A stretch of 59,181 bases of DNA from Clostridia bacterium (lineage in GTDB: Bacteria; Bacillota; Clostridia; UBA1212; UBA1255), in contig JAFZSK010000107.1 of assembly GCA_017620915.1 (NCBI GenBank), positions 1 to 59,181 on the forward strand, read 5' to 3'. Positions 1 to 59,181 of the stretch are shown here, one piece after another. Made by a program: the position numbers and the translations under genes. The notes below the pieces were generated by a model, which was not told where the DNA came from, did no database searches, and saw only the letters and a list, made by a program, of their open reading frames with translations. Position 1 is the first letter of the stretch, and each line of letters starts with the position of its first letter.

Positions 1-48
1 CAGCAGTTCGCCGCGGCGGGCCGCGGTCAGAGTGATCTTGCGAGCCAT
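1..48 (-). CDS. Unknown protein, N-terminal 16 codons only
   Basis: A gene starts here and runs off the left edge. The visible residues are MARKITLTAARRGELL, too few to assign a family. The ATG has a GGGGAGG ribosome-binding site five bases upstream, so the start is credible. It lies 22 bases downstream of the GH1 gene on the same strand and is probably co-transcribed with it. Confidence 0.6.
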   Translation of the reverse strand, partial: MARKITLTAARRGELL

Positions 49-70
49 GTTGTCCTCCCCGTGCGCGCCG

Positions 71-1447
71 TCAACGCAGGAACTCCCGCAGCCAGAGCGC
101 GCTGTCTTTGTAAACGTAATTGTCCGCGCCGTAATCGCAGCGGATCAGCCCGAAACGCATCGAGTCGCCCGCGGTCCATTCGAAATTGTCCAGCATCGAC
201 CACACGTAGTAGCCGCGCACATCGATGCCCTCGTCTATCGCCTTTTTGAGCCACTCCAGGAAGCCGTTCAGGTAGCGGATCCGGGTCACGTCGTGAACCC
301 GCGCGCGGCCGTCGGCGTCGTATACCACCTGCTCTTCGCAGTTGTACGTGCCGTTTTCGGTGATGAAGATCGGGACGTCAACACCGAAATTCTCCGTGAC
401 ATTATGCAGCGCGTCGTAGATGGCTTTGGGGTAGAATTCCGCGCCGTTGTCCATGTAGTTGCCGCCGCCGAACTCCACCGTTTCCCGCACTTTGCCGGGC
501 TCGACGGAGTCCACAACGCGATTGTAGCAGTTGAGCCCGAAAAAGTCCAGCGGCTGCCGGATCAGTTCGAAGTCGCCGGGCCGTATGTCGGGCAGGCAGT
601 CGCCCTCCGCCATATATTTGAGCAGCGCCCCGGTGTACCCGCCCTTGAACAGCGGATTCAGATAGGAACGGTACGCTTTCTCATTCTCCAGCTCGGCCAG
701 CGCGCAGTCGCGGGGATCCTCCGGCCGGGCGGGATGGTGATGCCACACGTCCACCACGATGCCGATGTTGGGCTTTGTGAGATCCAGCTCCGGCCGCTTT
801 TCGCCGAACAGTTCGCGGAACCGTTTGACCGCGCTGCCGTGGGCCAGCAGCAGGTTGTGGTTGGCCTGCCGTCCGAATCTCTCCGACTTCCGGCCGGGGG
901 CAAACGCGCCGAGCCCGTACCCGACGTAGGTGGCAATGGGTTCGTTGAACGTGCTCCACAAAGGGACAACGTCTCCGAACGTCTCGAACATGAACCCCGC
1001 GTATTCGGTGAACCAGTTCACGATGTCGCGGTTCAGGAAGCCGCCGCGGTACTCCAGTTCCTGCGGCAGGTCCCAGTGGTACAGCGTGGCGTTGGGCATC
1101 AGTCCCAGCCGCAGCATCTCGTCTATGGCGCGCTTGTAGAAGTCAACGCCCTTCTGATTGACGCGCCCCGCGCCGTCGGGCATGACCCGCGCCCAGGAGA
1201 ACGAGAACCGGTGGGAATTGACGCCCAGCCCGCGCATCATGGCGAGCTGCTCCGGATATTTATGGTAATAATCGCAGGCAATATCCGGGGTCTGTCCCCC
1301 GTATGTTTTGCCCGGGGTGCGGGCAAACACGTCCCAGATCTCGGCGCCTTTGCCGTCCTCAAACACCGCGCCTTCGATCTGCGCCGCCGAGGTGGCAATG
1401 CCCCACTTGAATCCTTCCGGGAAATCCCGCGCGGTCAGTTTCGCCAT
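71..1447 (-). CDS. GH1 family beta-glucosidase
   Basis: This 458-residue protein is a full-length glycoside hydrolase family 1 enzyme, a retaining TIM-barrel that releases glucose (or a related sugar, possibly 6-phosphorylated) from beta-linked di- and oligosaccharides. Visible family landmarks are the N-terminal FPEGFKWGIATSAAQIEG, the acid/base motif TFNEP with Glu169, the nucleophile motif ITENG with Glu364, and WSMLDNFEW near the C-terminus. There is no signal peptide, so it should act in the cytoplasm on imported sugars. The ATG is preceded by AGGAGGGG at seven bases. Beta-glucosidase is the likeliest activity; the substrate (glucoside, galactoside or 6-phospho-glycoside) cannot be read from the sequence with certainty. 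Confidence 0.93.
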   Translation of the reverse strand: MAKLTARDFPEGFKWGIATSAAQIEGAVFEDGKGAEIWDVFARTPGKTYGGQTPDIACDYYHKYPEQLAMMRGLGVNSHRFSFSWARVMPDGAGRVNQKGVDFYKRAIDEMLRLGLMPNATLYHWDLPQELEYRGGFLNRDIVNWFTEYAGFMFETFGDVVPLWSTFNEPIATYVGYGLGAFAPGRKSERFGRQANHNLLLAHGSAVKRFRELFGEKRPELDLTKPNIGIVVDVWHHHPARPEDPRDCALAELENEKAYRSYLNPLFKGGYTGALLKYMAEGDCLPDIRPGDFELIRQPLDFFGLNCYNRVVDSVEPGKVRETVEFGGGNYMDNGAEFYPKAIYDALHNVTENFGVDVPIFITENGTYNCEEQVVYDADGRARVHDVTRIRYLNGFLEWLKKAIDEGIDVRGYYVWSMLDNFEWTAGDSMRFGLIRCDYGADNYVYKDSALWLREFLR

Positions 1448-1487
1448 TAATTAACCCCTCCTGTTTATCGTTTAACCACTGTAAACA

Positions 1488-2507
1488 CTACTGCTGCCAA
1501 TCTTCTGATATTTCAAGAATATCGATCTCTCCATATACATCCTTTATCATTTGTACTATCTCTTCTTCCGTATATTTAAGGCTGATTATTCCTTTTCTGG
1601 CTATCAAATTAATGCCGTTAGTACATATAATATACTCGTTCGTCTTATTCAGATCGATAGAGTAATCAAGCAGCGGAGAATCAAAAAGCCAGATAATGTA
1701 GCATCTGCTATATCCATTAATCTCCTTTGACTTTGGTTCATAGTTCTCCCCGGAAAAGCGCCGGGTAATCAGTTGCTCATTATGAGGATCATAATCCCCC
1801 TTATATACTTTTTCGATTTTGCATATGTATTTCGAATAGTATTGACCTGGTTTCCGATCTGAGTACGGTTGAATCACCTTTATCTTCATAATATATGATG
1901 CTTCAGTAATAATATCAGCGATATCATCCGACTCAATAAAGTAAAATCCGTACGCGACAGGAGGATCGCAGGCTGCGGCAAGTTCTTTAACATAAGCCAG
2001 AAATGAATCAAAGTTTCTGAAACGTTCTTTTGAAGCGAGCGTCATATAATCCAGGTGCTTATACTCCCCCAAAACAAACCAAAAAGAATCTTCATATTGA
2101 TCTACCGGGCAGAATACACCGCATGGATAAAAATACTCCCCGTCAAACACATTCTGAAACTTTTTGGCCACCAGCAGATACCGCTCTCCTTTGCCGAAAG
2201 GCAGGCGGCCTTCTCCGTCGTTTTTAATAATGATACGGTCGTCAACATCTCCTTTTATTCGATCAATAACGCAGATTTCCTCATAGTATTGGCCATCAAT
2301 GTTTTTGATACTGTTTCCGGTATATTCACCAATGAAAATAAATGAATCTTGAATGGTTGTTTCTATCCCTCCAGTACAAACCCCATCGCCAGCATTATAA
2401 CTCAAATAACTGTATTTATCCGAAAATACCGGGACATTGCCCCTGCACGAAATCATACACAAGCAAAGGAACACGATATGGATCGACAGAATAACCATCC
2501 GTTTCAT
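1488..2507 (-). CDS. AT-rich lipoprotein with internal duplication
   Basis: This 339-residue protein starts with a hydrophobic signal and a plausible lipobox ending at Cys21 (MISC), so it is probably a membrane-anchored lipoprotein. I do not recognise the family. Two halves resemble each other: one has a stretch ending VIDRIKGDVDDRIIIKN and then GERYLLVAKK, the other has ICKIEKVYKGDYDP and then YIIWLF. This suggests two copies of a small beta domain. The gene is visibly richer in A+T than its neighbours, which may mean recent acquisition. It begins two bases after the stop of the Fn3-like gene (2510-4117), with GAGGAT as ribosome-binding site, so the two are likely one transcript. Confidence 0.75.
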   Translation of the reverse strand: MKRMVILSIHIVFLCLCMISCRGNVPVFSDKYSYLSYNAGDGVCTGGIETTIQDSFIFIGEYTGNSIKNIDGQYYEEICVIDRIKGDVDDRIIIKNDGEGRLPFGKGERYLLVAKKFQNVFDGEYFYPCGVFCPVDQYEDSFWFVLGEYKHLDYMTLASKERFRNFDSFLAYVKELAAACDPPVAYGFYFIESDDIADIITEASYIMKIKVIQPYSDRKPGQYYSKYICKIEKVYKGDYDPHNEQLITRRFSGENYEPKSKEINGYSRCYIIWLFDSPLLDYSIDLNKTNEYIICTNGINLIARKGIISLKYTEEEIVQMIKDVYGEIDILEISEDWQQ

Positions 2508-2509
2508 TA

Positions 2510-4117
2510 CTATCCTCGCTTTTTAAGAATGAAGAACGCCGCCGCGCCGATGCCGGCAATACCCAGCATGATCAGCACGCCGATCAATATGCCGAGGCCG
2601 AGTTTGTTGCCGCCGCGGTCGGTTTTATTATCATTGCTACCGTTGTTGGCGTTATTATCGTTGTTGCTGTTCACGTCGTCCGGTTCGCTGCCGGGCGTGG
2701 CTTGCGGTGCGTCGGTCGCCACAGGCTCGTCTGTTGTCACAGGTTCATCAGTAGTCGCCGGTTCATCGGTAGCGACCGGTTCCGCCGTGGCAGGAGCGTC
2801 AACAGTAAACCGCCACAGCGCACCGACCACATTGGACGCTCCTTCCGGGCGCAGGAAGAATTCCGTCGCGGTCAGATCGCCCGCCAGGAACTGCGCGTCC
2901 GCCGCGAATTCGTACCCCGCGTTAGCCTGATACGATATCCTCAGGATATACTTTTTGCCGGCCTCGAACACGTAATCTTCGGGCAGCGGTTCATCCGTTG
3001 CGGCCGTGTCGAGCCATATCGAACCGACGCTGTATTTGTCCGGTTCCAGCGAGACCGCTTTTTCCGCCTTGGCGCCTACAACGGGAATCGCGATCGAACA
3101 CTTTGCCAGATCCAGCAGTTCCGTCGCGCTGCCTTCCGGTTTGACCACCAGCGTCAACGCACACGTATCCGTCTCGATCCAGTGCTTGCCGGTGGCGGTC
3201 GGGTCGTAGAACAGCTTCAGCGTCGCGTGGTATTCGCCCGGCGCGATATTTTCCGCGGTGCCCACCGTCTCATGATATACGGCATGCAGTTCCGCGTAAT
3301 TGTACGGTCCGAACTGGGGCGCCGTAAAGCACGCCGCATCTTCGCCTTCGATCTCAAATTTCATGTAGCTTCTTGCGTTGTGCACGTATTTTCCGCCCAG
3401 CTGCACACCTACGCTGTCGAAAGTGGAGGTTTCTCCCGGCGCGATCTCCAGGTTCAGTTCCGACGTCTGAAGTGTGGGGTAGTCGTCCGATGTTATCGAC
3501 AGCGCCGCGACTTCGGATTCTCCCCGGGCAAATTCGTTGCCCGCGCCGTTTTTATACGCGGCCACAAGGGCGGTATAGTTGCCGTTGCCGGTGTCGAACA
3601 CGATCTCGGAGGCGTTGTACTCCGGAAGCTCCGCTGAGATCTCGTGGATCAGCTGGATCTGCACTCCGTCGCCATCGCATACCCACAGATCGTAATACTC
3701 CGCGCCGTCCACCGAGTCCCAGAACACGTAGTTGCTCTCCGGCTCGTAGCGTACAGAGATCGGCAGCGGCTCGCCGGGTATTTCGATGGAACCAGAGTTT
3801 TCGAATTCGCCGTGTTCCCCGCCTTTGATCCACCTGACCGCGAAAGTATAATTGTAGCCCGCATGCAGATATTCGGTAAAATCGAAACTGCACTCGGTGA
3901 CGGTCTCGCGGAATACAGTATTCCAGGTCCGCCAGTACAGCGATATCTCATAGCCGTCGGCGCCTTCCACCGGGTCCCAGACGGCGGTCTTGCCTTCCCA
4001 GCGCACGTTCAGCGAACTCTCCGCGCGCACTTCCGGGTTTATGATTCCAAACAACGCGCACATAATGACCAGCGCCGCGATCAATGCCGTCACGCCCGCC
4101 CACAGCTTATTTTTCAT
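2510..4117 (-). CDS. Fn3-like surface protein with C-terminal membrane anchor
   Basis: This 535-residue protein has an N-terminal hydrophobic signal (about residues 7-30) and two fibronectin type III-like beta domains (about 35-110 and 115-205). In these, the motifs TAVWDPVEGADGYEISLYW and VFWDSVDGAEYYDLWV mark the typical strand pair. Further beta-rich sequence follows, then a low-complexity linker of repeated TDEPV/ATDEP units and Asn/Ser (about 440-508), a transmembrane segment (about 509-531) and a short KKRG tail. The layout is that of an exported protein tethered to the cell membrane by its C-terminus. No catalytic motif is visible. Its role may be adhesion or carbohydrate binding, but this is inference. 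GGAGG precedes the ATG. Confidence 0.8.
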   Translation of the reverse strand: MKNKLWAGVTALIAALVIMCALFGIINPEVRAESSLNVRWEGKTAVWDPVEGADGYEISLYWRTWNTVFRETVTECSFDFTEYLHAGYNYTFAVRWIKGGEHGEFENSGSIEIPGEPLPISVRYEPESNYVFWDSVDGAEYYDLWVCDGDGVQIQLIHEISAELPEYNASEIVFDTGNGNYTALVAAYKNGAGNEFARGESEVAALSITSDDYPTLQTSELNLEIAPGETSTFDSVGVQLGGKYVHNARSYMKFEIEGEDAACFTAPQFGPYNYAELHAVYHETVGTAENIAPGEYHATLKLFYDPTATGKHWIETDTCALTLVVKPEGSATELLDLAKCSIAIPVVGAKAEKAVSLEPDKYSVGSIWLDTAATDEPLPEDYVFEAGKKYILRISYQANAGYEFAADAQFLAGDLTATEFFLRPEGASNVVGALWRFTVDAPATAEPVATDEPATTDEPVTTDEPVATDAPQATPGSEPDDVNSNNDNNANNGSNDNKTDRGGNKLGLGILIGVLIMLGIAGIGAAAFFILKKRG

Positions 4118-4139
4118 GGCTAATGCCTCCTTAACGCGT

Positions 4140-6887
4140 CTAGCCGCGCCCCGCCGCTTTCTGCGAAAGCTTGTACAGCTCGTTCATCGCTTCGATCGGG
4201 GTCAATTCCTGCACTTTCAGATTTTTAAGGGTGTCAATGATTTCGTCCTGCATCACCGTGTTGGCGGTGTAGGCGATCAGATCCGGACTGCCGCCGTCAT
4301 AAATATCGTCAACACGTGCCGTTTTGCCCCGGCCTCTCCCCCGGCCGGTGCCGCGTTTGCCCGGGCTCTCGCTCTCCAGCTTGTCCGCCAGTTCCTGCGC
4401 CCGGAGCGTCACGGTCTTCGGGATGCCCGCCAGCGCCGCCACGCACACGCCGTAGCTGCCGTCTGCCGCGCCGCGTTTGATCTTGCGTTTGAATACGATG
4501 TTGTCCCCGGTGCGGTCCGCGTCGGAGCAGTAGTTTTTGACCCCGTCCATGCGGGATTCCAGCTCGGTGAGTTCGTGATAATGGGTAGCGAACATCGTCC
4601 GCGCGCCCACAGTGTCATGGATGTATTCCAGCACCGCCCACGCGATGGACAGGCCGTCGAACGTGCCGGTGCCGCGCCCGATCTCGTCCAGGATCAGGAA
4701 GCTTTTCGCCGTGGCGCCCTGCAGGATGTTGGCCACTTCCGTCATTTCCACCATGAACGTACTGCGGCCGGACGCCAGGTCGTCGGAGGCGCCGACGCGG
4801 GTGAACAATTTGTCCACCACCGAGATCCGGGCGTAGGACGCGGGCACGAAGCTGCCCGCCTGGCACATCAGCACGGTGAGCGCCGTCTGCCGCATATATG
4901 TGGATTTGCCCGCCATATTCGGACCGGTGATCACCAGCATCCGGTGGTCGCCGGAGTTGATCTCCACGTCGTTGGGTATGAAATCGCCCGCAGGCAATAC
5001 CTGTTCGATCACCGGATGGCGGCTGTCTTTCAGTATGATTTCGCCGGTCTCCGAGTCGCATACTTCCGGGCGGCAATAATTCTCCCGGTCCGCCACTTCC
5101 GCCAAAGAGCAGAGCGCGTCCAGCACGGCCAGCGCCCGGGCGGTATCCGTGAGCGTGCCGGTGTGCTCGCCGACCTTGTCCCGCAGTTCGGAGAACAGCC
5201 GGCTCTCCAGCCGTATCAGCCGCTCCTGCGCGCCGAGGATCGTGTCCTCCATCTGCTTCAGCTCTTCGGTGATGTAGCGCTCGCCGCCCGTGAGGGTCTG
5301 CTTGCGGATGTACGTGTCGGGCACCATTTCCTTGAAGGAATTGGACACCTCGATATAGTAGCCGAATACTTTGTTGTAGCCGACTTTGAGGGTCTTGATG
5401 CCGGTGTTGTCCCGCTCCCGGGCTTCCAGCGCGGTGAGCCAGCCTTTGCCGCCGTTGGCCGCGTCCCGCAGTTTGTCGACCTCTTCGTCGTACCCGGCAC
5501 GGATAAAGCCGCCGTCTTTCATCAGCATGGGCGGATCCGGCACCAGCGCGCGTTCCAGCAGCGCCTGTATGTCTTCCAGGGGGTCAATATCCGCCCCGCA
5601 CTCCCGTATTATCTCCGCACGCAGTCCGCTCAGCGCGGCTTTCAGCGCGGGCAATTTCCCCAGCGACGCCCTCAGCGACACCAGATCCCGGGGCGACGCG
5701 GTGCCCAGCGATACTTTGCCCGCCAGCCGTTCGATATCATATATGCCGTCCAGCAGTTCCCGGAGCTCCTGCCGCGTCATGAACGCGTCCTTCAGCTCGC
5801 CTACGCCGTCCAGGCGTTTATTAATGGCGTCCACGTCGATCAGCGGCTGCTCGATCCAGTGCCGGAGCGTGCGGCCGCCCATGGCGGTGGCGGTGCGGTC
5901 CAGCACCCACAGCAGGCTGCCGCGTTTCGATTTATCCCGCATCACTTCGGTCAGTTCCAGATTGCGCCGCGACGAGGCATCGACCGCCATGTATTCCGCC
6001 ACCGTGTACAGTTTCGGCGTCATGATGCGGTCGAGATTGACCTTCTGCGTGCCCTCCAGGTAATCCATCAGCGCGGCGTACGCGGAGAGCCCCAGCTCGT
6101 GGTGCTTCAGTTCGGATTCTTTTGGTCTGGCCGCCGCCTTCAGCGCCTGCATCTCCCGCTGAAACCGCTCGTACCCCGCCTGCGGCGAGAACGATTCCTC
6201 CGCGGGCGTGCCGATAAACACGCGGGACACTTCTTTCAGGTAGTTTTCCAGCCGTTCCCGTGTTCGTCCGCCGGGATTGATCAGGAATTCGGAAGGAGCG
6301 AAGCGGGCAATTTCATCGCACAGCCGGTTGTACGTGCTCCCCACGGTGAGCGACGTGATGTACATCTCGCCCGTGGACAGGTCGGCGGCGGCAATACCGT
6401 ACATTCCCCGGAACTCGTACACGCACATGATGTAGTTGTTGGCCTTGCGGTCCAGCATCGATTCGTCAGTGACCGTGCCGGGCGTGTACACTTTGATTAT
6501 GTCGCGCTTGACCAGACCCTTCGCCAGCGCCGGGTCTTCGATCTGTTCGCACACAGAGATCTTATAGCCTTTGGCGATGAGCCGGCTGATATATGACAGA
6601 CTGGCGTGGTACGGAATGCCGCACATCGGCGCGCGTTCCGCCATGCCGCAGTCCTTGCCGGTGAGCACCAGTTCGAGTTCCCGCGACACGGTCTTCGCGT
6701 CGTCGAAGAACATCTCGTAAAAGTCACCCAGCCGGAAAAACAGGATGCTGTCGGGGCAGCGCGCCTTGATCTCCAGATATTGTTTCATCATCGGGGTGAC
6801 CGGCAGGTCGCCGGCGGCAATTGAGCCCGTGCCCTTGCCCGGTTTGTCAATGCCGGTCGCTTCCCCGTTTGTAATGCTTTTGCCCAT
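4140..6887 (-). CDS. mutS: DNA mismatch repair protein MutS
   Basis: This is a full-length MutS of 915 residues, which recognises base mismatches and small loops and starts mismatch repair with MutL. The mismatch-reading Phe-X-Glu motif is at residues 56-58 (DFYEMF), inside the N-terminal domain that begins TPMMKQYLEIK. The ABC-type ATPase Walker A motif GPNMAGKST is at residues 655-663, followed by the DEIGRGTGTFDG segment. About 30 extra residues precede the usual start, and a basic Arg/Gly linker (GKRGTGRGRGRGK) lies near the C-terminus. The ribosome-binding site is weak. No mutL follows, because the downstream gene is the Fn3-like surface protein, so mutL must be elsewhere if present. Confidence 0.97.
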   Translation of the reverse strand: MGKSITNGEATGIDKPGKGTGSIAAGDLPVTPMMKQYLEIKARCPDSILFFRLGDFYEMFFDDAKTVSRELELVLTGKDCGMAERAPMCGIPYHASLSYISRLIAKGYKISVCEQIEDPALAKGLVKRDIIKVYTPGTVTDESMLDRKANNYIMCVYEFRGMYGIAAADLSTGEMYITSLTVGSTYNRLCDEIARFAPSEFLINPGGRTRERLENYLKEVSRVFIGTPAEESFSPQAGYERFQREMQALKAAARPKESELKHHELGLSAYAALMDYLEGTQKVNLDRIMTPKLYTVAEYMAVDASSRRNLELTEVMRDKSKRGSLLWVLDRTATAMGGRTLRHWIEQPLIDVDAINKRLDGVGELKDAFMTRQELRELLDGIYDIERLAGKVSLGTASPRDLVSLRASLGKLPALKAALSGLRAEIIRECGADIDPLEDIQALLERALVPDPPMLMKDGGFIRAGYDEEVDKLRDAANGGKGWLTALEARERDNTGIKTLKVGYNKVFGYYIEVSNSFKEMVPDTYIRKQTLTGGERYITEELKQMEDTILGAQERLIRLESRLFSELRDKVGEHTGTLTDTARALAVLDALCSLAEVADRENYCRPEVCDSETGEIILKDSRHPVIEQVLPAGDFIPNDVEINSGDHRMLVITGPNMAGKSTYMRQTALTVLMCQAGSFVPASYARISVVDKLFTRVGASDDLASGRSTFMVEMTEVANILQGATAKSFLILDEIGRGTGTFDGLSIAWAVLEYIHDTVGARTMFATHYHELTELESRMDGVKNYCSDADRTGDNIVFKRKIKRGAADGSYGVCVAALAGIPKTVTLRAQELADKLESESPGKRGTGRGRGRGKTARVDDIYDGGSPDLIAYTANTVMQDEIIDTLKNLKVQELTPIEAMNELYKLSQKAAGRG

Positions 6888-6936
6888 GTTGTTATGTTCC
6901 GTTCAGTTATTGACCGCCGCATGCCGCGGCCGCATA

Positions 6937-7314
6937 TTATTGACAGCCGGGACAGGTCTGGCACGAGCCGGTGCAACCGCCGCCGTCTTCGAGGTAGTGC
7001 TGGATGATGTCGTTGACCGTGCTCATCATGTTTTCGAAGCCTTTCTTCGCGTCGAAATAGTTTTTGGTCACTTCGTAGGAGTTCAGCTGCTGCTGCTTGG
7101 CCATCAGCGTGTCGCGGATGCGCTCGAGCTCCTCCTTGGCCAGGTCTTCGCGGGACCCTTCCACCATTTTGACCTGCAGGTCTTTGTATTCTTTGATCAG
7201 CGTCTGGGCTTTGGGGTCAACGATCAGCGCCGCCTCCGCCTCTTTCCACGTCTGAAATTCTCCCGACAGCGCGATCGCCGAACCCAGCAGTGATGCCGCT
7301 TCCACATAATCCAT
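6937..7314 (-). CDS. YlbF/YmcA family protein with C-terminal cysteine tail
   Basis: This 125-residue helical protein belongs to the YlbF/YmcA (DUF964) family. In Bacillus subtilis its members RicA and RicF, with RicT, form an iron-sulfur complex that affects RNase Y-dependent RNA processing, biofilm formation and competence. The sequence shows the helical core (SGEFQTWKEAEAAL, KEYKDLQVKMVEGSREDL) and a C-terminal tail with Cys114, Cys118, Cys121 and Cys124, which fits metal or Fe-S binding. It lies upstream of mutS, about 50 bases away, and may share its transcript. AAAGGAG precedes the ATG. Which Ric paralogue it represents is unclear. Confidence 0.85.
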   Translation of the reverse strand: MDYVEAASLLGSAIALSGEFQTWKEAEAALIVDPKAQTLIKEYKDLQVKMVEGSREDLAKEELERIRDTLMAKQQQLNSYEVTKNYFDAKKGFENMMSTVNDIIQHYLEDGGGCTGSCQTCPGCQ

Positions 7315-7350
7315 ATTTAGTCAGCTCCTTTCTGTAATTTGCTGTCTGTT

Positions 7351-7379
7351 ATTATACCATAACGGGCTGTTTTGCGCAA
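7351..7379 (-). promoter_or_regulatory. Sigma-A-type promoter for the ylbF-like gene and mutS
   Basis: On the minus strand the -35 box is TTGCGC and the -10 box is TATAAT, separated by 17 bases. It lies about 37 bases before the start codon of the YlbF-family gene, with AAAGGAG between. Confidence 0.6.
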
Positions 7380-7390
7380 TTGTCAGAGTG

Positions 7391-7419
7391 TTGCATTTTA
7401 TATGTTGACAATATATAAT
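7391..7419 (+). promoter_or_regulatory. Candidate promoter for the plus-strand permease
   Basis: The -10 box TATAAT is perfect; the -35 box TTGCAT at 17 bases is weak. It is divergent from the ylbF-side promoter and about 80 bases upstream of the permease start. Confidence 0.45.
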
Positions 7420-7499
7420 ATCTTTAGTGATACGCCGGCACGCCGCCGGCATTCCGAATCCACAATCTTCACAGAAAGCGTCAGGTGAGTGTTTTTACC

Positions 7500-8330
7500 A
7501 TGGACAGAGCATCTAGAGGAAAACAGATCAAAATATACGTGGGCAAATGTTTCCGTGTGTTTGTTCACGAACACGGCTGGAAACTGTTCATCAGCACGGC
7601 GATCATTACGCTGCTGATCGCATTCGTTATTGACCGGAAGATGATGTTTGAAGACTATGTTGCCACCCGCAACGGCGTGTTTGCTCTTACTTGCGGCTGC
7701 ATCTGGATCGGCATTTTCAACTCGATCCAGTCGGTATGCAAAGAGCGGGATATAATCAAACGCGAACACCGTTCAGGCCTGCATATCTCGTCATACGTAC
7801 TGGCGCACACGATCTTCGAACTGGTGATCAGTTTTGTCGAAAGTGTCATCGTTACGATCCTGTTCTGCATCTTCTTCGCGTCGAATATGCCGGAGCAGGG
7901 CATTATAATGCCGCTGGTGATAGAACTGTGGCTGGCATTCTTCTTCACGATCTTCGCTTCCGACACGCTGGGCCTGATGGTCTCCAGCATCGTTAAAACG
8001 CCCACCACCGCCATGACGGTGATGCCGTTCGTACTGATCATTCAGCTGGTCATGTCCGGCTTTATTTTCGAACTCAAAGGCGTTATGGACACGGTCTCAT
8101 ACCTGACGGTATCCAAATGGAACCTGAACGCTCTCTGCACCTCTTTGAACGTGAATGCGCTGGGCGAGAATAACCCATTTGTGCATGAAATGTACGAACT
8201 GCACAAGAATGATTACATCTTTGAGACAGGCCCGTATTTGCTGAAATTTTTAGTTCTGATCGGATTTATAGTGTTGTATACCGTTATCAGCATCATCAGC
8301 CTGCATTTCGTTGACAAAGACAAGCGCTGA
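7500..8330 (+). CDS. ABC-2 type transporter permease (orphan)
   Basis: This membrane protein of 276 residues is the only plus-strand gene in the window. It has about six hydrophobic segments and the motif CKERDIIKREHRSGLHISSY between the second and third. That motif is typical of the membrane half of ABCG-like exporters and of permeases fused to an FHA/ATPase half in Bacillota. No ATP-binding domain is encoded next to it, so it must use a partner encoded elsewhere or be a remnant of a larger transporter. The ATG at 7500 is preceded by AGGTGAG at ten bases; an in-frame GTG at 7485 is an alternative. The substrate is unknown. A strong terminator follows the gene. Confidence 0.8.
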   Translation: MDRASRGKQIKIYVGKCFRVFVHEHGWKLFISTAIITLLIAFVIDRKMMFEDYVATRNGVFALTCGCIWIGIFNSIQSVCKERDIIKREHRSGLHISSYVLAHTIFELVISFVESVIVTILFCIFFASNMPEQGIIMPLVIELWLAFFFTIFASDTLGLMVSSIVKTPTTAMTVMPFVLIIQLVMSGFIFELKGVMDTVSYLTVSKWNLNALCTSLNVNALGENNPFVHEMYELHKNDYIFETGPYLLKFLVLIGFIVLYTVISIISLHFVDKDKR

Positions 8331-8358
8331 TCAACCCGCGCTTATATGCAAAAATCAA

Positions 8359-8386
8359 GGGGCAGATCGTGATCTGCCCCTTTTCT
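8359..8386 (+). terminator. Rho-independent terminator of the permease gene
   Basis: A perfect ten-base inverted repeat (GGGGCAGATC/GATCTGCCCC) is followed by TTTTCTTTTC, 29 bases after the permease stop codon. Confidence 0.9.
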
Positions 8387-8406
8387 TTTCGTTTCTTATT
8401 CTCGCC

Positions 8407-8474
8407 CTGCGAAGCCGAGTGAATGACAAAGCATTTCGTTCCCCGGAAATGCGGCGTCATCACTCGGTTCGCAG
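8407..8474. repeat. Long imperfect palindrome between convergent genes
   Basis: Two arms of about 30 bases are almost perfectly complementary. The left arm begins CTGCGAAGCCGAGTGA and the right arm ends TCACTCGGTTCGCAG, with inner arms GCATTTC/GAAATGC around a short loop. There is no T tract at its edge. It lies between the convergent permease and lipoprotein genes and could end the lipoprotein transcript, or be a small repeated element. Confidence 0.75.
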
Positions 8475-8487
8475 TTTGCCATTATCG

Positions 8488-11400
8488 TTAGCCTGCCTCT
8501 ACTCTGAATGTCCGCGGCTGCGCCTCGGTCATCGTCACCGTGAAGCCGTACGTAAATGTGCCGTCCGGCGCGTAGGTCACCGTGTAGCCGTCGTAGCCCA
8601 GCGTTGACGCATACTGATATTCCACCCAGTCATTGCCCACCTTTTCATATATCTTCGGCCGGCCGAAGCCCGTAAAGCCTTCCAGCCGGAGCGTCACGTT
8701 GTAGTCGCGCTCCCAGTAGCGTTTATAGCTGGTGTACTCCGCGGTGGCGTAGCCGGGCAGGTCGCGCACGTTGGCCGCGCCGCCGGAGATCGTGAATTCG
8801 CACGTTTTGCCATCCGCAGTGAGCACCGTGGGGACAACGGGGTCTTTCCCCTCTGTACCGGACGCCACGTCCAGTTTGATCGGGTTCAGCAGCGTGTTGA
8901 CGCGGACCATGCGCACATTGTCGTCGTTCTCGGAATAGAAATCGCCCCACGGCATCAAAATGCACGAAATGTGGATGTGATCGCCTTTTTTGAACGTTGC
9001 TGCCCCGCTGAGGTTCAGCGTAAATGAGGCGGAGCCATTGCCCTCCACCACCGCCAGGCCGCCGGTGAACGGTTTGCCGCCCAGCGTGATCTCACAGTGA
9101 TCCAGCAGGAAGGACAGGTTGGAGCAGACGTCTGACTCCACATACGCGCCCTTCTTGTGCGTCACCATGTTGAAATAGTCGAAATACGGATGGTCGCTGC
9201 CGAGCGGTATCACACGCGTGCCGGATGTCAGGGCGTCGTCGATCACGCAATTGTTGTTTTTGTCCAGATATCCGAACTTCTGATACGTGCCTACGACCTC
9301 GTACAGGCTGAGATCATGCACCACGTCATTGAACGTCACGTCCTCCAGGAACTCGTAATCGATCTCGTAGAACGCCCGGTTCTCGTCGGTAGAGGGCATC
9401 TCCACATGACGGTACACCTGGTACACTTTGCCGTCGAAGGACGTATATTTCAGCGTGATGTCCGACAGATCCGGACCGCCCGAGGTGATCTCGGTCATGC
9501 CGATGTTCTCGCAGGAATTGTATTTGCCGCTCGAGTCGGTATAATGCAGGAAGATGTGCGCGCCGTTGTTGGAGTGCTGCGGCTGGTGGTCGAAGATGCG
9601 GGTGGCGCCGGTGGGATTGCCGGCGCTGTCAAGCACATCGACCCGCGTGTCGGACCAGTACAGCGCGGACAATCCGCGGTGATCCGGCAGTCTCGTCGCC
9701 GTGCCGTAAAAGTGCAGGCAGTTGGTCTCGGTCACGCCCAGAGACAGATGATAGTACGCCGAATGCCAGCGGATCGACGACACCTGTTTGAGACGGTAGT
9801 TGCCCCACTGCTCATACAGGTTCGCCAGCGTGAAAGTGTTTTTGCCGCCCGCCGGTTCCACGGTCAGCGGGAATATGGAGAGTCCGTATCCCTGGCTGTC
9901 ATCGTCCGTGTAGAACAGTTCTTCGCCGTCGTGCGCGAAGTTTTTGCACACTTCTACGCGGATCGGCAGCAGCGCGTCGTTCTCATCCAGCACCACGGCG
10001 CATTCCAGGCAGCCGTCGGTGAAGGTCTCGCCCCGCACGTACACGGTGCGGCCTTCGCTGCCCTCCGGTTCCGCGCTGAACGTGATGCGGTGCTCCACCA
10101 GCGGGTTGTTGTACGCGGTGTCAAACTGCGAGATGCCCACCAGCGAGAAGCAGTACGCTCCGGTCAACTGGTCGTAACCCGTATATTTATTCTGTTTTCT
10201 GGTCTTTTCAGTGTCCAGCGTGAACTCCAGCGGTTCGCGCTCGTAGCGGGTCTCCCGCAGGAAGTCCGTGAATTCGTGGGTCTCGTCGGTGTACAGCCGC
10301 CGCGCAATATAGATGCTGCCGCCGTTTTTGGTTTTTTTGCCGGAGCAGTCCAGTTCCTGGGTGATCACGTATTGCCCGTTCTCCAGCACCGCGCCGAGCT
10401 TGCCGGCGTACTTCTCATCCGTGCCCAGAATGAGGCCGAACACGCCCGCGTCCTTGATGTCGAAGGCAATGGCGTACGCGCTGTCCCAGTCGACGCCTTC
10501 GAGGGACTCGTGGGTGCCGGCGGCGTCAATGACAGTCAGCTTCGCCACGTTGTCCGCGGGGATGCTGGTCACCGTTCCGGCGGAGGCAATAGTGCCGCAC
10601 GTCGCGGTGGCCAGAAACCGCACGTTTTCGTGGATCTTGTCCGGGTACATGTTGTAGTTGCGGTCAACTTTGAACGGCGGCACCGTATCCTTCAGCTTGA
10701 CCAGCGCGAACTCTTTGACCGTGATCTCCTCGCCTATTGATGAGCCTACATCCAGCCGGTACGCCTGAAAATACTTGGACAGGTTTTTGCCGTTGCCGAA
10801 GGACACGGTGTAGGTGTGGTACTCGCCGTCCGGGATCACTTTGAAATCCAGCTGCGCGTCTGCGCTGAAGTTGACGGCATCCCCCGCGACATAGAATATA
10901 TTGGCGTCGGAGGACGTGCATTTGAACGTGATGCTGAACGCATCGTAATCCGCCACCGCGTATTTGGCCACCGGCAGCCGGAAGGAGATGTACGGGTCGT
11001 ATACGCTTTTAACTGTATACGTGTACGAACCGTCTTCGTTCATCACCGGTTTGGAAATATCGGAGAGCGCGATGACGGAATCGCTTTCCAGCAGATCCTT
11101 GCGCGAGAACGCTTCATCGCCCCCGCCGCCGAAGAACTGGTCCAGCAGGTGCAGGTTGTAATAGTAAAAGCCCTGATCGTACAGGTTCGCGCGGGCCAGG
11201 GTGTCGCCGGCATAATAAACGCTTCCGTCGGTAGTCTTCATGAACGTGTCCATCGTGTCGGTAAGGTACACGCCGCCGTTCCGGTTCTCCAGCTTCCCGA
11301 GGCCGCTGAAGCCGCCCACATCGCTGAGTTTGTACGTCAGCCGCACGTTCGCGTTCTCCAGGATGTACTCGGAGCGTGAGACGTTGTTATAGTAGCCGTT

Positions 11401-11652
11401 CACGGTGTTGGCGTACTCTGCCGCGCGGGTGATCGTGGCGCCGTACGGACCGTCGTATGCCACGTATTCCGGCCGTTCTTCCGGCGGGACCGTGGCGGGG
11501 ACAACGTCCGTGCTCCCCTGGTTTCCGGGTTTATTTTTTCCGCCGCAGCCGGCGGAGATCGCGATCAGTCCGATCAGCAGCGCGGACAATATGCTCAGCA
11601 TCGTCCTGCGGCGTGTTAATGCGGTATGTTTCGGCGAGATTTGCTGTTTCAT
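8488..11652 (-). CDS. Large lipoprotein of unknown function
   Basis: This 1054-residue protein has a basic N-terminus, a hydrophobic stretch and a lipobox ending at Cys36 (SAGC), so it should be anchored outside the membrane. After a short Pro-rich linker the rest is beta-rich, with many Tyr, Asp and Gly residues and no transmembrane segment. I recognise no family. The pattern resembles large secreted polysaccharide-binding or polysaccharide-processing proteins, but no catalytic motif is evident. It shares direction with the PyrF-like gene 49 bases upstream and the GH99/WbsX-like gene beyond it, so the three may form one unit for handling an external glycan (inference). GGAGGAA precedes the ATG. 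Confidence 0.8.
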   Translation of the reverse strand: MKQQISPKHTALTRRRTMLSILSALLIGLIAISAGCGGKNKPGNQGSTDVVPATVPPEERPEYVAYDGPYGATITRAAEYANTVNGYYNNVSRSEYILENANVRLTYKLSDVGGFSGLGKLENRNGGVYLTDTMDTFMKTTDGSVYYAGDTLARANLYDQGFYYYNLHLLDQFFGGGGDEAFSRKDLLESDSVIALSDISKPVMNEDGSYTYTVKSVYDPYISFRLPVAKYAVADYDAFSITFKCTSSDANIFYVAGDAVNFSADAQLDFKVIPDGEYHTYTVSFGNGKNLSKYFQAYRLDVGSSIGEEITVKEFALVKLKDTVPPFKVDRNYNMYPDKIHENVRFLATATCGTIASAGTVTSIPADNVAKLTVIDAAGTHESLEGVDWDSAYAIAFDIKDAGVFGLILGTDEKYAGKLGAVLENGQYVITQELDCSGKKTKNGGSIYIARRLYTDETHEFTDFLRETRYEREPLEFTLDTEKTRKQNKYTGYDQLTGAYCFSLVGISQFDTAYNNPLVEHRITFSAEPEGSEGRTVYVRGETFTDGCLECAVVLDENDALLPIRVEVCKNFAHDGEELFYTDDDSQGYGLSIFPLTVEPAGGKNTFTLANLYEQWGNYRLKQVSSIRWHSAYYHLSLGVTETNCLHFYGTATRLPDHRGLSALYWSDTRVDVLDSAGNPTGATRIFDHQPQHSNNGAHIFLHYTDSSGKYNSCENIGMTEITSGGPDLSDITLKYTSFDGKVYQVYRHVEMPSTDENRAFYEIDYEFLEDVTFNDVVHDLSLYEVVGTYQKFGYLDKNNNCVIDDALTSGTRVIPLGSDHPYFDYFNMVTHKKGAYVESDVCSNLSFLLDHCEITLGGKPFTGGLAVVEGNGSASFTLNLSGAATFKKGDHIHISCILMPWGDFYSENDDNVRMVRVNTLLNPIKLDVASGTEGKDPVVPTVLTADGKTCEFTISGGAANVRDLPGYATAEYTSYKRYWERDYNVTLRLEGFTGFGRPKIYEKVGNDWVEYQYASTLGYDGYTVTYAPDGTFTYGFTVTMTEAQPRTFRVEAG

Positions 11653-11701
11653 TTCTGGTTCCTCCGTATCATCCGGGCGGTCTGCGGGTCATTGTCCGCG
11701 A

Positions 11702-12268
11702 TCAATACGTACCGCCGCTCACAAGCCCCTTTAAACCGCTTCCGATCTCCGGGACCATAACTTCCCGCCCGGCCGCGGAAGCGGCCTCCAGCAGGCGCTC
11801 AAGGGCCTTTTTTTTGCTTTCCGGGCCGACCACGAGCGCGTCGGCGTTGAAGCCGTGCTCCTCCAGCGGGATGCGGTGGGTCTCCGACAGATCATTGCCC
11901 GAAGGCGGGGTAAGGTATGCCAAGGCCGCGAAGACCGCGTTGTCCTCCGTCACCCGTATGCCCTCGTCGCAGATCACCAGCATGCCCAGGCCCCGTGCAT
12001 ACTCGACGAGCGCGGAGAATGCCACGGTGCCGCTGACGCCGTATTGACCGAAATAGATGCTGCTGAGCAACACGGCGGGGTGCTTCGACGCCGCGGCGTC
12101 CAGGAGCGCTTTGCCCCACGCGAACACCGCCGCCCCGGAACTCTTATACTTCCGGCGCACGTCTTCCGGTACGTCAACTATCTCCGGCCCGGGCGCATAC
12201 AGCTCCCGGCTGCCCGCCGCTTTTGCTGCGGCCTCGAATCTCTGCTTGAATGATTCCAATGCGAGCAC
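11702..12268 (-). CDS. PyrF-like protein lacking OMP decarboxylase active site
   Basis: This protein of 188 residues aligns by eye with the first two thirds of type 2 orotidine-5'-phosphate decarboxylase. IYFGQYGVSGTVAFSALVEY matches the family's substrate-side helix (F-E-x-Y-G). The following strand GMLVICDEG matches the strand carrying DAKRGD, and FNADALVVGP matches the DAVTVNPY strand. The catalytic residues are not kept: the D-x-K-x-x-D motif reads DEGIRV (only Asp101 remains), and the lysine of the VKPQ-type motif is replaced in AVLLSS. The C-terminal third of the barrel is also missing. It is probably a non-catalytic relative or a decaying gene. It starts with GTG and a weak ribosome-binding site, 12 bases after the GH99/WbsX-like gene. 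Confidence 0.6.
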   Translation of the reverse strand: MLALESFKQRFEAAAKAAGSRELYAPGPEIVDVPEDVRRKYKSSGAAVFAWGKALLDAAASKHPAVLLSSIYFGQYGVSGTVAFSALVEYARGLGMLVICDEGIRVTEDNAVFAALAYLTPPSGNDLSETHRIPLEEHGFNADALVVGPESKKKALERLLEAASAAGREVMVPEIGSGLKGLVSGGTY

Positions 12269-12280
12269 CTGCTTTCAGTT

Positions 12281-14356
12281 TTAGAAAAGATAATTGAACC
12301 GGCCGAACGGCGCGCAGTCGCCGTCGCGGTAGAAGTTCATCACGTTGTCGAGGGCAATATTGTCGATCCACTTGAACTCGAACTCCGGCTTGCCCGCGCC
12401 GTCAAGGCCGAGGAGCGCCCGGCCTGACTGCAGCATCAGTTTGTCGCCGCGGATCTCCGTCTGCGCTTCGCCGGTCTGCTGCCAGCCGCCGTCTTTCCAC
12501 GCGTATACTTTGCCGGAAGTGATCTTGTAGTCGTAGCCTTCCCAGCCGGTAGCCTTGTCGCGGTCCGCGTCGATGAGGAGCGTCATGTAGTTGACGCTGT
12601 GAGCGGTGTCGGGAAGGATACTGTCCGCGCAGACCGCCAGGAAGCTCAGTTTGTCCTTATCCCACGCCACCCGGGCGCCGATGATGTTGTTGCGGCCGGT
12701 GTAGTTGGTGTAGCGCGGCGCCACGCCCAGCGCCTCGAAATTGCGGAGCGCCTGGGTCCCTTTGTGGGAAATGTATTCGGGCTTCACCGCCTCCAGCGCG
12801 TCGAAGTCGCCCATTTTTATATCGGCTGCGGGCACGTCGCGGTCAACGTGGCGAAGCCCCTTGAACCGCCGGATGTTGGCGCAGAGCTGCAGGTAGTACG
12901 AATCCAAGTAGCCGTCGCAGTCGGGCTCGATGTCGCGGGAATGCTCCCGGTCGTACTGGTCAACGAACGCGATCTGCGTACTGCCCTCCTCCAGCACCCA
13001 GGGCTTGCCGGGGAATTTACCCATTATCCACTCGTTCCAGCCGGTGACGAACACGTATTCGGGGTCAAGTTCCAGTGCGTTGTCCCACTGCTCCTGCACA
13101 TTGTAGCCGTATTTATACGAGTCTTTGGTGAGCTTCTTGTGCCCGTCTTTGTGGGTGTAGCTGCGGCCGAAGGTGTCTTTCGCGTTGAAGTGCGTGCAGA
13201 TGCGCTCCGCGTTGCAGTTCTGCGCCACGCCCACGGTGCACATCTCGAAGGTGCCGTCGGGTCGGGGGCCGTAGCCGTTCTGGGGCGCCATCTCCAGCCA
13301 GCCCCACTGGTCGTTCCGCCGGGGGCCGCCCGCGTACAGCGGCTGGCCGGGCCGGAACGTGAAGAATTCGCGGATCTCGTTCAGGACTTTGGTGTCATAA
13401 TCAGAGATGCCTTTTTCGGGGATCGCTTCGGGGTACGCCATGACCATGGGCTTGCCTTCCCACATGAACCACAGGTCGCGGAATTTGCCCGGTTTATACA
13501 GGTCCTGGTAAACGCCGCGGAGCATGCGGACGGTGTTGTCCGAGGGGCCGAACTGCATCATGAACGCCACCTGCGGGGTGTGGATGCCGTCGCGGCGGGC
13601 TTTGTCCAGTTCGGTGAGCAGCGGCATGAACGCGTCGCGCCACACCAGCGAGCCGTTGGTAGTATCGAACACCATAACGTCCACGCCCGCGTCGGCAAAA
13701 TACTGCGCGTGCTTGCGGATCACGTACGGATCGTCGTTGCGGTAGAAGCCGTAGAACGGTTTGTTCCAGTGTACGATGTCGTGGGCGGTCCAGGCGGGAT
13801 GCTTCATATCGTACTCCGCTTCGGGATATTTGGAGAGGATCTCGGTGAGATTGCGGGGCGTGCCGCCGTTTCCGTTGCCGTTCCGCCAGGTCCAGTAGAA
13901 GATACCTACGGTCTTCTTGCGCGGTGCGGGCGCTTCGGAGGCGTCGGGCAGCTTGCGGCCCAGCATATCCGTGGCCACCAGCAGGTCGTTGTTAGTCTCG
14001 CGGAAGGTGCGCACGGGCGTTTCGGGGACAATGTCGTACGGGCTGTCGGGCGTGAACTCGAAACTTTCGATGTACGCGTTGCCCATGGGCTCGGACGTGA
14101 CGGCAATGTCGTGGACGCCGGGCAGTATCTCCGGCACCTCCGCCCAGGCATCCTCCAGTTCGTGATAGTACGCGGTGCCGTTCAGCACGAACTTGGACAC
14201 GGGCGTGCCGTCAACGCTGAGCGTCAGGTCGAACGTGCCCCCGCTGAATGACTTGTAGATCACTTTAAGGCCTCTCGCGGCAGTGTCGAAGCGGACGCCT
14301 TTAAAAACAATAGTATCGTTGTTACGGTCGGCGTGCCATTTGCTGGTGAGTATCAT
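12281..14356 (-). CDS. GH99/WbsX-like glycoside hydrolase with flanking beta domains
   Basis: This protein of 691 residues has three parts. An N-terminal beta-sandwich of about 120 residues resembles a CBM6-type module. A central TIM-barrel-like part (about 145-530) belongs to the GH71/GH99/WbsX group, with VGIFYWTWRNGNG at its start, YFADAGVDVMVFDTTNG in the middle and TGWNEW towards the end, where the Glu may be catalytic. A C-terminal beta domain (about 545-691) resembles CBM9 or DOMON modules (TLLIDADRDKATGW). There is no signal peptide, which is odd for an enzyme with carbohydrate modules. I chose the ATG at 14356 because GGAGG lies eight bases before it; an upstream ATG seven codons earlier lacks a site. 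Target glycan unknown. Confidence 0.75.
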   Translation of the reverse strand: MILTSKWHADRNNDTIVFKGVRFDTAARGLKVIYKSFSGGTFDLTLSVDGTPVSKFVLNGTAYYHELEDAWAEVPEILPGVHDIAVTSEPMGNAYIESFEFTPDSPYDIVPETPVRTFRETNNDLLVATDMLGRKLPDASEAPAPRKKTVGIFYWTWRNGNGNGGTPRNLTEILSKYPEAEYDMKHPAWTAHDIVHWNKPFYGFYRNDDPYVIRKHAQYFADAGVDVMVFDTTNGSLVWRDAFMPLLTELDKARRDGIHTPQVAFMMQFGPSDNTVRMLRGVYQDLYKPGKFRDLWFMWEGKPMVMAYPEAIPEKGISDYDTKVLNEIREFFTFRPGQPLYAGGPRRNDQWGWLEMAPQNGYGPRPDGTFEMCTVGVAQNCNAERICTHFNAKDTFGRSYTHKDGHKKLTKDSYKYGYNVQEQWDNALELDPEYVFVTGWNEWIMGKFPGKPWVLEEGSTQIAFVDQYDREHSRDIEPDCDGYLDSYYLQLCANIRRFKGLRHVDRDVPAADIKMGDFDALEAVKPEYISHKGTQALRNFEALGVAPRYTNYTGRNNIIGARVAWDKDKLSFLAVCADSILPDTAHSVNYMTLLIDADRDKATGWEGYDYKITSGKVYAWKDGGWQQTGEAQTEIRGDKLMLQSGRALLGLDGAGKPEFEFKWIDNIALDNVMNFYRDGDCAPFGRFNYLF

Positions 14357-14414
14357 ATTCCGTTCCTCCGTTCGCATTTTATAACTGATCTGCGCAACTG
14401 TTTCTGCTGCGTAA

Positions 14415-14444
14415 AATATACCACATCCGACACCGGGTTTTCAA
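14415..14444 (-). promoter_or_regulatory. Promoter of the GH99-like operon
   Basis: TTGAAA and TATATT are separated by 18 bases on the minus strand, about 60 bases before the GH99/WbsX-like start codon. It is positioned just after the ftsZ terminator. Confidence 0.55.
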
Positions 14445-14460
14445 GTTGTTTCAGATATAA

Positions 14461-14496
14461 AAACGGCGCCGCTCCGTTTGTCGGAAGCAGCGCCGC
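14461..14496 (-). terminator. Terminator of the ftsZ operon
   Basis: A long GC-rich hairpin (arms CGGCGCTGCTTCCG and CGGAGCGGCGCCG on the minus strand, two mismatches) is followed by TTTTTA. It begins 29 bases after the ftsZ stop codon. Confidence 0.85.
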
Positions 14497-14524
14497 TGTT
14501 TGCTAAATCTTCAATTTGCCCGGA

Positions 14525-15643
14525 TCATCTTCTGGGCTGTCTCAGGAACGGGGGCACGGAGAACTCATCGTCGTCCACGATGATCTTCTTTTTCTCGGGC
14601 GGATTGTCCACCGGTGCCGGCGTCTTGATCTGCTTGGGTTCGAACACGGGGTCGGAGGAGATCATGACCTCGCCGTCATCTTCTTCGTCGAAACCGGCGG
14701 CGATCAGCGTGATCACCATCTCGTCGTTCATGTCGTCTTCTTCGGACGCGGATTTGGTACCGAAGATGATCTGCGCGTCTTCATTGACCTGATCGTGGAT
14801 GATGTCGGTGACGTGCGTGATCTCGAACATGTTGATATTGTCGCCGTAGTAGTATACCAGCACGGATTTGGCGCCCTTGATGGACGTTTCCAGCAGCGGG
14901 TTCTGCGTGGCGATCTTCAGCGCGTCTTCTGCGCGGTCTTTGCCGGAGCCGCGGCCGACGCCCATATGCACGACGCCCTTGTTCTTCATGATGGTCGTCA
15001 CGTCGGCAAAGTCAACGTTGATCTCGCCGTTGTCGGTGATGATGTCGCAGATGCCCTGCACGGAATTGCTCAGTACCTGGTCCACCAGTTTGAACGCGTT
15101 GGCGATCGTGACTTTCTCATCGACGACTTTCATGATATTATCGTTGGGGATGACCACCAGGGAGTCAACACCCTGACGCAGCTTCTCGATGCCCGCGGTC
15201 GCGGTCTGCATCTTTCTGCGGCCTTCGAATCCGAAGGGTTTGGTCACAACGGCCACGGTAAGGATGCCCATGGACTTCGCCATGTCGGCAACTACCGGCG
15301 CCGCGCCCGTTCCGGTGCCGCCGCCCATACCGGCAGTGATGAATACCATGTCCACACCCTGCAGGTGCTTATTGATCTCGTCGCGGGATTCCTCGGCGGC
15401 CTTTTCGCCGATCTCGGGATTCGCGCCGGCGCCCAGACCGCGGGTGAGTTTCTCGCCCAGCACGATCTTGGTCTCGGCATGGTTCTTCAGCAGCACGGCC
15501 TTGTCGGTGTTCATGGCAATGAAGTCAACACCGCGCATACCGGACTCGATCATACGGTCAATGGCGTTGTTACCGCCGCCGCCTACGCCTATAACGACGA
15601 TCTTCGCGTCTTTTCCAGCTTCGCTGTCATATTCAATACTCAA
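14525..15643 (-). CDS. ftsZ: Cell division GTPase FtsZ
   Basis: FtsZ (372 residues) is the tubulin-like GTPase that polymerises into the division ring. The N-terminal nucleotide-binding segment is [17 protein letters not shown], the tubulin signature GGGTGTG lies at residues 107-113, and the T7 region is present. An acidic linker leads to the conserved C-terminal peptide [10 protein letters not shown], which binds FtsA and other partners. The start appears to be TTG, with AAGGGGG seven bases upstream. The gene lies about 140 bases downstream of ftsA and ends the division operon, just before a strong terminator. Confidence 0.97.
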
Positions 15644-15781
15644 GGTAAAACCCCCTTAAATCAAAAGAACATATTGCACATTACATAATACTACAATTTT
15701 TATGTTAACGCAATACCTAATTTTGCATTTTTTTCGTTTATTTTGGTCCGGTCCCCCGGCTTTCGCCCTCCGGAACCGGTC

Positions 15782-17077
15782 TCAGTCCCGGAATCTGCCC
15801 AGAAAACCGCGGAATTTGTCCTTGATGGACTTGATCACGCCGCTGCCGCCGCCGTTGTCCTCCGGCTCCTCCGGCTGCACCCGCTCGATGTCGGAGCGCT
15901 TCATGCCGTAGGGCAGCATTGACGCAATGTACATGATCATGCCGCTGGTGTAGGTGAAGATGGCTTTCATCGCGGTATTGCGGGTGAAGTCGATATCCGA
16001 CAGTTTCGTCCGGAACACACGTTCGCACACGCCCGCAAGCCCGGAGAAGCCTACGATGCCGTCGCCGGACAGCACCACGCGGTCGATGAACGAGGTATCG
16101 ATCTCATCCACGTCCAGCCGTTCTCTGATGATCCCGAAGATATCTTCGATGCGCGCCTGCATTATGCCGACGATCTCGGAGCATTTCACTACGCGGGGCT
16201 TGCCGTCCGCCAGCGGACTGATCGCCACGTCCACGTCGTTGGTGACCAGCGACACGTCCGCGATCTGGTAGTCGCACTTAAGCATTTCCGCCTCTTCCCG
16301 ACGCACGTTCAGCACCTGCGAGATGTCGTTGGTGACGGTGCCGCCGCCCACGGGCAGCGCGGAAGCGTAGTAGATGCTGCCTTTATAGTATACGCAGAAT
16401 TCGGTGGCGTAGCCGCCCATGTCGATGAACAGCGTGCTGGCGTCGGGATCGGCGCAGGAGCTGAGCAGCGCGCGCACCGCCACGGACAACGGAATGAATC
16501 CGTCTATCTCCAGCCCCGCGGCCCGGACGCAGGCGGAAAGGGCGTCAATGTACGTATTGTCCGCGATCAGCAGCTGAGCGTCAACGCGCAGCGTCTCCGC
16601 CTTCATGCCGATCGGCGCGGTGGTCTGCAGGTCGCCGTCCAGCGTGAACTTGACGGGGACCGCGCCCAGCAGGTATTCGTTGTCATACAGCTCGGCGCCT
16701 TCGACTTTGTCCAGCAGGGCGGCAACGTCATTGCCCGTCACGATGCCCGGCTCGCTGCCCGGCCCGTACTCGCCGTTCTCCGTATACACGCTGGCGATCG
16801 GCACCGAATCCACGTTGCGCACATACTTAACGTGCGCGCCGGAGATGCTGACGTACGCGGACCGCACCACGATCTCGGTCTTTTCCTGTATGCGGTGCAG
16901 CACCTTGCGGATGCTTTCCGTTACTTCGGCGGAATTCTCGATCTTGAATTTGCGGATGCCGTGGCAGACGGTGTAGTCGCGGGCCACGATGTGCGGCTTG
17001 CCGTTGGTACCCACTTTCGCCACCAGCAGCCGTACGCCGGTAGTGCCGATATCCATTACTGCAATATACTCGTTCAT
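15782..17077 (-). CDS. ftsA: Cell division protein FtsA
   Basis: FtsA (431 residues) is an actin-fold ATPase that tethers FtsZ filaments to the membrane. The phosphate-1 motif VMDIGTTGVRLLVAKV is at the N-terminus, the phosphate-2 motif is LFIDMGGYATEF, and VVLSGDGIVGFSGL is close to the adenosine motif. The last 20 residues (IKSIKDKFRGFLGRF) form an amphipathic membrane-targeting helix after a Glu/Pro/Gly linker. It lies 13 bases downstream of the small basic protein gene. AAGGGG precedes the ATG. Confidence 0.95.
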   Translation of the reverse strand: MNEYIAVMDIGTTGVRLLVAKVGTNGKPHIVARDYTVCHGIRKFKIENSAEVTESIRKVLHRIQEKTEIVVRSAYVSISGAHVKYVRNVDSVPIASVYTENGEYGPGSEPGIVTGNDVAALLDKVEGAELYDNEYLLGAVPVKFTLDGDLQTTAPIGMKAETLRVDAQLLIADNTYIDALSACVRAAGLEIDGFIPLSVAVRALLSSCADPDASTLFIDMGGYATEFCVYYKGSIYYASALPVGGGTVTNDISQVLNVRREEAEMLKCDYQIADVSLVTNDVDVAISPLADGKPRVVKCSEIVGIMQARIEDIFGIIRERLDVDEIDTSFIDRVVLSGDGIVGFSGLAGVCERVFRTKLSDIDFTRNTAMKAIFTYTSGMIMYIASMLPYGMKRSDIERVQPEEPEDNGGGSGVIKSIKDKFRGFLGRFRD

Positions 17078-17090
17078 AGTAATTCCCCTT

Positions 17091-17444
17091 TTATTTGTCC
17101 CGCAGGTCTTTCTTCATGTACTTGCTGAAAAACAGCCTGCGCAGCATGGCGAAGTTTTCAAACAGCCGGACGCCGAATGCGAACATCGGCACCAGGTACA
17201 GGCTGAGTCCCATCTTTTCTCCGATGAACGTGAGCAGCAGCGCCAGGGCCAGGTTGCCCAGGAAGCCGGTGATGAACACGCGGATGTCGAAACGCTTCTG
17301 CAGGTCCGCCACCGCGCCGCCGAACACCGTGTCCAGCGCCGCCAGTATGCCCACCGCCACATACACCGAGTACTGGTCCGGGATCTTGTAAGGCAGGAAG
17401 ATGCCGATCAGTATTCCGATTATAAGTCCCAGGATCGGGATCAT
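17091..17444 (-). CDS. sbp: Small basic protein Sbp (DUF1290)
   Basis: This 117-residue membrane protein has three hydrophobic segments and a basic C-terminal tail (RRLFFSKYMKKDLRDK). It matches the DUF1290 small basic protein family, which sits next to division genes in Bacillus and Clostridia. The motif YVAVGILAALDTVFGG is typical of the family. Its role is unknown, but its location suggests a link with division or envelope assembly. It begins four bases after the ftsQ stop codon, so translation of the two is likely coupled. Confidence 0.9.
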   Translation of the reverse strand: MIPILGLIIGILIGIFLPYKIPDQYSVYVAVGILAALDTVFGGAVADLQKRFDIRVFITGFLGNLALALLLTFIGEKMGLSLYLVPMFAFGVRLFENFAMLRRLFFSKYMKKDLRDK

Positions 17445-17448
17445 CGCC

Positions 17449-18276
17449 TCAGTCCCCCCGTTCGCCGTTCTTCACGAACGTTGCCTTCTTGCCGTCTATC
17501 AGTGTTAGTGTGCCGTCGGAGTTGCCGTTGAGCCCGTCGTCCATCGTGCCTTTCAGCAGCGACAGCCGCACGCCGACGTCGTCCGGGCTGCCCAGTATTA
17601 TTGTCAGCGACGGCGCACAATACATGCGGATGCTGCTGTAGTCGCTCACGTCGACAATATCCACGTACCCCATCATATCCAGCTGCGTCATCAGCCCGCA
17701 GATCTTGATGGCGGCGTCAATATTCCGGTCCTTCCCGTCGGAGATGCTCCGCCCGAGTTTGTACCCTTCGGGCGTGATCCCTTTGACTAGCGGCATGTCG
17801 TCCGGCACGTCTTCGCGGGTGAAGGTGTCCAGCACGATGCCGTGTATGTCGCAGAGCAGGAAGATGTCGTAGTACTCCGTCAGGAACGAGGCTTTCCGCT
17901 CGGTCAGCTCTACACGCAGTTTGTGCTTCGGTTCGAATCTTACGGTCACCGCTTCCAGGTACGCGTGGTCAAACAGTATCTCGTCTTCGACTTCCGACAG
18001 TCTCAGACTGAAGAAGCTGTTCTTCTGCCGCAGCGAGGAGTTTTTCAGCACGGTGACAAGTCCGTTTTTGTCCATGTACCGGTCGAGGTAGGCGGCAATG
18101 TCCGCTTCGCTGATATGCTCGGTCTCCGCAATGTCGATCTCCCTCACGGCGAACAGCGGCGAAACGAACACGACCAGCAGCGCGATTACGATCAGCAGAA
18201 TAATCACTGCCGATACGATCAGCAGTTTGGATCTGCGCGACTTTTTCCGCTTTTTGCTTCCGGACTTTTGCTTCAT
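17449..18276 (-). CDS. ftsQ: Cell division protein FtsQ/DivIB
   Basis: This bitopic membrane protein (275 residues) has a short, very basic cytoplasmic tail (KKRKKSRRSK), one transmembrane segment (about residues 18-40) and an outside region that begins with a POTRA-like domain (FAVREIDIAETEHISEADI). This is the FtsQ/DivIB layout; the protein stabilises the septal divisome with FtsL and FtsB/DivIC. I chose the ATG at 18276 because AGAGGAAAG lies upstream at good spacing. An in-frame GTG at 18366 would add 30 basic residues but has no ribosome-binding site. It is the first gene of the ftsQ-sbp-ftsA-ftsZ operon. Confidence 0.9.
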   Translation of the reverse strand: MKQKSGSKKRKKSRRSKLLIVSAVIILLIVIALLVVFVSPLFAVREIDIAETEHISEADIAAYLDRYMDKNGLVTVLKNSSLRQKNSFFSLRLSEVEDEILFDHAYLEAVTVRFEPKHKLRVELTERKASFLTEYYDIFLLCDIHGIVLDTFTREDVPDDMPLVKGITPEGYKLGRSISDGKDRNIDAAIKICGLMTQLDMMGYVDIVDVSDYSSIRMYCAPSLTIILGSPDDVGVRLSLLKGTMDDGLNGNSDGTLTLIDGKKATFVKNGERGD

Positions 18277-18398
18277 TGCTGCTTTCCTCTGCCGGCGAGG
18301 CAGACGGCTTGTCTTTCGTAATAATCGAACCCGGCGGTCTCTGCGCTGCGTTTGCTTTGCTTTCACGCGAGCTTCGCGCGGCAGAAACTACCGGGTAC

Positions 18399-18428
18399 AT
18401 TGTACTATAAACAGCGGGCGGTTGTCAA
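18399..18428 (-). promoter_or_regulatory. Promoter of the ftsQ-sbp-ftsA-ftsZ operon
   Basis: TTGACA (perfect) and TACAAT are separated by 18 bases on the minus strand, about 120 bases before the ftsQ start. Transcription would begin near 18391 and leave a leader of about 115 bases. Confidence 0.75.
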
Positions 18429-18539
18429 TCCTTATAAGGCTTATATGGTTTATAATGCTCTGATCGGGGGCTTACGCATGAACGCATGGATGCGCACAAA
18501 TGATATTCCCATCTGCGGCCTGCATTTTCAGAAAAAGTC

Positions 18540-18710
18540 AGACAAATTCGCTCAAACGAGTGTTTTTGTCTCTCAATCTCGCTCATTTCAGGGGCAAATC
18601 AACGGTCATATTAAGACAAAGTTGTTCAAACGAGTTGCTTTGTCTTATTTTTACCCGCCTCAGCCTTCAAAAAATAAGACAATTAGTCTCAAACTGGCGT
18701 AATTGTCTTA
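18540..18710. repeat. Three related imperfect palindromes (TAAGACAA family)
   Basis: Three hairpin-forming units share outer arms and a central CTCAAAC or TTCAAAC. Unit 1 (18540-18571) has arms AGACAAA/TTTGTCT. Unit 2 (18612-18647) has perfect ten-base arms TAAGACAAAG/CTTTGTCTTA. Unit 3 (18675-18710) has perfect eleven-base arms TAAGACAATTA/TAATTGTCTTA. Starts are spaced by 72 and 63 bases. The inner arm bases differ between units but stay complementary, which points to conserved structure rather than conserved sequence. Confidence 0.75.
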
Positions 18711-18871
18711 CATTAGGGGTTTCGCGCAGTTCGCAGATGGAGCCGCTGGCGCATCGTGGACAATGCGGTGCGGAGGCCGCAATTCCTTCTACCATCGATT
18801 GTGGCCTCCCGAATGGGCATAACTAAGTGGAGAGATGCAGCCGGCGCCGGTTCTCTTAAATCCGCTTCGCT

Positions 18872-19192
18872 TTACGCGCCTTCAAACACTCCGGCAAATA
18901 CAGGCAGACCGGTGGCCAGATCGACCACGGCGTAAACGAACGGGCGGCCCAGTCTCACTTCCGCGTCCCACGGAGGCGATGTGGCGGCGGCAGTCGCGGA
19001 AACTACCGAGGAGGCGGCGGCTTTGGTACCGGCGGCGCCGAGTTCGAAGGAGACAGAGTGCCGGGCTTTGCCGAGGCCGACTCCGGAGCCGTCCGCCATT
19101 GTGCCCAGGCCGGTGAAATCCGCGGTCTCAACAAACCAGGACCCCAGCCCCAGCGCGATGAGCAGTAAAGACAAAAACCGTTTTACTGACAT
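18872..19192 (-). CDS. Mini-gene for the C-terminal part of a serpin
   Basis: This 106-residue protein starts at an ATG with AGGAGG eight bases upstream. Residues 24-106 match only the C-terminal third of a serpin: ADFTGL, then HSVSFELGAAGTKAAASS (the strand and hinge before the reactive loop), a loop, and LGRPFVYAVVDLATGLPVFAGV, which fits the serpin signature with one change (Gly82 for Asp/Asn/Gln). The start, MSVKRFLSLLLIALGLGSW, is hydrophobic and could act as a signal peptide, or align with the serpin helix before ADFSG. Serpins normally need 350-400 residues to inhibit proteases, so this is either a remnant or a peptide with another role. It follows the aminotransferase gene by 41 bases. 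Confidence 0.65.
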   Translation of the reverse strand: MSVKRFLSLLLIALGLGSWFVETADFTGLGTMADGSGVGLGKARHSVSFELGAAGTKAAASSVVSATAAATSPPWDAEVRLGRPFVYAVVDLATGLPVFAGVFEGA

Positions 19193-19233
19193 AACCGCCG
19201 CCTCCTGATTCCCTGATTCCCAAAGAAAAAGGC

Positions 19234-20421
19234 CTAAGTCCCAAATTCCCTGTAGATCTTGTTGAACGCTTCCGCGCTGTTCAATATCGTCTCTTTGCTC
19301 ACACAATACGCCAGGCGGAAATAGCCCGGATAGCAGAACCCGCTGCCCGCCACCACGATGGTGCGGTGCTTGAGCGCGACTTCGGCGAAGCGCTTGTCGT
19401 CCGGGATCGGACATTTCGGGAACAGGTAAAACGCGCCCTGCGGCTTCAGGCACTCGAAACCCGCGGCAGTGACGATGGCGTACAGCATGTCGCGGCGCTC
19501 GCGGTAGGCGTCGAGGCCCACGGAGCGGTCCAGGTGATCGACGATCGCTTTCTGGAAGAGCGCGGGAGCGTTGACGAAGCCCAGCGTGCGGTTGGAGTAG
19601 ATCAGCGCGGCTTCCAGCAGTTCTTTGTCCGGGAGGTCCGGATTGACCGCCACGTACCCGATGCGCTCGCCGGGCAGGGCGAGGGATTTGCTGAAGGAAT
19701 TGACCACGATGCTGTTTTGGAAGATGCGGGCAACGGACGGCACCTCCACGCCGTCGTACACGATCTTCACATAGGGCTCGTCGGAGACCACATACACGGG
19801 CGTACCGAACTCCGCCTCCGCATCGGCGAGCGCGTCGCGCAGCGCCAGCAGGTCCTCCTCGGGATAGACCGCGCCAGAGGGGTTGTTGGGAGAGTTCAGG
19901 ATGATTGCCTTCGTGCGGGGGCCGATCGCGGCGCGGATCGCCGGAATATCCGGGCGGAACGTATCCGGCAGCGTTTTGACCGGCTTGACAGTGCCGCCCT
20001 GGTTGCCCACGTACGAATTATATTCCATGAAATACGGCGCCAGCACGATCACTTCGTCACCGGGATCCAGCAGCGAATGGAACGTGACCGACAATCCCGC
20101 GGCGGCGCCCACCACCATCACGATGTCGTCGGCGGTAAACGCGCGTCCGCTCTGCGCTTTCATATAGTCGGCAACGCGCGCCCGCACGTCCGAGAAGCCC
20201 GCGTTGGCCATGTACTTGTGGATGCCCGGTTCGGCGGCCAGGCGGCGGATGTCGTCAATGACTTCCGGATCCGGCTCGGGATCGGGATTGCCCAGGGCAA
20301 AATCGTATACGTTGTCCGCACCGTACTTCGCTTTCAGCTGCGCGCCCTGCTCGAACATTGCCCGGATCATCGAACCGGACGAGAGCGCAGCGGTAACACT
20401 TTTTGAAAACAATGACCTCAC
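19234..20421 (-). CDS. Class I/II pyridoxal-phosphate aminotransferase
   Basis: This 395-residue enzyme is a fold-type I aminotransferase of the aspartate aminotransferase (AspB-like) group. Visible motifs are NSPNNPSG (residues 177-183 include the conserved Asn), SDEPY with Asp214 for the cofactor nitrogen, and [12 protein letters not shown] with Lys245 as the likely Schiff-base lysine. It moves amino groups between an amino acid and 2-oxoglutarate or a similar keto acid; the preferred substrate cannot be told. The GTG start overlaps the rpe stop codon (GTGA), so translation is coupled. In many Bacillota thiN follows rpe here, so an aminotransferase in this place is unusual. Confidence 0.92.
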
Positions 20422-21071
20422 TCCCCCTTGAGCGTGCGGATCACCAGCGCCCGGTCGGACGCCCCGTACACCGCGGAACCGGCCACCAGCACATCGGCCC
20501 CGGCGGCAACTACCTGCGCGTACGTCTTCGTATCCACGCCGCCGTCAACTTCGATATGCATATCCGGCCGTCCCGCTTTCACGCACATTTTGCGCACGGC
20601 TTTGATCTTATCCGTGACCTGCGGGATGTACGACTGGCCGCCGAAGCCCGGGTTTACGGACATGAGCAGCACCATGTCGATATCCGGCAGGATGTATTTC
20701 AGCGTATCTTCCGGCGTCGCGGGATTCAGCGCCACGCCCGCCAGGCAGCCCTGCTTTTTGATGAGCTGCACAGTGCGGTGCAGGTGCACGCAGGCCTCCT
20801 GGTGCACGGTGATGATATCCGCGCCGGACTTGGCGAATTCTTCGATATACTTGTCCGGGTTCTCGATCATCAGATGCACGTCGAAGGGCAGTTTGGTGAC
20901 CGGCCGCGCTTTTTTGATGACGGGCATGCCGAACGAGATGTTGGGCACGAAGTGGCCGTCCATGACGTCAACGTGTATCCAGTCGGCGCCGGCGCGCTCT
21001 ACGTCAACGATATCCTCTCCCAGCTTCGCGAAATCCGCGGACAATATAGACGGTGCTACAAGGATCTTCAT
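20418..21071 (-). CDS. rpe: Ribulose-phosphate 3-epimerase
   Basis: This 217-residue TIM-barrel enzyme interconverts ribulose 5-phosphate and xylulose 5-phosphate in the pentose phosphate pathway. Family motifs are complete: [60 protein letters not shown], and the phosphate-binding end EVDGGV followed by [12 protein letters not shown]. Its ATG overlaps the rsgA stop codon by four bases, as in the conserved prkC-rsgA-rpe order. Confidence 0.96.
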
Positions 21072-21994
21072 GTTGTCTTCCCCTTTTTGTATTTGTTCTT
21101 TTCGCGGCTCTCCAGCTCGCGATAGAGTTGTTTGTATCTTTCATAGCGTTCTTTCGGGAACGCGCCGCCGGCCACCAGCTCCGTCACGAAGCAGTCCGGT
21201 TCGCCGGTATGACTGCAGTCCTGGAACCGGCAGACGCCCGCGTGCTCATATATCTCCGGGTAGCATCCCGCCAGCTCCCGCGGTGCGATGTCCGCGAGTT
21301 CCAGCAGGCTGAAACCGGGTGAATCGATCACGAAGGAGGGCGCCTTTACGAGTCCGGCCGCGACCGGGAACAGTTCCGCGTGCCGGGTGGTATGGCGGCC
21401 GCGCTGCGTCTTTTCGCTGACGGCGCCGGTGGACATGAACGCGCCGCCGGTGAGCAGGTTCAGGATCGTGGATTTGCCCACGCCGGACTGACCCGCCAGC
21501 ACGGATGTGGCGCCGTCAAGCTCGGTTAGCAGCGGCGCGAGGCCGCTTTCGTCTTTGTCCGCCGCCCGGGTGATGAGGCACGTGGCGGCACCGGCGTACT
21601 GGGCGGCAATGCGCGCCGCGGCGCCGGCGTCCTGATCGGCTTTATTGATCACGAGCACCGGACGGATGCCGGCGATCCGGGCGGCTATCAGCAGTTTGTC
21701 CACCAGAAACAAATCGGGCGCCGGGGACGCGGAGGCGATCACCAGCACCATGTTGTCAACGTTGGCCACCTTGGGCCGGATAAGCTGATTGCGCCGCGGT
21801 TCGAGGGCGTCGATCACCGCTTCGCCGTCGCGGCCGGTGAAAGAGAGCGTGACGTTGTCCCCCGTCACCGGCGTGCGGCCGTCCAGCCTGATGCTGCCCC
21901 GCAGCCGGCAATCCAGCGTGCGGCCCCCGCTGTAAACGGTGTACAGGCCGCCGACGCCTTTGAGGATCGTGCCGGTCACGGTGCCTTCGCTCAT
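21068..21994 (-). CDS. rsgA: Ribosome small-subunit-dependent GTPase RsgA
   Basis: This 308-residue protein is the circularly permuted GTPase that helps late maturation of the 30S ribosomal subunit. An OB-fold N-terminus (residues about 1-70) is followed by the G4 motif NKAD, then the P-loop GQSGVGKST, then the G3 segment DSPGF. The order G4-G1-G3 is diagnostic. The C-terminal zinc site (C-x4-C-x-H-x5-C) is visible in [14 protein letters not shown]. It overlaps prkC by four bases at its start and rpe by four at its end. Confidence 0.96.
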
Positions 21995-24306
21995 TCCTTC
22001 TTCTCCGTATATTCTTCTGTTACCGTGATCTGGCGGTACACCGAGCCGTTGAGGTAGATCGTGACTTTGACGGGCATGTTGTTGACCGGCAGCTTCACGT
22101 AGTATTTGACCGGGAACGCCTTGCGCTCCACGCGCTCGTTGAACAGAATGTCGGAGAACGAACCGGCGCCGACCATCTGGCGCGATTCGATGCGGACGTC
22201 AAAAGTATCGCCCATCGTGGCCACGTCCGTCGGATAATCCAGCGTCAATTCTTTATACGTGACCAGCATGCCGGCATTGTAGAAGTATACTTCCACGCTC
22301 TCGCCGACATACACTTCGGTACCGGCGGGCGGATATTGCGCCACCACGGTATTGGACGCGATCACCGGCGCGGGCGTCGGCGTCGGCGTGGGTGCCTGGG
22401 TCGGCGTGGGACTGGGTGTCGGCGTCGCCGTGGGCACCGGGGTATCGGTGGGTTCCGGCGTTTCGGTGGGTTCCGGCGTCTCCGTGGGTTCCGGCGTTTC
22501 GGTTATCCGCGGCGTGGGCGTCGGCGGTTCCGTAGGCGGCTGCGTGGCGAACGGGTCCGGAGTCTCGGATGGTTCTGCCGTGGGTTCTGGCGTGGGTGAA
22601 GGTGTTGCCACCAGGTCCGTGATGTCCGAACCGGGATCGGGGTAGCCGCGGCGCAGCGAGAGCCCGGCCAGGGACAGCTGCATTGCCGCCTCGTCGTACG
22701 TCAGTCCGATCAGGTTGGGCACGCGCACTTTTTCGGCCAGTTCGCCGGTGCTGTAGCAGATCGTCACCGCGTCGCCGGGAGCAACGATCGAGCCCGCGGA
22801 GGGCATCGTCCGCACCACCGTCTGCGGCTTGTGGGACGTGCTGGCCACGCTCTGGTAGCTCACGTTGAGGCCCAGCGAGGACAACGCCGATCCCGCCTCG
22901 CGGTAGTCTTTATCCACCCAGTCCTCCAGCACGAACGAGTTGCTCAGGCTGGAGACCTTAAGCGTCAGAATATCCTTGCGTCCGATCACCTTGCCGCTCT
23001 CGATGCTCTGCCCCACCACGTAGCCCGTGGGGTATTTGTCGCTGATGACCGGTTCCTGCACTACGTTTACGCCTTTCCGCGCAAGCTCGCTCATAACGGC
23101 TTCGGCGTTCATCGCGGTATAGTCTTCGACTTTGTATGACACGGACGTGAAGCGGGACATATTGCCGTTCAGTTTGTTGAAGCGGTTCACCATGAACAGG
23201 ATACCTACGATGCCCAGAACTATCGCCATTACGTACGCGAAGGTGGTCATCGTGACGCTGCGCACGATCTCGGCGCGGTTGATCTCCAGTTCCTGGTCGG
23301 TGTACGACCGGGCCTGACGCGGTTCTTCGGGCGCGTTCCGGCCGGCGCGGTCAACGGGCTCTTCCGTGTCCTCGCGGCGGATGATCAGCGGCGCGGAGAA
23401 TTCGGTCTTTTCGAGGTTCTGGATATCCGCGGCGCCGTCGTCGTTGTTCTCCGGCGTCAGGAAGGAATAGGACGGGTTGGCCGCCACCATCTTCAGGCGC
23501 GCGTACATGTCGCGGGCGGTCTGGAAGCGTTCGGCGGGGTCTTTTTTCGTTGCCATCATCACCAGGTCGCTGACGCCGTACGGAATATCGGGGTCAACGG
23601 TGTGCGGCGGTACGATATTGCCGTCAATATGCTTGAGTGCGATGCTCACGTGAGATTCGCCGTCGAAGGGCACGACGCCCGTCACCATCTCGTACAGCGT
23701 GATGCCGATGGAGTAGATGTCGGAGCGCTCGTCCACGAAACCGCCGCGGGCCTGCTCGGGCGAAAGATAATGTACGGATCCGGCGCTGTCGCCCCCGGCT
23801 TTCCGGGTGCCTTCCGTGACGGCGCGGGCAATGCCGAAGTCCGTCAGTTTCACGCGGCCTTCATCGGTGATCAGTATATTCTGGGGCTTGATGTCGCGGT
23901 GCACGATGCCGTGGCTGTGGGCACAGTCAACGGCGGACAATATCTGCGCCACGATATTCAGCGCGGTCCGCCAGCCCATGGACTGGATCACGTTGATGTA
24001 CGCCTTCAGCGTGATGCCCGAAATGTACTCCATCACGATGTACTGGACATCCCCGTCCTGGGCATAGTCGTATATCTCCACTATATTCGGATGGCGGAGG
24101 TTCTTAGTGGCCTCTACTTCGTTGCGGAACTGGCGTACGAACTCTTCGTCCTCGGCGTATTCCTCGCGGAGCATCTTAATGGCGACAACGCGGTCCTCCT
24201 GCAGGTCCGTGGCCCGGTAGACCAGGGACATGCCGCCGGTGCCTACCTTGCTGTCCAGCCGGTAGCGGCCTCCCAATATGATTCTGTCTGCTGCATCTGT
24301 CTGCAT
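21991..24306 (-). CDS. prkC: PASTA-domain Ser/Thr protein kinase PrkC
   Basis: This 771-residue membrane kinase senses cell-wall fragments. The N-terminal kinase has the Gly loop GTGGMS (residues 22-27), Lys44, the catalytic HRDIKPQN (136-143) and DFG (156-158), and GSVHYLSPEQARGG. A transmembrane segment (about 350-372) leads to extracellular PASTA repeats, for example GYVVGQSIESGKVIGRKD and LGLNVSYQ followed by TVVRTMPSAGSIVAPGD. A long Thr/Pro/Glu linker with 18-bp DNA repeats follows, then a last beta domain. The linker and extra domain are longer than in Bacillus PrkC. It is next to its phosphatase prpC. Confidence 0.96.
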   Translation of the reverse strand: MQTDAADRIILGGRYRLDSKVGTGGMSLVYRATDLQEDRVVAIKMLREEYAEDEEFVRQFRNEVEATKNLRHPNIVEIYDYAQDGDVQYIVMEYISGITLKAYINVIQSMGWRTALNIVAQILSAVDCAHSHGIVHRDIKPQNILITDEGRVKLTDFGIARAVTEGTRKAGGDSAGSVHYLSPEQARGGFVDERSDIYSIGITLYEMVTGVVPFDGESHVSIALKHIDGNIVPPHTVDPDIPYGVSDLVMMATKKDPAERFQTARDMYARLKMVAANPSYSFLTPENNDDGAADIQNLEKTEFSAPLIIRREDTEEPVDRAGRNAPEEPRQARSYTDQELEINRAEIVRSVTMTTFAYVMAIVLGIVGILFMVNRFNKLNGNMSRFTSVSYKVEDYTAMNAEAVMSELARKGVNVVQEPVISDKYPTGYVVGQSIESGKVIGRKDILTLKVSSLSNSFVLEDWVDKDYREAGSALSSLGLNVSYQSVASTSHKPQTVVRTMPSAGSIVAPGDAVTICYSTGELAEKVRVPNLIGLTYDEAAMQLSLAGLSLRRGYPDPGSDITDLVATPSPTPEPTAEPSETPDPFATQPPTEPPTPTPRITETPEPTETPEPTETPEPTDTPVPTATPTPSPTPTQAPTPTPTPAPVIASNTVVAQYPPAGTEVYVGESVEVYFYNAGMLVTYKELTLDYPTDVATMGDTFDVRIESRQMVGAGSFSDILFNERVERKAFPVKYYVKLPVNNMPVKVTIYLNGSVYRQITVTEEYTEKKE
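22448..22501 (-). repeat. 18-bp tandem repeat in prkC linker
   Basis: Three consecutive 18-base units (GTGGGTTCCGGCGTTTCG, two substitutions in the second) encode ETPEPT steps of the extracellular linker. Copy number could vary between strains. Confidence 0.85.
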
Positions 24307-24338
24307 CGTTTACAACTCCGTAGTTATTGTGTGCGGCG

Positions 24339-25067
24339 TCACAGCGCCACCACGACCGCGGTGACGTTGTCCCGGCCGCCTTTTTCGTTGGCCAGATCCA
24401 CCATTGCCTCCGCCGTTTCGGCAGGGTTCTCGCAGTCGTTTAAAAATGATCCTATTTCTTCAAAGCTCAGCATTCCGGACAGGCCGTCGGAGCAGAGCAG
24501 GAGTTTGTCCCCCGGGTCGTATGTGTCGGTGAACATGTCGCCGGTGGGACAGGAGAAAAAGCCGAGGCCGTTGGTGATGCGGTTGCTGCCGTACAGCTGT
24601 TTGGCTTCGTCGGCGGTGAAACGGCCGCTGCGCACGAACTCGGCGTAAATAGTGTGGTCCACGGTCAGCTGCCGGAGCGCGCCGCGGGACAGCAGATACG
24701 CGCGGCTGTCGCCGAAATTCAGTGTGAATATGCGGTTTTCGGTCACGGCGCAGGTCACCAGCGTGGTGCCCATGTCGTTGTGCGCGGTCTCGTAGGCGTG
24801 ACGGATGATGGCTTCATTAGCGTTCTGGGCAGTGTGGGTAATGAACTCCGCGGGTTCGGGCATGCGCTCGACTTCGGTCAATTTCTGATAACTTTCGGCG
24901 AACACTTCGGCGGCAATTTCGCTGGCCACTTCGCCCGCGTACAGCCCCCCGACCCCGTCGGCGACCGCAAAAAGCGCAAAAGGGACCTCAGGCAGGTTGG
25001 CCATGCAGAAATTGTCTTCGTTCAGCGAGCGAAGCATTCCTTTATCGGTTTTCGCGCCGTACCTCAT
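24339..25067 (-). CDS. prpC: PP2C-type protein phosphatase PrpC
   Basis: This 242-residue metal-dependent phosphatase removes phosphate from proteins modified by PrkC. The PP2C landmarks are RSLNEDNF near the N-terminus, AVADGVGG with Asp37 and Gly38, LNFGDSRAYLL, LLLCSDGLSGML, and GGRDNVTAVVV at the C-terminus, giving the metal-binding aspartates. It overlaps the end of rlmN by 26 bases, with GGAGGAA upstream of its ATG inside rlmN, and is 32 bases before prkC. Confidence 0.96.
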   Translation of the reverse strand: MRYGAKTDKGMLRSLNEDNFCMANLPEVPFALFAVADGVGGLYAGEVASEIAAEVFAESYQKLTEVERMPEPAEFITHTAQNANEAIIRHAYETAHNDMGTTLVTCAVTENRIFTLNFGDSRAYLLSRGALRQLTVDHTIYAEFVRSGRFTADEAKQLYGSNRITNGLGFFSCPTGDMFTDTYDPGDKLLLCSDGLSGMLSFEEIGSFLNDCENPAETAEAMVDLANEKGGRDNVTAVVVAL

Positions 25068-26106
25068 CCCGTGATTCCTCCAGCGCCTGCCGCCGCAATT
25101 GACCGCAGGCCGCCTCTATGTCTCTGCCCATTGCCCGGCGCACCGTAGCCGCGAGCCCGCCACGTTCCAGCCGCGCGCGGAAGCTGTCGATCCGTTCCCG
25201 CTGCGCCCGGGCATAGCCGGTGCCTTTTACGGCGTTGACCGGGATCAGGTTGATATGGCAGAGCGTGCCGCCCAGCCGCCGGATCAGTTCGTCCGCGTGG
25301 GCGTCGGTGTCGTTGACCCCGGAGATCATGGCGTATTCGTACGTCACGCGCCGCCCTGTCCCCGAACTATAACTATTACATATTTCCAGCAATTTGTCAA
25401 GGTCGTACTTCCGGGCCACGGGCATCATGCGTTCCCGTTCCTCCTGGAACGGCGAGTGCAGCGACACGGAGAGCGTGATGGGCAGGTCTTCCTCCATCAG
25501 CCGTTTGATGCCGGGTATCAGGCCGCAGGTGGACAACGACATCTTCCGGTAGCTGATATTCAGCCCCCCCGGATCGTGGGCAATGTGCATGAACGCCAGC
25601 ACATTGTCAAAATTATCCAGCGGCTCTCCCACGCCCATCATCACCACGTGTCCGACTTTTACGTCCCTGTCCCGCTCCATGGCCTTTATCTGACCCGCGA
25701 TCTCGCCCGCGGTCAGATCCCGGCCGAAACCCGCTTTGGCAGAGGCACAGAACGTGCAGCCCATCTTGCAGCCCGCCTGGGTGGAAACGCACGCGGAGTA
25801 GCCGTATTTGTATTTCATCAGGACGCTTTCGATGAGGTTGCCGTCGCCTAGATCGAACAGATATTTCACGGTGCCGTCCACGGCGGAGACCAGCTTGCCC
25901 GCGATCCGGAGCGCGCCGTCGCCGTACGTTTCGGCGAGAGTCTTGCGCAGTTCCGCGGGCAGATCGGTCATTTCTTCGAATGACGCGCCGCGCGCCAGCC
26001 ATTTTTCCAGCTGCCGCACGCGGTAGTCCGGGAGTTTAAGCGGCGCGAGCTCGGCGCGCAGCTCCTCCGGGCTGAGTTCATTCAAATTTCTGCGCGCTGT
26101 GGCCAT
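25042..26106 (-). CDS. rlmN: Dual-specificity RNA methyltransferase RlmN
   Basis: This 354-residue radical-SAM enzyme methylates C2 of adenosine 2503 in 23S rRNA (and A37 of some tRNAs). The [4Fe-4S] motif C-x3-C-x2-C is CKMGCTFC (Cys113, Cys117, Cys120). A Cys near the C-terminus (in GRDIEAACGQLR) fits the second catalytic cysteine, and MGVGEPLDNFDNV is the SAM-binding GGEP-like segment. It starts inside the end of fmt (29-base overlap) with AGGAG upstream of the ATG. The rsmB gene that usually separates fmt and rlmN is absent. Confidence 0.96.
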   Translation of the reverse strand: MATARRNLNELSPEELRAELAPLKLPDYRVRQLEKWLARGASFEEMTDLPAELRKTLAETYGDGALRIAGKLVSAVDGTVKYLFDLGDGNLIESVLMKYKYGYSACVSTQAGCKMGCTFCASAKAGFGRDLTAGEIAGQIKAMERDRDVKVGHVVMMGVGEPLDNFDNVLAFMHIAHDPGGLNISYRKMSLSTCGLIPGIKRLMEEDLPITLSVSLHSPFQEERERMMPVARKYDLDKLLEICNSYSSGTGRRVTYEYAMISGVNDTDAHADELIRRLGGTLCHINLIPVNAVKGTGYARAQRERIDSFRARLERGGLAATVRRAMGRDIEAACGQLRRQALEESRDEVRRENR

Positions 26107-26995
26107 TCAGGTATTCTCCTGCCGTCATTGTCCGCGTGCCTTCGCCCTGGATCTCGAGGATCGCCAGCACGCCGCTGCCGCAGGCAACTTCCAGTTGCCC
26201 GCCGTTCACGCTGCACGTGCCGGGCGCCGCGAACAGTCCGTCTTCTTCTATTACTTTCGTGCGGTGGATCTTTACGCGCCTTCCGTCCAGCGTGGAGAAC
26301 GCAGTGGGAAACGGTTCGGTGCCGCGCACCAGGTCGTGGATCGCCCGGGCGGGGCGGTTCCAGTCGATGTGTCCGGTGGTGCGGTCAACGGGCGGCGCAT
26401 ACGTGGCTTTGGCGTGATCCTGCGGTACGGGGACAATGCTCCCCCGCTCCAGACCAGCCAGCGTCCGCATTAGCGTTACCGGTCCGACGGCGGCCAGCAC
26501 ATCGTGCAGCTCGCCCATGGTCATATCCGGCCCGACAAAGACCGGATCCCGCAGCAGGATATCGCCCGTGTCCATGCCCGGGTCGGTAAGCATCGTAGTG
26601 ATGCCGGTGACTTTTTGGCCGTCCATCACCGCGTGCCAGATCGGCGCCGCGCCGCGGTATTCCGGGAGCAGGCTGGCGTGGACGTTGACGCAGCCGTACC
26701 GGGTGATCTCCAGCACCCGCGGCGGCAATATTTTCCCGTACGCGCACGTCACCATCACGTCCGCGCCGGCTTTTTTGAGCGTTTCGTAAAACTCGTCGGT
26801 CTTGGCGCTCGCCGGCTGATACACCGGGATGCCCGCCCGGAGCGCGCGCTCCTTGACCGGCGGCATCTGGATCCGGCCGCCTCTCCCCTTGGGCGCGTCG
26901 GGCCGGGTCACCGCCAGCACCACTTCGTGCTCTTTTATCAGCATTTCCAGCGTCCCGAGCGCAAATTCGGGCGTACCGAGGAAGATCACTTTCAT
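26078..26995 (-). CDS. fmt: Methionyl-tRNA formyltransferase
   Basis: This 305-residue enzyme formylates Met-tRNA(fMet) using 10-formyl-tetrahydrofolate. FLGTPEFALGTLEML is at the N-terminus, the catalytic core is NVHASLLPEYRGAAPI (Asn and His of the active site), and GDILL plus a C-terminal OB-like domain follow. Its ATG overlaps the def stop codon (ATGA), the usual coupling of formylation and deformylation genes. Confidence 0.96.
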   Translation of the reverse strand: MKVIFLGTPEFALGTLEMLIKEHEVVLAVTRPDAPKGRGGRIQMPPVKERALRAGIPVYQPASAKTDEFYETLKKAGADVMVTCAYGKILPPRVLEITRYGCVNVHASLLPEYRGAAPIWHAVMDGQKVTGITTMLTDPGMDTGDILLRDPVFVGPDMTMGELHDVLAAVGPVTLMRTLAGLERGSIVPVPQDHAKATYAPPVDRTTGHIDWNRPARAIHDLVRGTEPFPTAFSTLDGRRVKIHRTKVIEEDGLFAAPGTCSVNGGQLEVACGSGVLAILEIQGEGTRTMTAGEYLNGHSAQKFE

Positions 26996-27462
26996 TGCTG
27001 CGCCGCCTCCTGCTTCACGTAGGACTCCGCTTTATCTTTGTACAGGATGCCGTCCAGATGGTCAATTTCATGCTGCAGCACCACCGCGAAAAACCCTTCC
27101 GCGTCGATGGACAGCGGCGCGCCGTTCTCATCGAGGGCGTCAACGTGTATCTTCTCCGCGCGCTTCACCTCGCCCTGGTAGCCGGGCAGGCTGAGGCAGC
27201 CTTCCGTGGCGAGCTGCTCGCCTTCGCGGGAGGTGATCACGGGATTGATGATCGCGAGTTTGTTGCCCAGCGTATCGTCGATCACCGCCAGCCGGCGCAG
27301 TATGCCGATCTGCGGCGCGGCGAGGCCCACGCCGTTTGACGCGTACATGGTCTCGAACATGTCGCCGATAAGGCTGCGTATGCTGTCGCTCACGTCCTTC
27401 ACGGGCTTACATTTCATTCTGAGTATTTCTTCGCCTTCGGTCCTGATCCTCCTGATCGCCAT
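26992..27462 (-). CDS. def: Peptide deformylase
   Basis: This 156-residue metalloenzyme removes the N-formyl group from new proteins. All three motifs are present: GVGLAAPQIG, EGCLSLPG (metal Cys) and QHEIDHLDG (two metal His and the catalytic Glu). I place the start at the second of two close ATGs (27462), because the GGGGGA site abuts the first one (27468). The gene follows priA by about 19 bases. Confidence 0.95.
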   Translation of the reverse strand: MAIRRIRTEGEEILRMKCKPVKDVSDSIRSLIGDMFETMYASNGVGLAAPQIGILRRLAVIDDTLGNKLAIINPVITSREGEQLATEGCLSLPGYQGEVKRAEKIHVDALDENGAPLSIDAEGFFAVVLQHEIDHLDGILYKDKAESYVKQEAAQQ

Positions 27463-27480
27463 ATTCATTCCCCCGCTTTA

Positions 27481-29814
27481 CTAATTATCGAAATTCAATG
27501 CCAGCCTGATATCGCCGGCTCTTTTTATTGTACCATAATGCTTGAAAAAAAGCTGAATTATTTCTGCGTGCTCGGGCGCCTTGACCGTGAGCTGCCAGCG
27601 GTAGCGGCCGTTCACTTTCGGTACGGGCTCGCGGGACGGACCCAGTACGCAGACGGCAGAGCGTTTGTCGGCGGGGATATCGCCGCGAATTGCCGCCGCG
27701 AGCTGCTCCAGGCAGTCGTACGCGCCCCGGTCGTTTTCCGAGGACACGCGGATGATGCCCAGGGAGCAGAAAGGCGGATAGTACATTGCCCGCCGGAACT
27801 CCAGTTCGCGCCGGTAGAACTCGCCGTAATTGCCCTCTGCCGCCGCCTGCAGGACCGCGTTGTCAACGCTGTACGTCTGCACCACCACTTTGCCCGCCTG
27901 CGCGCCGCGGCCCGCCCGGCCGGCGACCTGCGTGATGATCTGGTACGCGCGCTCGCCCGCGTCGTATTCGGGCCGGTTGATCTGCCCGTCGGCGTCAACG
28001 ATCCCCACCAGCGTCACGCCGGGAAAATCGTGCCCTTTGGTGATCATCTGCGTGCCAACCAGGAACGGTATGCGCTCCTTCTGGAAGCGCCGGAGCAGCG
28101 CGCCGTGGCCGCCTTTTACTTTGACCGTGTCGGAGTCCATCCGCAGCACTTCCGCGTCCGGGAACAGCCTGCGGAGTTCGGTCTCCACACGCTCCGTACC
28201 GGGGCTGCCGTAACCCAGCGTATTACTGCCGCACTTGGGGCAGCTTTTCGGCGCCGGTACCGCCTTGCCGCAATAGTTGCAGAGCAGCCGCGCCGCCCCG
28301 CTGTGATATGTCATGGGGAGGCCGCAGTCCCGGCAGATCATTGTCCGCCCGCACTCCCGGCAGAACAGCCGCGCGCTGTACCCGCGCCGCCCCACGAAAA
28401 GCATGGTCTGACCCCCGGCTTGATAATTCGCCTTCAATTCGTTCAGAAGCGCCGCGGAAAACAGACCGCCGCGGGCCAGGTTGGCGCGCTCGTCCCGCAT
28501 GTCCGCCACCTGAATATCCGGCAGCCTGCCGGCGCCGGCGCGGGAGGGCAGTTCCAGAAGGCGTATCGCCCCCTGCTCCGCCCGGTAGTACATCGTCACA
28601 TCCGGTGTCGCGGAACCGTACAGGATCGCCGCTTTGCCCGCAAACCGCAGCTCTGCCACCTCTTTCGCGTCATACCGGAGTCCCGATTCCTCCGAGCGGT
28701 ACGAGCCGTCGTGCACCTCATCCACGATCACCAGATCTACCCGCGGAAACGGCGCGAAGATGCCGGAGCGCGTGCACACCGCCACGCGGGCAATGCCTTT
28801 CTTCATCCGGTACCACTCGCGCTCCCGGACGGCGTTGCTGAGACCGGAGTGCCAGAGGGCAACGTTGTCGCCGAACCGTCGGGTGAAATGCGCGATCATC
28901 TGCGGCGTCAACGCGATCTCCGGCACCATCATTATCACGTACCCGCCCCGGGACAACACGTACGCGATCAGGTGCATGTACACTTCGGTCTTGCCGCTGC
29001 CCGTTACGCCGTGCAGCAGAAATACACCGTTGCCGCTGTTTGCCTCCGGATCCGTTTCCGCGCGCGTCATATTTGCGTCAATGACCGCCTTCACCGCGTT
29101 GTACGCCTCCGCCTGCTTCGGGTTCAGTTCATGCTCCGGATAAGTGGTGAGCAACTCCCGCTCCCCGCGCGGCTCCGCTTTGATGTCCTCTGCGCCGGCT
29201 TCGCGCGTACACAGTTTTACATAGCCTTTTTTGACCAGCGCGGTGAGCTGCGGGCGCTTCGCTTCCGTCTCGAACAACAGCTTTTCAACATCCGCGCTGC
29301 CCCGCTCCGCCAGCATCTCCAGCAGTTTCAGCTGCCAGATACTGCGTACTTTCGTCTGCTTCACAAGTTCCTGCGCGTCTGCGCGGCTGATCGCGAGCTC
29401 CGCCACTTCCACCGTGCGCGCGACTGCTTTCTTTTTGCCGCGGAACGGCCGTATGCAGCGGATCGCGGTGCCCGGCGTGCAGGCGTACGTACGCCACAGG
29501 CGCAGGGCAAATTCGAGTTCTTCCCCGGTGAGCGGTTCTTCATCCGGCACTTCGAGGATGTGTTTGAGGACAATGGGCCTGCCGGTTGCGGCCCCGATCG
29601 CTTCCGCGTTGTCCGCGCCGGAATCGTCCGCCCCGGCAACGTTCCAGATCACGGCCTCGGTGCGCCGGTTGCCTATGCCGAACGGGACAACGACAAACAT
29701 ACCCCGCCGGAAACGTTGCCCCCCGCCGGGGAGCGTTTCATCAGCGAGGTAGGTATAGAGCCGGTCAAACGCCAGCGTACTTTCCAGCAGATATACTTCC
29801 AGTCTGACTGTCAA
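27481..29814 (-). CDS. priA: Primosomal helicase PriA
   Basis: This 777-residue 3'-to-5' helicase restarts stalled replication forks. The helicase core has Walker A GVTGSGKTE, the DEVHD box, and later ITKGHDFPGVTLVGIVDAD and the arginine-containing QVAGRAGRG. Between them are the zinc-binding cysteines (CRECGRTMICRDCG, CNYCG, CPKCGS). An N-terminal DNA-binding domain precedes the core. The start seems to be TTG with AAGGA nine bases upstream. Confidence 0.95.
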   Translation of the reverse strand: MTVRLEVYLLESTLAFDRLYTYLADETLPGGGQRFRRGMFVVVPFGIGNRRTEAVIWNVAGADDSGADNAEAIGAATGRPIVLKHILEVPDEEPLTGEELEFALRLWRTYACTPGTAIRCIRPFRGKKKAVARTVEVAELAISRADAQELVKQTKVRSIWQLKLLEMLAERGSADVEKLLFETEAKRPQLTALVKKGYVKLCTREAGAEDIKAEPRGERELLTTYPEHELNPKQAEAYNAVKAVIDANMTRAETDPEANSGNGVFLLHGVTGSGKTEVYMHLIAYVLSRGGYVIMMVPEIALTPQMIAHFTRRFGDNVALWHSGLSNAVREREWYRMKKGIARVAVCTRSGIFAPFPRVDLVIVDEVHDGSYRSEESGLRYDAKEVAELRFAGKAAILYGSATPDVTMYYRAEQGAIRLLELPSRAGAGRLPDIQVADMRDERANLARGGLFSAALLNELKANYQAGGQTMLFVGRRGYSARLFCRECGRTMICRDCGLPMTYHSGAARLLCNYCGKAVPAPKSCPKCGSNTLGYGSPGTERVETELRRLFPDAEVLRMDSDTVKVKGGHGALLRRFQKERIPFLVGTQMITKGHDFPGVTLVGIVDADGQINRPEYDAGERAYQIITQVAGRAGRGAQAGKVVVQTYSVDNAVLQAAAEGNYGEFYRRELEFRRAMYYPPFCSLGIIRVSSENDRGAYDCLEQLAAAIRGDIPADKRSAVCVLGPSREPVPKVNGRYRWQLTVKAPEHAEIIQLFFKHYGTIKRAGDIRLALNFDN

Positions 29815-29847
29815 ACCGATTTATCCTTCCGGGCATCGACGCGGCGC

Positions 29848-30255
29848 TCAGGTGTACTGCCGGATGAACTCCGGCATCGTCTCCTCGTCGCCGTTGATGC
29901 TGATGTAGAAGTCGGCGCTGTGTTCCGCCGAGATCTTCGCGATGCCGTCAAAGAACTTCTTCAGCGACTCCGCGTCCTGATGTACTATATATGTCAATCC
30001 GTCAATGAATATTGTTTCGATGTCATAGTTCTGCGAGGCCACGCCGCAGATAAAGCCTAAAAACGCGTCCGATCCGTATACCGGGTAGTCCAGGATGTTG
30101 ATGAATCTGATCCGGTGGGACAATTTCATCATCAGCTCGTTGCTGTCGTCAATATACACCACCGCTCCGTTCGACTCTCTCACGATGGCGTTCGCCGTCT
30201 CCAGCATCTGCTTCGTCTTTCCTGTACCTTTTTTCCCGTAAAATACCTTTATCAT
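29848..30255 (-). CDS. Small P-loop NTPase-like protein
   Basis: This 135-residue protein begins MIKVFYGKKGTGKTK, a Walker A motif with Lys13, and has a possible Walker B in IETIFIDGLTYIV. It is too short for a full helicase or kinase and looks like a minimal P-loop domain. I do not know its function. I chose the ATG at 30255 because GGAGG sits seven bases before it; an ATG five codons earlier overlaps that site. It lies just upstream of priA and may be co-transcribed with it. Confidence 0.75.
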   Translation of the reverse strand: MIKVFYGKKGTGKTKQMLETANAIVRESNGAVVYIDDSNELMMKLSHRIRFINILDYPVYGSDAFLGFICGVASQNYDIETIFIDGLTYIVHQDAESLKKFFDGIAKISAEHSADFYISINGDEETMPEFIRQYT

Positions 30256-30324
30256 AGAAATCGCCTCCATTTCTGTATATATACTTTACCACAAGAAACC
30301 GAATGTGACAAGTGAAAGAAGCGG

Positions 30325-30404
30325 TAAGTTACAAGTTACAAGTTACAAGTTTTAAGCTGCGGCGCAAACTTATAACTTAAAACTTATAACTTATAACTTA
30401 AAAC
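30325..30404. repeat. Heptamer direct repeats forming an inverted structure
   Basis: The left side contains four AAGTTAC-like heptamers in a row, and the right side contains copies of TTATAAC and TTAAAAC. The two sides are partly complementary around TGCGGCGCAA, so a long AT-rich hairpin can form. The right arm overlaps the stop codon of the metallophosphoesterase gene. Confidence 0.65.
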
Positions 30405-31360
30405 TGATTTTTCAATATAATTTCTCCCACTTCGGGTCTTGTCCCCGAGCGCAGCCGGAGCAGCGCGCAGCCCAGGCCGGATGTCAGCAGCAGCGGGTAG
30501 CCGCCCACATCGTGCCGGCCGTAGAAAATACCCTGTTTGGGCAGTTTGTCGTCTTTGAGCACTTTAAACTCCAGGCCCGCGACCAGGCGGATCTGGCCGC
30601 CGTGGGTGTGGCCGCAGAACACGCCGTACGGGGCGTATGCGGGGAGCGGGAGCGGAGCGTTGACGTCGCGGGCAGCGCGGTCAACGGCATTGTCCCCGCT
30701 GAGCAGGATGTCGGCGTTGTGGGACGCGAGGATGAATTTGAGGCCTCGCTCGGCAGCAATGCGCGACCACTCCTCGATCAGTTCGCCGGCGGGTGTGACG
30801 CGGCTGCGCAGATCGGAGAGACCCCCGATCAAGGTGTCGGCAACGACGGTGTAATTGTCGTCCAGCACGCGCACATCGCCGGGCAGCGAGGTAAAGGTGT
30901 CAACAAACTCCGCCTTCCCGCCCGGCAGCTGCGCCGCGACTATGTTGTCGTGGTTGCCCGGAGTGATCAGCACGGGGACCCCCGCGCCGGAAGACAGACA
31001 GAATATAAAATGCTTGGCGGATTCCAGTTCTTTAGGCTCGTTGGCCAGATCGCCGGTGATCAGGATGAATGCCGGATCCATCTGCCGCACCGCTTCGAGA
31101 ATGTGGCTCCACGGCACGGGCATGGCGGCAATATGCACATCGGAAATAAAGCAGAACCGCGTATTTCCCGCTTCAGCAGCGTCAATACCGGCCGCGTCAG
31201 CACCGGTAGCTGCGGCGTCAATACCGGTCCCGTTTCCGGGCGCCGCGAACACTTCGCGCACTATCTGAAGTTCGCCCGCGTTGCGCCGCATGCGCCGGAG
31301 CACGAATATCAGCACGATGATCAGGACACAGCAGCAGATCGTAAAAATGTACCAAAACAT
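30398..31360 (-). CDS. Membrane-anchored metallophosphoesterase
   Basis: This 320-residue protein has an N-terminal transmembrane segment (about residues 3-21) and a calcineurin-type phosphoesterase domain. Its metal ligands are visible in FISDVHI, ITGDLANEP, PGNHDN, SHNADIL and FCGHTHGGQ. This pattern fits the YaeI-like group, some members of which act on lipid A or lipid precursors; the substrate here is unknown. An Ala/Gly/Asp-rich low-complexity stretch joins anchor and enzyme. It begins 13 bases after the cohesin-protein gene, with GGAGC upstream of the ATG, and so probably belongs to the same transcript. Confidence 0.88.
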   Translation of the reverse strand: MFWYIFTICCCVLIIVLIFVLRRMRRNAGELQIVREVFAAPGNGTGIDAAATGADAAGIDAAEAGNTRFCFISDVHIAAMPVPWSHILEAVRQMDPAFILITGDLANEPKELESAKHFIFCLSSGAGVPVLITPGNHDNIVAAQLPGGKAEFVDTFTSLPGDVRVLDDNYTVVADTLIGGLSDLRSRVTPAGELIEEWSRIAAERGLKFILASHNADILLSGDNAVDRAARDVNAPLPLPAYAPYGVFCGHTHGGQIRLVAGLEFKVLKDDKLPKQGIFYGRHDVGGYPLLLTSGLGCALLRLRSGTRPEVGEIILKNQF

Positions 31361-31373
31361 ACGCGCGCTCCGG

Positions 31374-33488
31374 TCAGTTCCAGTTGTCCTTCTTCATTTC
31401 CACATCGCCCGCGTTGACGTCGCGGTTCAGGCGGCGCTTCTTGTGCTTGCCGCCCTCGCCTTCGCCCGAGGCGGAGGAATCGCCGTTGTCCTTGGCGGGC
31501 GGTACGATGTCTTTCTTGAACGCCAGCAGCCAGATTATCCGGATGAGTCCGATCAACAGGAGCAGCGCCGCAAGGCCGTACGCGATGTAGCACAGCGTCT
31601 GGATAAAGTCCGAAAGCCGGTACGCCGTGTCTTCCTCCACCAGCGCAACGTGTTCGGCTTTGTTCGTGGGAGTGGGCGCCGGGGTATCGGTGATCAGGTT
31701 GCCGTGTTCGTCGGTGCGAGGCACGCGTGTGGCGTCTCCGAGCTTCGGCGGCGTTACCGGAGGCAATGTCGGCGGCACCGTTTCTTCCGGCACCGCGGTG
31801 GGCGTCCGGGTAGGATACGGCGTGCGCGTAGGCGACGGCGTGGGCTCTTTAGTGGGCGGTTCGGGGGTCCCGGTCACCTCAGGCGTATCCGACGGTTCAT
31901 CGGTAATATCGGGAGTGGCAGTCCCCTCGTCCGGCGTGGGCGTATCCTCTCCCGGCGTGGGCGTATCCTCGTCCGGCGTGGGCGTATCCTCTCCCGGCGT
32001 AGGGGTATCCTCTCCCGGTGTCGGTGTACCTTCGCCCGGCGTGGGAGTTTCATCACCCGGCGTAGGCGTATCTTCACCCGGCGTAGGTGTATCTTCACCC
32101 GGTGTGGGCGTGTCTTCACCCGGCGTGGGAGTATCGTCCTCCGCTGCGGGCGTTGTCTCCGCCGGCGCAGTATCTTCGGGCAGCTCGGTGTTCTTATTGT
32201 CATCGGGAAGGTCAATGCCCGCCGCGTTTGCCCGCACCGCCACCGCGCTCATGCCAAACTTACCGGCGGAAAACAGCAGGCACGCGCACAACAACAGCAC
32301 GAACACATCGCGGCCCGTCTGCCCGCCGCCTTTGCGGCCGCGGCGGCTTTTACGGCCCCAGATCAGGAATCCGACGGCAATACCCGCCCAGATACCCACG
32401 ATCATCGCCGCGAACAGTGCCATGATCGCGTTGGTCTTGGGCAACGTAAACGAATCCGGATCTTCCTCCGCAGTATCTGTCGGACCGCGGGGAATATCCG
32501 TTGCCGACGGTACCGCCGGAGTACCCGTCTCGACCGGCACGGTAGGTGCTTCGGTAGGGACTTCCGTTTCAGCCGGGAGCGTAGGTTCACCGGAAGCATC
32601 AGGTGACGCGGACGGATCCGGCGTTTCAGAAGCGTCCGGGGTAGTGTCGGAAGGCGTAATTTCCGGAGTAGCTGTATTGGGCACCGCAGTCGCCGGCGTC
32701 GCGGCAGGCGTACTTGTGGGTGACGCCGTAGGTGTTTTCGCCGGAGGTTCAGTGGGTGTTTCAGTCGGCGTAGCCGTGGGCGGCGCGGTGGGCGTTTTGG
32801 TCGGCGTAGCGGTAGGTGTCGCATTAGGCTTTTGGGTGGGCGTGGCGGTCGGCGTGGGTGTAGCTGTTGGTTTCGGCGTCGCGGTAGGTGTCGGCGTCGC
32901 AGTCGGCGTTGGCGTCGGCGTTTTGGTAGGCGGATTAGTGGGATCCGGTTTGATCCAGATCGTTCTCCGGTACGTCCAGCCGTAACCGTCATCTTCAGAA
33001 TACTCATTGAAATCCTCGTCTGAGTACCCCAGCATGCGGGCGGTGATTATTCCGTCGGAGTCTCGCTGCGCGTTGTCCGCGACCTTAAACACGATCTTGC
33101 AGAGCGTGCCTTTGCCGGTGCCGTTGCCCTCCGCTGACAGGATCATGATCCGCCGGTTGGCAACGTCGCTCACTTCCACGGTATCCGCCAGCATATTTGT
33201 CTTATCAGAAGAAACATACTCGAGGTTGGAGCTGAATTCAAGAAGGATCTCGACGGCCGAGATCTTCATATCGAGGTCGTAGCCCACCGTCACGGTGATC
33301 GTCTCGCCGGCAAACGCTTCGGTGCGGGACAACGTGAACAGTTCCTGCGAGGCGGCCCGGGCGGGACGTTCGCGGGAAGGGAACAGCAGTATTGACGCCG
33401 TCAACACCAGTGCCAGCAAAACTGCCGCCGCCGTCAACGCCGTGCCGCGTTTCCGTATTTTTCCGTTGTCCCTGTGCTTTCCGAACAT
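31374..33488 (-). CDS. Cohesin-domain membrane protein with two Pro/Thr stalks
   Basis: This 704-residue protein has an N-terminal signal/anchor (about 17-36) and a cohesin-like domain (about 48-170). In that domain, AFAGETITVTVGYDLD, ISAVEILLEFSSNLEYVSS and GKGTLCKIVFKVAD mark the strands. A Thr/Pro/Ala stalk follows, then a second transmembrane segment (about 353-378), a basic cytoplasmic loop (KSRRGRKGGG), a third segment (about 393-412), a second stalk of TPTPGED repeats (about 446-521) and a fourth segment (about 629-655) with a basic tail. The positive charges agree with both stalks outside. The centre looks like the end of one surface protein fused to the signal peptide of another. The adjacent gene carries a dockerin, the natural partner of cohesin. 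Confidence 0.8.
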   Translation of the reverse strand: MFGKHRDNGKIRKRGTALTAAAVLLALVLTASILLFPSRERPARAASQELFTLSRTEAFAGETITVTVGYDLDMKISAVEILLEFSSNLEYVSSDKTNMLADTVEVSDVANRRIMILSAEGNGTGKGTLCKIVFKVADNAQRDSDGIITARMLGYSDEDFNEYSEDDGYGWTYRRTIWIKPDPTNPPTKTPTPTPTATPTPTATPKPTATPTPTATPTQKPNATPTATPTKTPTAPPTATPTETPTEPPAKTPTASPTSTPAATPATAVPNTATPEITPSDTTPDASETPDPSASPDASGEPTLPAETEVPTEAPTVPVETGTPAVPSATDIPRGPTDTAEEDPDSFTLPKTNAIMALFAAMIVGIWAGIAVGFLIWGRKSRRGRKGGGQTGRDVFVLLLCACLLFSAGKFGMSAVAVRANAAGIDLPDDNKNTELPEDTAPAETTPAAEDDTPTPGEDTPTPGEDTPTPGEDTPTPGDETPTPGEGTPTPGEDTPTPGEDTPTPDEDTPTPGEDTPTPDEGTATPDITDEPSDTPEVTGTPEPPTKEPTPSPTRTPYPTRTPTAVPEETVPPTLPPVTPPKLGDATRVPRTDEHGNLITDTPAPTPTNKAEHVALVEEDTAYRLSDFIQTLCYIAYGLAALLLLIGLIRIIWLLAFKKDIVPPAKDNGDSSASGEGEGGKHKKRRLNRDVNAGDVEMKKDNWN
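31921..32150 (-). repeat. 18-bp minisatellite coding TPTPGED units
   Basis: About eleven imperfect 18-base units in the cohesin-protein gene encode (E/D)DTPTPGE-type steps. Units differ by a few bases, and two or three encode DEDTPTPD or GDETPT variants. The array could expand or shrink by slippage and change stalk length. Confidence 0.85.
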
Positions 33489-33526
33489 TCCGTTCCTCCC
33501 GCTGTATCAAAAGGGGTCTGTCCCCT

Positions 33527-35623
33527 CTACAATTCGATCTTACCCAGCAGATACTGGCGCAGTTTGGCGAAGTCGCCGATGCCGATCTTGCTGTCGCCGT
33601 TGACGTCCGCCGCATACTCGAAATCGCCGGTGATGATGCCGCCTTTCAGCAGATGCTGCCGCAGCTTCGCGAAGTCCGCGATACCGACTTTGCCGTCGCC
33701 GTTGACGTCGCCGGACACGATCACGTGCCAGTCCGCATACACGACGCCGCGGTCGGTCAATACCACCCGGGCCCCCGTAGGCAGTGCCTGCTCCGCGCCG
33801 GGCTCGCCGCCGTCGGGCAGCGTGACGGTCAATTCCGGTTCCGCCCCGCCCGCACAGCTGATCGCGCCGAGCAGTTCCGCGGCCGCGGTCCCGGGCTTCA
33901 CGCCCCGGAGCAGCATGAGGCCGTCGCCGCTTTCCGCGAGCGTCCAGCCGGACGAATCGCCAAGCCGCACTTCCGGCTCATTATATACCATCTCGCCGGC
34001 CTTTGCCACATCTATCTTGATCTGTGCGCGGTCGGTCGTGCTCCCGCTCGCGTCGATCTCCGTTACCGTCAGCGTACATAGGCCTTCCTGTGCCGGATTC
34101 CACACCAGCACCGGCTCGGTCTTAGTCACCGCCAGCGTGCGGCCGTCCGGCAGGAGCAGGGTAAATACATACGTTTTCCCGGGGGTTGCCGCATTGGCAT
34201 CGGTACCGCTGCCGGAGCCGGTCTTGCCGCTCCACTGTATCAGGCTGTGGCCGTTCTGCCGCAGCGTGCCGCCGGCGGGGGTGAGAACGTTGAGACCGTT
34301 GTTGTCCGTGTAAGCGGGCCGCACCGGGATATATTCGGCGCTGGCAACTGTTGCGGAGAGCGTGCGCGTCGCGGTCTTGCCTATGGCATTGCGGACAATG
34401 ATCCGGACCGTCTGCTGCGGCGTTTCTCCGCCCTCTCCCGCCTCCGGGGACGCCGGGCTCTCCGCGGACAACGCGGCCGGCACGCACACCACGTCCGCCT
34501 TCCCGGCGCCGCTGTCCAAGGAAGCATAGTACGCGGGATTCCAGTACTCCCCGTCGGGGATCTCCGGCAGGGCCAGCGGTTCATCGAGGATCAGCGGGGC
34601 GGCATCGGAGATGTTGACCGTCAGCGGATAACCCGCGATCCGGCCGCCGAATGTGATGGAGATGTTGACGTCCTGCGTACCTGCGTGCTTCGTGTCTACC
34701 GCAGCCGCGTCGAACCGCACCGTCACCGGCACGCCGCGCAGGTCGCGGATCTCCAGCGCTTCGGCGATCGCCGCCGCGGTCAACGCCTTCCCTTTCAGCA
34801 CGTACACCTCGCCCAGCGTTGTTCCCTCTGCCGGGGACGCGGGCAATTCGCCGGACACGCACGGGCTCGCCGGAAATCCGGCGCCGATGCTCGTCTCTTC
34901 GGCCGCTGTCAACGCCGCCTTGCCGTAGCACCACACGAAGCAGTACTCCAGCCCCTGCGCGGTCTCACGCACCGCCGAAGCACAGCCGAAGCAGGCGATA
35001 TTGGACCGGCTCAGCGTTTGTTCGCCGGAATATGTGTTGAGGATGGATCTGAGCGCGAGCCGGGCGCCGCTCGAGGCATCGGTGCACGCGTAACCGGTCG
35101 CAAAATATACTTCGAAGCCATCGATGCCGGAGATGTTGCCGATCGCCGCCTGCACCGCGTTTTCCGCCGCACGCTGAGCCGCATTGGCACTGTTTTGGCC
35201 GCTCGCGGTGTTGCCGTTGCCGTCTCGCGTGCACAAAGCGGACAACGCGCCGTACAGCGCCGCCGTTGAGAGCGCCTCCGATTCCGCCGCTGCGCCGAGC
35301 CCGCATTTGGCCCGGTGATCAGTGTAATAACCCGCGGCGGCAATATCTATCCCTGCCAGCACCGCGTCGTTGTCCCGGTAATATACCGGATCATCGCAAT
35401 TCAGCACGGGAAGCGTTCCCTCCGAAGCATGAACAATTGATTCTGAATTTATTTTTTTGCCGACTGTCCCCCATTTCGGGAGAAACGCCGCCAGAGCAAT
35501 CATTGCCAGCGCCACGCCCGCAAATGCGCTCAAAACAGCCGCAATACGCCCCTGACCCCTGCCGGACATTTCCGGCAGCGGCCGCAAGTACCGCCTGCTC
35601 TGCTGTCTCTCCGCGCTCTTCAT
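33527..35623 (-). CDS. Dockerin-bearing membrane protein with Ig-like domains
   Basis: This 698-residue protein has an N-terminal anchor or signal (about 27-47), a Cys-containing region (about 85-230) that may be a degenerate CAP/SCP-like domain, two or three Ig-like beta domains, and a type I dockerin in the last 65 residues. The dockerin has two calcium-binding repeats, DVNGDGKVGIADFAKLRQHLL and DVNGDSKIGIGDFAKLRQYLL, nearly identical, so it could bind in two orientations. The start is the ATG at 35623 after GGGGGAA; a TTG seven codons earlier is less likely. It lies 38 bases upstream of the cohesin-protein gene, so both are probably made together. Confidence 0.82.
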   Translation of the reverse strand: MKSAERQQSRRYLRPLPEMSGRGQGRIAAVLSAFAGVALAMIALAAFLPKWGTVGKKINSESIVHASEGTLPVLNCDDPVYYRDNDAVLAGIDIAAAGYYTDHRAKCGLGAAAESEALSTAALYGALSALCTRDGNGNTASGQNSANAAQRAAENAVQAAIGNISGIDGFEVYFATGYACTDASSGARLALRSILNTYSGEQTLSRSNIACFGCASAVRETAQGLEYCFVWCYGKAALTAAEETSIGAGFPASPCVSGELPASPAEGTTLGEVYVLKGKALTAAAIAEALEIRDLRGVPVTVRFDAAAVDTKHAGTQDVNISITFGGRIAGYPLTVNISDAAPLILDEPLALPEIPDGEYWNPAYYASLDSGAGKADVVCVPAALSAESPASPEAGEGGETPQQTVRIIVRNAIGKTATRTLSATVASAEYIPVRPAYTDNNGLNVLTPAGGTLRQNGHSLIQWSGKTGSGSGTDANAATPGKTYVFTLLLPDGRTLAVTKTEPVLVWNPAQEGLCTLTVTEIDASGSTTDRAQIKIDVAKAGEMVYNEPEVRLGDSSGWTLAESGDGLMLLRGVKPGTAAAELLGAISCAGGAEPELTVTLPDGGEPGAEQALPTGARVVLTDRGVVYADWHVIVSGDVNGDGKVGIADFAKLRQHLLKGGIITGDFEYAADVNGDSKIGIGDFAKLRQYLLGKIEL

Positions 35624-36041
35624 TTGTGTCAGTTCCCCCGTCAACCGGGTCTTATCTTCTGTGCCTTAACGGTCGCAAACACTGTATGGCGCCACTTCGC
35701 GGCCGCGTACTTGTCTTGTGTCCGCGTGTGACAATCATCCAAATTAGAGTATATCACAAAAACAGCGGGATTTCCATACTTAAATTATACTTCTTATCTG
35801 AGTAATCTTGGCGTAGGCCGAAATCTCTTCATTTTGTCTTTTCGGCCTACGTCGCAAGGCGAAACGTAGGCCGAAATCTTTTCATTTTAATTTTTCGGCC
35901 TACGTGATGAGGCGGAACGTAGGCCGAAACCCCTTCATTTGATTTTTTCGGCCTACGCCATGAGGTAGAACGTAGGCCGAAATCCTTTCAGTCGATCTTT
36001 TCGGCCTACGAATCAAAAGTGAATGTAGGCCGACAGGATAA
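35624..36041. other. Intergenic region carrying the hairpin array
   Basis: About 418 bases without a gene. The right half is the 53-bp-period hairpin array. The left part (35624-35811) holds the upstream region of the dockerin gene; a possible -10 box TATACT is visible on the minus strand, but no good -35 box. Confidence 0.6.
35812..36035. repeat. Tandem hairpin array, 53-bp period, four full units and a partial one
   Basis: Full units at 35812-35851, 35865-35904, 35918-35957 and 35971-36010 are each 40 bases: arm CGTAGGCCGAAA, a 16-base loop, arm TTTCGGCCTACG. The arms are identical in all four. The loops vary around a conserved TTCA, and the 13-base spacers vary around GAGG and a final GAA. 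A fifth unit starts at 36024 (TGTAGGCCGACA) but is cut off after its left arm. The array begins seven bases after the stop of the lipoprotein gene, so it would lie in that gene's 3' untranslated RNA as four consecutive stem-loops. Confidence 0.95.
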
Positions 36042-37004
36042 TCAGCGCTTGACCTCAGTCCCGCCCCACTCCACGACCGTGAATCCGGTGCGTTCGGGCG
36101 CGGTGAGCTGCTGGGGCGGGATGTTGACCGCGTGCTCCAGCGGCATATACGCCATCAGGACCCGGATGACAGAGTCGGGCTCGGGCGAAACGGTCAGTTT
36201 CACGTTGTCCGCATATGTTGAGGTCTGGAACGAGATCAGATTGTAAGCGTTGTTCTGCAGGATGGGCAGCCAGTAGATGATGAATTCGTTGGCCTCCCGG
36301 GCCGACAGGCCGAGCTGCGGCAACGTTTCCGCCAGGAACCGCGCCGTATCCGCACCCTTCACGCAGAAGCCGGACGAAAGGTCGAACCAGTCATAATTGC
36401 CGGCGCCTTCCCAGTAGAGCGCGTAATACTCGCTGCCGTCGGGGAAGACCAGCGTGCCGTCGGGGCGGGCAACAATATTCTGCCACCCGTCCGCACCGTA
36501 CTCCGGGTACGTGCAGGTCAATTCGCCGTCAAAATCCAGTGCGACGGAGCAGACGGTATCCTCTTCGGGGTACAGGTATATGATGGGTTTGGCGTATGCT
36601 GCTCCGTCATCGGATAAGCATATGCTTTTTACTTTGCTGATCACATGTTTGCAGACCAGATCGCCTTTCGATCCGCCGGAGTTTATTATTTTTTCTTCGG
36701 CTTTGTAATTCCGGCCGTAAAACTCTATCCGGACGCTGCCTGTGTAAATTACAGAGTCCCTGAATTCCTTTGCGGCACCGGGATAATACACGTATACGAG
36801 GTCGCCCAGCCTGCCGTTGGATCTGCCATAGCCGGCGATCTCGTTTTCGTTAATATACAGCACACTTATGCTCATTGAATACAGTTTGTTCGGTCTCAAT
36901 GCGCTGTCGTCGTTAAAGTCAAATTCAACAGGCTTGCACGACACAGTCAACGCCAGCAGCACCAGCGCCAATATAAGCAATACTCCTTTTTTAATAACAG
37001 ACAT
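36042..37004 (-). CDS. Lipoprotein of the uncharacterised KPIIYLYPEE family
   Basis: This 320-residue protein has a signal sequence with lipobox ending at Cys23 (TVSC). Its second half carries a distinctive conserved core: KPIIYLYPEED, then FDGELTCTYPEYGADGW, LYWEG, FCVKGADTARFLAE, LGLSAREANEFIIYWLP and NAYNLISFQT. I recall such sequences as a widespread uncharacterised family in gut Clostridia, sometimes secreted, but I know no function. The first half (about 25-150) is variable beta-rich sequence. It is 49 bases downstream of the large membrane protein gene and may be part of that transcript. The hairpin array follows its stop codon directly. Confidence 0.8.
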   Translation of the reverse strand: MSVIKKGVLLILALVLLALTVSCKPVEFDFNDDSALRPNKLYSMSISVLYINENEIAGYGRSNGRLGDLVYVYYPGAAKEFRDSVIYTGSVRIEFYGRNYKAEEKIINSGGSKGDLVCKHVISKVKSICLSDDGAAYAKPIIYLYPEEDTVCSVALDFDGELTCTYPEYGADGWQNIVARPDGTLVFPDGSEYYALYWEGAGNYDWFDLSSGFCVKGADTARFLAETLPQLGLSAREANEFIIYWLPILQNNAYNLISFQTSTYADNVKLTVSPEPDSVIRVLMAYMPLEHAVNIPPQQLTAPERTGFTVVEWGGTEVKR

Positions 37005-37053
37005 TTCATTCTCCCCCGTAAAAGAACCCGAGCAGTATCGACTCCGGGCAGTA

Positions 37054-39180
37054 TCAGTGCCCGGGCGCCCCCAGCAGCGAATTGACCAGTTGCCGCTCTT
37101 CCTCGGTGAGCAGCAGGTGCTGCTGGTCGGGCGGATTGACCAGCAAGTTGATCATTCCGGTCTCGAAGCAGTAAAGGAACCGGCGGTCGCCATCTTTAAA
37201 AGTATAATTATAAGTTGTAAATGCGCCGGAGCCCGCTTCCCATCTGTCGCTTTGGAGGATCGCCTTGATCTGCGCGTAACGGGCATCATCCACATCCACC
37301 GTTTCGAGCATTACGGTGTTTGAACGGTGATTGAATTCATGCAGTTCCAGGAATAAGCTCTCGGGGATCTCGTACATCCCGTGACCGTAGTACGAAGTCG
37401 GATTGCCGCCCATGGAAATGAGATATCTGCCGTTGAAATCGTATACATCAAGGCTGAAAACACCGCACGAATAATAAGAATCAAGATATTTATACCCTGT
37501 GCCCCTGGTCAGCCATTCCAGTTCCTCGCCGCGCTGCTCCAGGCATTTGAGGATAAAGTCCCTGAGCACATCCATGTCGTAGCACTCATAGCTGATCTGC
37601 ACGGAGTCCACGATATTCTCCTTATGTCCGACATAAAACACGGTTTCGCCGTCAAAGTTCCGGGCTTTGATCTCACGATAGGCATCCCAGTACGTCGAAT
37701 CCACCTTTTCGTCCGCATAGTCCGGGATCTCAGGGATCTCCTCAAACGTGCGAGAGTAGTAGATGTATACATCTCGGGCGTTGTCCGCAACGGCGATCGC
37801 GTAATCCGCGTGGACTGCGTACTCTTTGCCGTCTCTGATCACCGGCTCCGTCGAAATGCCCGGACACTGCGCCGTGAACCACTCGCCGTCCGCGGCGGAG
37901 TAGCACACGATGCGCCGTTCGGCCTCGGAAAACGCGTAGAAATACGCGTGGTCTTTGCTCCAGGCGCAGCAGTTCTGCGCATAGTTCCGGACAATTACCG
38001 TTTCCGCACCGGTGGTGGAGTTTTTCACCAGAAATACTCTTGTGCCGTCGTCAAGGACTGTTCTTACCAGGACCGGTTCGTTTTCCAGCCGCGCGCCGGT
38101 CGCCGCATCGTAAGCGGCAACTTCCACTTCGGTGTGCAGCGCCCAGCCGTTGTTTTTGACGGAATATACTTTGCCGCCGATGGAATAGTTGTACTCGCCT
38201 GCCACTTCTGCGATGACGCCGGTGTCAATATTATAAAAATACGTGCCGGCCGCGGAGATCTCCATGATGTTATCGGTGAGGAAAGACCCAGTCACGCCGG
38301 GGCCGTCAATATGATCCCAGATCCGCAGGGAACCGCCGTCATCAACATTGTACACATCCACGAAATGCCGGTCGGACCCGGTATTTATGCTGATGCACAG
38401 CCGGCCGTCCCACAGGCAGTCGCCGTACAGCCCCAGCTCGCGGTAGCTGTTGGCGCCGTCCGGGAGCGCCACGCGGGCCGCAGTGCCGGTAATCCGGTCA
38501 AATATCCACATATCGACGGTCTCGACGCTGACGGTATCGTATATGCGCACCGCCACCAGGCCGCTGCGGACTTTGTCCGGATTGAATTCCGGATATTGTC
38601 CGTCAGGTATATTCACGCCGGATGCGCGCAGAAATTCGTGGTACAGGCAGATGATCTCGTTATTCAGCGGGTTGTAGTACACGCCCGGGCACTCCGCGTG
38701 TTCGCCCATCACGCTGGCGGGAATGAGCTCCGCGCCGAAGCCCGCGGCATCCAGAGAATTCAGGCTCTGGTCGAGGCCCGCGTATGAGAGCGGTACCACG
38801 TTGAGGGACGCCGCGCCGAACCAGTCGGACCCGGCGTGGTTTTCCGGCGTCGCCGGTGCGGTCGTTGGCGCCGGTAGGGTCGTTGACGCCGGAACGGTCG
38901 CTGCGTCGGGGGCGGTCGTTGGCATCGGTGCGGTCGTTTGCGTCGGTCCGGCCAGGACCGGTTCCTGGTCAATGCTGGGCGCCTTCCGCCCGTTCGTCCG
39001 GCTCAGCGAGATGCCCAGCGTGACGGCGATCACCGCCGCCGCAGCGATGGCAACGCACACCAGACCGGTCCCGAAAGCCTTCCGTTTCTTTTTAAAATTC
39101 GCCACGCCGTTGTAATACTGCGCGCTGTCCTCCCTGCCGGCAATGGCCTGCATAGCTTCCTTGAATTCTTTATCTGTCAT
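37054..39180 (-). CDS. One-pass membrane protein coupled to XRE/sigma-4 regulator
   Basis: This 708-residue protein has a cytoplasmic N-terminus of about 35 residues (MTDKEFKEAMQAIAGREDS), one transmembrane segment (about 36-58), a Thr/Pro/Ala linker, and a large extracellular region of beta-rich, aromatic-rich sequence that may form a propeller-like fold (inference). It has no catalytic motif. Its ATG overlaps the stop codon of the regulator gene (ATGA), so the two are made together. A short cytoplasmic segment, one membrane span and a large outer domain next to a sigma-4-like regulator is the usual layout of an anti-sigma-type sensor, which suggests that it controls the regulator, but no anti-sigma domain is evident. 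GGGAGGG precedes the ATG. Confidence 0.7.
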   Translation of the reverse strand: MTDKEFKEAMQAIAGREDSAQYYNGVANFKKKRKAFGTGLVCVAIAAAAVIAVTLGISLSRTNGRKAPSIDQEPVLAGPTQTTAPMPTTAPDAATVPASTTLPAPTTAPATPENHAGSDWFGAASLNVVPLSYAGLDQSLNSLDAAGFGAELIPASVMGEHAECPGVYYNPLNNEIICLYHEFLRASGVNIPDGQYPEFNPDKVRSGLVAVRIYDTVSVETVDMWIFDRITGTAARVALPDGANSYRELGLYGDCLWDGRLCISINTGSDRHFVDVYNVDDGGSLRIWDHIDGPGVTGSFLTDNIMEISAAGTYFYNIDTGVIAEVAGEYNYSIGGKVYSVKNNGWALHTEVEVAAYDAATGARLENEPVLVRTVLDDGTRVFLVKNSTTGAETVIVRNYAQNCCAWSKDHAYFYAFSEAERRIVCYSAADGEWFTAQCPGISTEPVIRDGKEYAVHADYAIAVADNARDVYIYYSRTFEEIPEIPDYADEKVDSTYWDAYREIKARNFDGETVFYVGHKENIVDSVQISYECYDMDVLRDFILKCLEQRGEELEWLTRGTGYKYLDSYYSCGVFSLDVYDFNGRYLISMGGNPTSYYGHGMYEIPESLFLELHEFNHRSNTVMLETVDVDDARYAQIKAILQSDRWEAGSGAFTTYNYTFKDGDRRFLYCFETGMINLLVNPPDQQHLLLTEEERQLVNSLLGAPGH

Positions 39181-39683
39181 ATAGTTCCCTCCCCGGATCC
39201 AAACCGGCGGAGTTTTTTCCGCATTCGCGCGAGCCTGCTCCTGACCGTGGATTCGTTCATGCCGAACTCGTCGGCAATAGTCTTGTGCGTCTTCATCAGC
39301 AAATACCGGCTCATGAAGAGCGCTTTATCTTTTTGACTCTGTTTCGACAGGAACGCGTCCAGTTCGGCTACCGGGTCTGCGGCGCGGTGCGTTGTCAACG
39401 TCCCGTTCCCTGAAACAGAACCGAGCTCGTCGCGGATCGCGTCCAACTCGCCGCCCGCAAAAACATACCGCGTGTCGGGGACAACGGCGCTCTTGTCCAC
39501 GCCGAACAGCTCTGCCATCGTTTCAACGCTCAGCAGATCCGGCGTGCGTGTTCCGAGTTCCCACATCGACACCAGCGAGCGCGACACATGCAGCCGCTCC
39601 GCCAGTTCCTGCTGGGTCAATCCCTTTTCCGTCCTCAACCGGGTGATCGCCCCGGCTGTGTCCGGCACATTCTCTCCTGTCAT
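39177..39683 (-). CDS. XRE helix-turn-helix fused to sigma-70 region 4-like domain
   Basis: This 168-residue protein has an XRE/Cro-type DNA-binding domain at residues about 10-65 (LRTEKGLTQQELAERLHVSR, then VSMWELGTRTPD) and a C-terminal helix-turn-helix (about 125-160, KTIADEFGMNESTVRSRLARM) of the sigma-70 region 4 type. No region 2 is visible, so it cannot act as a standard sigma factor. It could bind DNA with both domains or touch RNA polymerase. The downstream membrane protein gene overlaps it by four bases. AAGGA precedes the ATG. Confidence 0.8.
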   Translation of the reverse strand: MTGENVPDTAGAITRLRTEKGLTQQELAERLHVSRSLVSMWELGTRTPDLLSVETMAELFGVDKSAVVPDTRYVFAGGELDAIRDELGSVSGNGTLTTHRAADPVAELDAFLSKQSQKDKALFMSRYLLMKTHKTIADEFGMNESTVRSRLARMRKKLRRFGSGEGTI

Positions 39684-39792
39684 GATCTATTCCTTCTGTA
39701 ACGCCTGCCGCAGGTCTTTATGGCGTTGTTCCGACCCCCGGCATGATAATTATACACTATGCAGCAGCGATAATTTGCCACAAATTGTTGCA

Positions 39793-39828
39793 TAATAAAA
39801 GATACCGCCGGATCTCAGCGGTATCTTT
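39793..39828 (-). terminator. Terminator of the hrcA-grpE-dnaK-dnaJ operon
   Basis: Eleven-base arms AAAGATACCGC/GCGGTATCTTT around a nine-base loop, followed on the minus strand by TTTTATTATG. It lies 25 bases after the dnaJ stop codon. Confidence 0.88.
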
Positions 39829-39852
39829 AAAACAGTTTAATTATAGTCCGGT

Positions 39853-41007
39853 TTACTTCTTCTTTCCGAACGGCTTGCGGGAGGATCTGTCGCTGCCCGA
39901 ATTGCCGGCGCCTTCGGAACCCGCCGCCTCCAGCGTGCCGCCGGAAAGCTCGTCAAACCGCTTCAGCGCCGCCTTCTGCTCGGAGTTAAGGCGTTTCGGC
40001 GTTTCCACCGTAATGTTGACATATTGATCGCCTTTGGAAGACGAATTAAGCCGCTGGATGCCCTTGCCCCGCAGTTTGAAGCGCGAGCCGCCGGGGGTGC
40101 CTTCGGGGATCGTCAGATTGACGTCGCCGTACAGCGTCTGGATCCGGATCACGTCGCCCAGTGCCGCCTGCGCGAAGGAGATCGTCCGGTTCATGTACAC
40201 GTCGTAGCCGTCCCGCACGAAGGTGGGATGGCGCCCGACCCGCACGCTGATTATCAGATCGCCCGCGGGGCCACCGTGGGTGCCCGGTTCGCCCATGCCG
40301 CGTTTGGAGATTGCCTGACCGTCGTCAATACCCGCCGGAAACTCCACCGGAACCGTCACGGTCTTGCGGATCTTGCCGCGGCCGGAGCACACTTTGCACG
40401 GGTCGTCAATTACCACACCCGTTCCCCCGCATCGCGTACACGCGGACTGAGTCACAAAGTGCGCAAATGAAGACACCCGCGTGTTCTCCACCGTACCGGT
40501 ACCGCCGCACGTGGGACAGCGCGTGGTCTTGCCCGACGCGGAGCCGGTGCCCTGGCAGCTGTCGCAGGCAACGTTTTTGGTGATACTGATGTCCTTCTTG
40601 CAGCCGAACGCCGCCTCTTCGAACGTCAGGTACACAGTCTGCTGCAGATCCGCGCCTGCCTGCGGGCCGGAGCGCGAACGGCCGCCGCCGAACCCGCCGC
40701 CGAAGAAGCTGCTTAGGATGTCATTGATGTCGAATCCGAAGCCGCCCGCGCCGCCGTAACTGTAGCCGCCCGCGGACTGGTCAAACGCGGCGTGACCGAA
40801 CTGGTCGTATTTCGCCCGTTTTTCCTTGTCGCTGAGCACCGAGTATGCTTCGCTGGCTTCCTTGAATTTGGCTTCCGCTTCCTTGTCGCCCGGGTTCAGG
40901 TCCGGGTGATACTTCTTCGCCAGGGTCCGGTACGCTTTTTTAATTTCTTCGTCGCTGGCCGTTTTTGCCACGCCCAGGACTTCATAATAATCTCGTTTGT
41001 CTGCCAT
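39853..41007 (-). CDS. dnaJ: Co-chaperone DnaJ
   Basis: This 384-residue protein stimulates the DnaK ATPase and delivers unfolded proteins. The J domain (residues 1-70) has the HPD tripeptide in [10 protein letters not shown], followed by a Gly/Phe-rich segment and four zinc-binding repeats ([32 protein letters not shown]), then the substrate-binding beta domains. It follows dnaK by 16 bases as the last gene of the operon. A basic tail SRKPFGKKK ends the protein. Confidence 0.97.
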
Positions 41008-41023
41008 TTTGCATCAGACGTCG

Positions 41024-42931
<1,908 letters not shown>

Positions 42932-42994
42932 TCAGGTTTTACTATATATATTCGGCGTTCGTTTCCGCGGCATGTGCCGTGTTGCGTTACGCCG

Positions 42995-43657
42995 TTAGTT
43001 GGCAACTTTTACCATGCTGTGCCGGAGCACTTTGTCGCCCAGCGTGTATCCTTTCATGAACACGTCGGCAATTACATTCTCGCCCAAACTCTCGTCTTCG
43101 CAGTGCATCACCGCGTTGTGCAGTTCGGGGTCAAACTCTTTCCCGAGCGCCTCGATCTCCTTCACGCCGTCCTTTTCCATCTGCTCTTTGAACTGGCGGT
43201 ACGTGAGTTCGATACCTTTGCGCAGCGGATCATCTGCGTCCTCCGGCGCGGCGGCGAGCGCTCGTTCGAAATTATCGATCACCGGGAGCAGGCCTTTCCA
43301 GGCATCCGCTTTGCCGTCGGAATAGCGGCCGTCAAGTTCGCGGGACGTGCGTTTGCGGTAGTTGTCGTACTCCGCCAGGATCCGCGCGTACCGGTCTTTC
43401 TCTTCCGCCAGCGTCTTTTCGAGTTCGGCGTTCTTTGCTTCCAGTCCGGCCAGTTCCGCGGTCAGTTTCTTCTTTTCTTTACGGTCTTTTTCTTTGTGGC
43501 CGCCCGCGTTTTCCGCCTGGGCTCCGGTGTTGTCACCCGCCTCAGCGCCAACATCCGCGCCGGTCTCGGCGGCAACATCCGCCGCTTTCACGGCTTCGGT
43601 CTCGATGTCGGGGGCGTTTTCGATATTGTCCGCGTCAACATGCTTCTTATCTGTCAT
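42995..43657 (-). CDS. grpE: Nucleotide exchange factor GrpE
   Basis: GrpE (220 residues) releases ADP from DnaK. A low-complexity Ala/Asp/Glu N-terminal tail (about 1-70) is followed by a long coiled coil (ELAGLEAKNAELEKTLAEEKD) and the family motif YRKRTSRELD, then the C-terminal beta domain (DPELHNAVMHCED, VIADVFMKGYTLGDKVLRH). It begins six bases after the hrcA stop codon. Confidence 0.95.
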   Translation of the reverse strand: MTDKKHVDADNIENAPDIETEAVKAADVAAETGADVGAEAGDNTGAQAENAGGHKEKDRKEKKKLTAELAGLEAKNAELEKTLAEEKDRYARILAEYDNYRKRTSRELDGRYSDGKADAWKGLLPVIDNFERALAAAPEDADDPLRKGIELTYRQFKEQMEKDGVKEIEALGKEFDPELHNAVMHCEDESLGENVIADVFMKGYTLGDKVLRHSMVKVAN

Positions 43658-43663
43658 TTTATA

Positions 43664-44782
43664 TCATTTGACCTCCGTTGGTTGTTGTGCGTTGTCGCCG
43701 CCGGACAGCAGCGCCATGCCCTCGGGCGCGTCGATCGCACCCGCTCCGGTGAGCCGTTTGCGCACGTATTCCAGCGCCGCGACTACCCGCGGGTAGTCCA
43801 TGCGTGTGGGGCTCAGAACGCCGATCGTGCCGAGTTTTACGCCGTTGACGCTGTACGTCGCGGTGACCACGGAGCATTCGTTCAGCCCCTCTATCTTGTT
43901 CTCCGAACCGATCCGGATGACCAGACCGTCGGATGTCGAGCACTCTTTGATCAGGTCGATCATCAGATCTTCCCGGTTCAGCAGCTCCAGGATGCCCTTC
44001 GCCTTGCCTACGTCCGAAAACTCGGGATGGGACAGGAACTTAACGGCGCCCTCGGTGTGGACTTCGGTGTCCGCGGCTTTCTTGATGCACTCGAATATGC
44101 CGTCAATGACCGGCATCAGCGCAGTGCGGGCAACGCCGGTAGCCTCCGACACAGAATTGATCATGTTCATGCTGATCTCTTCCACGCGGTGCCCCGCGAA
44201 CAGCAGGTTGCAGTGCGTCGACACCTTCATCAGCGTCTCCGGGGTGATCGCTTTGTCGTGCTGAATGACCGCGTTCTTCACCGAATCGTCGTCCAATACT
44301 ATCACTGCCAGCGCCTTGCCGGGCTCCACAGGCACGACCTGCAGTGCCTTGATCCGCTGCGTTCCGTCCGCCGCGCCGGATATGGCGATGGACGTGTACT
44401 CGGTGAGCCGAGAAACCAGCTCGGAGGCAACTCTGATCTGATCGCTCATCTCGCCGATCTCGTGCTGCATGCGCACTTTTACATCTTCCAGCTCTTCGGG
44501 CGTAGGCTCGAAACCGAGCTTATCTTCCAGCGCCATCAACTTGTCCACGTACAGGCGGTAACCCTTCTCGGAGGGGATCCGGCCCGCGGACGTGTGCGGC
44601 TGCGACAGGTAGCCCAGCTCTTCCAGGTCTGCCATTTCGTTGCGGATGGTGGCGGAACTCAGGCCCATGCTGTACTTTTTGGCAATCGTGCGGGATCCCA
44701 CGGGCTCCCGCGTTTCGATGTAGTCGTCAATGACCGCCTTCAATATTGACATTTTCCGGTAGTCCAGCTCTTCGTTTGCCAT
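43664..44782 (-). CDS. hrcA: Heat-shock repressor HrcA
   Basis: HrcA (372 residues) represses heat-shock genes by binding CIRCE elements, with GroEL helping it fold. An N-terminal winged-helix domain (about residues 1-85) includes GLSSATIRNEMADLEELGYL and the segment HTSAGRIPSEKGYR. The dimerisation core follows (TLMKVSTHCNLLF). The C-terminus TRMDYPRVVAALEYV is typical of the family. The gene has a CIRCE operator in its own promoter, so the operon is autoregulated. GGGAGGTGAG precedes the ATG. Confidence 0.97.
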   Translation of the reverse strand: MANEELDYRKMSILKAVIDDYIETREPVGSRTIAKKYSMGLSSATIRNEMADLEELGYLSQPHTSAGRIPSEKGYRLYVDKLMALEDKLGFEPTPEELEDVKVRMQHEIGEMSDQIRVASELVSRLTEYTSIAISGAADGTQRIKALQVVPVEPGKALAVIVLDDDSVKNAVIQHDKAITPETLMKVSTHCNLLFAGHRVEEISMNMINSVSEATGVARTALMPVIDGIFECIKKAADTEVHTEGAVKFLSHPEFSDVGKAKGILELLNREDLMIDLIKECSTSDGLVIRIGSENKIEGLNECSVVTATYSVNGVKLGTIGVLSPTRMDYPRVVAALEYVRKRLTGAGAIDAPEGMALLSGGDNAQQPTEVK

Positions 44783-44830
44783 TTGCTCACCTCCCGCACC
44801 GCCGCGACCGCTTCGGTTTCGGCTTTGCTG

Positions 44831-44857
44831 TTAGCACTCTATCACGTCGAGTGCTAA
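44831..44857 (-). promoter_or_regulatory. CIRCE operator of the hrcA operon
   Basis: A perfect consensus: TTAGCACTC, nine bases, GAGTGCTAA. It lies just downstream of the hrcA -10 box, so bound HrcA would block transcription. Confidence 0.98.
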
Positions 44858-44868
44858 CAACTATGCGT

Positions 44869-44897
44869 ATCATACCACCCCATAGTATGGTTGTCAA
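44869..44897 (-). promoter_or_regulatory. Vegetative promoter of the hrcA operon
   Basis: TTGACA and TATGAT are separated by 17 bases on the minus strand, about 90 bases before hrcA. The CIRCE element starts 11 bases downstream of the -10 box. Confidence 0.85.
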
Positions 44898-44923
44898 TAC
44901 ATTTTCAAAAACTTTTTTGGCGC

Positions 44924-44948
44924 AAAAAAACCGGCCCCGAAAGGCCGG
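44924..44948 (-). terminator. Terminator of the acidic lipoprotein gene
   Basis: On the minus strand CCGGCC, a six-base loop and GGCCGG are followed by seven T. It separates the lipoprotein transcript from the hrcA promoter. Confidence 0.88.
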
Positions 44949-45005
44949 CGGTTTGTTGTGATATAGGTTACTGTCTGTTGCCCGCCGTCAATACCGCGGC
45001 ATCGC

Positions 45006-46409
45006 TCAATACTGCGAACCCATCATTGAGAACAGATTCATGACCAGTTCCTGAAGCTCGTCCATGTTCATCTTGAGCAGTTCATTGAACGCCGGAATAT
45101 CGCCTTCCGCGGAATATGTGATGGTGAGCTTGCCGGCAATGTCGAACAAGCCGTAACCATAGTCGTCATCGTCCCAGTCATCGTCCCAGTCATCGTCGTC
45201 CCAGTAATCGCCGTAAGTCGAGCCCGGTCCGCCTTCCATCAGATAGTAATCACTATCGTACATGGTGACCGGCATCATTCCTCCGAGAATACCCGAAAGG
45301 CCGCTCAGTTTGGACAGATCGAAAGAAGCAGAGAAGTAGGTGACGTTGCCCTTCGCATCGCGGGTGACGTCGTAGTCGAACTCAAGGCCTTCGGTCGCAC
45401 CGTCGAAGAACACTTTGACTTTCTTGGCGGCTTTGTCCGCGACGAAGGAGAACACGTCGGAGCCTTCAACGGTGAGTTTGACCTGCTTCAGGCTGTCGTT
45501 GTCCTGAATCAGCGCGGAGAAGTTCGTGTCCTCGCCGTCAATGTGCGCCTTTATGTCATACCGGATAGAATCGTCGGTCTGGAAGGTGTCAAGCTCGACC
45601 GTCTGGTACTCTGTCGCGCCTTCGTAATCCTTGGTCATGACCTTCAGTTCACCGCCCAGGATCTCATTGGTGACTACGTCGGTGTACAGAACATATTTGA
45701 GTATTTCATCATTGTCGGTATACTCGTCGCCAAGGTCGACATCATCTTCGCTTAACTGCATCATGCCGAACAGACTCATGAGCGGGTTGTCCTGCAGTTC
45801 TTTGACAATGGCTTTACCGGCGGCTTCGACCTGGGTCTTGTTGAACGAAACGGTCAGTTTGTTGACCATCTTATCCTCGCCGCCCACTTTGGTCTTGACG
45901 GAATATTCGGCATTCATCGTGCCGTGTTCTTTCACGAAATCCGTGATCTTTTCCGAATAATCCACGTCTTTTTCTTTAACCAGCTTTTCAACGATATCGA
46001 TGATCGACTGTTCGGTCTTGCTGTCAATATTCAGCATATTGTCGCCCTTGGTACCGAGAATGGATTTCGGGAAGTTTTCCGCGAACGCGCCGAAGTCAAT
46101 ACCGATAGCCTTCTCCGCACCGTCCATATTGAACACGAGTTTGTTGTCCTTAAGGAACAGATCCATGCCGAACTTCTGTGAGGGATCCTCCGGATCTTCG
46201 ATATCGATGCTGAACGTGAACATGCCGTTTTTCAGCATATTACGGGCCTCGTCGATGGCAAACTTGGTCTCCATCGTGTCGAGCGTCTGCGACATTGCCG
46301 CGGTCATCAGTTTATCCGCCGGAAGATTTTTGGTTTTTTTGCAGCCCGCAAACATGATCATGCCCGCGGCCAGAACCAGCGTCAATACGATAATAAATGC
46401 TTTTTTCAT
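45006..46409 (-). CDS. Lipoprotein with Asp/Trp-rich segment
   Basis: This 467-residue protein begins MKKAFIIVLTLVLAAGMIMF and has a lipobox ending AGC, so it is a membrane-anchored lipoprotein. The rest is a beta/alpha pattern with many hydrophobic-charged alternations and no known motif; it could be a lipid- or ligand-binding barrel, but this is a guess. Near the C-terminus a very acidic stretch (DYWDDDDWDDDWDDDDYGYG) stands out and might bind cations. I chose the ATG at 46409 because AGAGAGGTG lies six bases upstream. It has its own promoter and terminator and is therefore a single-gene unit. Confidence 0.78.
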   Translation of the reverse strand: MKKAFIIVLTLVLAAGMIMFAGCKKTKNLPADKLMTAAMSQTLDTMETKFAIDEARNMLKNGMFTFSIDIEDPEDPSQKFGMDLFLKDNKLVFNMDGAEKAIGIDFGAFAENFPKSILGTKGDNMLNIDSKTEQSIIDIVEKLVKEKDVDYSEKITDFVKEHGTMNAEYSVKTKVGGEDKMVNKLTVSFNKTQVEAAGKAIVKELQDNPLMSLFGMMQLSEDDVDLGDEYTDNDEILKYVLYTDVVTNEILGGELKVMTKDYEGATEYQTVELDTFQTDDSIRYDIKAHIDGEDTNFSALIQDNDSLKQVKLTVEGSDVFSFVADKAAKKVKVFFDGATEGLEFDYDVTRDAKGNVTYFSASFDLSKLSGLSGILGGMMPVTMYDSDYYLMEGGPGSTYGDYWDDDDWDDDWDDDDYGYGLFDIAGKLTITYSAEGDIPAFNELLKMNMDELQELVMNLFSMMGSQY

Positions 46410-46478
46410 TGCATACACCTCTCTTGAAAATGTGCCGTCAACGGTTTTATTGTTGACAATGGAGTTGGTTCAATCAAA

Positions 46479-46507
46479 ATTATACGTTAAATGCCCGTAT
46501 TTGTCAA
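46479..46507 (-). promoter_or_regulatory. Consensus promoter of the acidic lipoprotein gene
   Basis: TTGACA and TATAAT, both perfect, are separated by 17 bases on the minus strand, about 70 bases before the start codon. Confidence 0.85.
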
Positions 46508-46520
46508 ATCAATTGCCCTT

Positions 46521-48194
46521 TCATTTGCCTTTTGCCTTTTTCCCTTTGCCATTTGTTATTATGTGTCTGCCCTCTTTAACTTCCAGCAGCCGCAGTTTGC
46601 GGCCCGCGACAGTCTTTTCGGTCAATTTTACCTTTTCGCCGTCCAGCAGGACGGATCTGGCGGGGCCGGGGATATTGACCAGCAGCGGGCAGGCCGTTTC
46701 CACCACGAGCCCCGGCGCTTTGCTTGTGAGCACGGCGCGGGCACGGGACTGCCAGAACAGCGCGAGTCTGTTGGTGGTAGTGAGCAGCGGCGTGTAGCCT
46801 TTGTCCGTCCAGTGCTTCTTGGCCAGGCGCAGCGCGGCAGTGGAAAGCTCGGATCGCGGATCGTCCGGATGCAGGTAGTGGGGATGGATGAAGAACTGCG
46901 CGATGCGGCCATGCGCGGCGGCGGCGTCAATATATTTCGTTATTTTCTCCCCGCTTCCCTCTTCTCCGGAACAGCGCGGTTCGTAATACGTGAGCGGGAT
47001 CTCGAAAGCAGTCAGCATCTCGTTGCCGTGCGCCGCGTCGTCGCAGGTGTATCGCGGGAAGGACGTGCCGAAGCCGAACCCCATCAGGTCAAACGCGTTG
47101 ATGTCGGTCAGATCGCGTTCGCAGAACTTGCCGTTGTCCGCCACGATCCCGCTGAACGCCAGCCAGCGCATCCGCTCCGCGGAAGGGCCACCCTGGACAA
47201 GGCAGTGATTTACGTTGGTGACCGGCGCGAGGCCCAGCTCCTCCGTGAAAATGTCCGCCATCTGCTTCTGACCTTCGGCCGTATATGGATATTCCAGGAA
47301 GTTGCTGTGGAGCGCCACTTCGGTGCCGAGCTCCCGCAGCTTCGCCAGCTGTTCGCGGTCGATCACGAATTTCCCGCCGGCGGACATCACATTGATATGG
47401 TACGGCAATCCAATAGCGCGGGCAACCTGCGCCGCCCTCAGATCCAGTTCCGCCGACGCGTGATCGTCGTCGCCCGAGATGTGCAGCGCAAGATCCGGCA
47501 CGCCGCCATCCGCAGCGGGGGGCAATTTGTACAGCGACGGCACCTCAAGTTTGTCCAGGATGCGTTCGAGCTCGCCGACGAGCAGATCGTTATATGGTAT
47601 AGTCGTGTCATAGTCCGCCGGCACGGGCCGCGTGTCGGGCGTGCGGCCGATGGGAAACTCGAACACCGGCGCGCCGAGCGGATCGCCGTCGCCGCTGTAC
47701 CAGACCGAGGCCGGGAGGTCGAACAGGAAGTGCCAGACGTTGTCCCCGCGCTTCACCAGCAGCGGTTCTTTGGGCTTGCCCTCCGGCCGCACTTCGCCTG
47801 TGTAGCCCGTGGTCAGTACCTCGGTTGTCCCCGCCTGCGGTTCTTCGACCGGCGCGAACAGCGGCGGCAGCACCGTCGTTTTGCTGTTCGATTCCTTCAC
47901 CGGATACCAGCCGCAGATGTGCGGTCGCTTCGCCGCGGGCGTCAACGGCGCGCCGATGCGCGTACCCAGCATTATTACCGCGCCGGGTCCGTCCGGTACG
48001 GCGTCAATGCTCTCCGCCCCGATCAGCAGCACGTCGTCTTTGCCCAGCATACCCAGCGCCTCCGGTGCACACGCAGTGCCCGATATGCCCATATATTTGA
48101 GCAGCGCACGGATGTACGCGGGCGTGTAGTCCTGCCCCGCCGCGTTAAGCTGATTGCGCTTGTTCGTATCAAACAGATAAAAAACATTTCTCAT
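46521..48194 (-). CDS. Polysaccharide deacetylase-like protein
   Basis: This 557-residue protein has a central part that resembles the NodB/CE4 deacetylase superfamily: LHISGDDDHASAELD (residues 237-251, with Asp242-244 and His245 as candidate metal ligands), then PYHINVMSAGG, LGTEVALHSNF and, near residue 440, FIHPHYLH. The N-terminal 230 residues are not typical of CE4 enzymes and include a Rossmann-like strand pattern (DVLLIGAESID, GAVIMLGTRIG). There is no signal peptide. A role in modifying a glycan is possible, but the deacetylase call rests on a few motifs. The C-terminal KGKKAKGK tail is basic. GAGGG precedes the ATG. Confidence 0.6.
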   Translation of the reverse strand: MRNVFYLFDTNKRNQLNAAGQDYTPAYIRALLKYMGISGTACAPEALGMLGKDDVLLIGAESIDAVPDGPGAVIMLGTRIGAPLTPAAKRPHICGWYPVKESNSKTTVLPPLFAPVEEPQAGTTEVLTTGYTGEVRPEGKPKEPLLVKRGDNVWHFLFDLPASVWYSGDGDPLGAPVFEFPIGRTPDTRPVPADYDTTIPYNDLLVGELERILDKLEVPSLYKLPPAADGGVPDLALHISGDDDHASAELDLRAAQVARAIGLPYHINVMSAGGKFVIDREQLAKLRELGTEVALHSNFLEYPYTAEGQKQMADIFTEELGLAPVTNVNHCLVQGGPSAERMRWLAFSGIVADNGKFCERDLTDINAFDLMGFGFGTSFPRYTCDDAAHGNEMLTAFEIPLTYYEPRCSGEEGSGEKITKYIDAAAAHGRIAQFFIHPHYLHPDDPRSELSTAALRLAKKHWTDKGYTPLLTTTNRLALFWQSRARAVLTSKAPGLVVETACPLLVNIPGPARSVLLDGEKVKLTEKTVAGRKLRLLEVKEGRHIITNGKGKKAKGK

Positions 48195-48244
48195 TTTCTG
48201 CGACCCTCTTCAAAAATGATGTTTTCGGCGCCGTGCCGCATCGC

Positions 48245-48565
48245 TTATTTAAACCATACGTAATTGCAGAACAGAATGAACAGCAGGTAGATCACAACAA
48301 ATACCGCGGCCACCGCCAGCGCTGCGCCGACCACGCCTAAGATCAGGAAAAGCGTTTGTTTTTTGTCCAGTTCGCCCAGTTTTTCACGGTTGGCTTCTGA
48401 TCTTTCCGGATCCGTTTCACCGGGCAGCGGGTTGTGCCAGGGCATGCCGTCAACGTTCATATTGGCGATCACCCGGCCGTCGTCTTCCGGATCAAAGCGC
48501 TTTGCCTGTTTTTTGGCCTGTTTCCGGGCCAGCTTTTCTGCTTTTTTGTCTGCTTTGCTGCTCAT
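48245..48565 (-). CDS. Small tail-anchored membrane protein
   Basis: This 106-residue protein has a Lys/Ala-rich N-terminus (KADKKAEKLARKQAKKQAKR), a middle segment rich in Pro, Asp and Asn, and one C-terminal hydrophobic segment (about 72-100). Nothing identifies its function. It begins after AGGTGG and lies 50 bases upstream of the deacetylase-like gene, probably as one unit. Confidence 0.7.
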   Translation of the reverse strand: MSSKADKKAEKLARKQAKKQAKRFDPEDDGRVIANMNVDGMPWHNPLPGETDPERSEANREKLGELDKKQTLFLILGVVGAALAVAAVFVVIYLLFILFCNYVWFK

Positions 48566-48603
48566 GCTGCCACCTGCCTTTCTGTCACGATCTTAATTTC
48601 AGC

Positions 48604-48645
48604 AAAACGGCGCGCCGGCGCTGTCATACAGCAACCGCCGCGCCG
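48604..48645 (-). terminator. Terminator of the opp operon
   Basis: A GC-rich hairpin with outer arms CGGCGCG/CGCGCCG and an inner partial stem is followed on the minus strand by TTTTGC. It starts about 40 bases after the oppF stop codon. Confidence 0.7.
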
Positions 48646-48686
48646 GGTAGTTCAGGACCGATAGCGGATTCTTTTGGACGTCCGCA

Positions 48687-49889
48687 TCAGCCGTTGTCAA
48701 TAGAATCCAGTTTCGCCGCCTCTTCCGCCTTCTTGATCTTCTTGGCCTTCTTGAGGTTTTCTTCTTCGTTCTTTATGGTTTCTTTGATCTCCTGCTCGTA
48801 CATGTCATTTTCTTCCTGCGTATTGTACAGGTGGCAGGCACAGAAGTGACCGGGTTCGATCTCTTTGTACGCAGGCACCGCGTATTTGCATATCATATGG
48901 CACTCTTTGCAGCGCGTATGGAATTTACAGCCCGCGGGCGGATTGGCCGGAGACGGGATGCTGCCTTCCAGTACGATGCGTTCCATTTTGTAATCGGGAT
49001 CCGGCACGGGGATCGCCGAGAACAGCGCCTTGGTGTACGGATGCAGCGGATTCGAGAAGATCTTATCCGTCTCGGCGTATTCAACAAGGTTGCCCAGGTA
49101 CATGACGCCGACGGTATCCGATATGTGTTCGACCACCGACAGATCGTGGGAAATGAACAGGTAGGTCAGGTTGAACTCTTTCTGGAGCTGCTTGAGCAGG
49201 TTGATGATCTGCGCCTGGATCGACACGTCCAGCGCGGATACAGGCTCGTCGCAGACAATGAAGTCCGGGTTGAGCGCCAGCGCGCGGGCAATGCATATAC
49301 GCTGCCGCTGACCGCCGGAGAACTCGTGCGGATACCGGTCTTTGTGATATTCCTGCAGGCCGCACGCGCGCATGATCATCGAAATATATTCATCATATTT
49401 GTCTTTGGGGACAATATTATGCTCGCGCACCGCCTCACCGATGATCTCGCCTACCGGCAGTCTGGGCGACAGACTGGAGTACGGATCCTGGAAGATGATT
49501 TGTATCTTCGGGCGCAGTTTGCGGAGTTCGTTCTTGTGGAGTTTGAAAATGTCAACGCCGTTGAACAGCACTTCGCCTTCGGTGATATCCTGCAGCCGCA
49601 GGAGCGTCCGCCCGGCGGTGGATTTGCCGCAACCGGATTCACCCACCAGACCCATCGTAGTGCCGCGCTTGATCTTGAAGGAAATACCGTCGACCGCTTT
49701 TACATTGCCGATGACCCGGCGGAAAAAGCTGGATTTGATCGGGAAGTATTTCTTCATATTGCGAACTTCCAACAGATACTCGGAATCCGGAGTATTGTCG
49801 TCAGGCAGGAACTCGGTGACCGGTACGCTGCCGGACTGTGCTGTATTATTCTCTTCATCCAGGATAATAGTTTTATTGTTTTCTGCCAT
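48687..49889 (-). CDS. oppF: Oligopeptide ABC transporter ATPase OppF
   Basis: One of two ATPases that power the peptide importer (400 residues). The ABC core has Walker A GESGCGKST, the signature SGGQRQR and Walker B DFIVCDEP. The C-terminal oligopeptide-permease domain ends with cysteines (CKFHTRCKECHMICKY) that in this group can hold an Fe-S cluster. The ATG at 49889 follows GGGAGGATAA and lies one base after the oppD stop codon. About 35 residues precede the ABC core, and a Lys/Glu-rich tail follows it. Confidence 0.94.
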   Translation of the reverse strand: MAENNKTIILDEENNTAQSGSVPVTEFLPDDNTPDSEYLLEVRNMKKYFPIKSSFFRRVIGNVKAVDGISFKIKRGTTMGLVGESGCGKSTAGRTLLRLQDITEGEVLFNGVDIFKLHKNELRKLRPKIQIIFQDPYSSLSPRLPVGEIIGEAVREHNIVPKDKYDEYISMIMRACGLQEYHKDRYPHEFSGGQRQRICIARALALNPDFIVCDEPVSALDVSIQAQIINLLKQLQKEFNLTYLFISHDLSVVEHISDTVGVMYLGNLVEYAETDKIFSNPLHPYTKALFSAIPVPDPDYKMERIVLEGSIPSPANPPAGCKFHTRCKECHMICKYAVPAYKEIEPGHFCACHLYNTQEENDMYEQEIKETIKNEEENLKKAKKIKKAEEAAKLDSIDNG

Positions 49890-49890
49890 A

Positions 49891-51177
49891 TTACTTATCC
49901 TCCCGGGCACCGGTCTTATCGGTCTGACCGTTTGCGTTCACACTCTCGGCCATCTTTTTCTTCCGGTTCTTATTGTACTCCACTCTGTCTTCCAGCAGCT
50001 GCGAATTCGGGATGATCTGAGAACGTCCCACGACCTCTCCTTTGTCCGCGAACAGATGGCAGGACACCACATGCGTGTCGCTGATGCGGATCTCGCTGGG
50101 ATACTTGCCGGAGCAACGCTCATGGTCACACAGATCGCAGCGGTCTCTGAAATAGCAGTAGTCGGGCATGTTGACCGGGTTGGGCACGTTGCCGGGAATA
50201 TTGTACAGTTCATCGACCTGCTTGCCGACCACCGGCTTGGATTTCATCAGACCGATGGTGTACGGGTGGCACGGATTGTGGAATATGTCGTGCGCGGTAC
50301 CTTTTTCCACGACGCGGCCCGCATACATGACCACCACGTAATCGGCCATTTCGGCGATGACGCCCAGGTCGTGGGTGATCAGCATGATCGAGCTGTTGAT
50401 CTTGTCCTTCAGGTTGCGCAGGAGGTCCAGGATCTGCGCCTGGATCGTCACATCCAGCGCCGTCGTGGGCTCGTCGGCAATGATCAGCTTAGGGTCGCAC
50501 GCAAGAGCAATGGCGATCATGACTCTCTGACGCATACCGCCGGACAATTCATGCGGATACATGTTGTACACGCCTTCCGCGTTGGCAATGCCGACCATTT
50601 CCAGCATCTCCATCGTACGGTCGTGTATCTGTTCTTTTGTCATCTCGCTGTGGTGCAGCTCCAGCACCTCGTTGATCTGCGCACCGATCCGGAATACCGG
50701 ATTCAGGCTGGTCATAGGCTCCTGGAAGATCATGGAGATCTTGTTGCCGCGGATCTCCTGCATCACCGAAGTCGGCGTGTTCACGATATTGTACGCGGTG
50801 CCGTCTTCGTTGCTAAGCCGGATCTCGCCGCCGACCACCTGGCCGGTGGGGCGCTGAAGCAGCTGCATTATTGAAAGCGATGTGACGCTTTTGCCGCAGC
50901 CGGACTCACCCACGACGCCGACCGTAGAGCATTTCGGGATATCGAAGGATACGCCGTCCACCGCGCGCACCACACCGATGTCGGTAAAGAAGTATGTACA
51001 TACGTTGTCCAGTTCCACTATGTTGTTTTCATCGCGCATAGAGGTGATATACTGGGAAGGATCTCTTTTAGAGTCGTTGCGCAGTTTCTCCAGATATTTG
51101 GTTATGATCCGATTTTCCTTGGAGATCTTATGCGAGTCGCTGCCGGACAAATAATTCTTTTTCTTATTCTTACTCAT
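49891..51177 (-). CDS. oppD: Oligopeptide ABC transporter ATPase OppD
   Basis: The second ATPase of the importer (428 residues) has Walker A GESGCGKSV, the signature LSGGMRQR, Walker B KLIIADEP and the C-terminal peptide-transporter domain with cysteines (YCYFRDRCDLCDHERC). An N-terminal extension of about 60 residues, rich in Lys and Asn, precedes the ABC core. A Lys/Arg-rich tail extends the C-terminus beyond the usual length. Confidence 0.94.
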   Translation of the reverse strand: MSKNKKKNYLSGSDSHKISKENRIITKYLEKLRNDSKRDPSQYITSMRDENNIVELDNVCTYFFTDIGVVRAVDGVSFDIPKCSTVGVVGESGCGKSVTSLSIMQLLQRPTGQVVGGEIRLSNEDGTAYNIVNTPTSVMQEIRGNKISMIFQEPMTSLNPVFRIGAQINEVLELHHSEMTKEQIHDRTMEMLEMVGIANAEGVYNMYPHELSGGMRQRVMIAIALACDPKLIIADEPTTALDVTIQAQILDLLRNLKDKINSSIMLITHDLGVIAEMADYVVVMYAGRVVEKGTAHDIFHNPCHPYTIGLMKSKPVVGKQVDELYNIPGNVPNPVNMPDYCYFRDRCDLCDHERCSGKYPSEIRISDTHVVSCHLFADKGEVVGRSQIIPNSQLLEDRVEYNKNRKKKMAESVNANGQTDKTGAREDK

Positions 51178-51194
51178 AGCTTCCTCCCGTCAGA

Positions 51195-53159
51195 TCACCG
51201 TTTCATCTTGGGGTCGAACGCGTCGCGCAGACCGTCGCCCACGAAGTTGAAGGCAATGACCGCCAGACAGATCAGCACGCCGACCGGTATCCAGATGTAA
51301 GTATAGCTCTTCATCGATTCGATATCGGAGACGGAGTTGATCATGTTGCCCCAGGTGGCATACGGATGCTTCACGCCCAGGCCCAGGTAGGACAACGTGG
51401 ATTCGAGAAGGATAACGCCGCCGAGGCCCATTGTCATCGATACGATCAGCTGCGGCATCACGTTGGGAACGAGATGCTTGAATATCCGGCGGCCGGTCTT
51501 CAGACCGGTGGCTTCCGCCGCGGTCATGAATTCCTGCTCTCTCAGGGACAATATCTGTCCTCTGACCAGACGGGCAATTCCTGACCAGCCCAGAATACCC
51601 AGAACTACCATCATCCACAACAGACGTATATACGGCTTGACCTGCTGCTGATCGAAGACCGATGCCAGAATGATCATGATCGGCATCGTTGGAATACAGT
51701 AGAATATATCCACCAGACGCATGATCAGCGTATCGACCCAGCCTCCGAAGAAACCGGCCAGACCGCCCATTAAGACACCCAGGATAGTCTCCAGGAACAC
51801 GACCACAAAACCGACCAGCAATGAAATACGGCCGCCGTACATTATACGCGCGATAACATCGTAACTGTCGCCGTCGGTGCCCAGAAGATGCTTCCAGGAA
51901 GGTCTCTCAAATAGCGACCAGACTTCGGTACGCTGGTTGTAGCTCACATGGTAGCGCACTTCGCCCGCGACTTCCTTCCGCTCGATGTTGAGCGTTTCCG
52001 GCACCAGCACTATATTGCCGGCTTCGTCACGGTCGTACTGCCCTTCATTGTTAAGCTGCGGCACGCTGTACTCGAACGACGCGTCGCGTTCATTTTTATC
52101 GATCATCGTCTCTACTTCGGCGACCAGCGTGCTCTTGAACTCGATGTCAAATGAGTCTTTACCCTCGCGGCTGCGGATGGCGTATTGGGAAATACCGGCG
52201 GTAACAGTGCCCGCTTCATCCTTTATCAGGTCTTCCTCACCGGAGGTATCGATGGTATATTTTTTGCCGTCGATCGTAAACTCTTTGGTGTCGTATAATG
52301 CGGTCAACGCCGCGACCTGGAACTCCTCGTTCAGCGTTTCACCTGCGTTGTGGCTGTCAAATACCAGCTTGCTGGCCAGTATTCCGGGAACGATCCGCGG
52401 ATCACCTTCCGGGAACAGCGAATACACGTTAGCGGTGCCCTTGCTGACCAGTTCAATAGAATAAGTGTGGCCGTCGAGTGTCAGTTCCAGCTTGCTGTCG
52501 CCGCGCTGGGCGTTTGTTATTGCCGCGATTATCTGACTCTTATGCTCTGCCGGAAGTTCGCCGGTGGTCACTTCGTTGGTAAACCGATCGACCGAGCAAA
52601 GCTTGCCTCCGACCAGGTACAGTACATAAACATCCTCACCCAGCTTGCGCACTTCAAAGATGTCGCCGGTCGCAGCGTTTTTTCTCTGGATCGCGGCGCC
52701 GCCGTTGTCTTCGAAATCCTTGATATACGAGTCAACGTAGTTCCTGACATCGTCTTTCTCGTCGGTATTCAGGAAATACCGTACGAAGGAAGTAGGCTCG
52801 CCGCATACCGCATATTCGCGCTCAATATCGTTTATTCCGGTGAATTTCTGCGTCTGTTTGTACGGATAGAACAGAGGGCCGAGGAAGCACAGCGTAAACA
52901 GGATGATCAAAATGATCAAACCCACCATCGCGAGTTTATTGCGGAAGAAACGTTTCGCCACCAGGCGCGAAGGACTCAGTACTTTAACGCGCGAAGCGTC
53001 GTCCAGGCGCATGGGCTGATCGCCTTCTTCAGCAGCTTTTGCGGCATTTTCGGTTTCTTCTTTAAGCTTCAGTTTTTCATACAGCAGATTGACATTTTCA
53101 CCGGTGGTATCGATGTTTACGTCTTCGTAATTAAGGTTGTCGTGGTTATTGTCTGCCAT
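51195..53159 (-). CDS. oppC: Oligopeptide ABC permease OppC with large extracellular insert
   Basis: A permease subunit of about 654 residues, roughly twice the usual 300. After a cytoplasmic N-terminus and the first membrane segment (about 77-98), an insert of about 300 residues (about 100-410) with beta-rich, Asp/Glu-rich sequence lies outside the membrane before the normal permease continues at HLLGTDGDSYDVIARIMYGG. The remaining five segments contain the ABC-binding EAA loop (EFMTAAEATGL). The insert may contact the peptide-binding protein. The ATG at 53159 follows GAGGTG. Confidence 0.9.
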   Translation of the reverse strand: MADNNHDNLNYEDVNIDTTGENVNLLYEKLKLKEETENAAKAAEEGDQPMRLDDASRVKVLSPSRLVAKRFFRNKLAMVGLIILIILFTLCFLGPLFYPYKQTQKFTGINDIEREYAVCGEPTSFVRYFLNTDEKDDVRNYVDSYIKDFEDNGGAAIQRKNAATGDIFEVRKLGEDVYVLYLVGGKLCSVDRFTNEVTTGELPAEHKSQIIAAITNAQRGDSKLELTLDGHTYSIELVSKGTANVYSLFPEGDPRIVPGILASKLVFDSHNAGETLNEEFQVAALTALYDTKEFTIDGKKYTIDTSGEEDLIKDEAGTVTAGISQYAIRSREGKDSFDIEFKSTLVAEVETMIDKNERDASFEYSVPQLNNEGQYDRDEAGNIVLVPETLNIERKEVAGEVRYHVSYNQRTEVWSLFERPSWKHLLGTDGDSYDVIARIMYGGRISLLVGFVVVFLETILGVLMGGLAGFFGGWVDTLIMRLVDIFYCIPTMPIMIILASVFDQQQVKPYIRLLWMMVVLGILGWSGIARLVRGQILSLREQEFMTAAEATGLKTGRRIFKHLVPNVMPQLIVSMTMGLGGVILLESTLSYLGLGVKHPYATWGNMINSVSDIESMKSYTYIWIPVGVLICLAVIAFNFVGDGLRDAFDPKMKR

Positions 53160-53169
53160 GTCATTCACC

Positions 53170-54171
53170 TCAATTCACTCTGACTCGCGGGTCAACGACC
53201 GCGTAGAGGATGTCCGCAATGATGTTGCCCAGCAGCGTCAATATAGACATGAGCGTCAGGTAGAACATCGTGAACGGTATGTCGCCGGTGGTCATAGAGT
53301 AGTAGGAAACGTATCCGATACCGTCGATAGAAAACAGCGTCTCGGTAATAAGAGCGCCGGAAAACAGGCCCGGAAGCGTTCCGCCCAAAAGCGTTACTAT
53401 TGGGATCAATGTATTTCTGAAAGCATGGTATCCGATGACTTTACGCTCCGACAGACCTTTCGCGCGGGCAGTTCTGATGTAATCCGCGTTCAGAACTTCC
53501 AGCATGTTGGTGCGGGTGTACCGCATCAGACCGCCGATGCTTATGAATATCAAAGTCATAGCGGGAAGTACAAAATGTTTTGCAACATCCCAGAATGCTT
53601 CCCATGATGTCGCGGTGGTGGAAATGAAATCGCGGCTGTGCATACCGCCTATGTCGAACCAGCCCAGCTTGATCGCGAAAACCAGTTTCAGCACCGTGGC
53701 GACGAAAAACGTCGGCAATGAAATACCTATCAGGGCCACACATGTCACTGTATAGTCCGTAACACTATATTGTTTCTTGGCGGCAACGACGCCAAGCGGA
53801 ATTGCTATGATTATTTCAAAAATAAAAGCAATAAGACCTAATGCAAAACTGTTCCATATTACCTTGGAAAATTTTTCAGTACACGACAGATTCCATCTCC
53901 AGCTTTCGCCGAATTTGCCCTGTAATGCATTCCAAAGCCACGTAAAATAACCTTTTACAAGGCCTTTATCTCTGCCGGTCTCCTTGTTAAGCTGTTCCAG
54001 CCATTGTTGGTAAGTTTTGCCTCCCTGCTTTGCTGTGGCCGCCGCCAGCTCCCGCGCCGTCGTTTCGACGTAGTTGCTGGGAATAAGATACGTCAATGTG
54101 TAAATAATAAACATTACAAAGAACAGTATGACGACCGCGAGCAGTAACCGTTTTACAATAAACTTAGCCAT
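53170..54171 (-). CDS. oppB: Oligopeptide ABC permease OppB
   Basis: The first permease subunit (333 residues) has a membrane segment at the N-terminus, a moderate extracellular loop with TARELAAATAKQGG, and five further segments. The EAA loop is visible near DYIRTARAKGLSERKVIGYHA, which docks the ATPases. It lies downstream of oppA and 10 bases before oppC. GGAGCG precedes the ATG. Confidence 0.93.
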   Translation of the reverse strand: MAKFIVKRLLLAVVILFFVMFIIYTLTYLIPSNYVETTARELAAATAKQGGKTYQQWLEQLNKETGRDKGLVKGYFTWLWNALQGKFGESWRWNLSCTEKFSKVIWNSFALGLIAFIFEIIIAIPLGVVAAKKQYSVTDYTVTCVALIGISLPTFFVATVLKLVFAIKLGWFDIGGMHSRDFISTTATSWEAFWDVAKHFVLPAMTLIFISIGGLMRYTRTNMLEVLNADYIRTARAKGLSERKVIGYHAFRNTLIPIVTLLGGTLPGLFSGALITETLFSIDGIGYVSYYSMTTGDIPFTMFYLTLMSILTLLGNIIADILYAVVDPRVRVN

Positions 54172-54250
54172 ATTCGCTCCTTAAACATTAAAGTTTCGGC
54201 AAGCGCCCCCGAAGGTGGCGCTTGCCGAAATATCGAGTCACAAATCCGTA

Positions 54251-56761
54251 TTACTGAACCGGATTCATCTCGAGCAACTGAATATCATTCATCCAACCCC
54301 AGAACGTGGTGATGTCCGGAGTAACGGTGCTCATGTTGACTCTCTCGGTGCTGAAGATGATAGCATTCTGTCTCTGGTAAGTCGGGATCTCAACGCCCCA
54401 GTCCATAATGATATCAAGGCACTCTTTGTAAACGCCTTTTCTGTAGTTGTGGTCAGCGCTCTTTCTGGCATCCATGATGAGTTTGTCGAGCTGATCATCC
54501 TGGATCCTGTAGTGGTTGGACTCAGAAGAGCCGGGCACACCTACGACGTTGGAGCTGTGGTAGACCTGATACATATCCGGGTCAACAGCAGCGCCCCAGG
54601 CAGCAGTCCAGAAGTCCTGCGTGCCGGCATCCAGAGCATCCCAAAGGACGTCGGAGTCAGACGGGTCGTTGATGTTCAGCGTGATACCGATAGAAGCAAG
54701 CTGATCTTTAACGTCGGTAAGGATACCGTAAGCGGGGTGGTCGCCTTTGCCGTCGCCGGGGACGATCACTTCGTATTCAAGGCGGGCGCCTCTGGGAGCT
54801 TCGACGAATTTCTTCGCGCTGTCATCCCAGGTGAAGCCGGCGGCTTTGAAGAAGCCGATAGCAGCCTCAAGAGCAGCGGCGCATCTCTCGTCGTAAGTCA
54901 TCGCATCGGTGAAAATAGAATTGCCGTTCACATCTTTGGAGTACGCGATAGCATAGCCCTGATCATTCGGCTTCGGAGCCGCCCAGGAAGTATTAGAAAT
55001 CGGGTACTGGATGATGGAAGCTCTCTCGCCGTAGTAGGAGAGAATGTTCTTCTCTCTGTTGGCGGCAAACAGAGTAGCAAAGCCTTTGCGCAGATTCTTG
55101 GAAGCCTCGCTGGCGGGTTCGCCACCTACGGAAACGTTGGTAGCGTTGGCGCCGATGTAACCGTAGCCCAGGTTGTCAACGGTGCTCGTCGTGACGACGT
55201 TACCGGTGATCTCGCCGTTGGAGTTGGCTTTCTTGATGGATTCGACCGCGCTGGTGGTGAAAGAAGGATCGGTCACGTCGAAGGAGCCGGAGGTAACGCC
55301 GGGAACCTTGTCAGCATCGTCGGTTTCCTGGAATTTGATGTACTTGATCTTCGGGCTGCCATCGAAGTAGTTGGTGTTTCTCTCGAACAGAACTACGCCG
55401 TTGCTGTACTCTTTGAACATGTACGGACCGGCGCCCATGGGAGCGGAGGTCTTAGCTTTAACGCTGGACAGATCGCCTTTGGTGAAGCCGAAGCTGCCGT
55501 TGTCGGGATCCCACTTGGCCTCATCGCCGTAGTAGTGCATAGGAGCAACATACACGCCGATGTGGTAGATAGCGGTGGCGTCGAATTCGGTCATCTTGAT
55601 GGTGATCTCATAGTCGTTGACCATCTTGATGCCTTCGATGTTGAGGTTGGCTTCACCGGTTTTGATACCCTGAGCGTAGTAGTCACCTTTGCCCAGAGCG
55701 GTCAGTTCGTTGTCAACGTAAACATCGAGAGTGTCGTCAGCCTTCTCTTTGTTCAGGCCTTCGTAATCATAGCCGTAAGCACCCAGGATCTCGCCCCAGT
55801 AGAACGTAGCATCCGGATATTCGCCTTTGTTCATATCGAAAGTCTTTTCGGTAACAGCGCTGGTGAAAGTGCCGTCGAAAACTTTCTGATATTTCGGGTT
55901 GCCTTCAGCATCAACAGCGGGTTCGCCGTTCTCGTCAAGAACCGGGATAGGCTCGCCGTTTTCGTCGAGAGCGTTGACCTTGTTGGCTTTACCGAAGCCC
56001 CAAAGAGCCATGCCGAGCACGACCTTCAGAGAATCGTTAGCCGTGATCTCGTCAGCAGTCTTGCCGATATAAGCTTCAGAATAGCTGATGTAATTGCTGA
56101 CGCAGTAGTCGATGATGGACTGAGCGTATTTAACGCCGGCAGCATCGAACGCGGCCCAGTAAGTATCAGCGTCTTCTTTGGTGAACAGGCTGTAATCGGT
56201 GTTGTCCGGTTTCGCCGCAAAGATCAGAGAGGCTTTGGTGGACATGTTCTTCTGATAGTCTTCCATGCCTACGATGGGCAGAGCAGAGAACGTGGTGGAT
56301 CCGGTGTAGGTAGGATCGCAGTACACATAAATGGAGAACAGAACGTCCTTCGCGGTGAGCTCTTTGCCGTCGCTGAACTTAACGCCTTTCTTCAGAATGA
56401 TGTCATAATCGACGGTGCCATCATCGTTGATGGTCTCGGTGACATCGGTGAGACCGGTGTAAGTATACTCGGTTCCGTTGTAGGTTCTCTTTTCGCCTTC
56501 GATACCTTTGTAAACCACATTGCCTTCGCGGTCGGTGGAAATCAGACCGACAGTGGTCATGCCTACGACATCCTGGTCATAAGCAGTGGTGGCAAAGAAG
56601 GGGCTGAATTTACCGGAAAATCTGGAATAACCAACGACAAGCGTGTCGCCGCCAATATAGTCATCGGTGTTATCCGTCTTTTTGACTTTGCAGCCGGCAA
56701 AAGCAGTAATTACAAGAGAAAGTACAAGCAACAGAGCAAATACTTTTGTAATTTTCTTCAT
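54251..56761 (-). CDS. oppA: Oligopeptide-binding lipoprotein OppA, enlarged
   Basis: This family 5 extracellular solute-binding protein (836 residues; 500-600 is usual) captures peptides for the importer. It begins MKKITKVFALLLVLSLVITA with a lipobox ending at Cys24 (AFAGC). Family landmarks are the N-terminal DTLVVGYSRFSGKFSPFF, KKGVKFSDGKELTAKDV and, near the end, DPDMYQVYHSS. Extra sequence of about 200 residues (roughly 150-360), including PVLDENGEPAVDAEGNP, is inserted in the peptide-binding lobe. The ATG at 56761 follows GGAGG at eight bases. Base composition is less GC-rich and more even than in neighbouring genes, which fits high expression. Confidence 0.93.
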   Translation of the reverse strand: MKKITKVFALLLVLSLVITAFAGCKVKKTDNTDDYIGGDTLVVGYSRFSGKFSPFFATTAYDQDVVGMTTVGLISTDREGNVVYKGIEGEKRTYNGTEYTYTGLTDVTETINDDGTVDYDIILKKGVKFSDGKELTAKDVLFSIYVYCDPTYTGSTTFSALPIVGMEDYQKNMSTKASLIFAAKPDNTDYSLFTKEDADTYWAAFDAAGVKYAQSIIDYCVSNYISYSEAYIGKTADEITANDSLKVVLGMALWGFGKANKVNALDENGEPIPVLDENGEPAVDAEGNPKYQKVFDGTFTSAVTEKTFDMNKGEYPDATFYWGEILGAYGYDYEGLNKEKADDTLDVYVDNELTALGKGDYYAQGIKTGEANLNIEGIKMVNDYEITIKMTEFDATAIYHIGVYVAPMHYYGDEAKWDPDNGSFGFTKGDLSSVKAKTSAPMGAGPYMFKEYSNGVVLFERNTNYFDGSPKIKYIKFQETDDADKVPGVTSGSFDVTDPSFTTSAVESIKKANSNGEITGNVVTTSTVDNLGYGYIGANATNVSVGGEPASEASKNLRKGFATLFAANREKNILSYYGERASIIQYPISNTSWAAPKPNDQGYAIAYSKDVNGNSIFTDAMTYDERCAAALEAAIGFFKAAGFTWDDSAKKFVEAPRGARLEYEVIVPGDGKGDHPAYGILTDVKDQLASIGITLNINDPSDSDVLWDALDAGTQDFWTAAWGAAVDPDMYQVYHSSNVVGVPGSSESNHYRIQDDQLDKLIMDARKSADHNYRKGVYKECLDIIMDWGVEIPTYQRQNAIIFSTERVNMSTVTPDITTFWGWMNDIQLLEMNPVQ

Positions 56762-56848
56762 GTTTTTTACCTCCATACCAAAATTCCTCGGTCAGGCCGC
56801 CGCTAAATTATCGCCCGTTTTCGGGGGCCGGCAACCGGACGTTGGTAA

Positions 56849-56877
56849 ATTGTACTGCAAATCGTGCGCGTTGTCAA
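56849..56877 (-). promoter_or_regulatory. Consensus promoter of the opp operon
   Basis: TTGACA (perfect) and TACAAT are separated by 17 bases on the minus strand, about 90 bases before oppA. Confidence 0.85.
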
Positions 56878-56878
56878 C

Positions 56879-56924
56879 AAAAAAATATAGATAAATTCGA
56901 CTTTTTTGCGAATCTACCTATATT
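56879..56924 (-). terminator. AT-rich hairpin with T tract upstream of the opp promoter
   Basis: Sixteen-base arms (AATATAGGTAGATTCG and CGAATTTATCTATATT on the minus strand, two mismatches) with an A-rich loop are followed by a run of T. It probably ends the transcript of the gene at 56988-57587. It directly adjoins the opp -35 box, so an operator role is an alternative. Confidence 0.6.
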
Positions 56925-56987
56925 ATTTATAGATTTGACCGTGTCCGGCGCTTTCCGGACCCTTGAAAAAGCCGGTCAGGACGCGGT

Positions 56988-57587
56988 TTACGCGTTGTCC
57001 CCGCCTCCGGCTGTGTCCGGCGCGACCCCGGCGCTCTCCAGCATCGCGACGCTTTTTCGTGCGAGAAACGCCCCGAGCACCGCGCCGAAAAACAGCAGCG
57101 AAGCCGCAATATATACTCCGTCGCCCGCGGTGAACGGCCGCTTTTCAACGCCGCTGAGCTTTAGAACAAACGCCAGCAGTATGCCGGACAGGTTCCAGCC
57201 CGCCAGCAGCATCGTCACGAACGAACATTTGGCCACGCGGTCGCTCATTTTTTCTTTGCGTTCGCGGATCACCGGGAGTTTCGAGGTGAGCAGGTAGTAC
57301 ACCGCCACGCAAAGATAAGCGAGCGGCAGCGTGCAGATCACCATCGGCAACACCGTATAGTACTGCGAAGCAAATCCTTTGTTGCCGACTAAAGCGAGTC
57401 CGAGGACCAGCGTCAATACCGCCAGCACGGCGCACGCGGTCAACGACCGTATCCCCCGCCCCGCTTCCTCCGCGCTCTTTTCGAACACGTAGTATTTGCC
57501 TTTATACACGGGTTTAGTGACCAGTTTGCCGTTCTTGTCTTTAACGTTTTCCAGCCGGTAGTCGCCGACGTATCTTCTGCTGACCAT
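56988..57587 (-). CDS. Four-segment membrane protein of unknown function
   Basis: This 199-residue protein has a soluble N-terminus with YVGDYRLENVKDKNGKLVTKPVYKGKYYVF, which looks like a short conserved beta segment, and four hydrophobic segments after it. The last segment is followed by a short Gly/Ala tail. I do not recognise a function. It follows pncB by six bases and has AAGGAG upstream of its ATG, so it is probably transcribed with pncB. Confidence 0.72.
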   Translation of the reverse strand: MVSRRYVGDYRLENVKDKNGKLVTKPVYKGKYYVFEKSAEEAGRGIRSLTACAVLAVLTLVLGLALVGNKGFASQYYTVLPMVICTLPLAYLCVAVYYLLTSKLPVIRERKEKMSDRVAKCSFVTMLLAGWNLSGILLAFVLKLSGVEKRPFTAGDGVYIAASLLFFGAVLGAFLARKSVAMLESAGVAPDTAGGGDNA

Positions 57588-57593
57588 GGTGCT

Positions 57594-58796
57594 TTACTCC
57601 TTCTCCTTCTCCCTCTCGAGCCGGAAGGTCACCGAGCGCTTCAGATATTCCAGATAATCCGCGTCGCGGCACATTGCCTTCCCGGGCGTATCGGAGAGTT
57701 TGGCCACCGGGCGGCCGTTGACGTACTGCAGCTTGATGACGATGTTCAGCGCATGCTCGCAGGTGTCGTTGGACACGAAGGTCCCGATGCCGAAAGAGAC
57801 TTTGGTCTTGTCGCGGAAATAGTCGTACAGCTTCTGCGCGCGGTCAAAATCGAGGCTGTCGCTGAACAGCAGCAGTTTGGTCCGGGGGTCAACGCCGTAT
57901 TTTTTGTAATGGGCAATGATCTTTTCGCCCCATTCGTACGGGTCGCCGCTGTCGTGGCGGACGCCGGTGTAGTTGTTGACCATCGCGCGGTTGAAGTCGA
58001 GCAGGAACAGGTCGGTGGTCACCGTGTCGGTCAGAGCGGTCCCGTTGTCCCCGTCGTACTCCGAATACCAGTCCTTCATGGCGTAGTGGTTGGTATACGC
58101 CAGCGGAATGGAGTCGATGCCCTGATACATCTGCACGAATTCGTGGGCGTACGTGCCGATCGGCGTGACGTTGTACTTCATGGCGAGATACACGTTGGAG
58201 GTGCCGACGCAGTTTTTGGTCTCGGTAACAAAGCGGCGGACAACGGTGTCCTGCCACTCGCGGGACAGCCGCCGGCGGCAACCGAACTCGGCGAACTTGA
58301 ACGTATACGTGCCGTCGTTCATGGCCCGGATCTTGGCGTTCAGGCGCGCTTCGGCGGAGCTGCGCAGCGTATCGTAGTCAAATGCCATGCGGAAGTACAC
58401 TTCGTTGATGATCTCCAGCAGATAGATCTCGAACTGCATCGCGGAGAACAGCGGGCCGTCAACGACCACCTTCAGCTCGCCGTCTTCCCCCAGTTCGATC
58501 GTGACGTAATCGCGGATCGGATGCCAGAGGCGGAGGAACTCCACGTAGTCTCTTTTTATAAAACGGATGGAACGCAGGTAATCCAGCTCAGCTTTTGTGA
58601 ATCTGAGCGAGCAGAGGTGATCCACCTGCGCCTTGATCTCGTCGGCCATTTCGGGCGTGAAGACAACGTCTTTGTTGCGGCATTTGAAGTAATACTGCCC
58701 GCAGAGGTCGGTGTGCTTGTGGAAGATCACCTGGTCCATATTGAATTTGTAAAGGTCGGTGTCGAGCAGGGATACAACGATGGGTGCGAGTTTCAT
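57594..58796 (-). CDS. pncB: Nicotinate phosphoribosyltransferase
   Basis: This 400-residue enzyme joins nicotinate and PRPP to form nicotinate mononucleotide in NAD salvage. Family landmarks are SLLDTDLYKFNMDQVIFHKH at the start, FRMAF near residue 130, FAEFGCRRRLSREWQ, GTSNVYLAMKYNVTPIGTYAHEFVQMYQ, and HDSGDPYEWGEKI, which contains the phosphate-binding region. I placed the start at the ATG of MKLAPIVVS (58796), with AAGGA upstream; the frame stays open further upstream across the tRNA gene, but that part is not protein-coding. The product is complete. Confidence 0.95.
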   Translation of the reverse strand: MKLAPIVVSLLDTDLYKFNMDQVIFHKHTDLCGQYYFKCRNKDVVFTPEMADEIKAQVDHLCSLRFTKAELDYLRSIRFIKRDYVEFLRLWHPIRDYVTIELGEDGELKVVVDGPLFSAMQFEIYLLEIINEVYFRMAFDYDTLRSSAEARLNAKIRAMNDGTYTFKFAEFGCRRRLSREWQDTVVRRFVTETKNCVGTSNVYLAMKYNVTPIGTYAHEFVQMYQGIDSIPLAYTNHYAMKDWYSEYDGDNGTALTDTVTTDLFLLDFNRAMVNNYTGVRHDSGDPYEWGEKIIAHYKKYGVDPRTKLLLFSDSLDFDRAQKLYDYFRDKTKVSFGIGTFVSNDTCEHALNIVIKLQYVNGRPVAKLSDTPGKAMCRDADYLEYLKRSVTFRLEREKEKE

Positions 58797-58839
58797 ATGA
58801 TCGGGTCCTTTCAGATTGGTTGAGTATGCCCTCTTTTCT

Positions 58840-58868
58840 ATTATTGCAGAAGGCGCCGCCGTTTGCAA
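58840..58868 (-). promoter_or_regulatory. Candidate promoter of pncB
   Basis: TTGCAA and AATAAT are separated by 17 bases on the minus strand, about 45 bases before pncB. Both boxes are imperfect. Confidence 0.4.
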
Positions 58869-58934
58869 GAGCAATATCTTTTCGATTGCCGTTTTCCGCC
58901 GTTTTTCTATAGCTTTTCCGCTGATTTTCTGCAG

Positions 58935-58961
58935 AAAAAAAAGAGCCGCTTTCGCGACTCT
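58935..58961 (-). terminator. Terminator of the rRNA/tRNA transcript
   Basis: On the minus strand AGAGTCGC, a GAAA loop and GCGGCTCT are followed by a run of T. It lies a few bases after the tRNA-Asn gene. Confidence 0.92.
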
Positions 58962-58966
58962 TTCCA

Positions 58967-59038
58967 ATCCACCTGTTGGGCTCGAACCAACAACCCTTCG
59001 GTTAACAGCCGAATGCTCTACCATTGAGCTAAGGAGGA
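58967..59038 (-). tRNA. tRNA-Asn (anticodon GUU), with irregular acceptor end
   Basis: The cloverleaf is clear on the minus strand: D stem GCTC/GAGC, anticodon stem TTCGG/CCGAA with loop CTGTTAA, and T stem GTTGG/CCAAC with loop TTCGAGC. The acceptor stem TCCTCCT/AGGTGGA has one internal T-T mismatch (position 4 with 69), and the discriminator base is T instead of the G expected for bacterial tRNA-Asn. No CCA is encoded. It follows the 5S rRNA gene by a few bases. Confidence 0.85.
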
Positions 59039-59045
59039 ATAAAGA

Positions 59046-59162
59046 TCCGGCGACTACATATTTTCACAGGTCGTCTCCAACCAACTATCGTCTGCACAAG
59101 AGAGCTTAACTGCTGTGTTCGGTATGGGAACAGGTGTGTCCTCTCCGTTATCGTCACCGGAA
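59046..59162 (-). rRNA. rrf: 5S ribosomal RNA
   Basis: On the minus strand the sequence begins TTCCGGTGACGATAACGG and contains the 5S landmarks ACACACCTGTTCCCATACC, GAACACAGCAGTTAAGC and the closing GTCGCCGGAT, which pairs with the start. The ends are estimated to within two or three bases. The 23S rRNA gene should lie just beyond the right edge. Confidence 0.93.
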
Positions 59163-59181
59163 GTATTAAAGGTGCCTCGGG

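Follow-up and report, generated by a model that had tools for sequence, protein, structure and literature searches.

A short tandem array of hairpins at an exact 53-bp period lies immediately behind a lipoprotein-like ORF in the window, that is, the whole 59,181-nucleotide stretch of DNA of a Clostridia bacterium analyzed here. The question raised by this locus is whether such a structure serves the transcript or the chromosome in which it lies, belongs to a population of mobile repeats, or results from neutral mutational processes.

The geometry given in the initial annotation, a 53-bp period with four 40-nt units, perfect 12-bp arms, and a truncated fifth unit, was borne out by the coordinates (table 1). 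The layout of a unit is CGTAGGCCGAAA-(16)-TTTCGGCCTACG, with exact arms in 4/4 full units, and Tandem Repeats Finder reported a period of 53 with 3.8–4.2 copies. Among the four units, all 24 arm columns are invariant, compared with 7 of 16 loop columns (Fisher P-value = 4e-5). The conserved cores proposed outside the arms stood only in part: TTCA is present in all four loops, but GAGG is missing from one of the three full spacers, each of which ends in either GAA or AAA. Each window unit tested folded as single-stranded DNA at about −12 kcal/mol, compared with about −2 to −3 for shuffled sequences. An assembly artefact, which had been considered possible, was ruled out because homologous arrays of equal period occur in independently assembled MAGs from different projects. 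Array-rich loci do break assemblies: several contigs of the source genome (G000) and of Mageeibacillus sp. UBA1255 (G010) end inside arrays, and array copy numbers are therefore lower bounds.

Table 1. Hairpin elements and adjacent ORFs; positions are those of the window unless a locus (L) is named.
Feature	Position	Strand	Description	Evidence
Hairpin unit 1 (family A)	35812..35851	-	12-bp arms, 16-nt loop	Sequence, ssDNA folding
Hairpin unit 2	35865..35904	-		Sequence
Hairpin unit 3	35918..35957	-		Sequence
Hairpin unit 4	35971..36010	-		Sequence
Truncated fifth unit	36024..36033	-	One arm, TGTAGGCCGA, in 53-bp register	Sequence
Single A′ unit	18771..18810	-	GGAGGCC[G/A]CAAT arms	Hairpin search
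Family C composite	18531..18720	+	Three hairpins (AAGACAA/TTGTCTT arms), dispersed in genome	
Other family C copy	L073 3779-3955			
Other family C copy	L220 16957-17145			
Other family C copy	L098 12252-12428			
Other family C copy	L097 14811-14913			
Lipoprotein-like ORF	36042..37004	-	Stop codon 8 bp from array; no Pfam match	ORF and Pfam search
Dockerin-type ORF	33527..35644	-	Downstream of array, which lies ~170 bp upstream of its start (~400 bp with shorter start)	

Several other features were observed in the window. Downstream of the array, a cohesin-domain ORF with long Thr-Pro repeats adjoins the dockerin type I ORF (31374-35644), forming a cellulosome-like pair. A CIRCE-like (HrcA) operator, TGTTAGCACTC-N9-GAGTGCTAACA, lies at 44829-44859 upstream of the neighboring gene, and a similar hairpin is found upstream of the homolog in the congener G011. 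Intergenic DNA of the source genome also contains GCCATTTGCC-like tracts and short repeats with a 7-bp unit (AACTTAT, AAGTTAC), at 30326-30405 and at L156 2485-2600.

A search with the window arms in their own assembly (2.57 Mb, 121 contigs) revealed more arrays on further contigs. A covariance model for family A, made from 34 units, gave 93 matches in the source genome, or ~84 A/A′ units at ~20 loci once strand duplicates were removed, and the prediction of many dispersed copies was thus confirmed. A single conserved regulatory site, the other possibility raised at the outset, was ruled out by these some 20 arrays. In sampled stretches, 104 units of A, A′, and B were counted. Family A arrays are intergenic, with units head-to-tail and mostly 53/54 bp apart; arrays start and stop at hairpin arms, and their flanks are unrelated. 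The arms of the sister subfamily A′ are GGAGGCC[G/A]CAAT/ATTG[C/T]GGCCTCC. When sampled stretches were scanned with a generic detector of hairpins, four additional families were found, whose counts are therefore lower bounds: B (arms GTCAGCCACAA, period 53/54 bp), C (TAAGACAA, 61–64 bp), D (GGCGGTATCCC, 53 bp), and E (CGTCTAGCAAA, about 80 bp). Family B often adjoins A, and the two abut at three loci with nearly equal spacing. Judging from sequence, the arm sets GGAGGCCGAAA, GGAGGCC[G/A]CAA, and GTCAGCCACAA look like steps in one series.

The composite form of family C measures ~240 bp: its three hairpins are joined by conserved linkers (CTCGCTCATTT) and followed by a tail (CAGATGCAGCCGG). Several copies are dispersed in the genome, some of which have been cut down to the last hairpin and tail. 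Clusters of hairpins with mixed arms, ~80 or 260 bp apart, were also observed (L082 13912-14296, L090 218-523, and L132 3386-3690). These clusters have common linker words, GGGCGCCTTCTCT in the source genome and GCTCATTT-like words in both the source genome and G011.

We then examined the distribution of the hairpins in 16 genomes from four genera of the family. The superfamily is present in most genomes of the source organism's own genus. The exact window arms were not found in these relatives, but homologous arrays of the same period with an altered outer stem were. A scan of 84,980 species for exact window arm pairs gave no match outside the source genome, and viral contigs contained no exact window arms. 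In G010, homologous arrays have similar loops and spacers, a period of 54, and arms ATACGGCCGAAA/TTTCGGCCGTGC, and its A′ type is ATACGGCCACAA/TTGCGGCCGTAC. Arms of Clostridia bacterium RGIG8345 (G012; water buffalo rumen) are GCACGGCCACAA/TTGTGGCCGTGC, those of uncultured Ruminococcus sp. RUG12823 (G014) are CTGTAGCC[G/A]CAA/TTG[C/T]GGCTACAC, and congener G013 has two A-type units. Across five species, 98 of 107 neighbor gaps have a spacing of 53 or 54, and most remaining gaps are multiples. Hairpins also show reciprocal absence: those with CGGCCGAAA number 30 in G010 and 0 in the source genome, and those with AGGCCGAAA number 28 in the source genome and 1 in G010, where the single copy lies beside a T-run and what resembles the 3′ end of a tRNA.

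The conserved arms had been taken as a sign of selection on the stem or of gene conversion. We analyzed covariation in 26 distinct units from five species, using 500 shuffles and a control in which the pairing was slid. In the 12-bp helix, 92.6% of cells are paired, compared with 73.8% after shuffling, and 67 cells are changed on both sides, compared with 27.5 ± 4.0 (reached in 0/500 shuffles). The covariation score is 0.515, whereas shuffled units gave 0.176 and slid partners no more than 0.173. One stem pair is seen as A-T, C-G, and T-A in different species. These values apply to a collection whose inner GCC core was constrained and whose outer five pairs were left free. Shuffle tests may give inflated values when sequences are related; even so, the conclusion about structure is backed by the slid control and by stem changes found in several species. 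Thus, covariation far above both controls is strong evidence that the hairpin structure is what is maintained, which supports the view that the stem is under selection or actively maintained. Within family A alone, covariation was uninformative because the arms hardly vary, and in family C it was weak and mostly in the outer pairs.

The outer stem also differs between species as a set. The outer bases are AG/CT in 78/79 A and A′ units of the source genome, CG/CG in 46/49 A and A′ units of G010, and TA/TA in RUG12823. Since the inner distinction between A and A′ is common to the source genome and G010, the outer bases seem to have been changed in both subfamilies within a genome. A loops of G010 have a likeness of 0.65 to their own A′ loops and 0.47 to A loops of the other species, and a weaker pattern was observed in the source genome. 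Concerted turnover of this kind is expected if the arrays spread recently from a small number of sources or if they share a recognizing factor, and independent drift of the arrays does not produce it.

These observations bear on the possibility of neutral satellites, in which palindrome-templated correction at replication would keep the arms and slippage would homogenize the units, with neither selection nor an enzyme. Palindrome-templated correction is an established mutational process that yields both perfect arms and covariation, and the genome has other intergenic tandem repeats. However, this process would leave unexplained why arms are alike at some 20 unlinked loci whose loops and spacers differ, and why two subfamilies show the same outer-base change genome-wide. 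We consider it improbable.

In A′ hairpins of the source genome and G010, one constant position is not Watson-Crick paired, being G-T on one strand and A-C on the other. Arrays from Peptostreptococcaceae and Prevotellaceae MAGs (L248, L316) have this wobble at the same position, which was allowed but not required by the search pattern. Since it can be folded on one strand only, this pair hints at a functional strand.

The location of the array suggested a role in the 3′ untranslated region of the lipoprotein transcript, as a stabilizer, an attenuator, or a regulator site. The array begins 8 bp past the lipoprotein stop, and the complete array gave a strong fold as RNA (z = −9.1). A scan of the window against Rfam found only 5S rRNA and tRNA and no match for the array, and no T-run, as in an intrinsic terminator, was present past either array end. 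To place other arrays, gene ends were taken from a simple gene caller trained on the analyzed stretches. Around 26 arrays, 32 of 47 neighboring gene ends are 5′ and 15 are 3′, and there is no strand preference toward neighboring genes (24/47). No array follows the lipoprotein homologs in congeners G011 and G013 or the paralog on contig C85 of the source genome; in G012, the contig stops at that point. Thus, with no strand bias, no specificity for 3′ ends, and absence from most homologous flanks examined, RNA stabilization does not hold as a general role, and an RNA-level element at this locus appears very unlikely. The arrays show no consistent relation to transcription.

The main rival, in our opinion, is a chromosome element with a host function. 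Hairpins in phase would form cruciforms or be bound by gyrase or a nucleoid protein, and would thereby buffer supercoiling or insulate promoters; such a chromosome-structural role has been proposed for BIMEs in Escherichia coli. Five species and several arm families retain the 53/54 period (about 63 in family C), the inner arm core is invariant, and arrays often lie between divergent genes and, as judged by eye, 20–80 bp upstream of promoter-like sequence. A period this strict, close to five turns of the helix, and an inner arm that does not vary could be explained just as well by a function in the host. However, an enrichment between divergent genes that was apparent by gap count was gone when intergenic bases were considered: array placement tracks the share of intergenic bases (11 of 24 in divergent gaps, P-value = 0.20). 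No common class of neighboring genes was noticed either. Array orientation relative to local GC skew, a proxy for the lagging strand, gave 18/28 (P-value = 0.18).

Comparison of homologous flanks also argues against a host element. Among ten source-genome flanks with at least two hairpins, eight have no hairpin at the homologous flank of the relative and two have any. For 119 reciprocal pairs, no significant excess of conserved array position was found (any hairpin, P-value = 0.06; two or more, P-value = 1). Arrays are thus present in one species and absent in another, differences whose direction, gain or loss, is unpolarized. We therefore regard a host-functional element as rather unlikely. 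Two pairs of orthologous upstream regions have hairpins of different families in the two species (G000 C3:3779-4053 and G010 C7:56732-56990; G000 C7:11111-11148 and G010 C69:1-343). Upstream of a gene which we take to be argG from its KKVVLAYSGGLDTS-like N-terminal sequence, the source genome has a family C element, and G010 has no hairpin element there but a short repeat of the GGGACAGGTCCC type; this empty-site comparison gave no exact boundaries. No case of a clean insertion, with boundaries at the target site, was seen for family A.

The initial annotation had also compared the array with REP/REPIN elements handled by RAYT transposases. In enterobacterial REPs, GTAG lies next to a GCC stem, and the window arms likewise have GTAG beside a GCC stem. 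Y1 transposases are present in five of seven genomes of the genus and in none of the three other genera. The source genome has one, close to the NCBIfam model for REP-associated tyrosine transposases (74.8 bits, cut-off 80). However, when this locus and nine congener loci were scanned over ~1.5 kb per side where the contig allowed, no A–E hairpin was found, and linkage of the hairpins to RAYT was rejected. All ten loci (L035, L121–L129) are flanked by GGGACAG/CTGTCCC motifs, which are also scattered in the source genome. Moreover, RUG12823 has arrays, but a RAYT was not found in its 70% complete genome. The NHVH and YIHLNP motifs of the source-genome RAYT fit subclass 2.1, for which REPs have not been reported (PMC6006769). 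Located beside another repeat and belonging to such a subclass, the RAYT is a weak candidate mobilizer.

The structure of the hairpins points in the same direction. REPs have a stem of 7–20 bp with a loop of 2–5 nt, or are bulged long hairpins (PMC6006769), whereas the stem here is 12 bp and the loop 16–17 nt. GTAG is inside the perfect window stem instead of forming an unpaired 5′ tag, and its position is occupied elsewhere by GGAG/CTMC, TACG/CGTR, GCACG/CGTGC, or CTGTA/TACAC. In place of the inverted doublets of REPINs and BIMEs, array units have one orientation at 53/54 bp. Mobilization of REP/REPIN elements by the RAYT of the genus is thus a poor candidate. The comparison with REPs holds for the dispersed, extragenic, multi-copy palindromes, and fails for tag, loop, orientation, and RAYT linkage.

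Comparison with known systems places the hairpins more precisely. Like GTAG/CGTC REPs and BIMEs, they are short extragenic palindromes in many copies; a genome has several families, their sequences are specific to the lineage, and they occur in clusters and with neighbors of mixed family; unlike these REPs, they have no unpaired 5′ tag, longer loops (16–17 vs. 2–5 nt), and no RAYT beside them, and their hosts, Clostridia, belong to none of the phyla that the REP survey lists (PMC3733652, PMC6006769). Pseudomonas REPINs also form within-genome populations of hairpin DNA, and some ordered tandem REP/REPIN arrays have been reported, but a REPIN consists of two REPs in inverted orientation and is linked to a RAYT, whereas the unit here is a single hairpin in direct repeat (PMC3116915). 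MITEs are likewise non-autonomous and intergenic, with terminal complementarity, and family C resembles a composite dispersed element; the unit here, in contrast, is a 40-nt hairpin. CRISPR arrays share palindromic sequence at regular spacing, but no unique spacers are present here, as both loops and spacers show homology from unit to unit and from array to array, and the arrays occupy some 20 loci.

On balance, we lean toward the explanation that the window array belongs to a superfamily of extragenic palindromes with dispersed copies, which is REP-like, non-autonomous selfish DNA spread via a putative hairpin-recognizing factor. The repeat unit is a hairpin of 40–41 nt, with 12-bp arms, a 16–17-nt loop with an A-rich core, and 13-nt spacers, repeated head-to-tail every 53/54 bp. 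Fresh arrays would arise in intergenic regions, probably by DNA mobilization through an enzyme that reads the hairpin, and their size would rise and fall by tandem duplication, with the hairpins favoring slippage and unequal exchange. A single strand in folded form, or a cruciform, may be what the trans-acting factor reads, along with outer stem bases specific to the species, and the arms would thereby stay complementary; shifts in recognition specificity would then turn the arms over together genome-wide. Against this selfish-DNA explanation, the sole Y1 transposase of the source genome is associated with another repeat.

We also searched 84,980 species with a pattern of two tandem GCCRCAA hairpins. 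Among 82 matched stretches, most are chance matches or single hairpins, and 13 outside the genus have at least two properly paired hairpins. Several of these are convincing 53–55-bp arrays, with seven and eight units in Peptostreptococcaceae Reindeer_1_mag_186, about ten in Prevotellaceae RUG446, and four in Bacillota Tb.RUG.297; Chlamydiales, Prevotella, and Bacteroidales have pairs only. MAG labels may be wrong and the arm core was fixed by the search, so these matches do not imply common descent. A tentative extension is that the hairpins form a distinct and widespread tandem class, with a period of 53–55 bp, two to ten units, and arms often with a GCCRCAA core, occurring also in Peptostreptococcaceae, Prevotellaceae, other Bacteroidales, and Chlamydiales. 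This class might be copied by a putative factor reading the folded strand, with the outer bases as a species tag that coevolves genome-wide.

Comparable repeat populations, in the form of REP/REPIN-RAYT systems, are known mainly from Proteobacteria and from some further phyla. Our literature search, which covered few subscription papers, found no description of these arrays. In lifestyle they are REP-like; by tag, loop, orientation, and linkage they are outside the REP/REPIN-RAYT definition. They represent a population in Clostridia, in uncultured rumen and gut bacteria, with another geometry, a hairpin that is kept, stems that turn over genome-wide between sister species, and no cognate RAYT. 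This raises the testable question of which factor reads the hairpin, and why the period is 53/54 bp.
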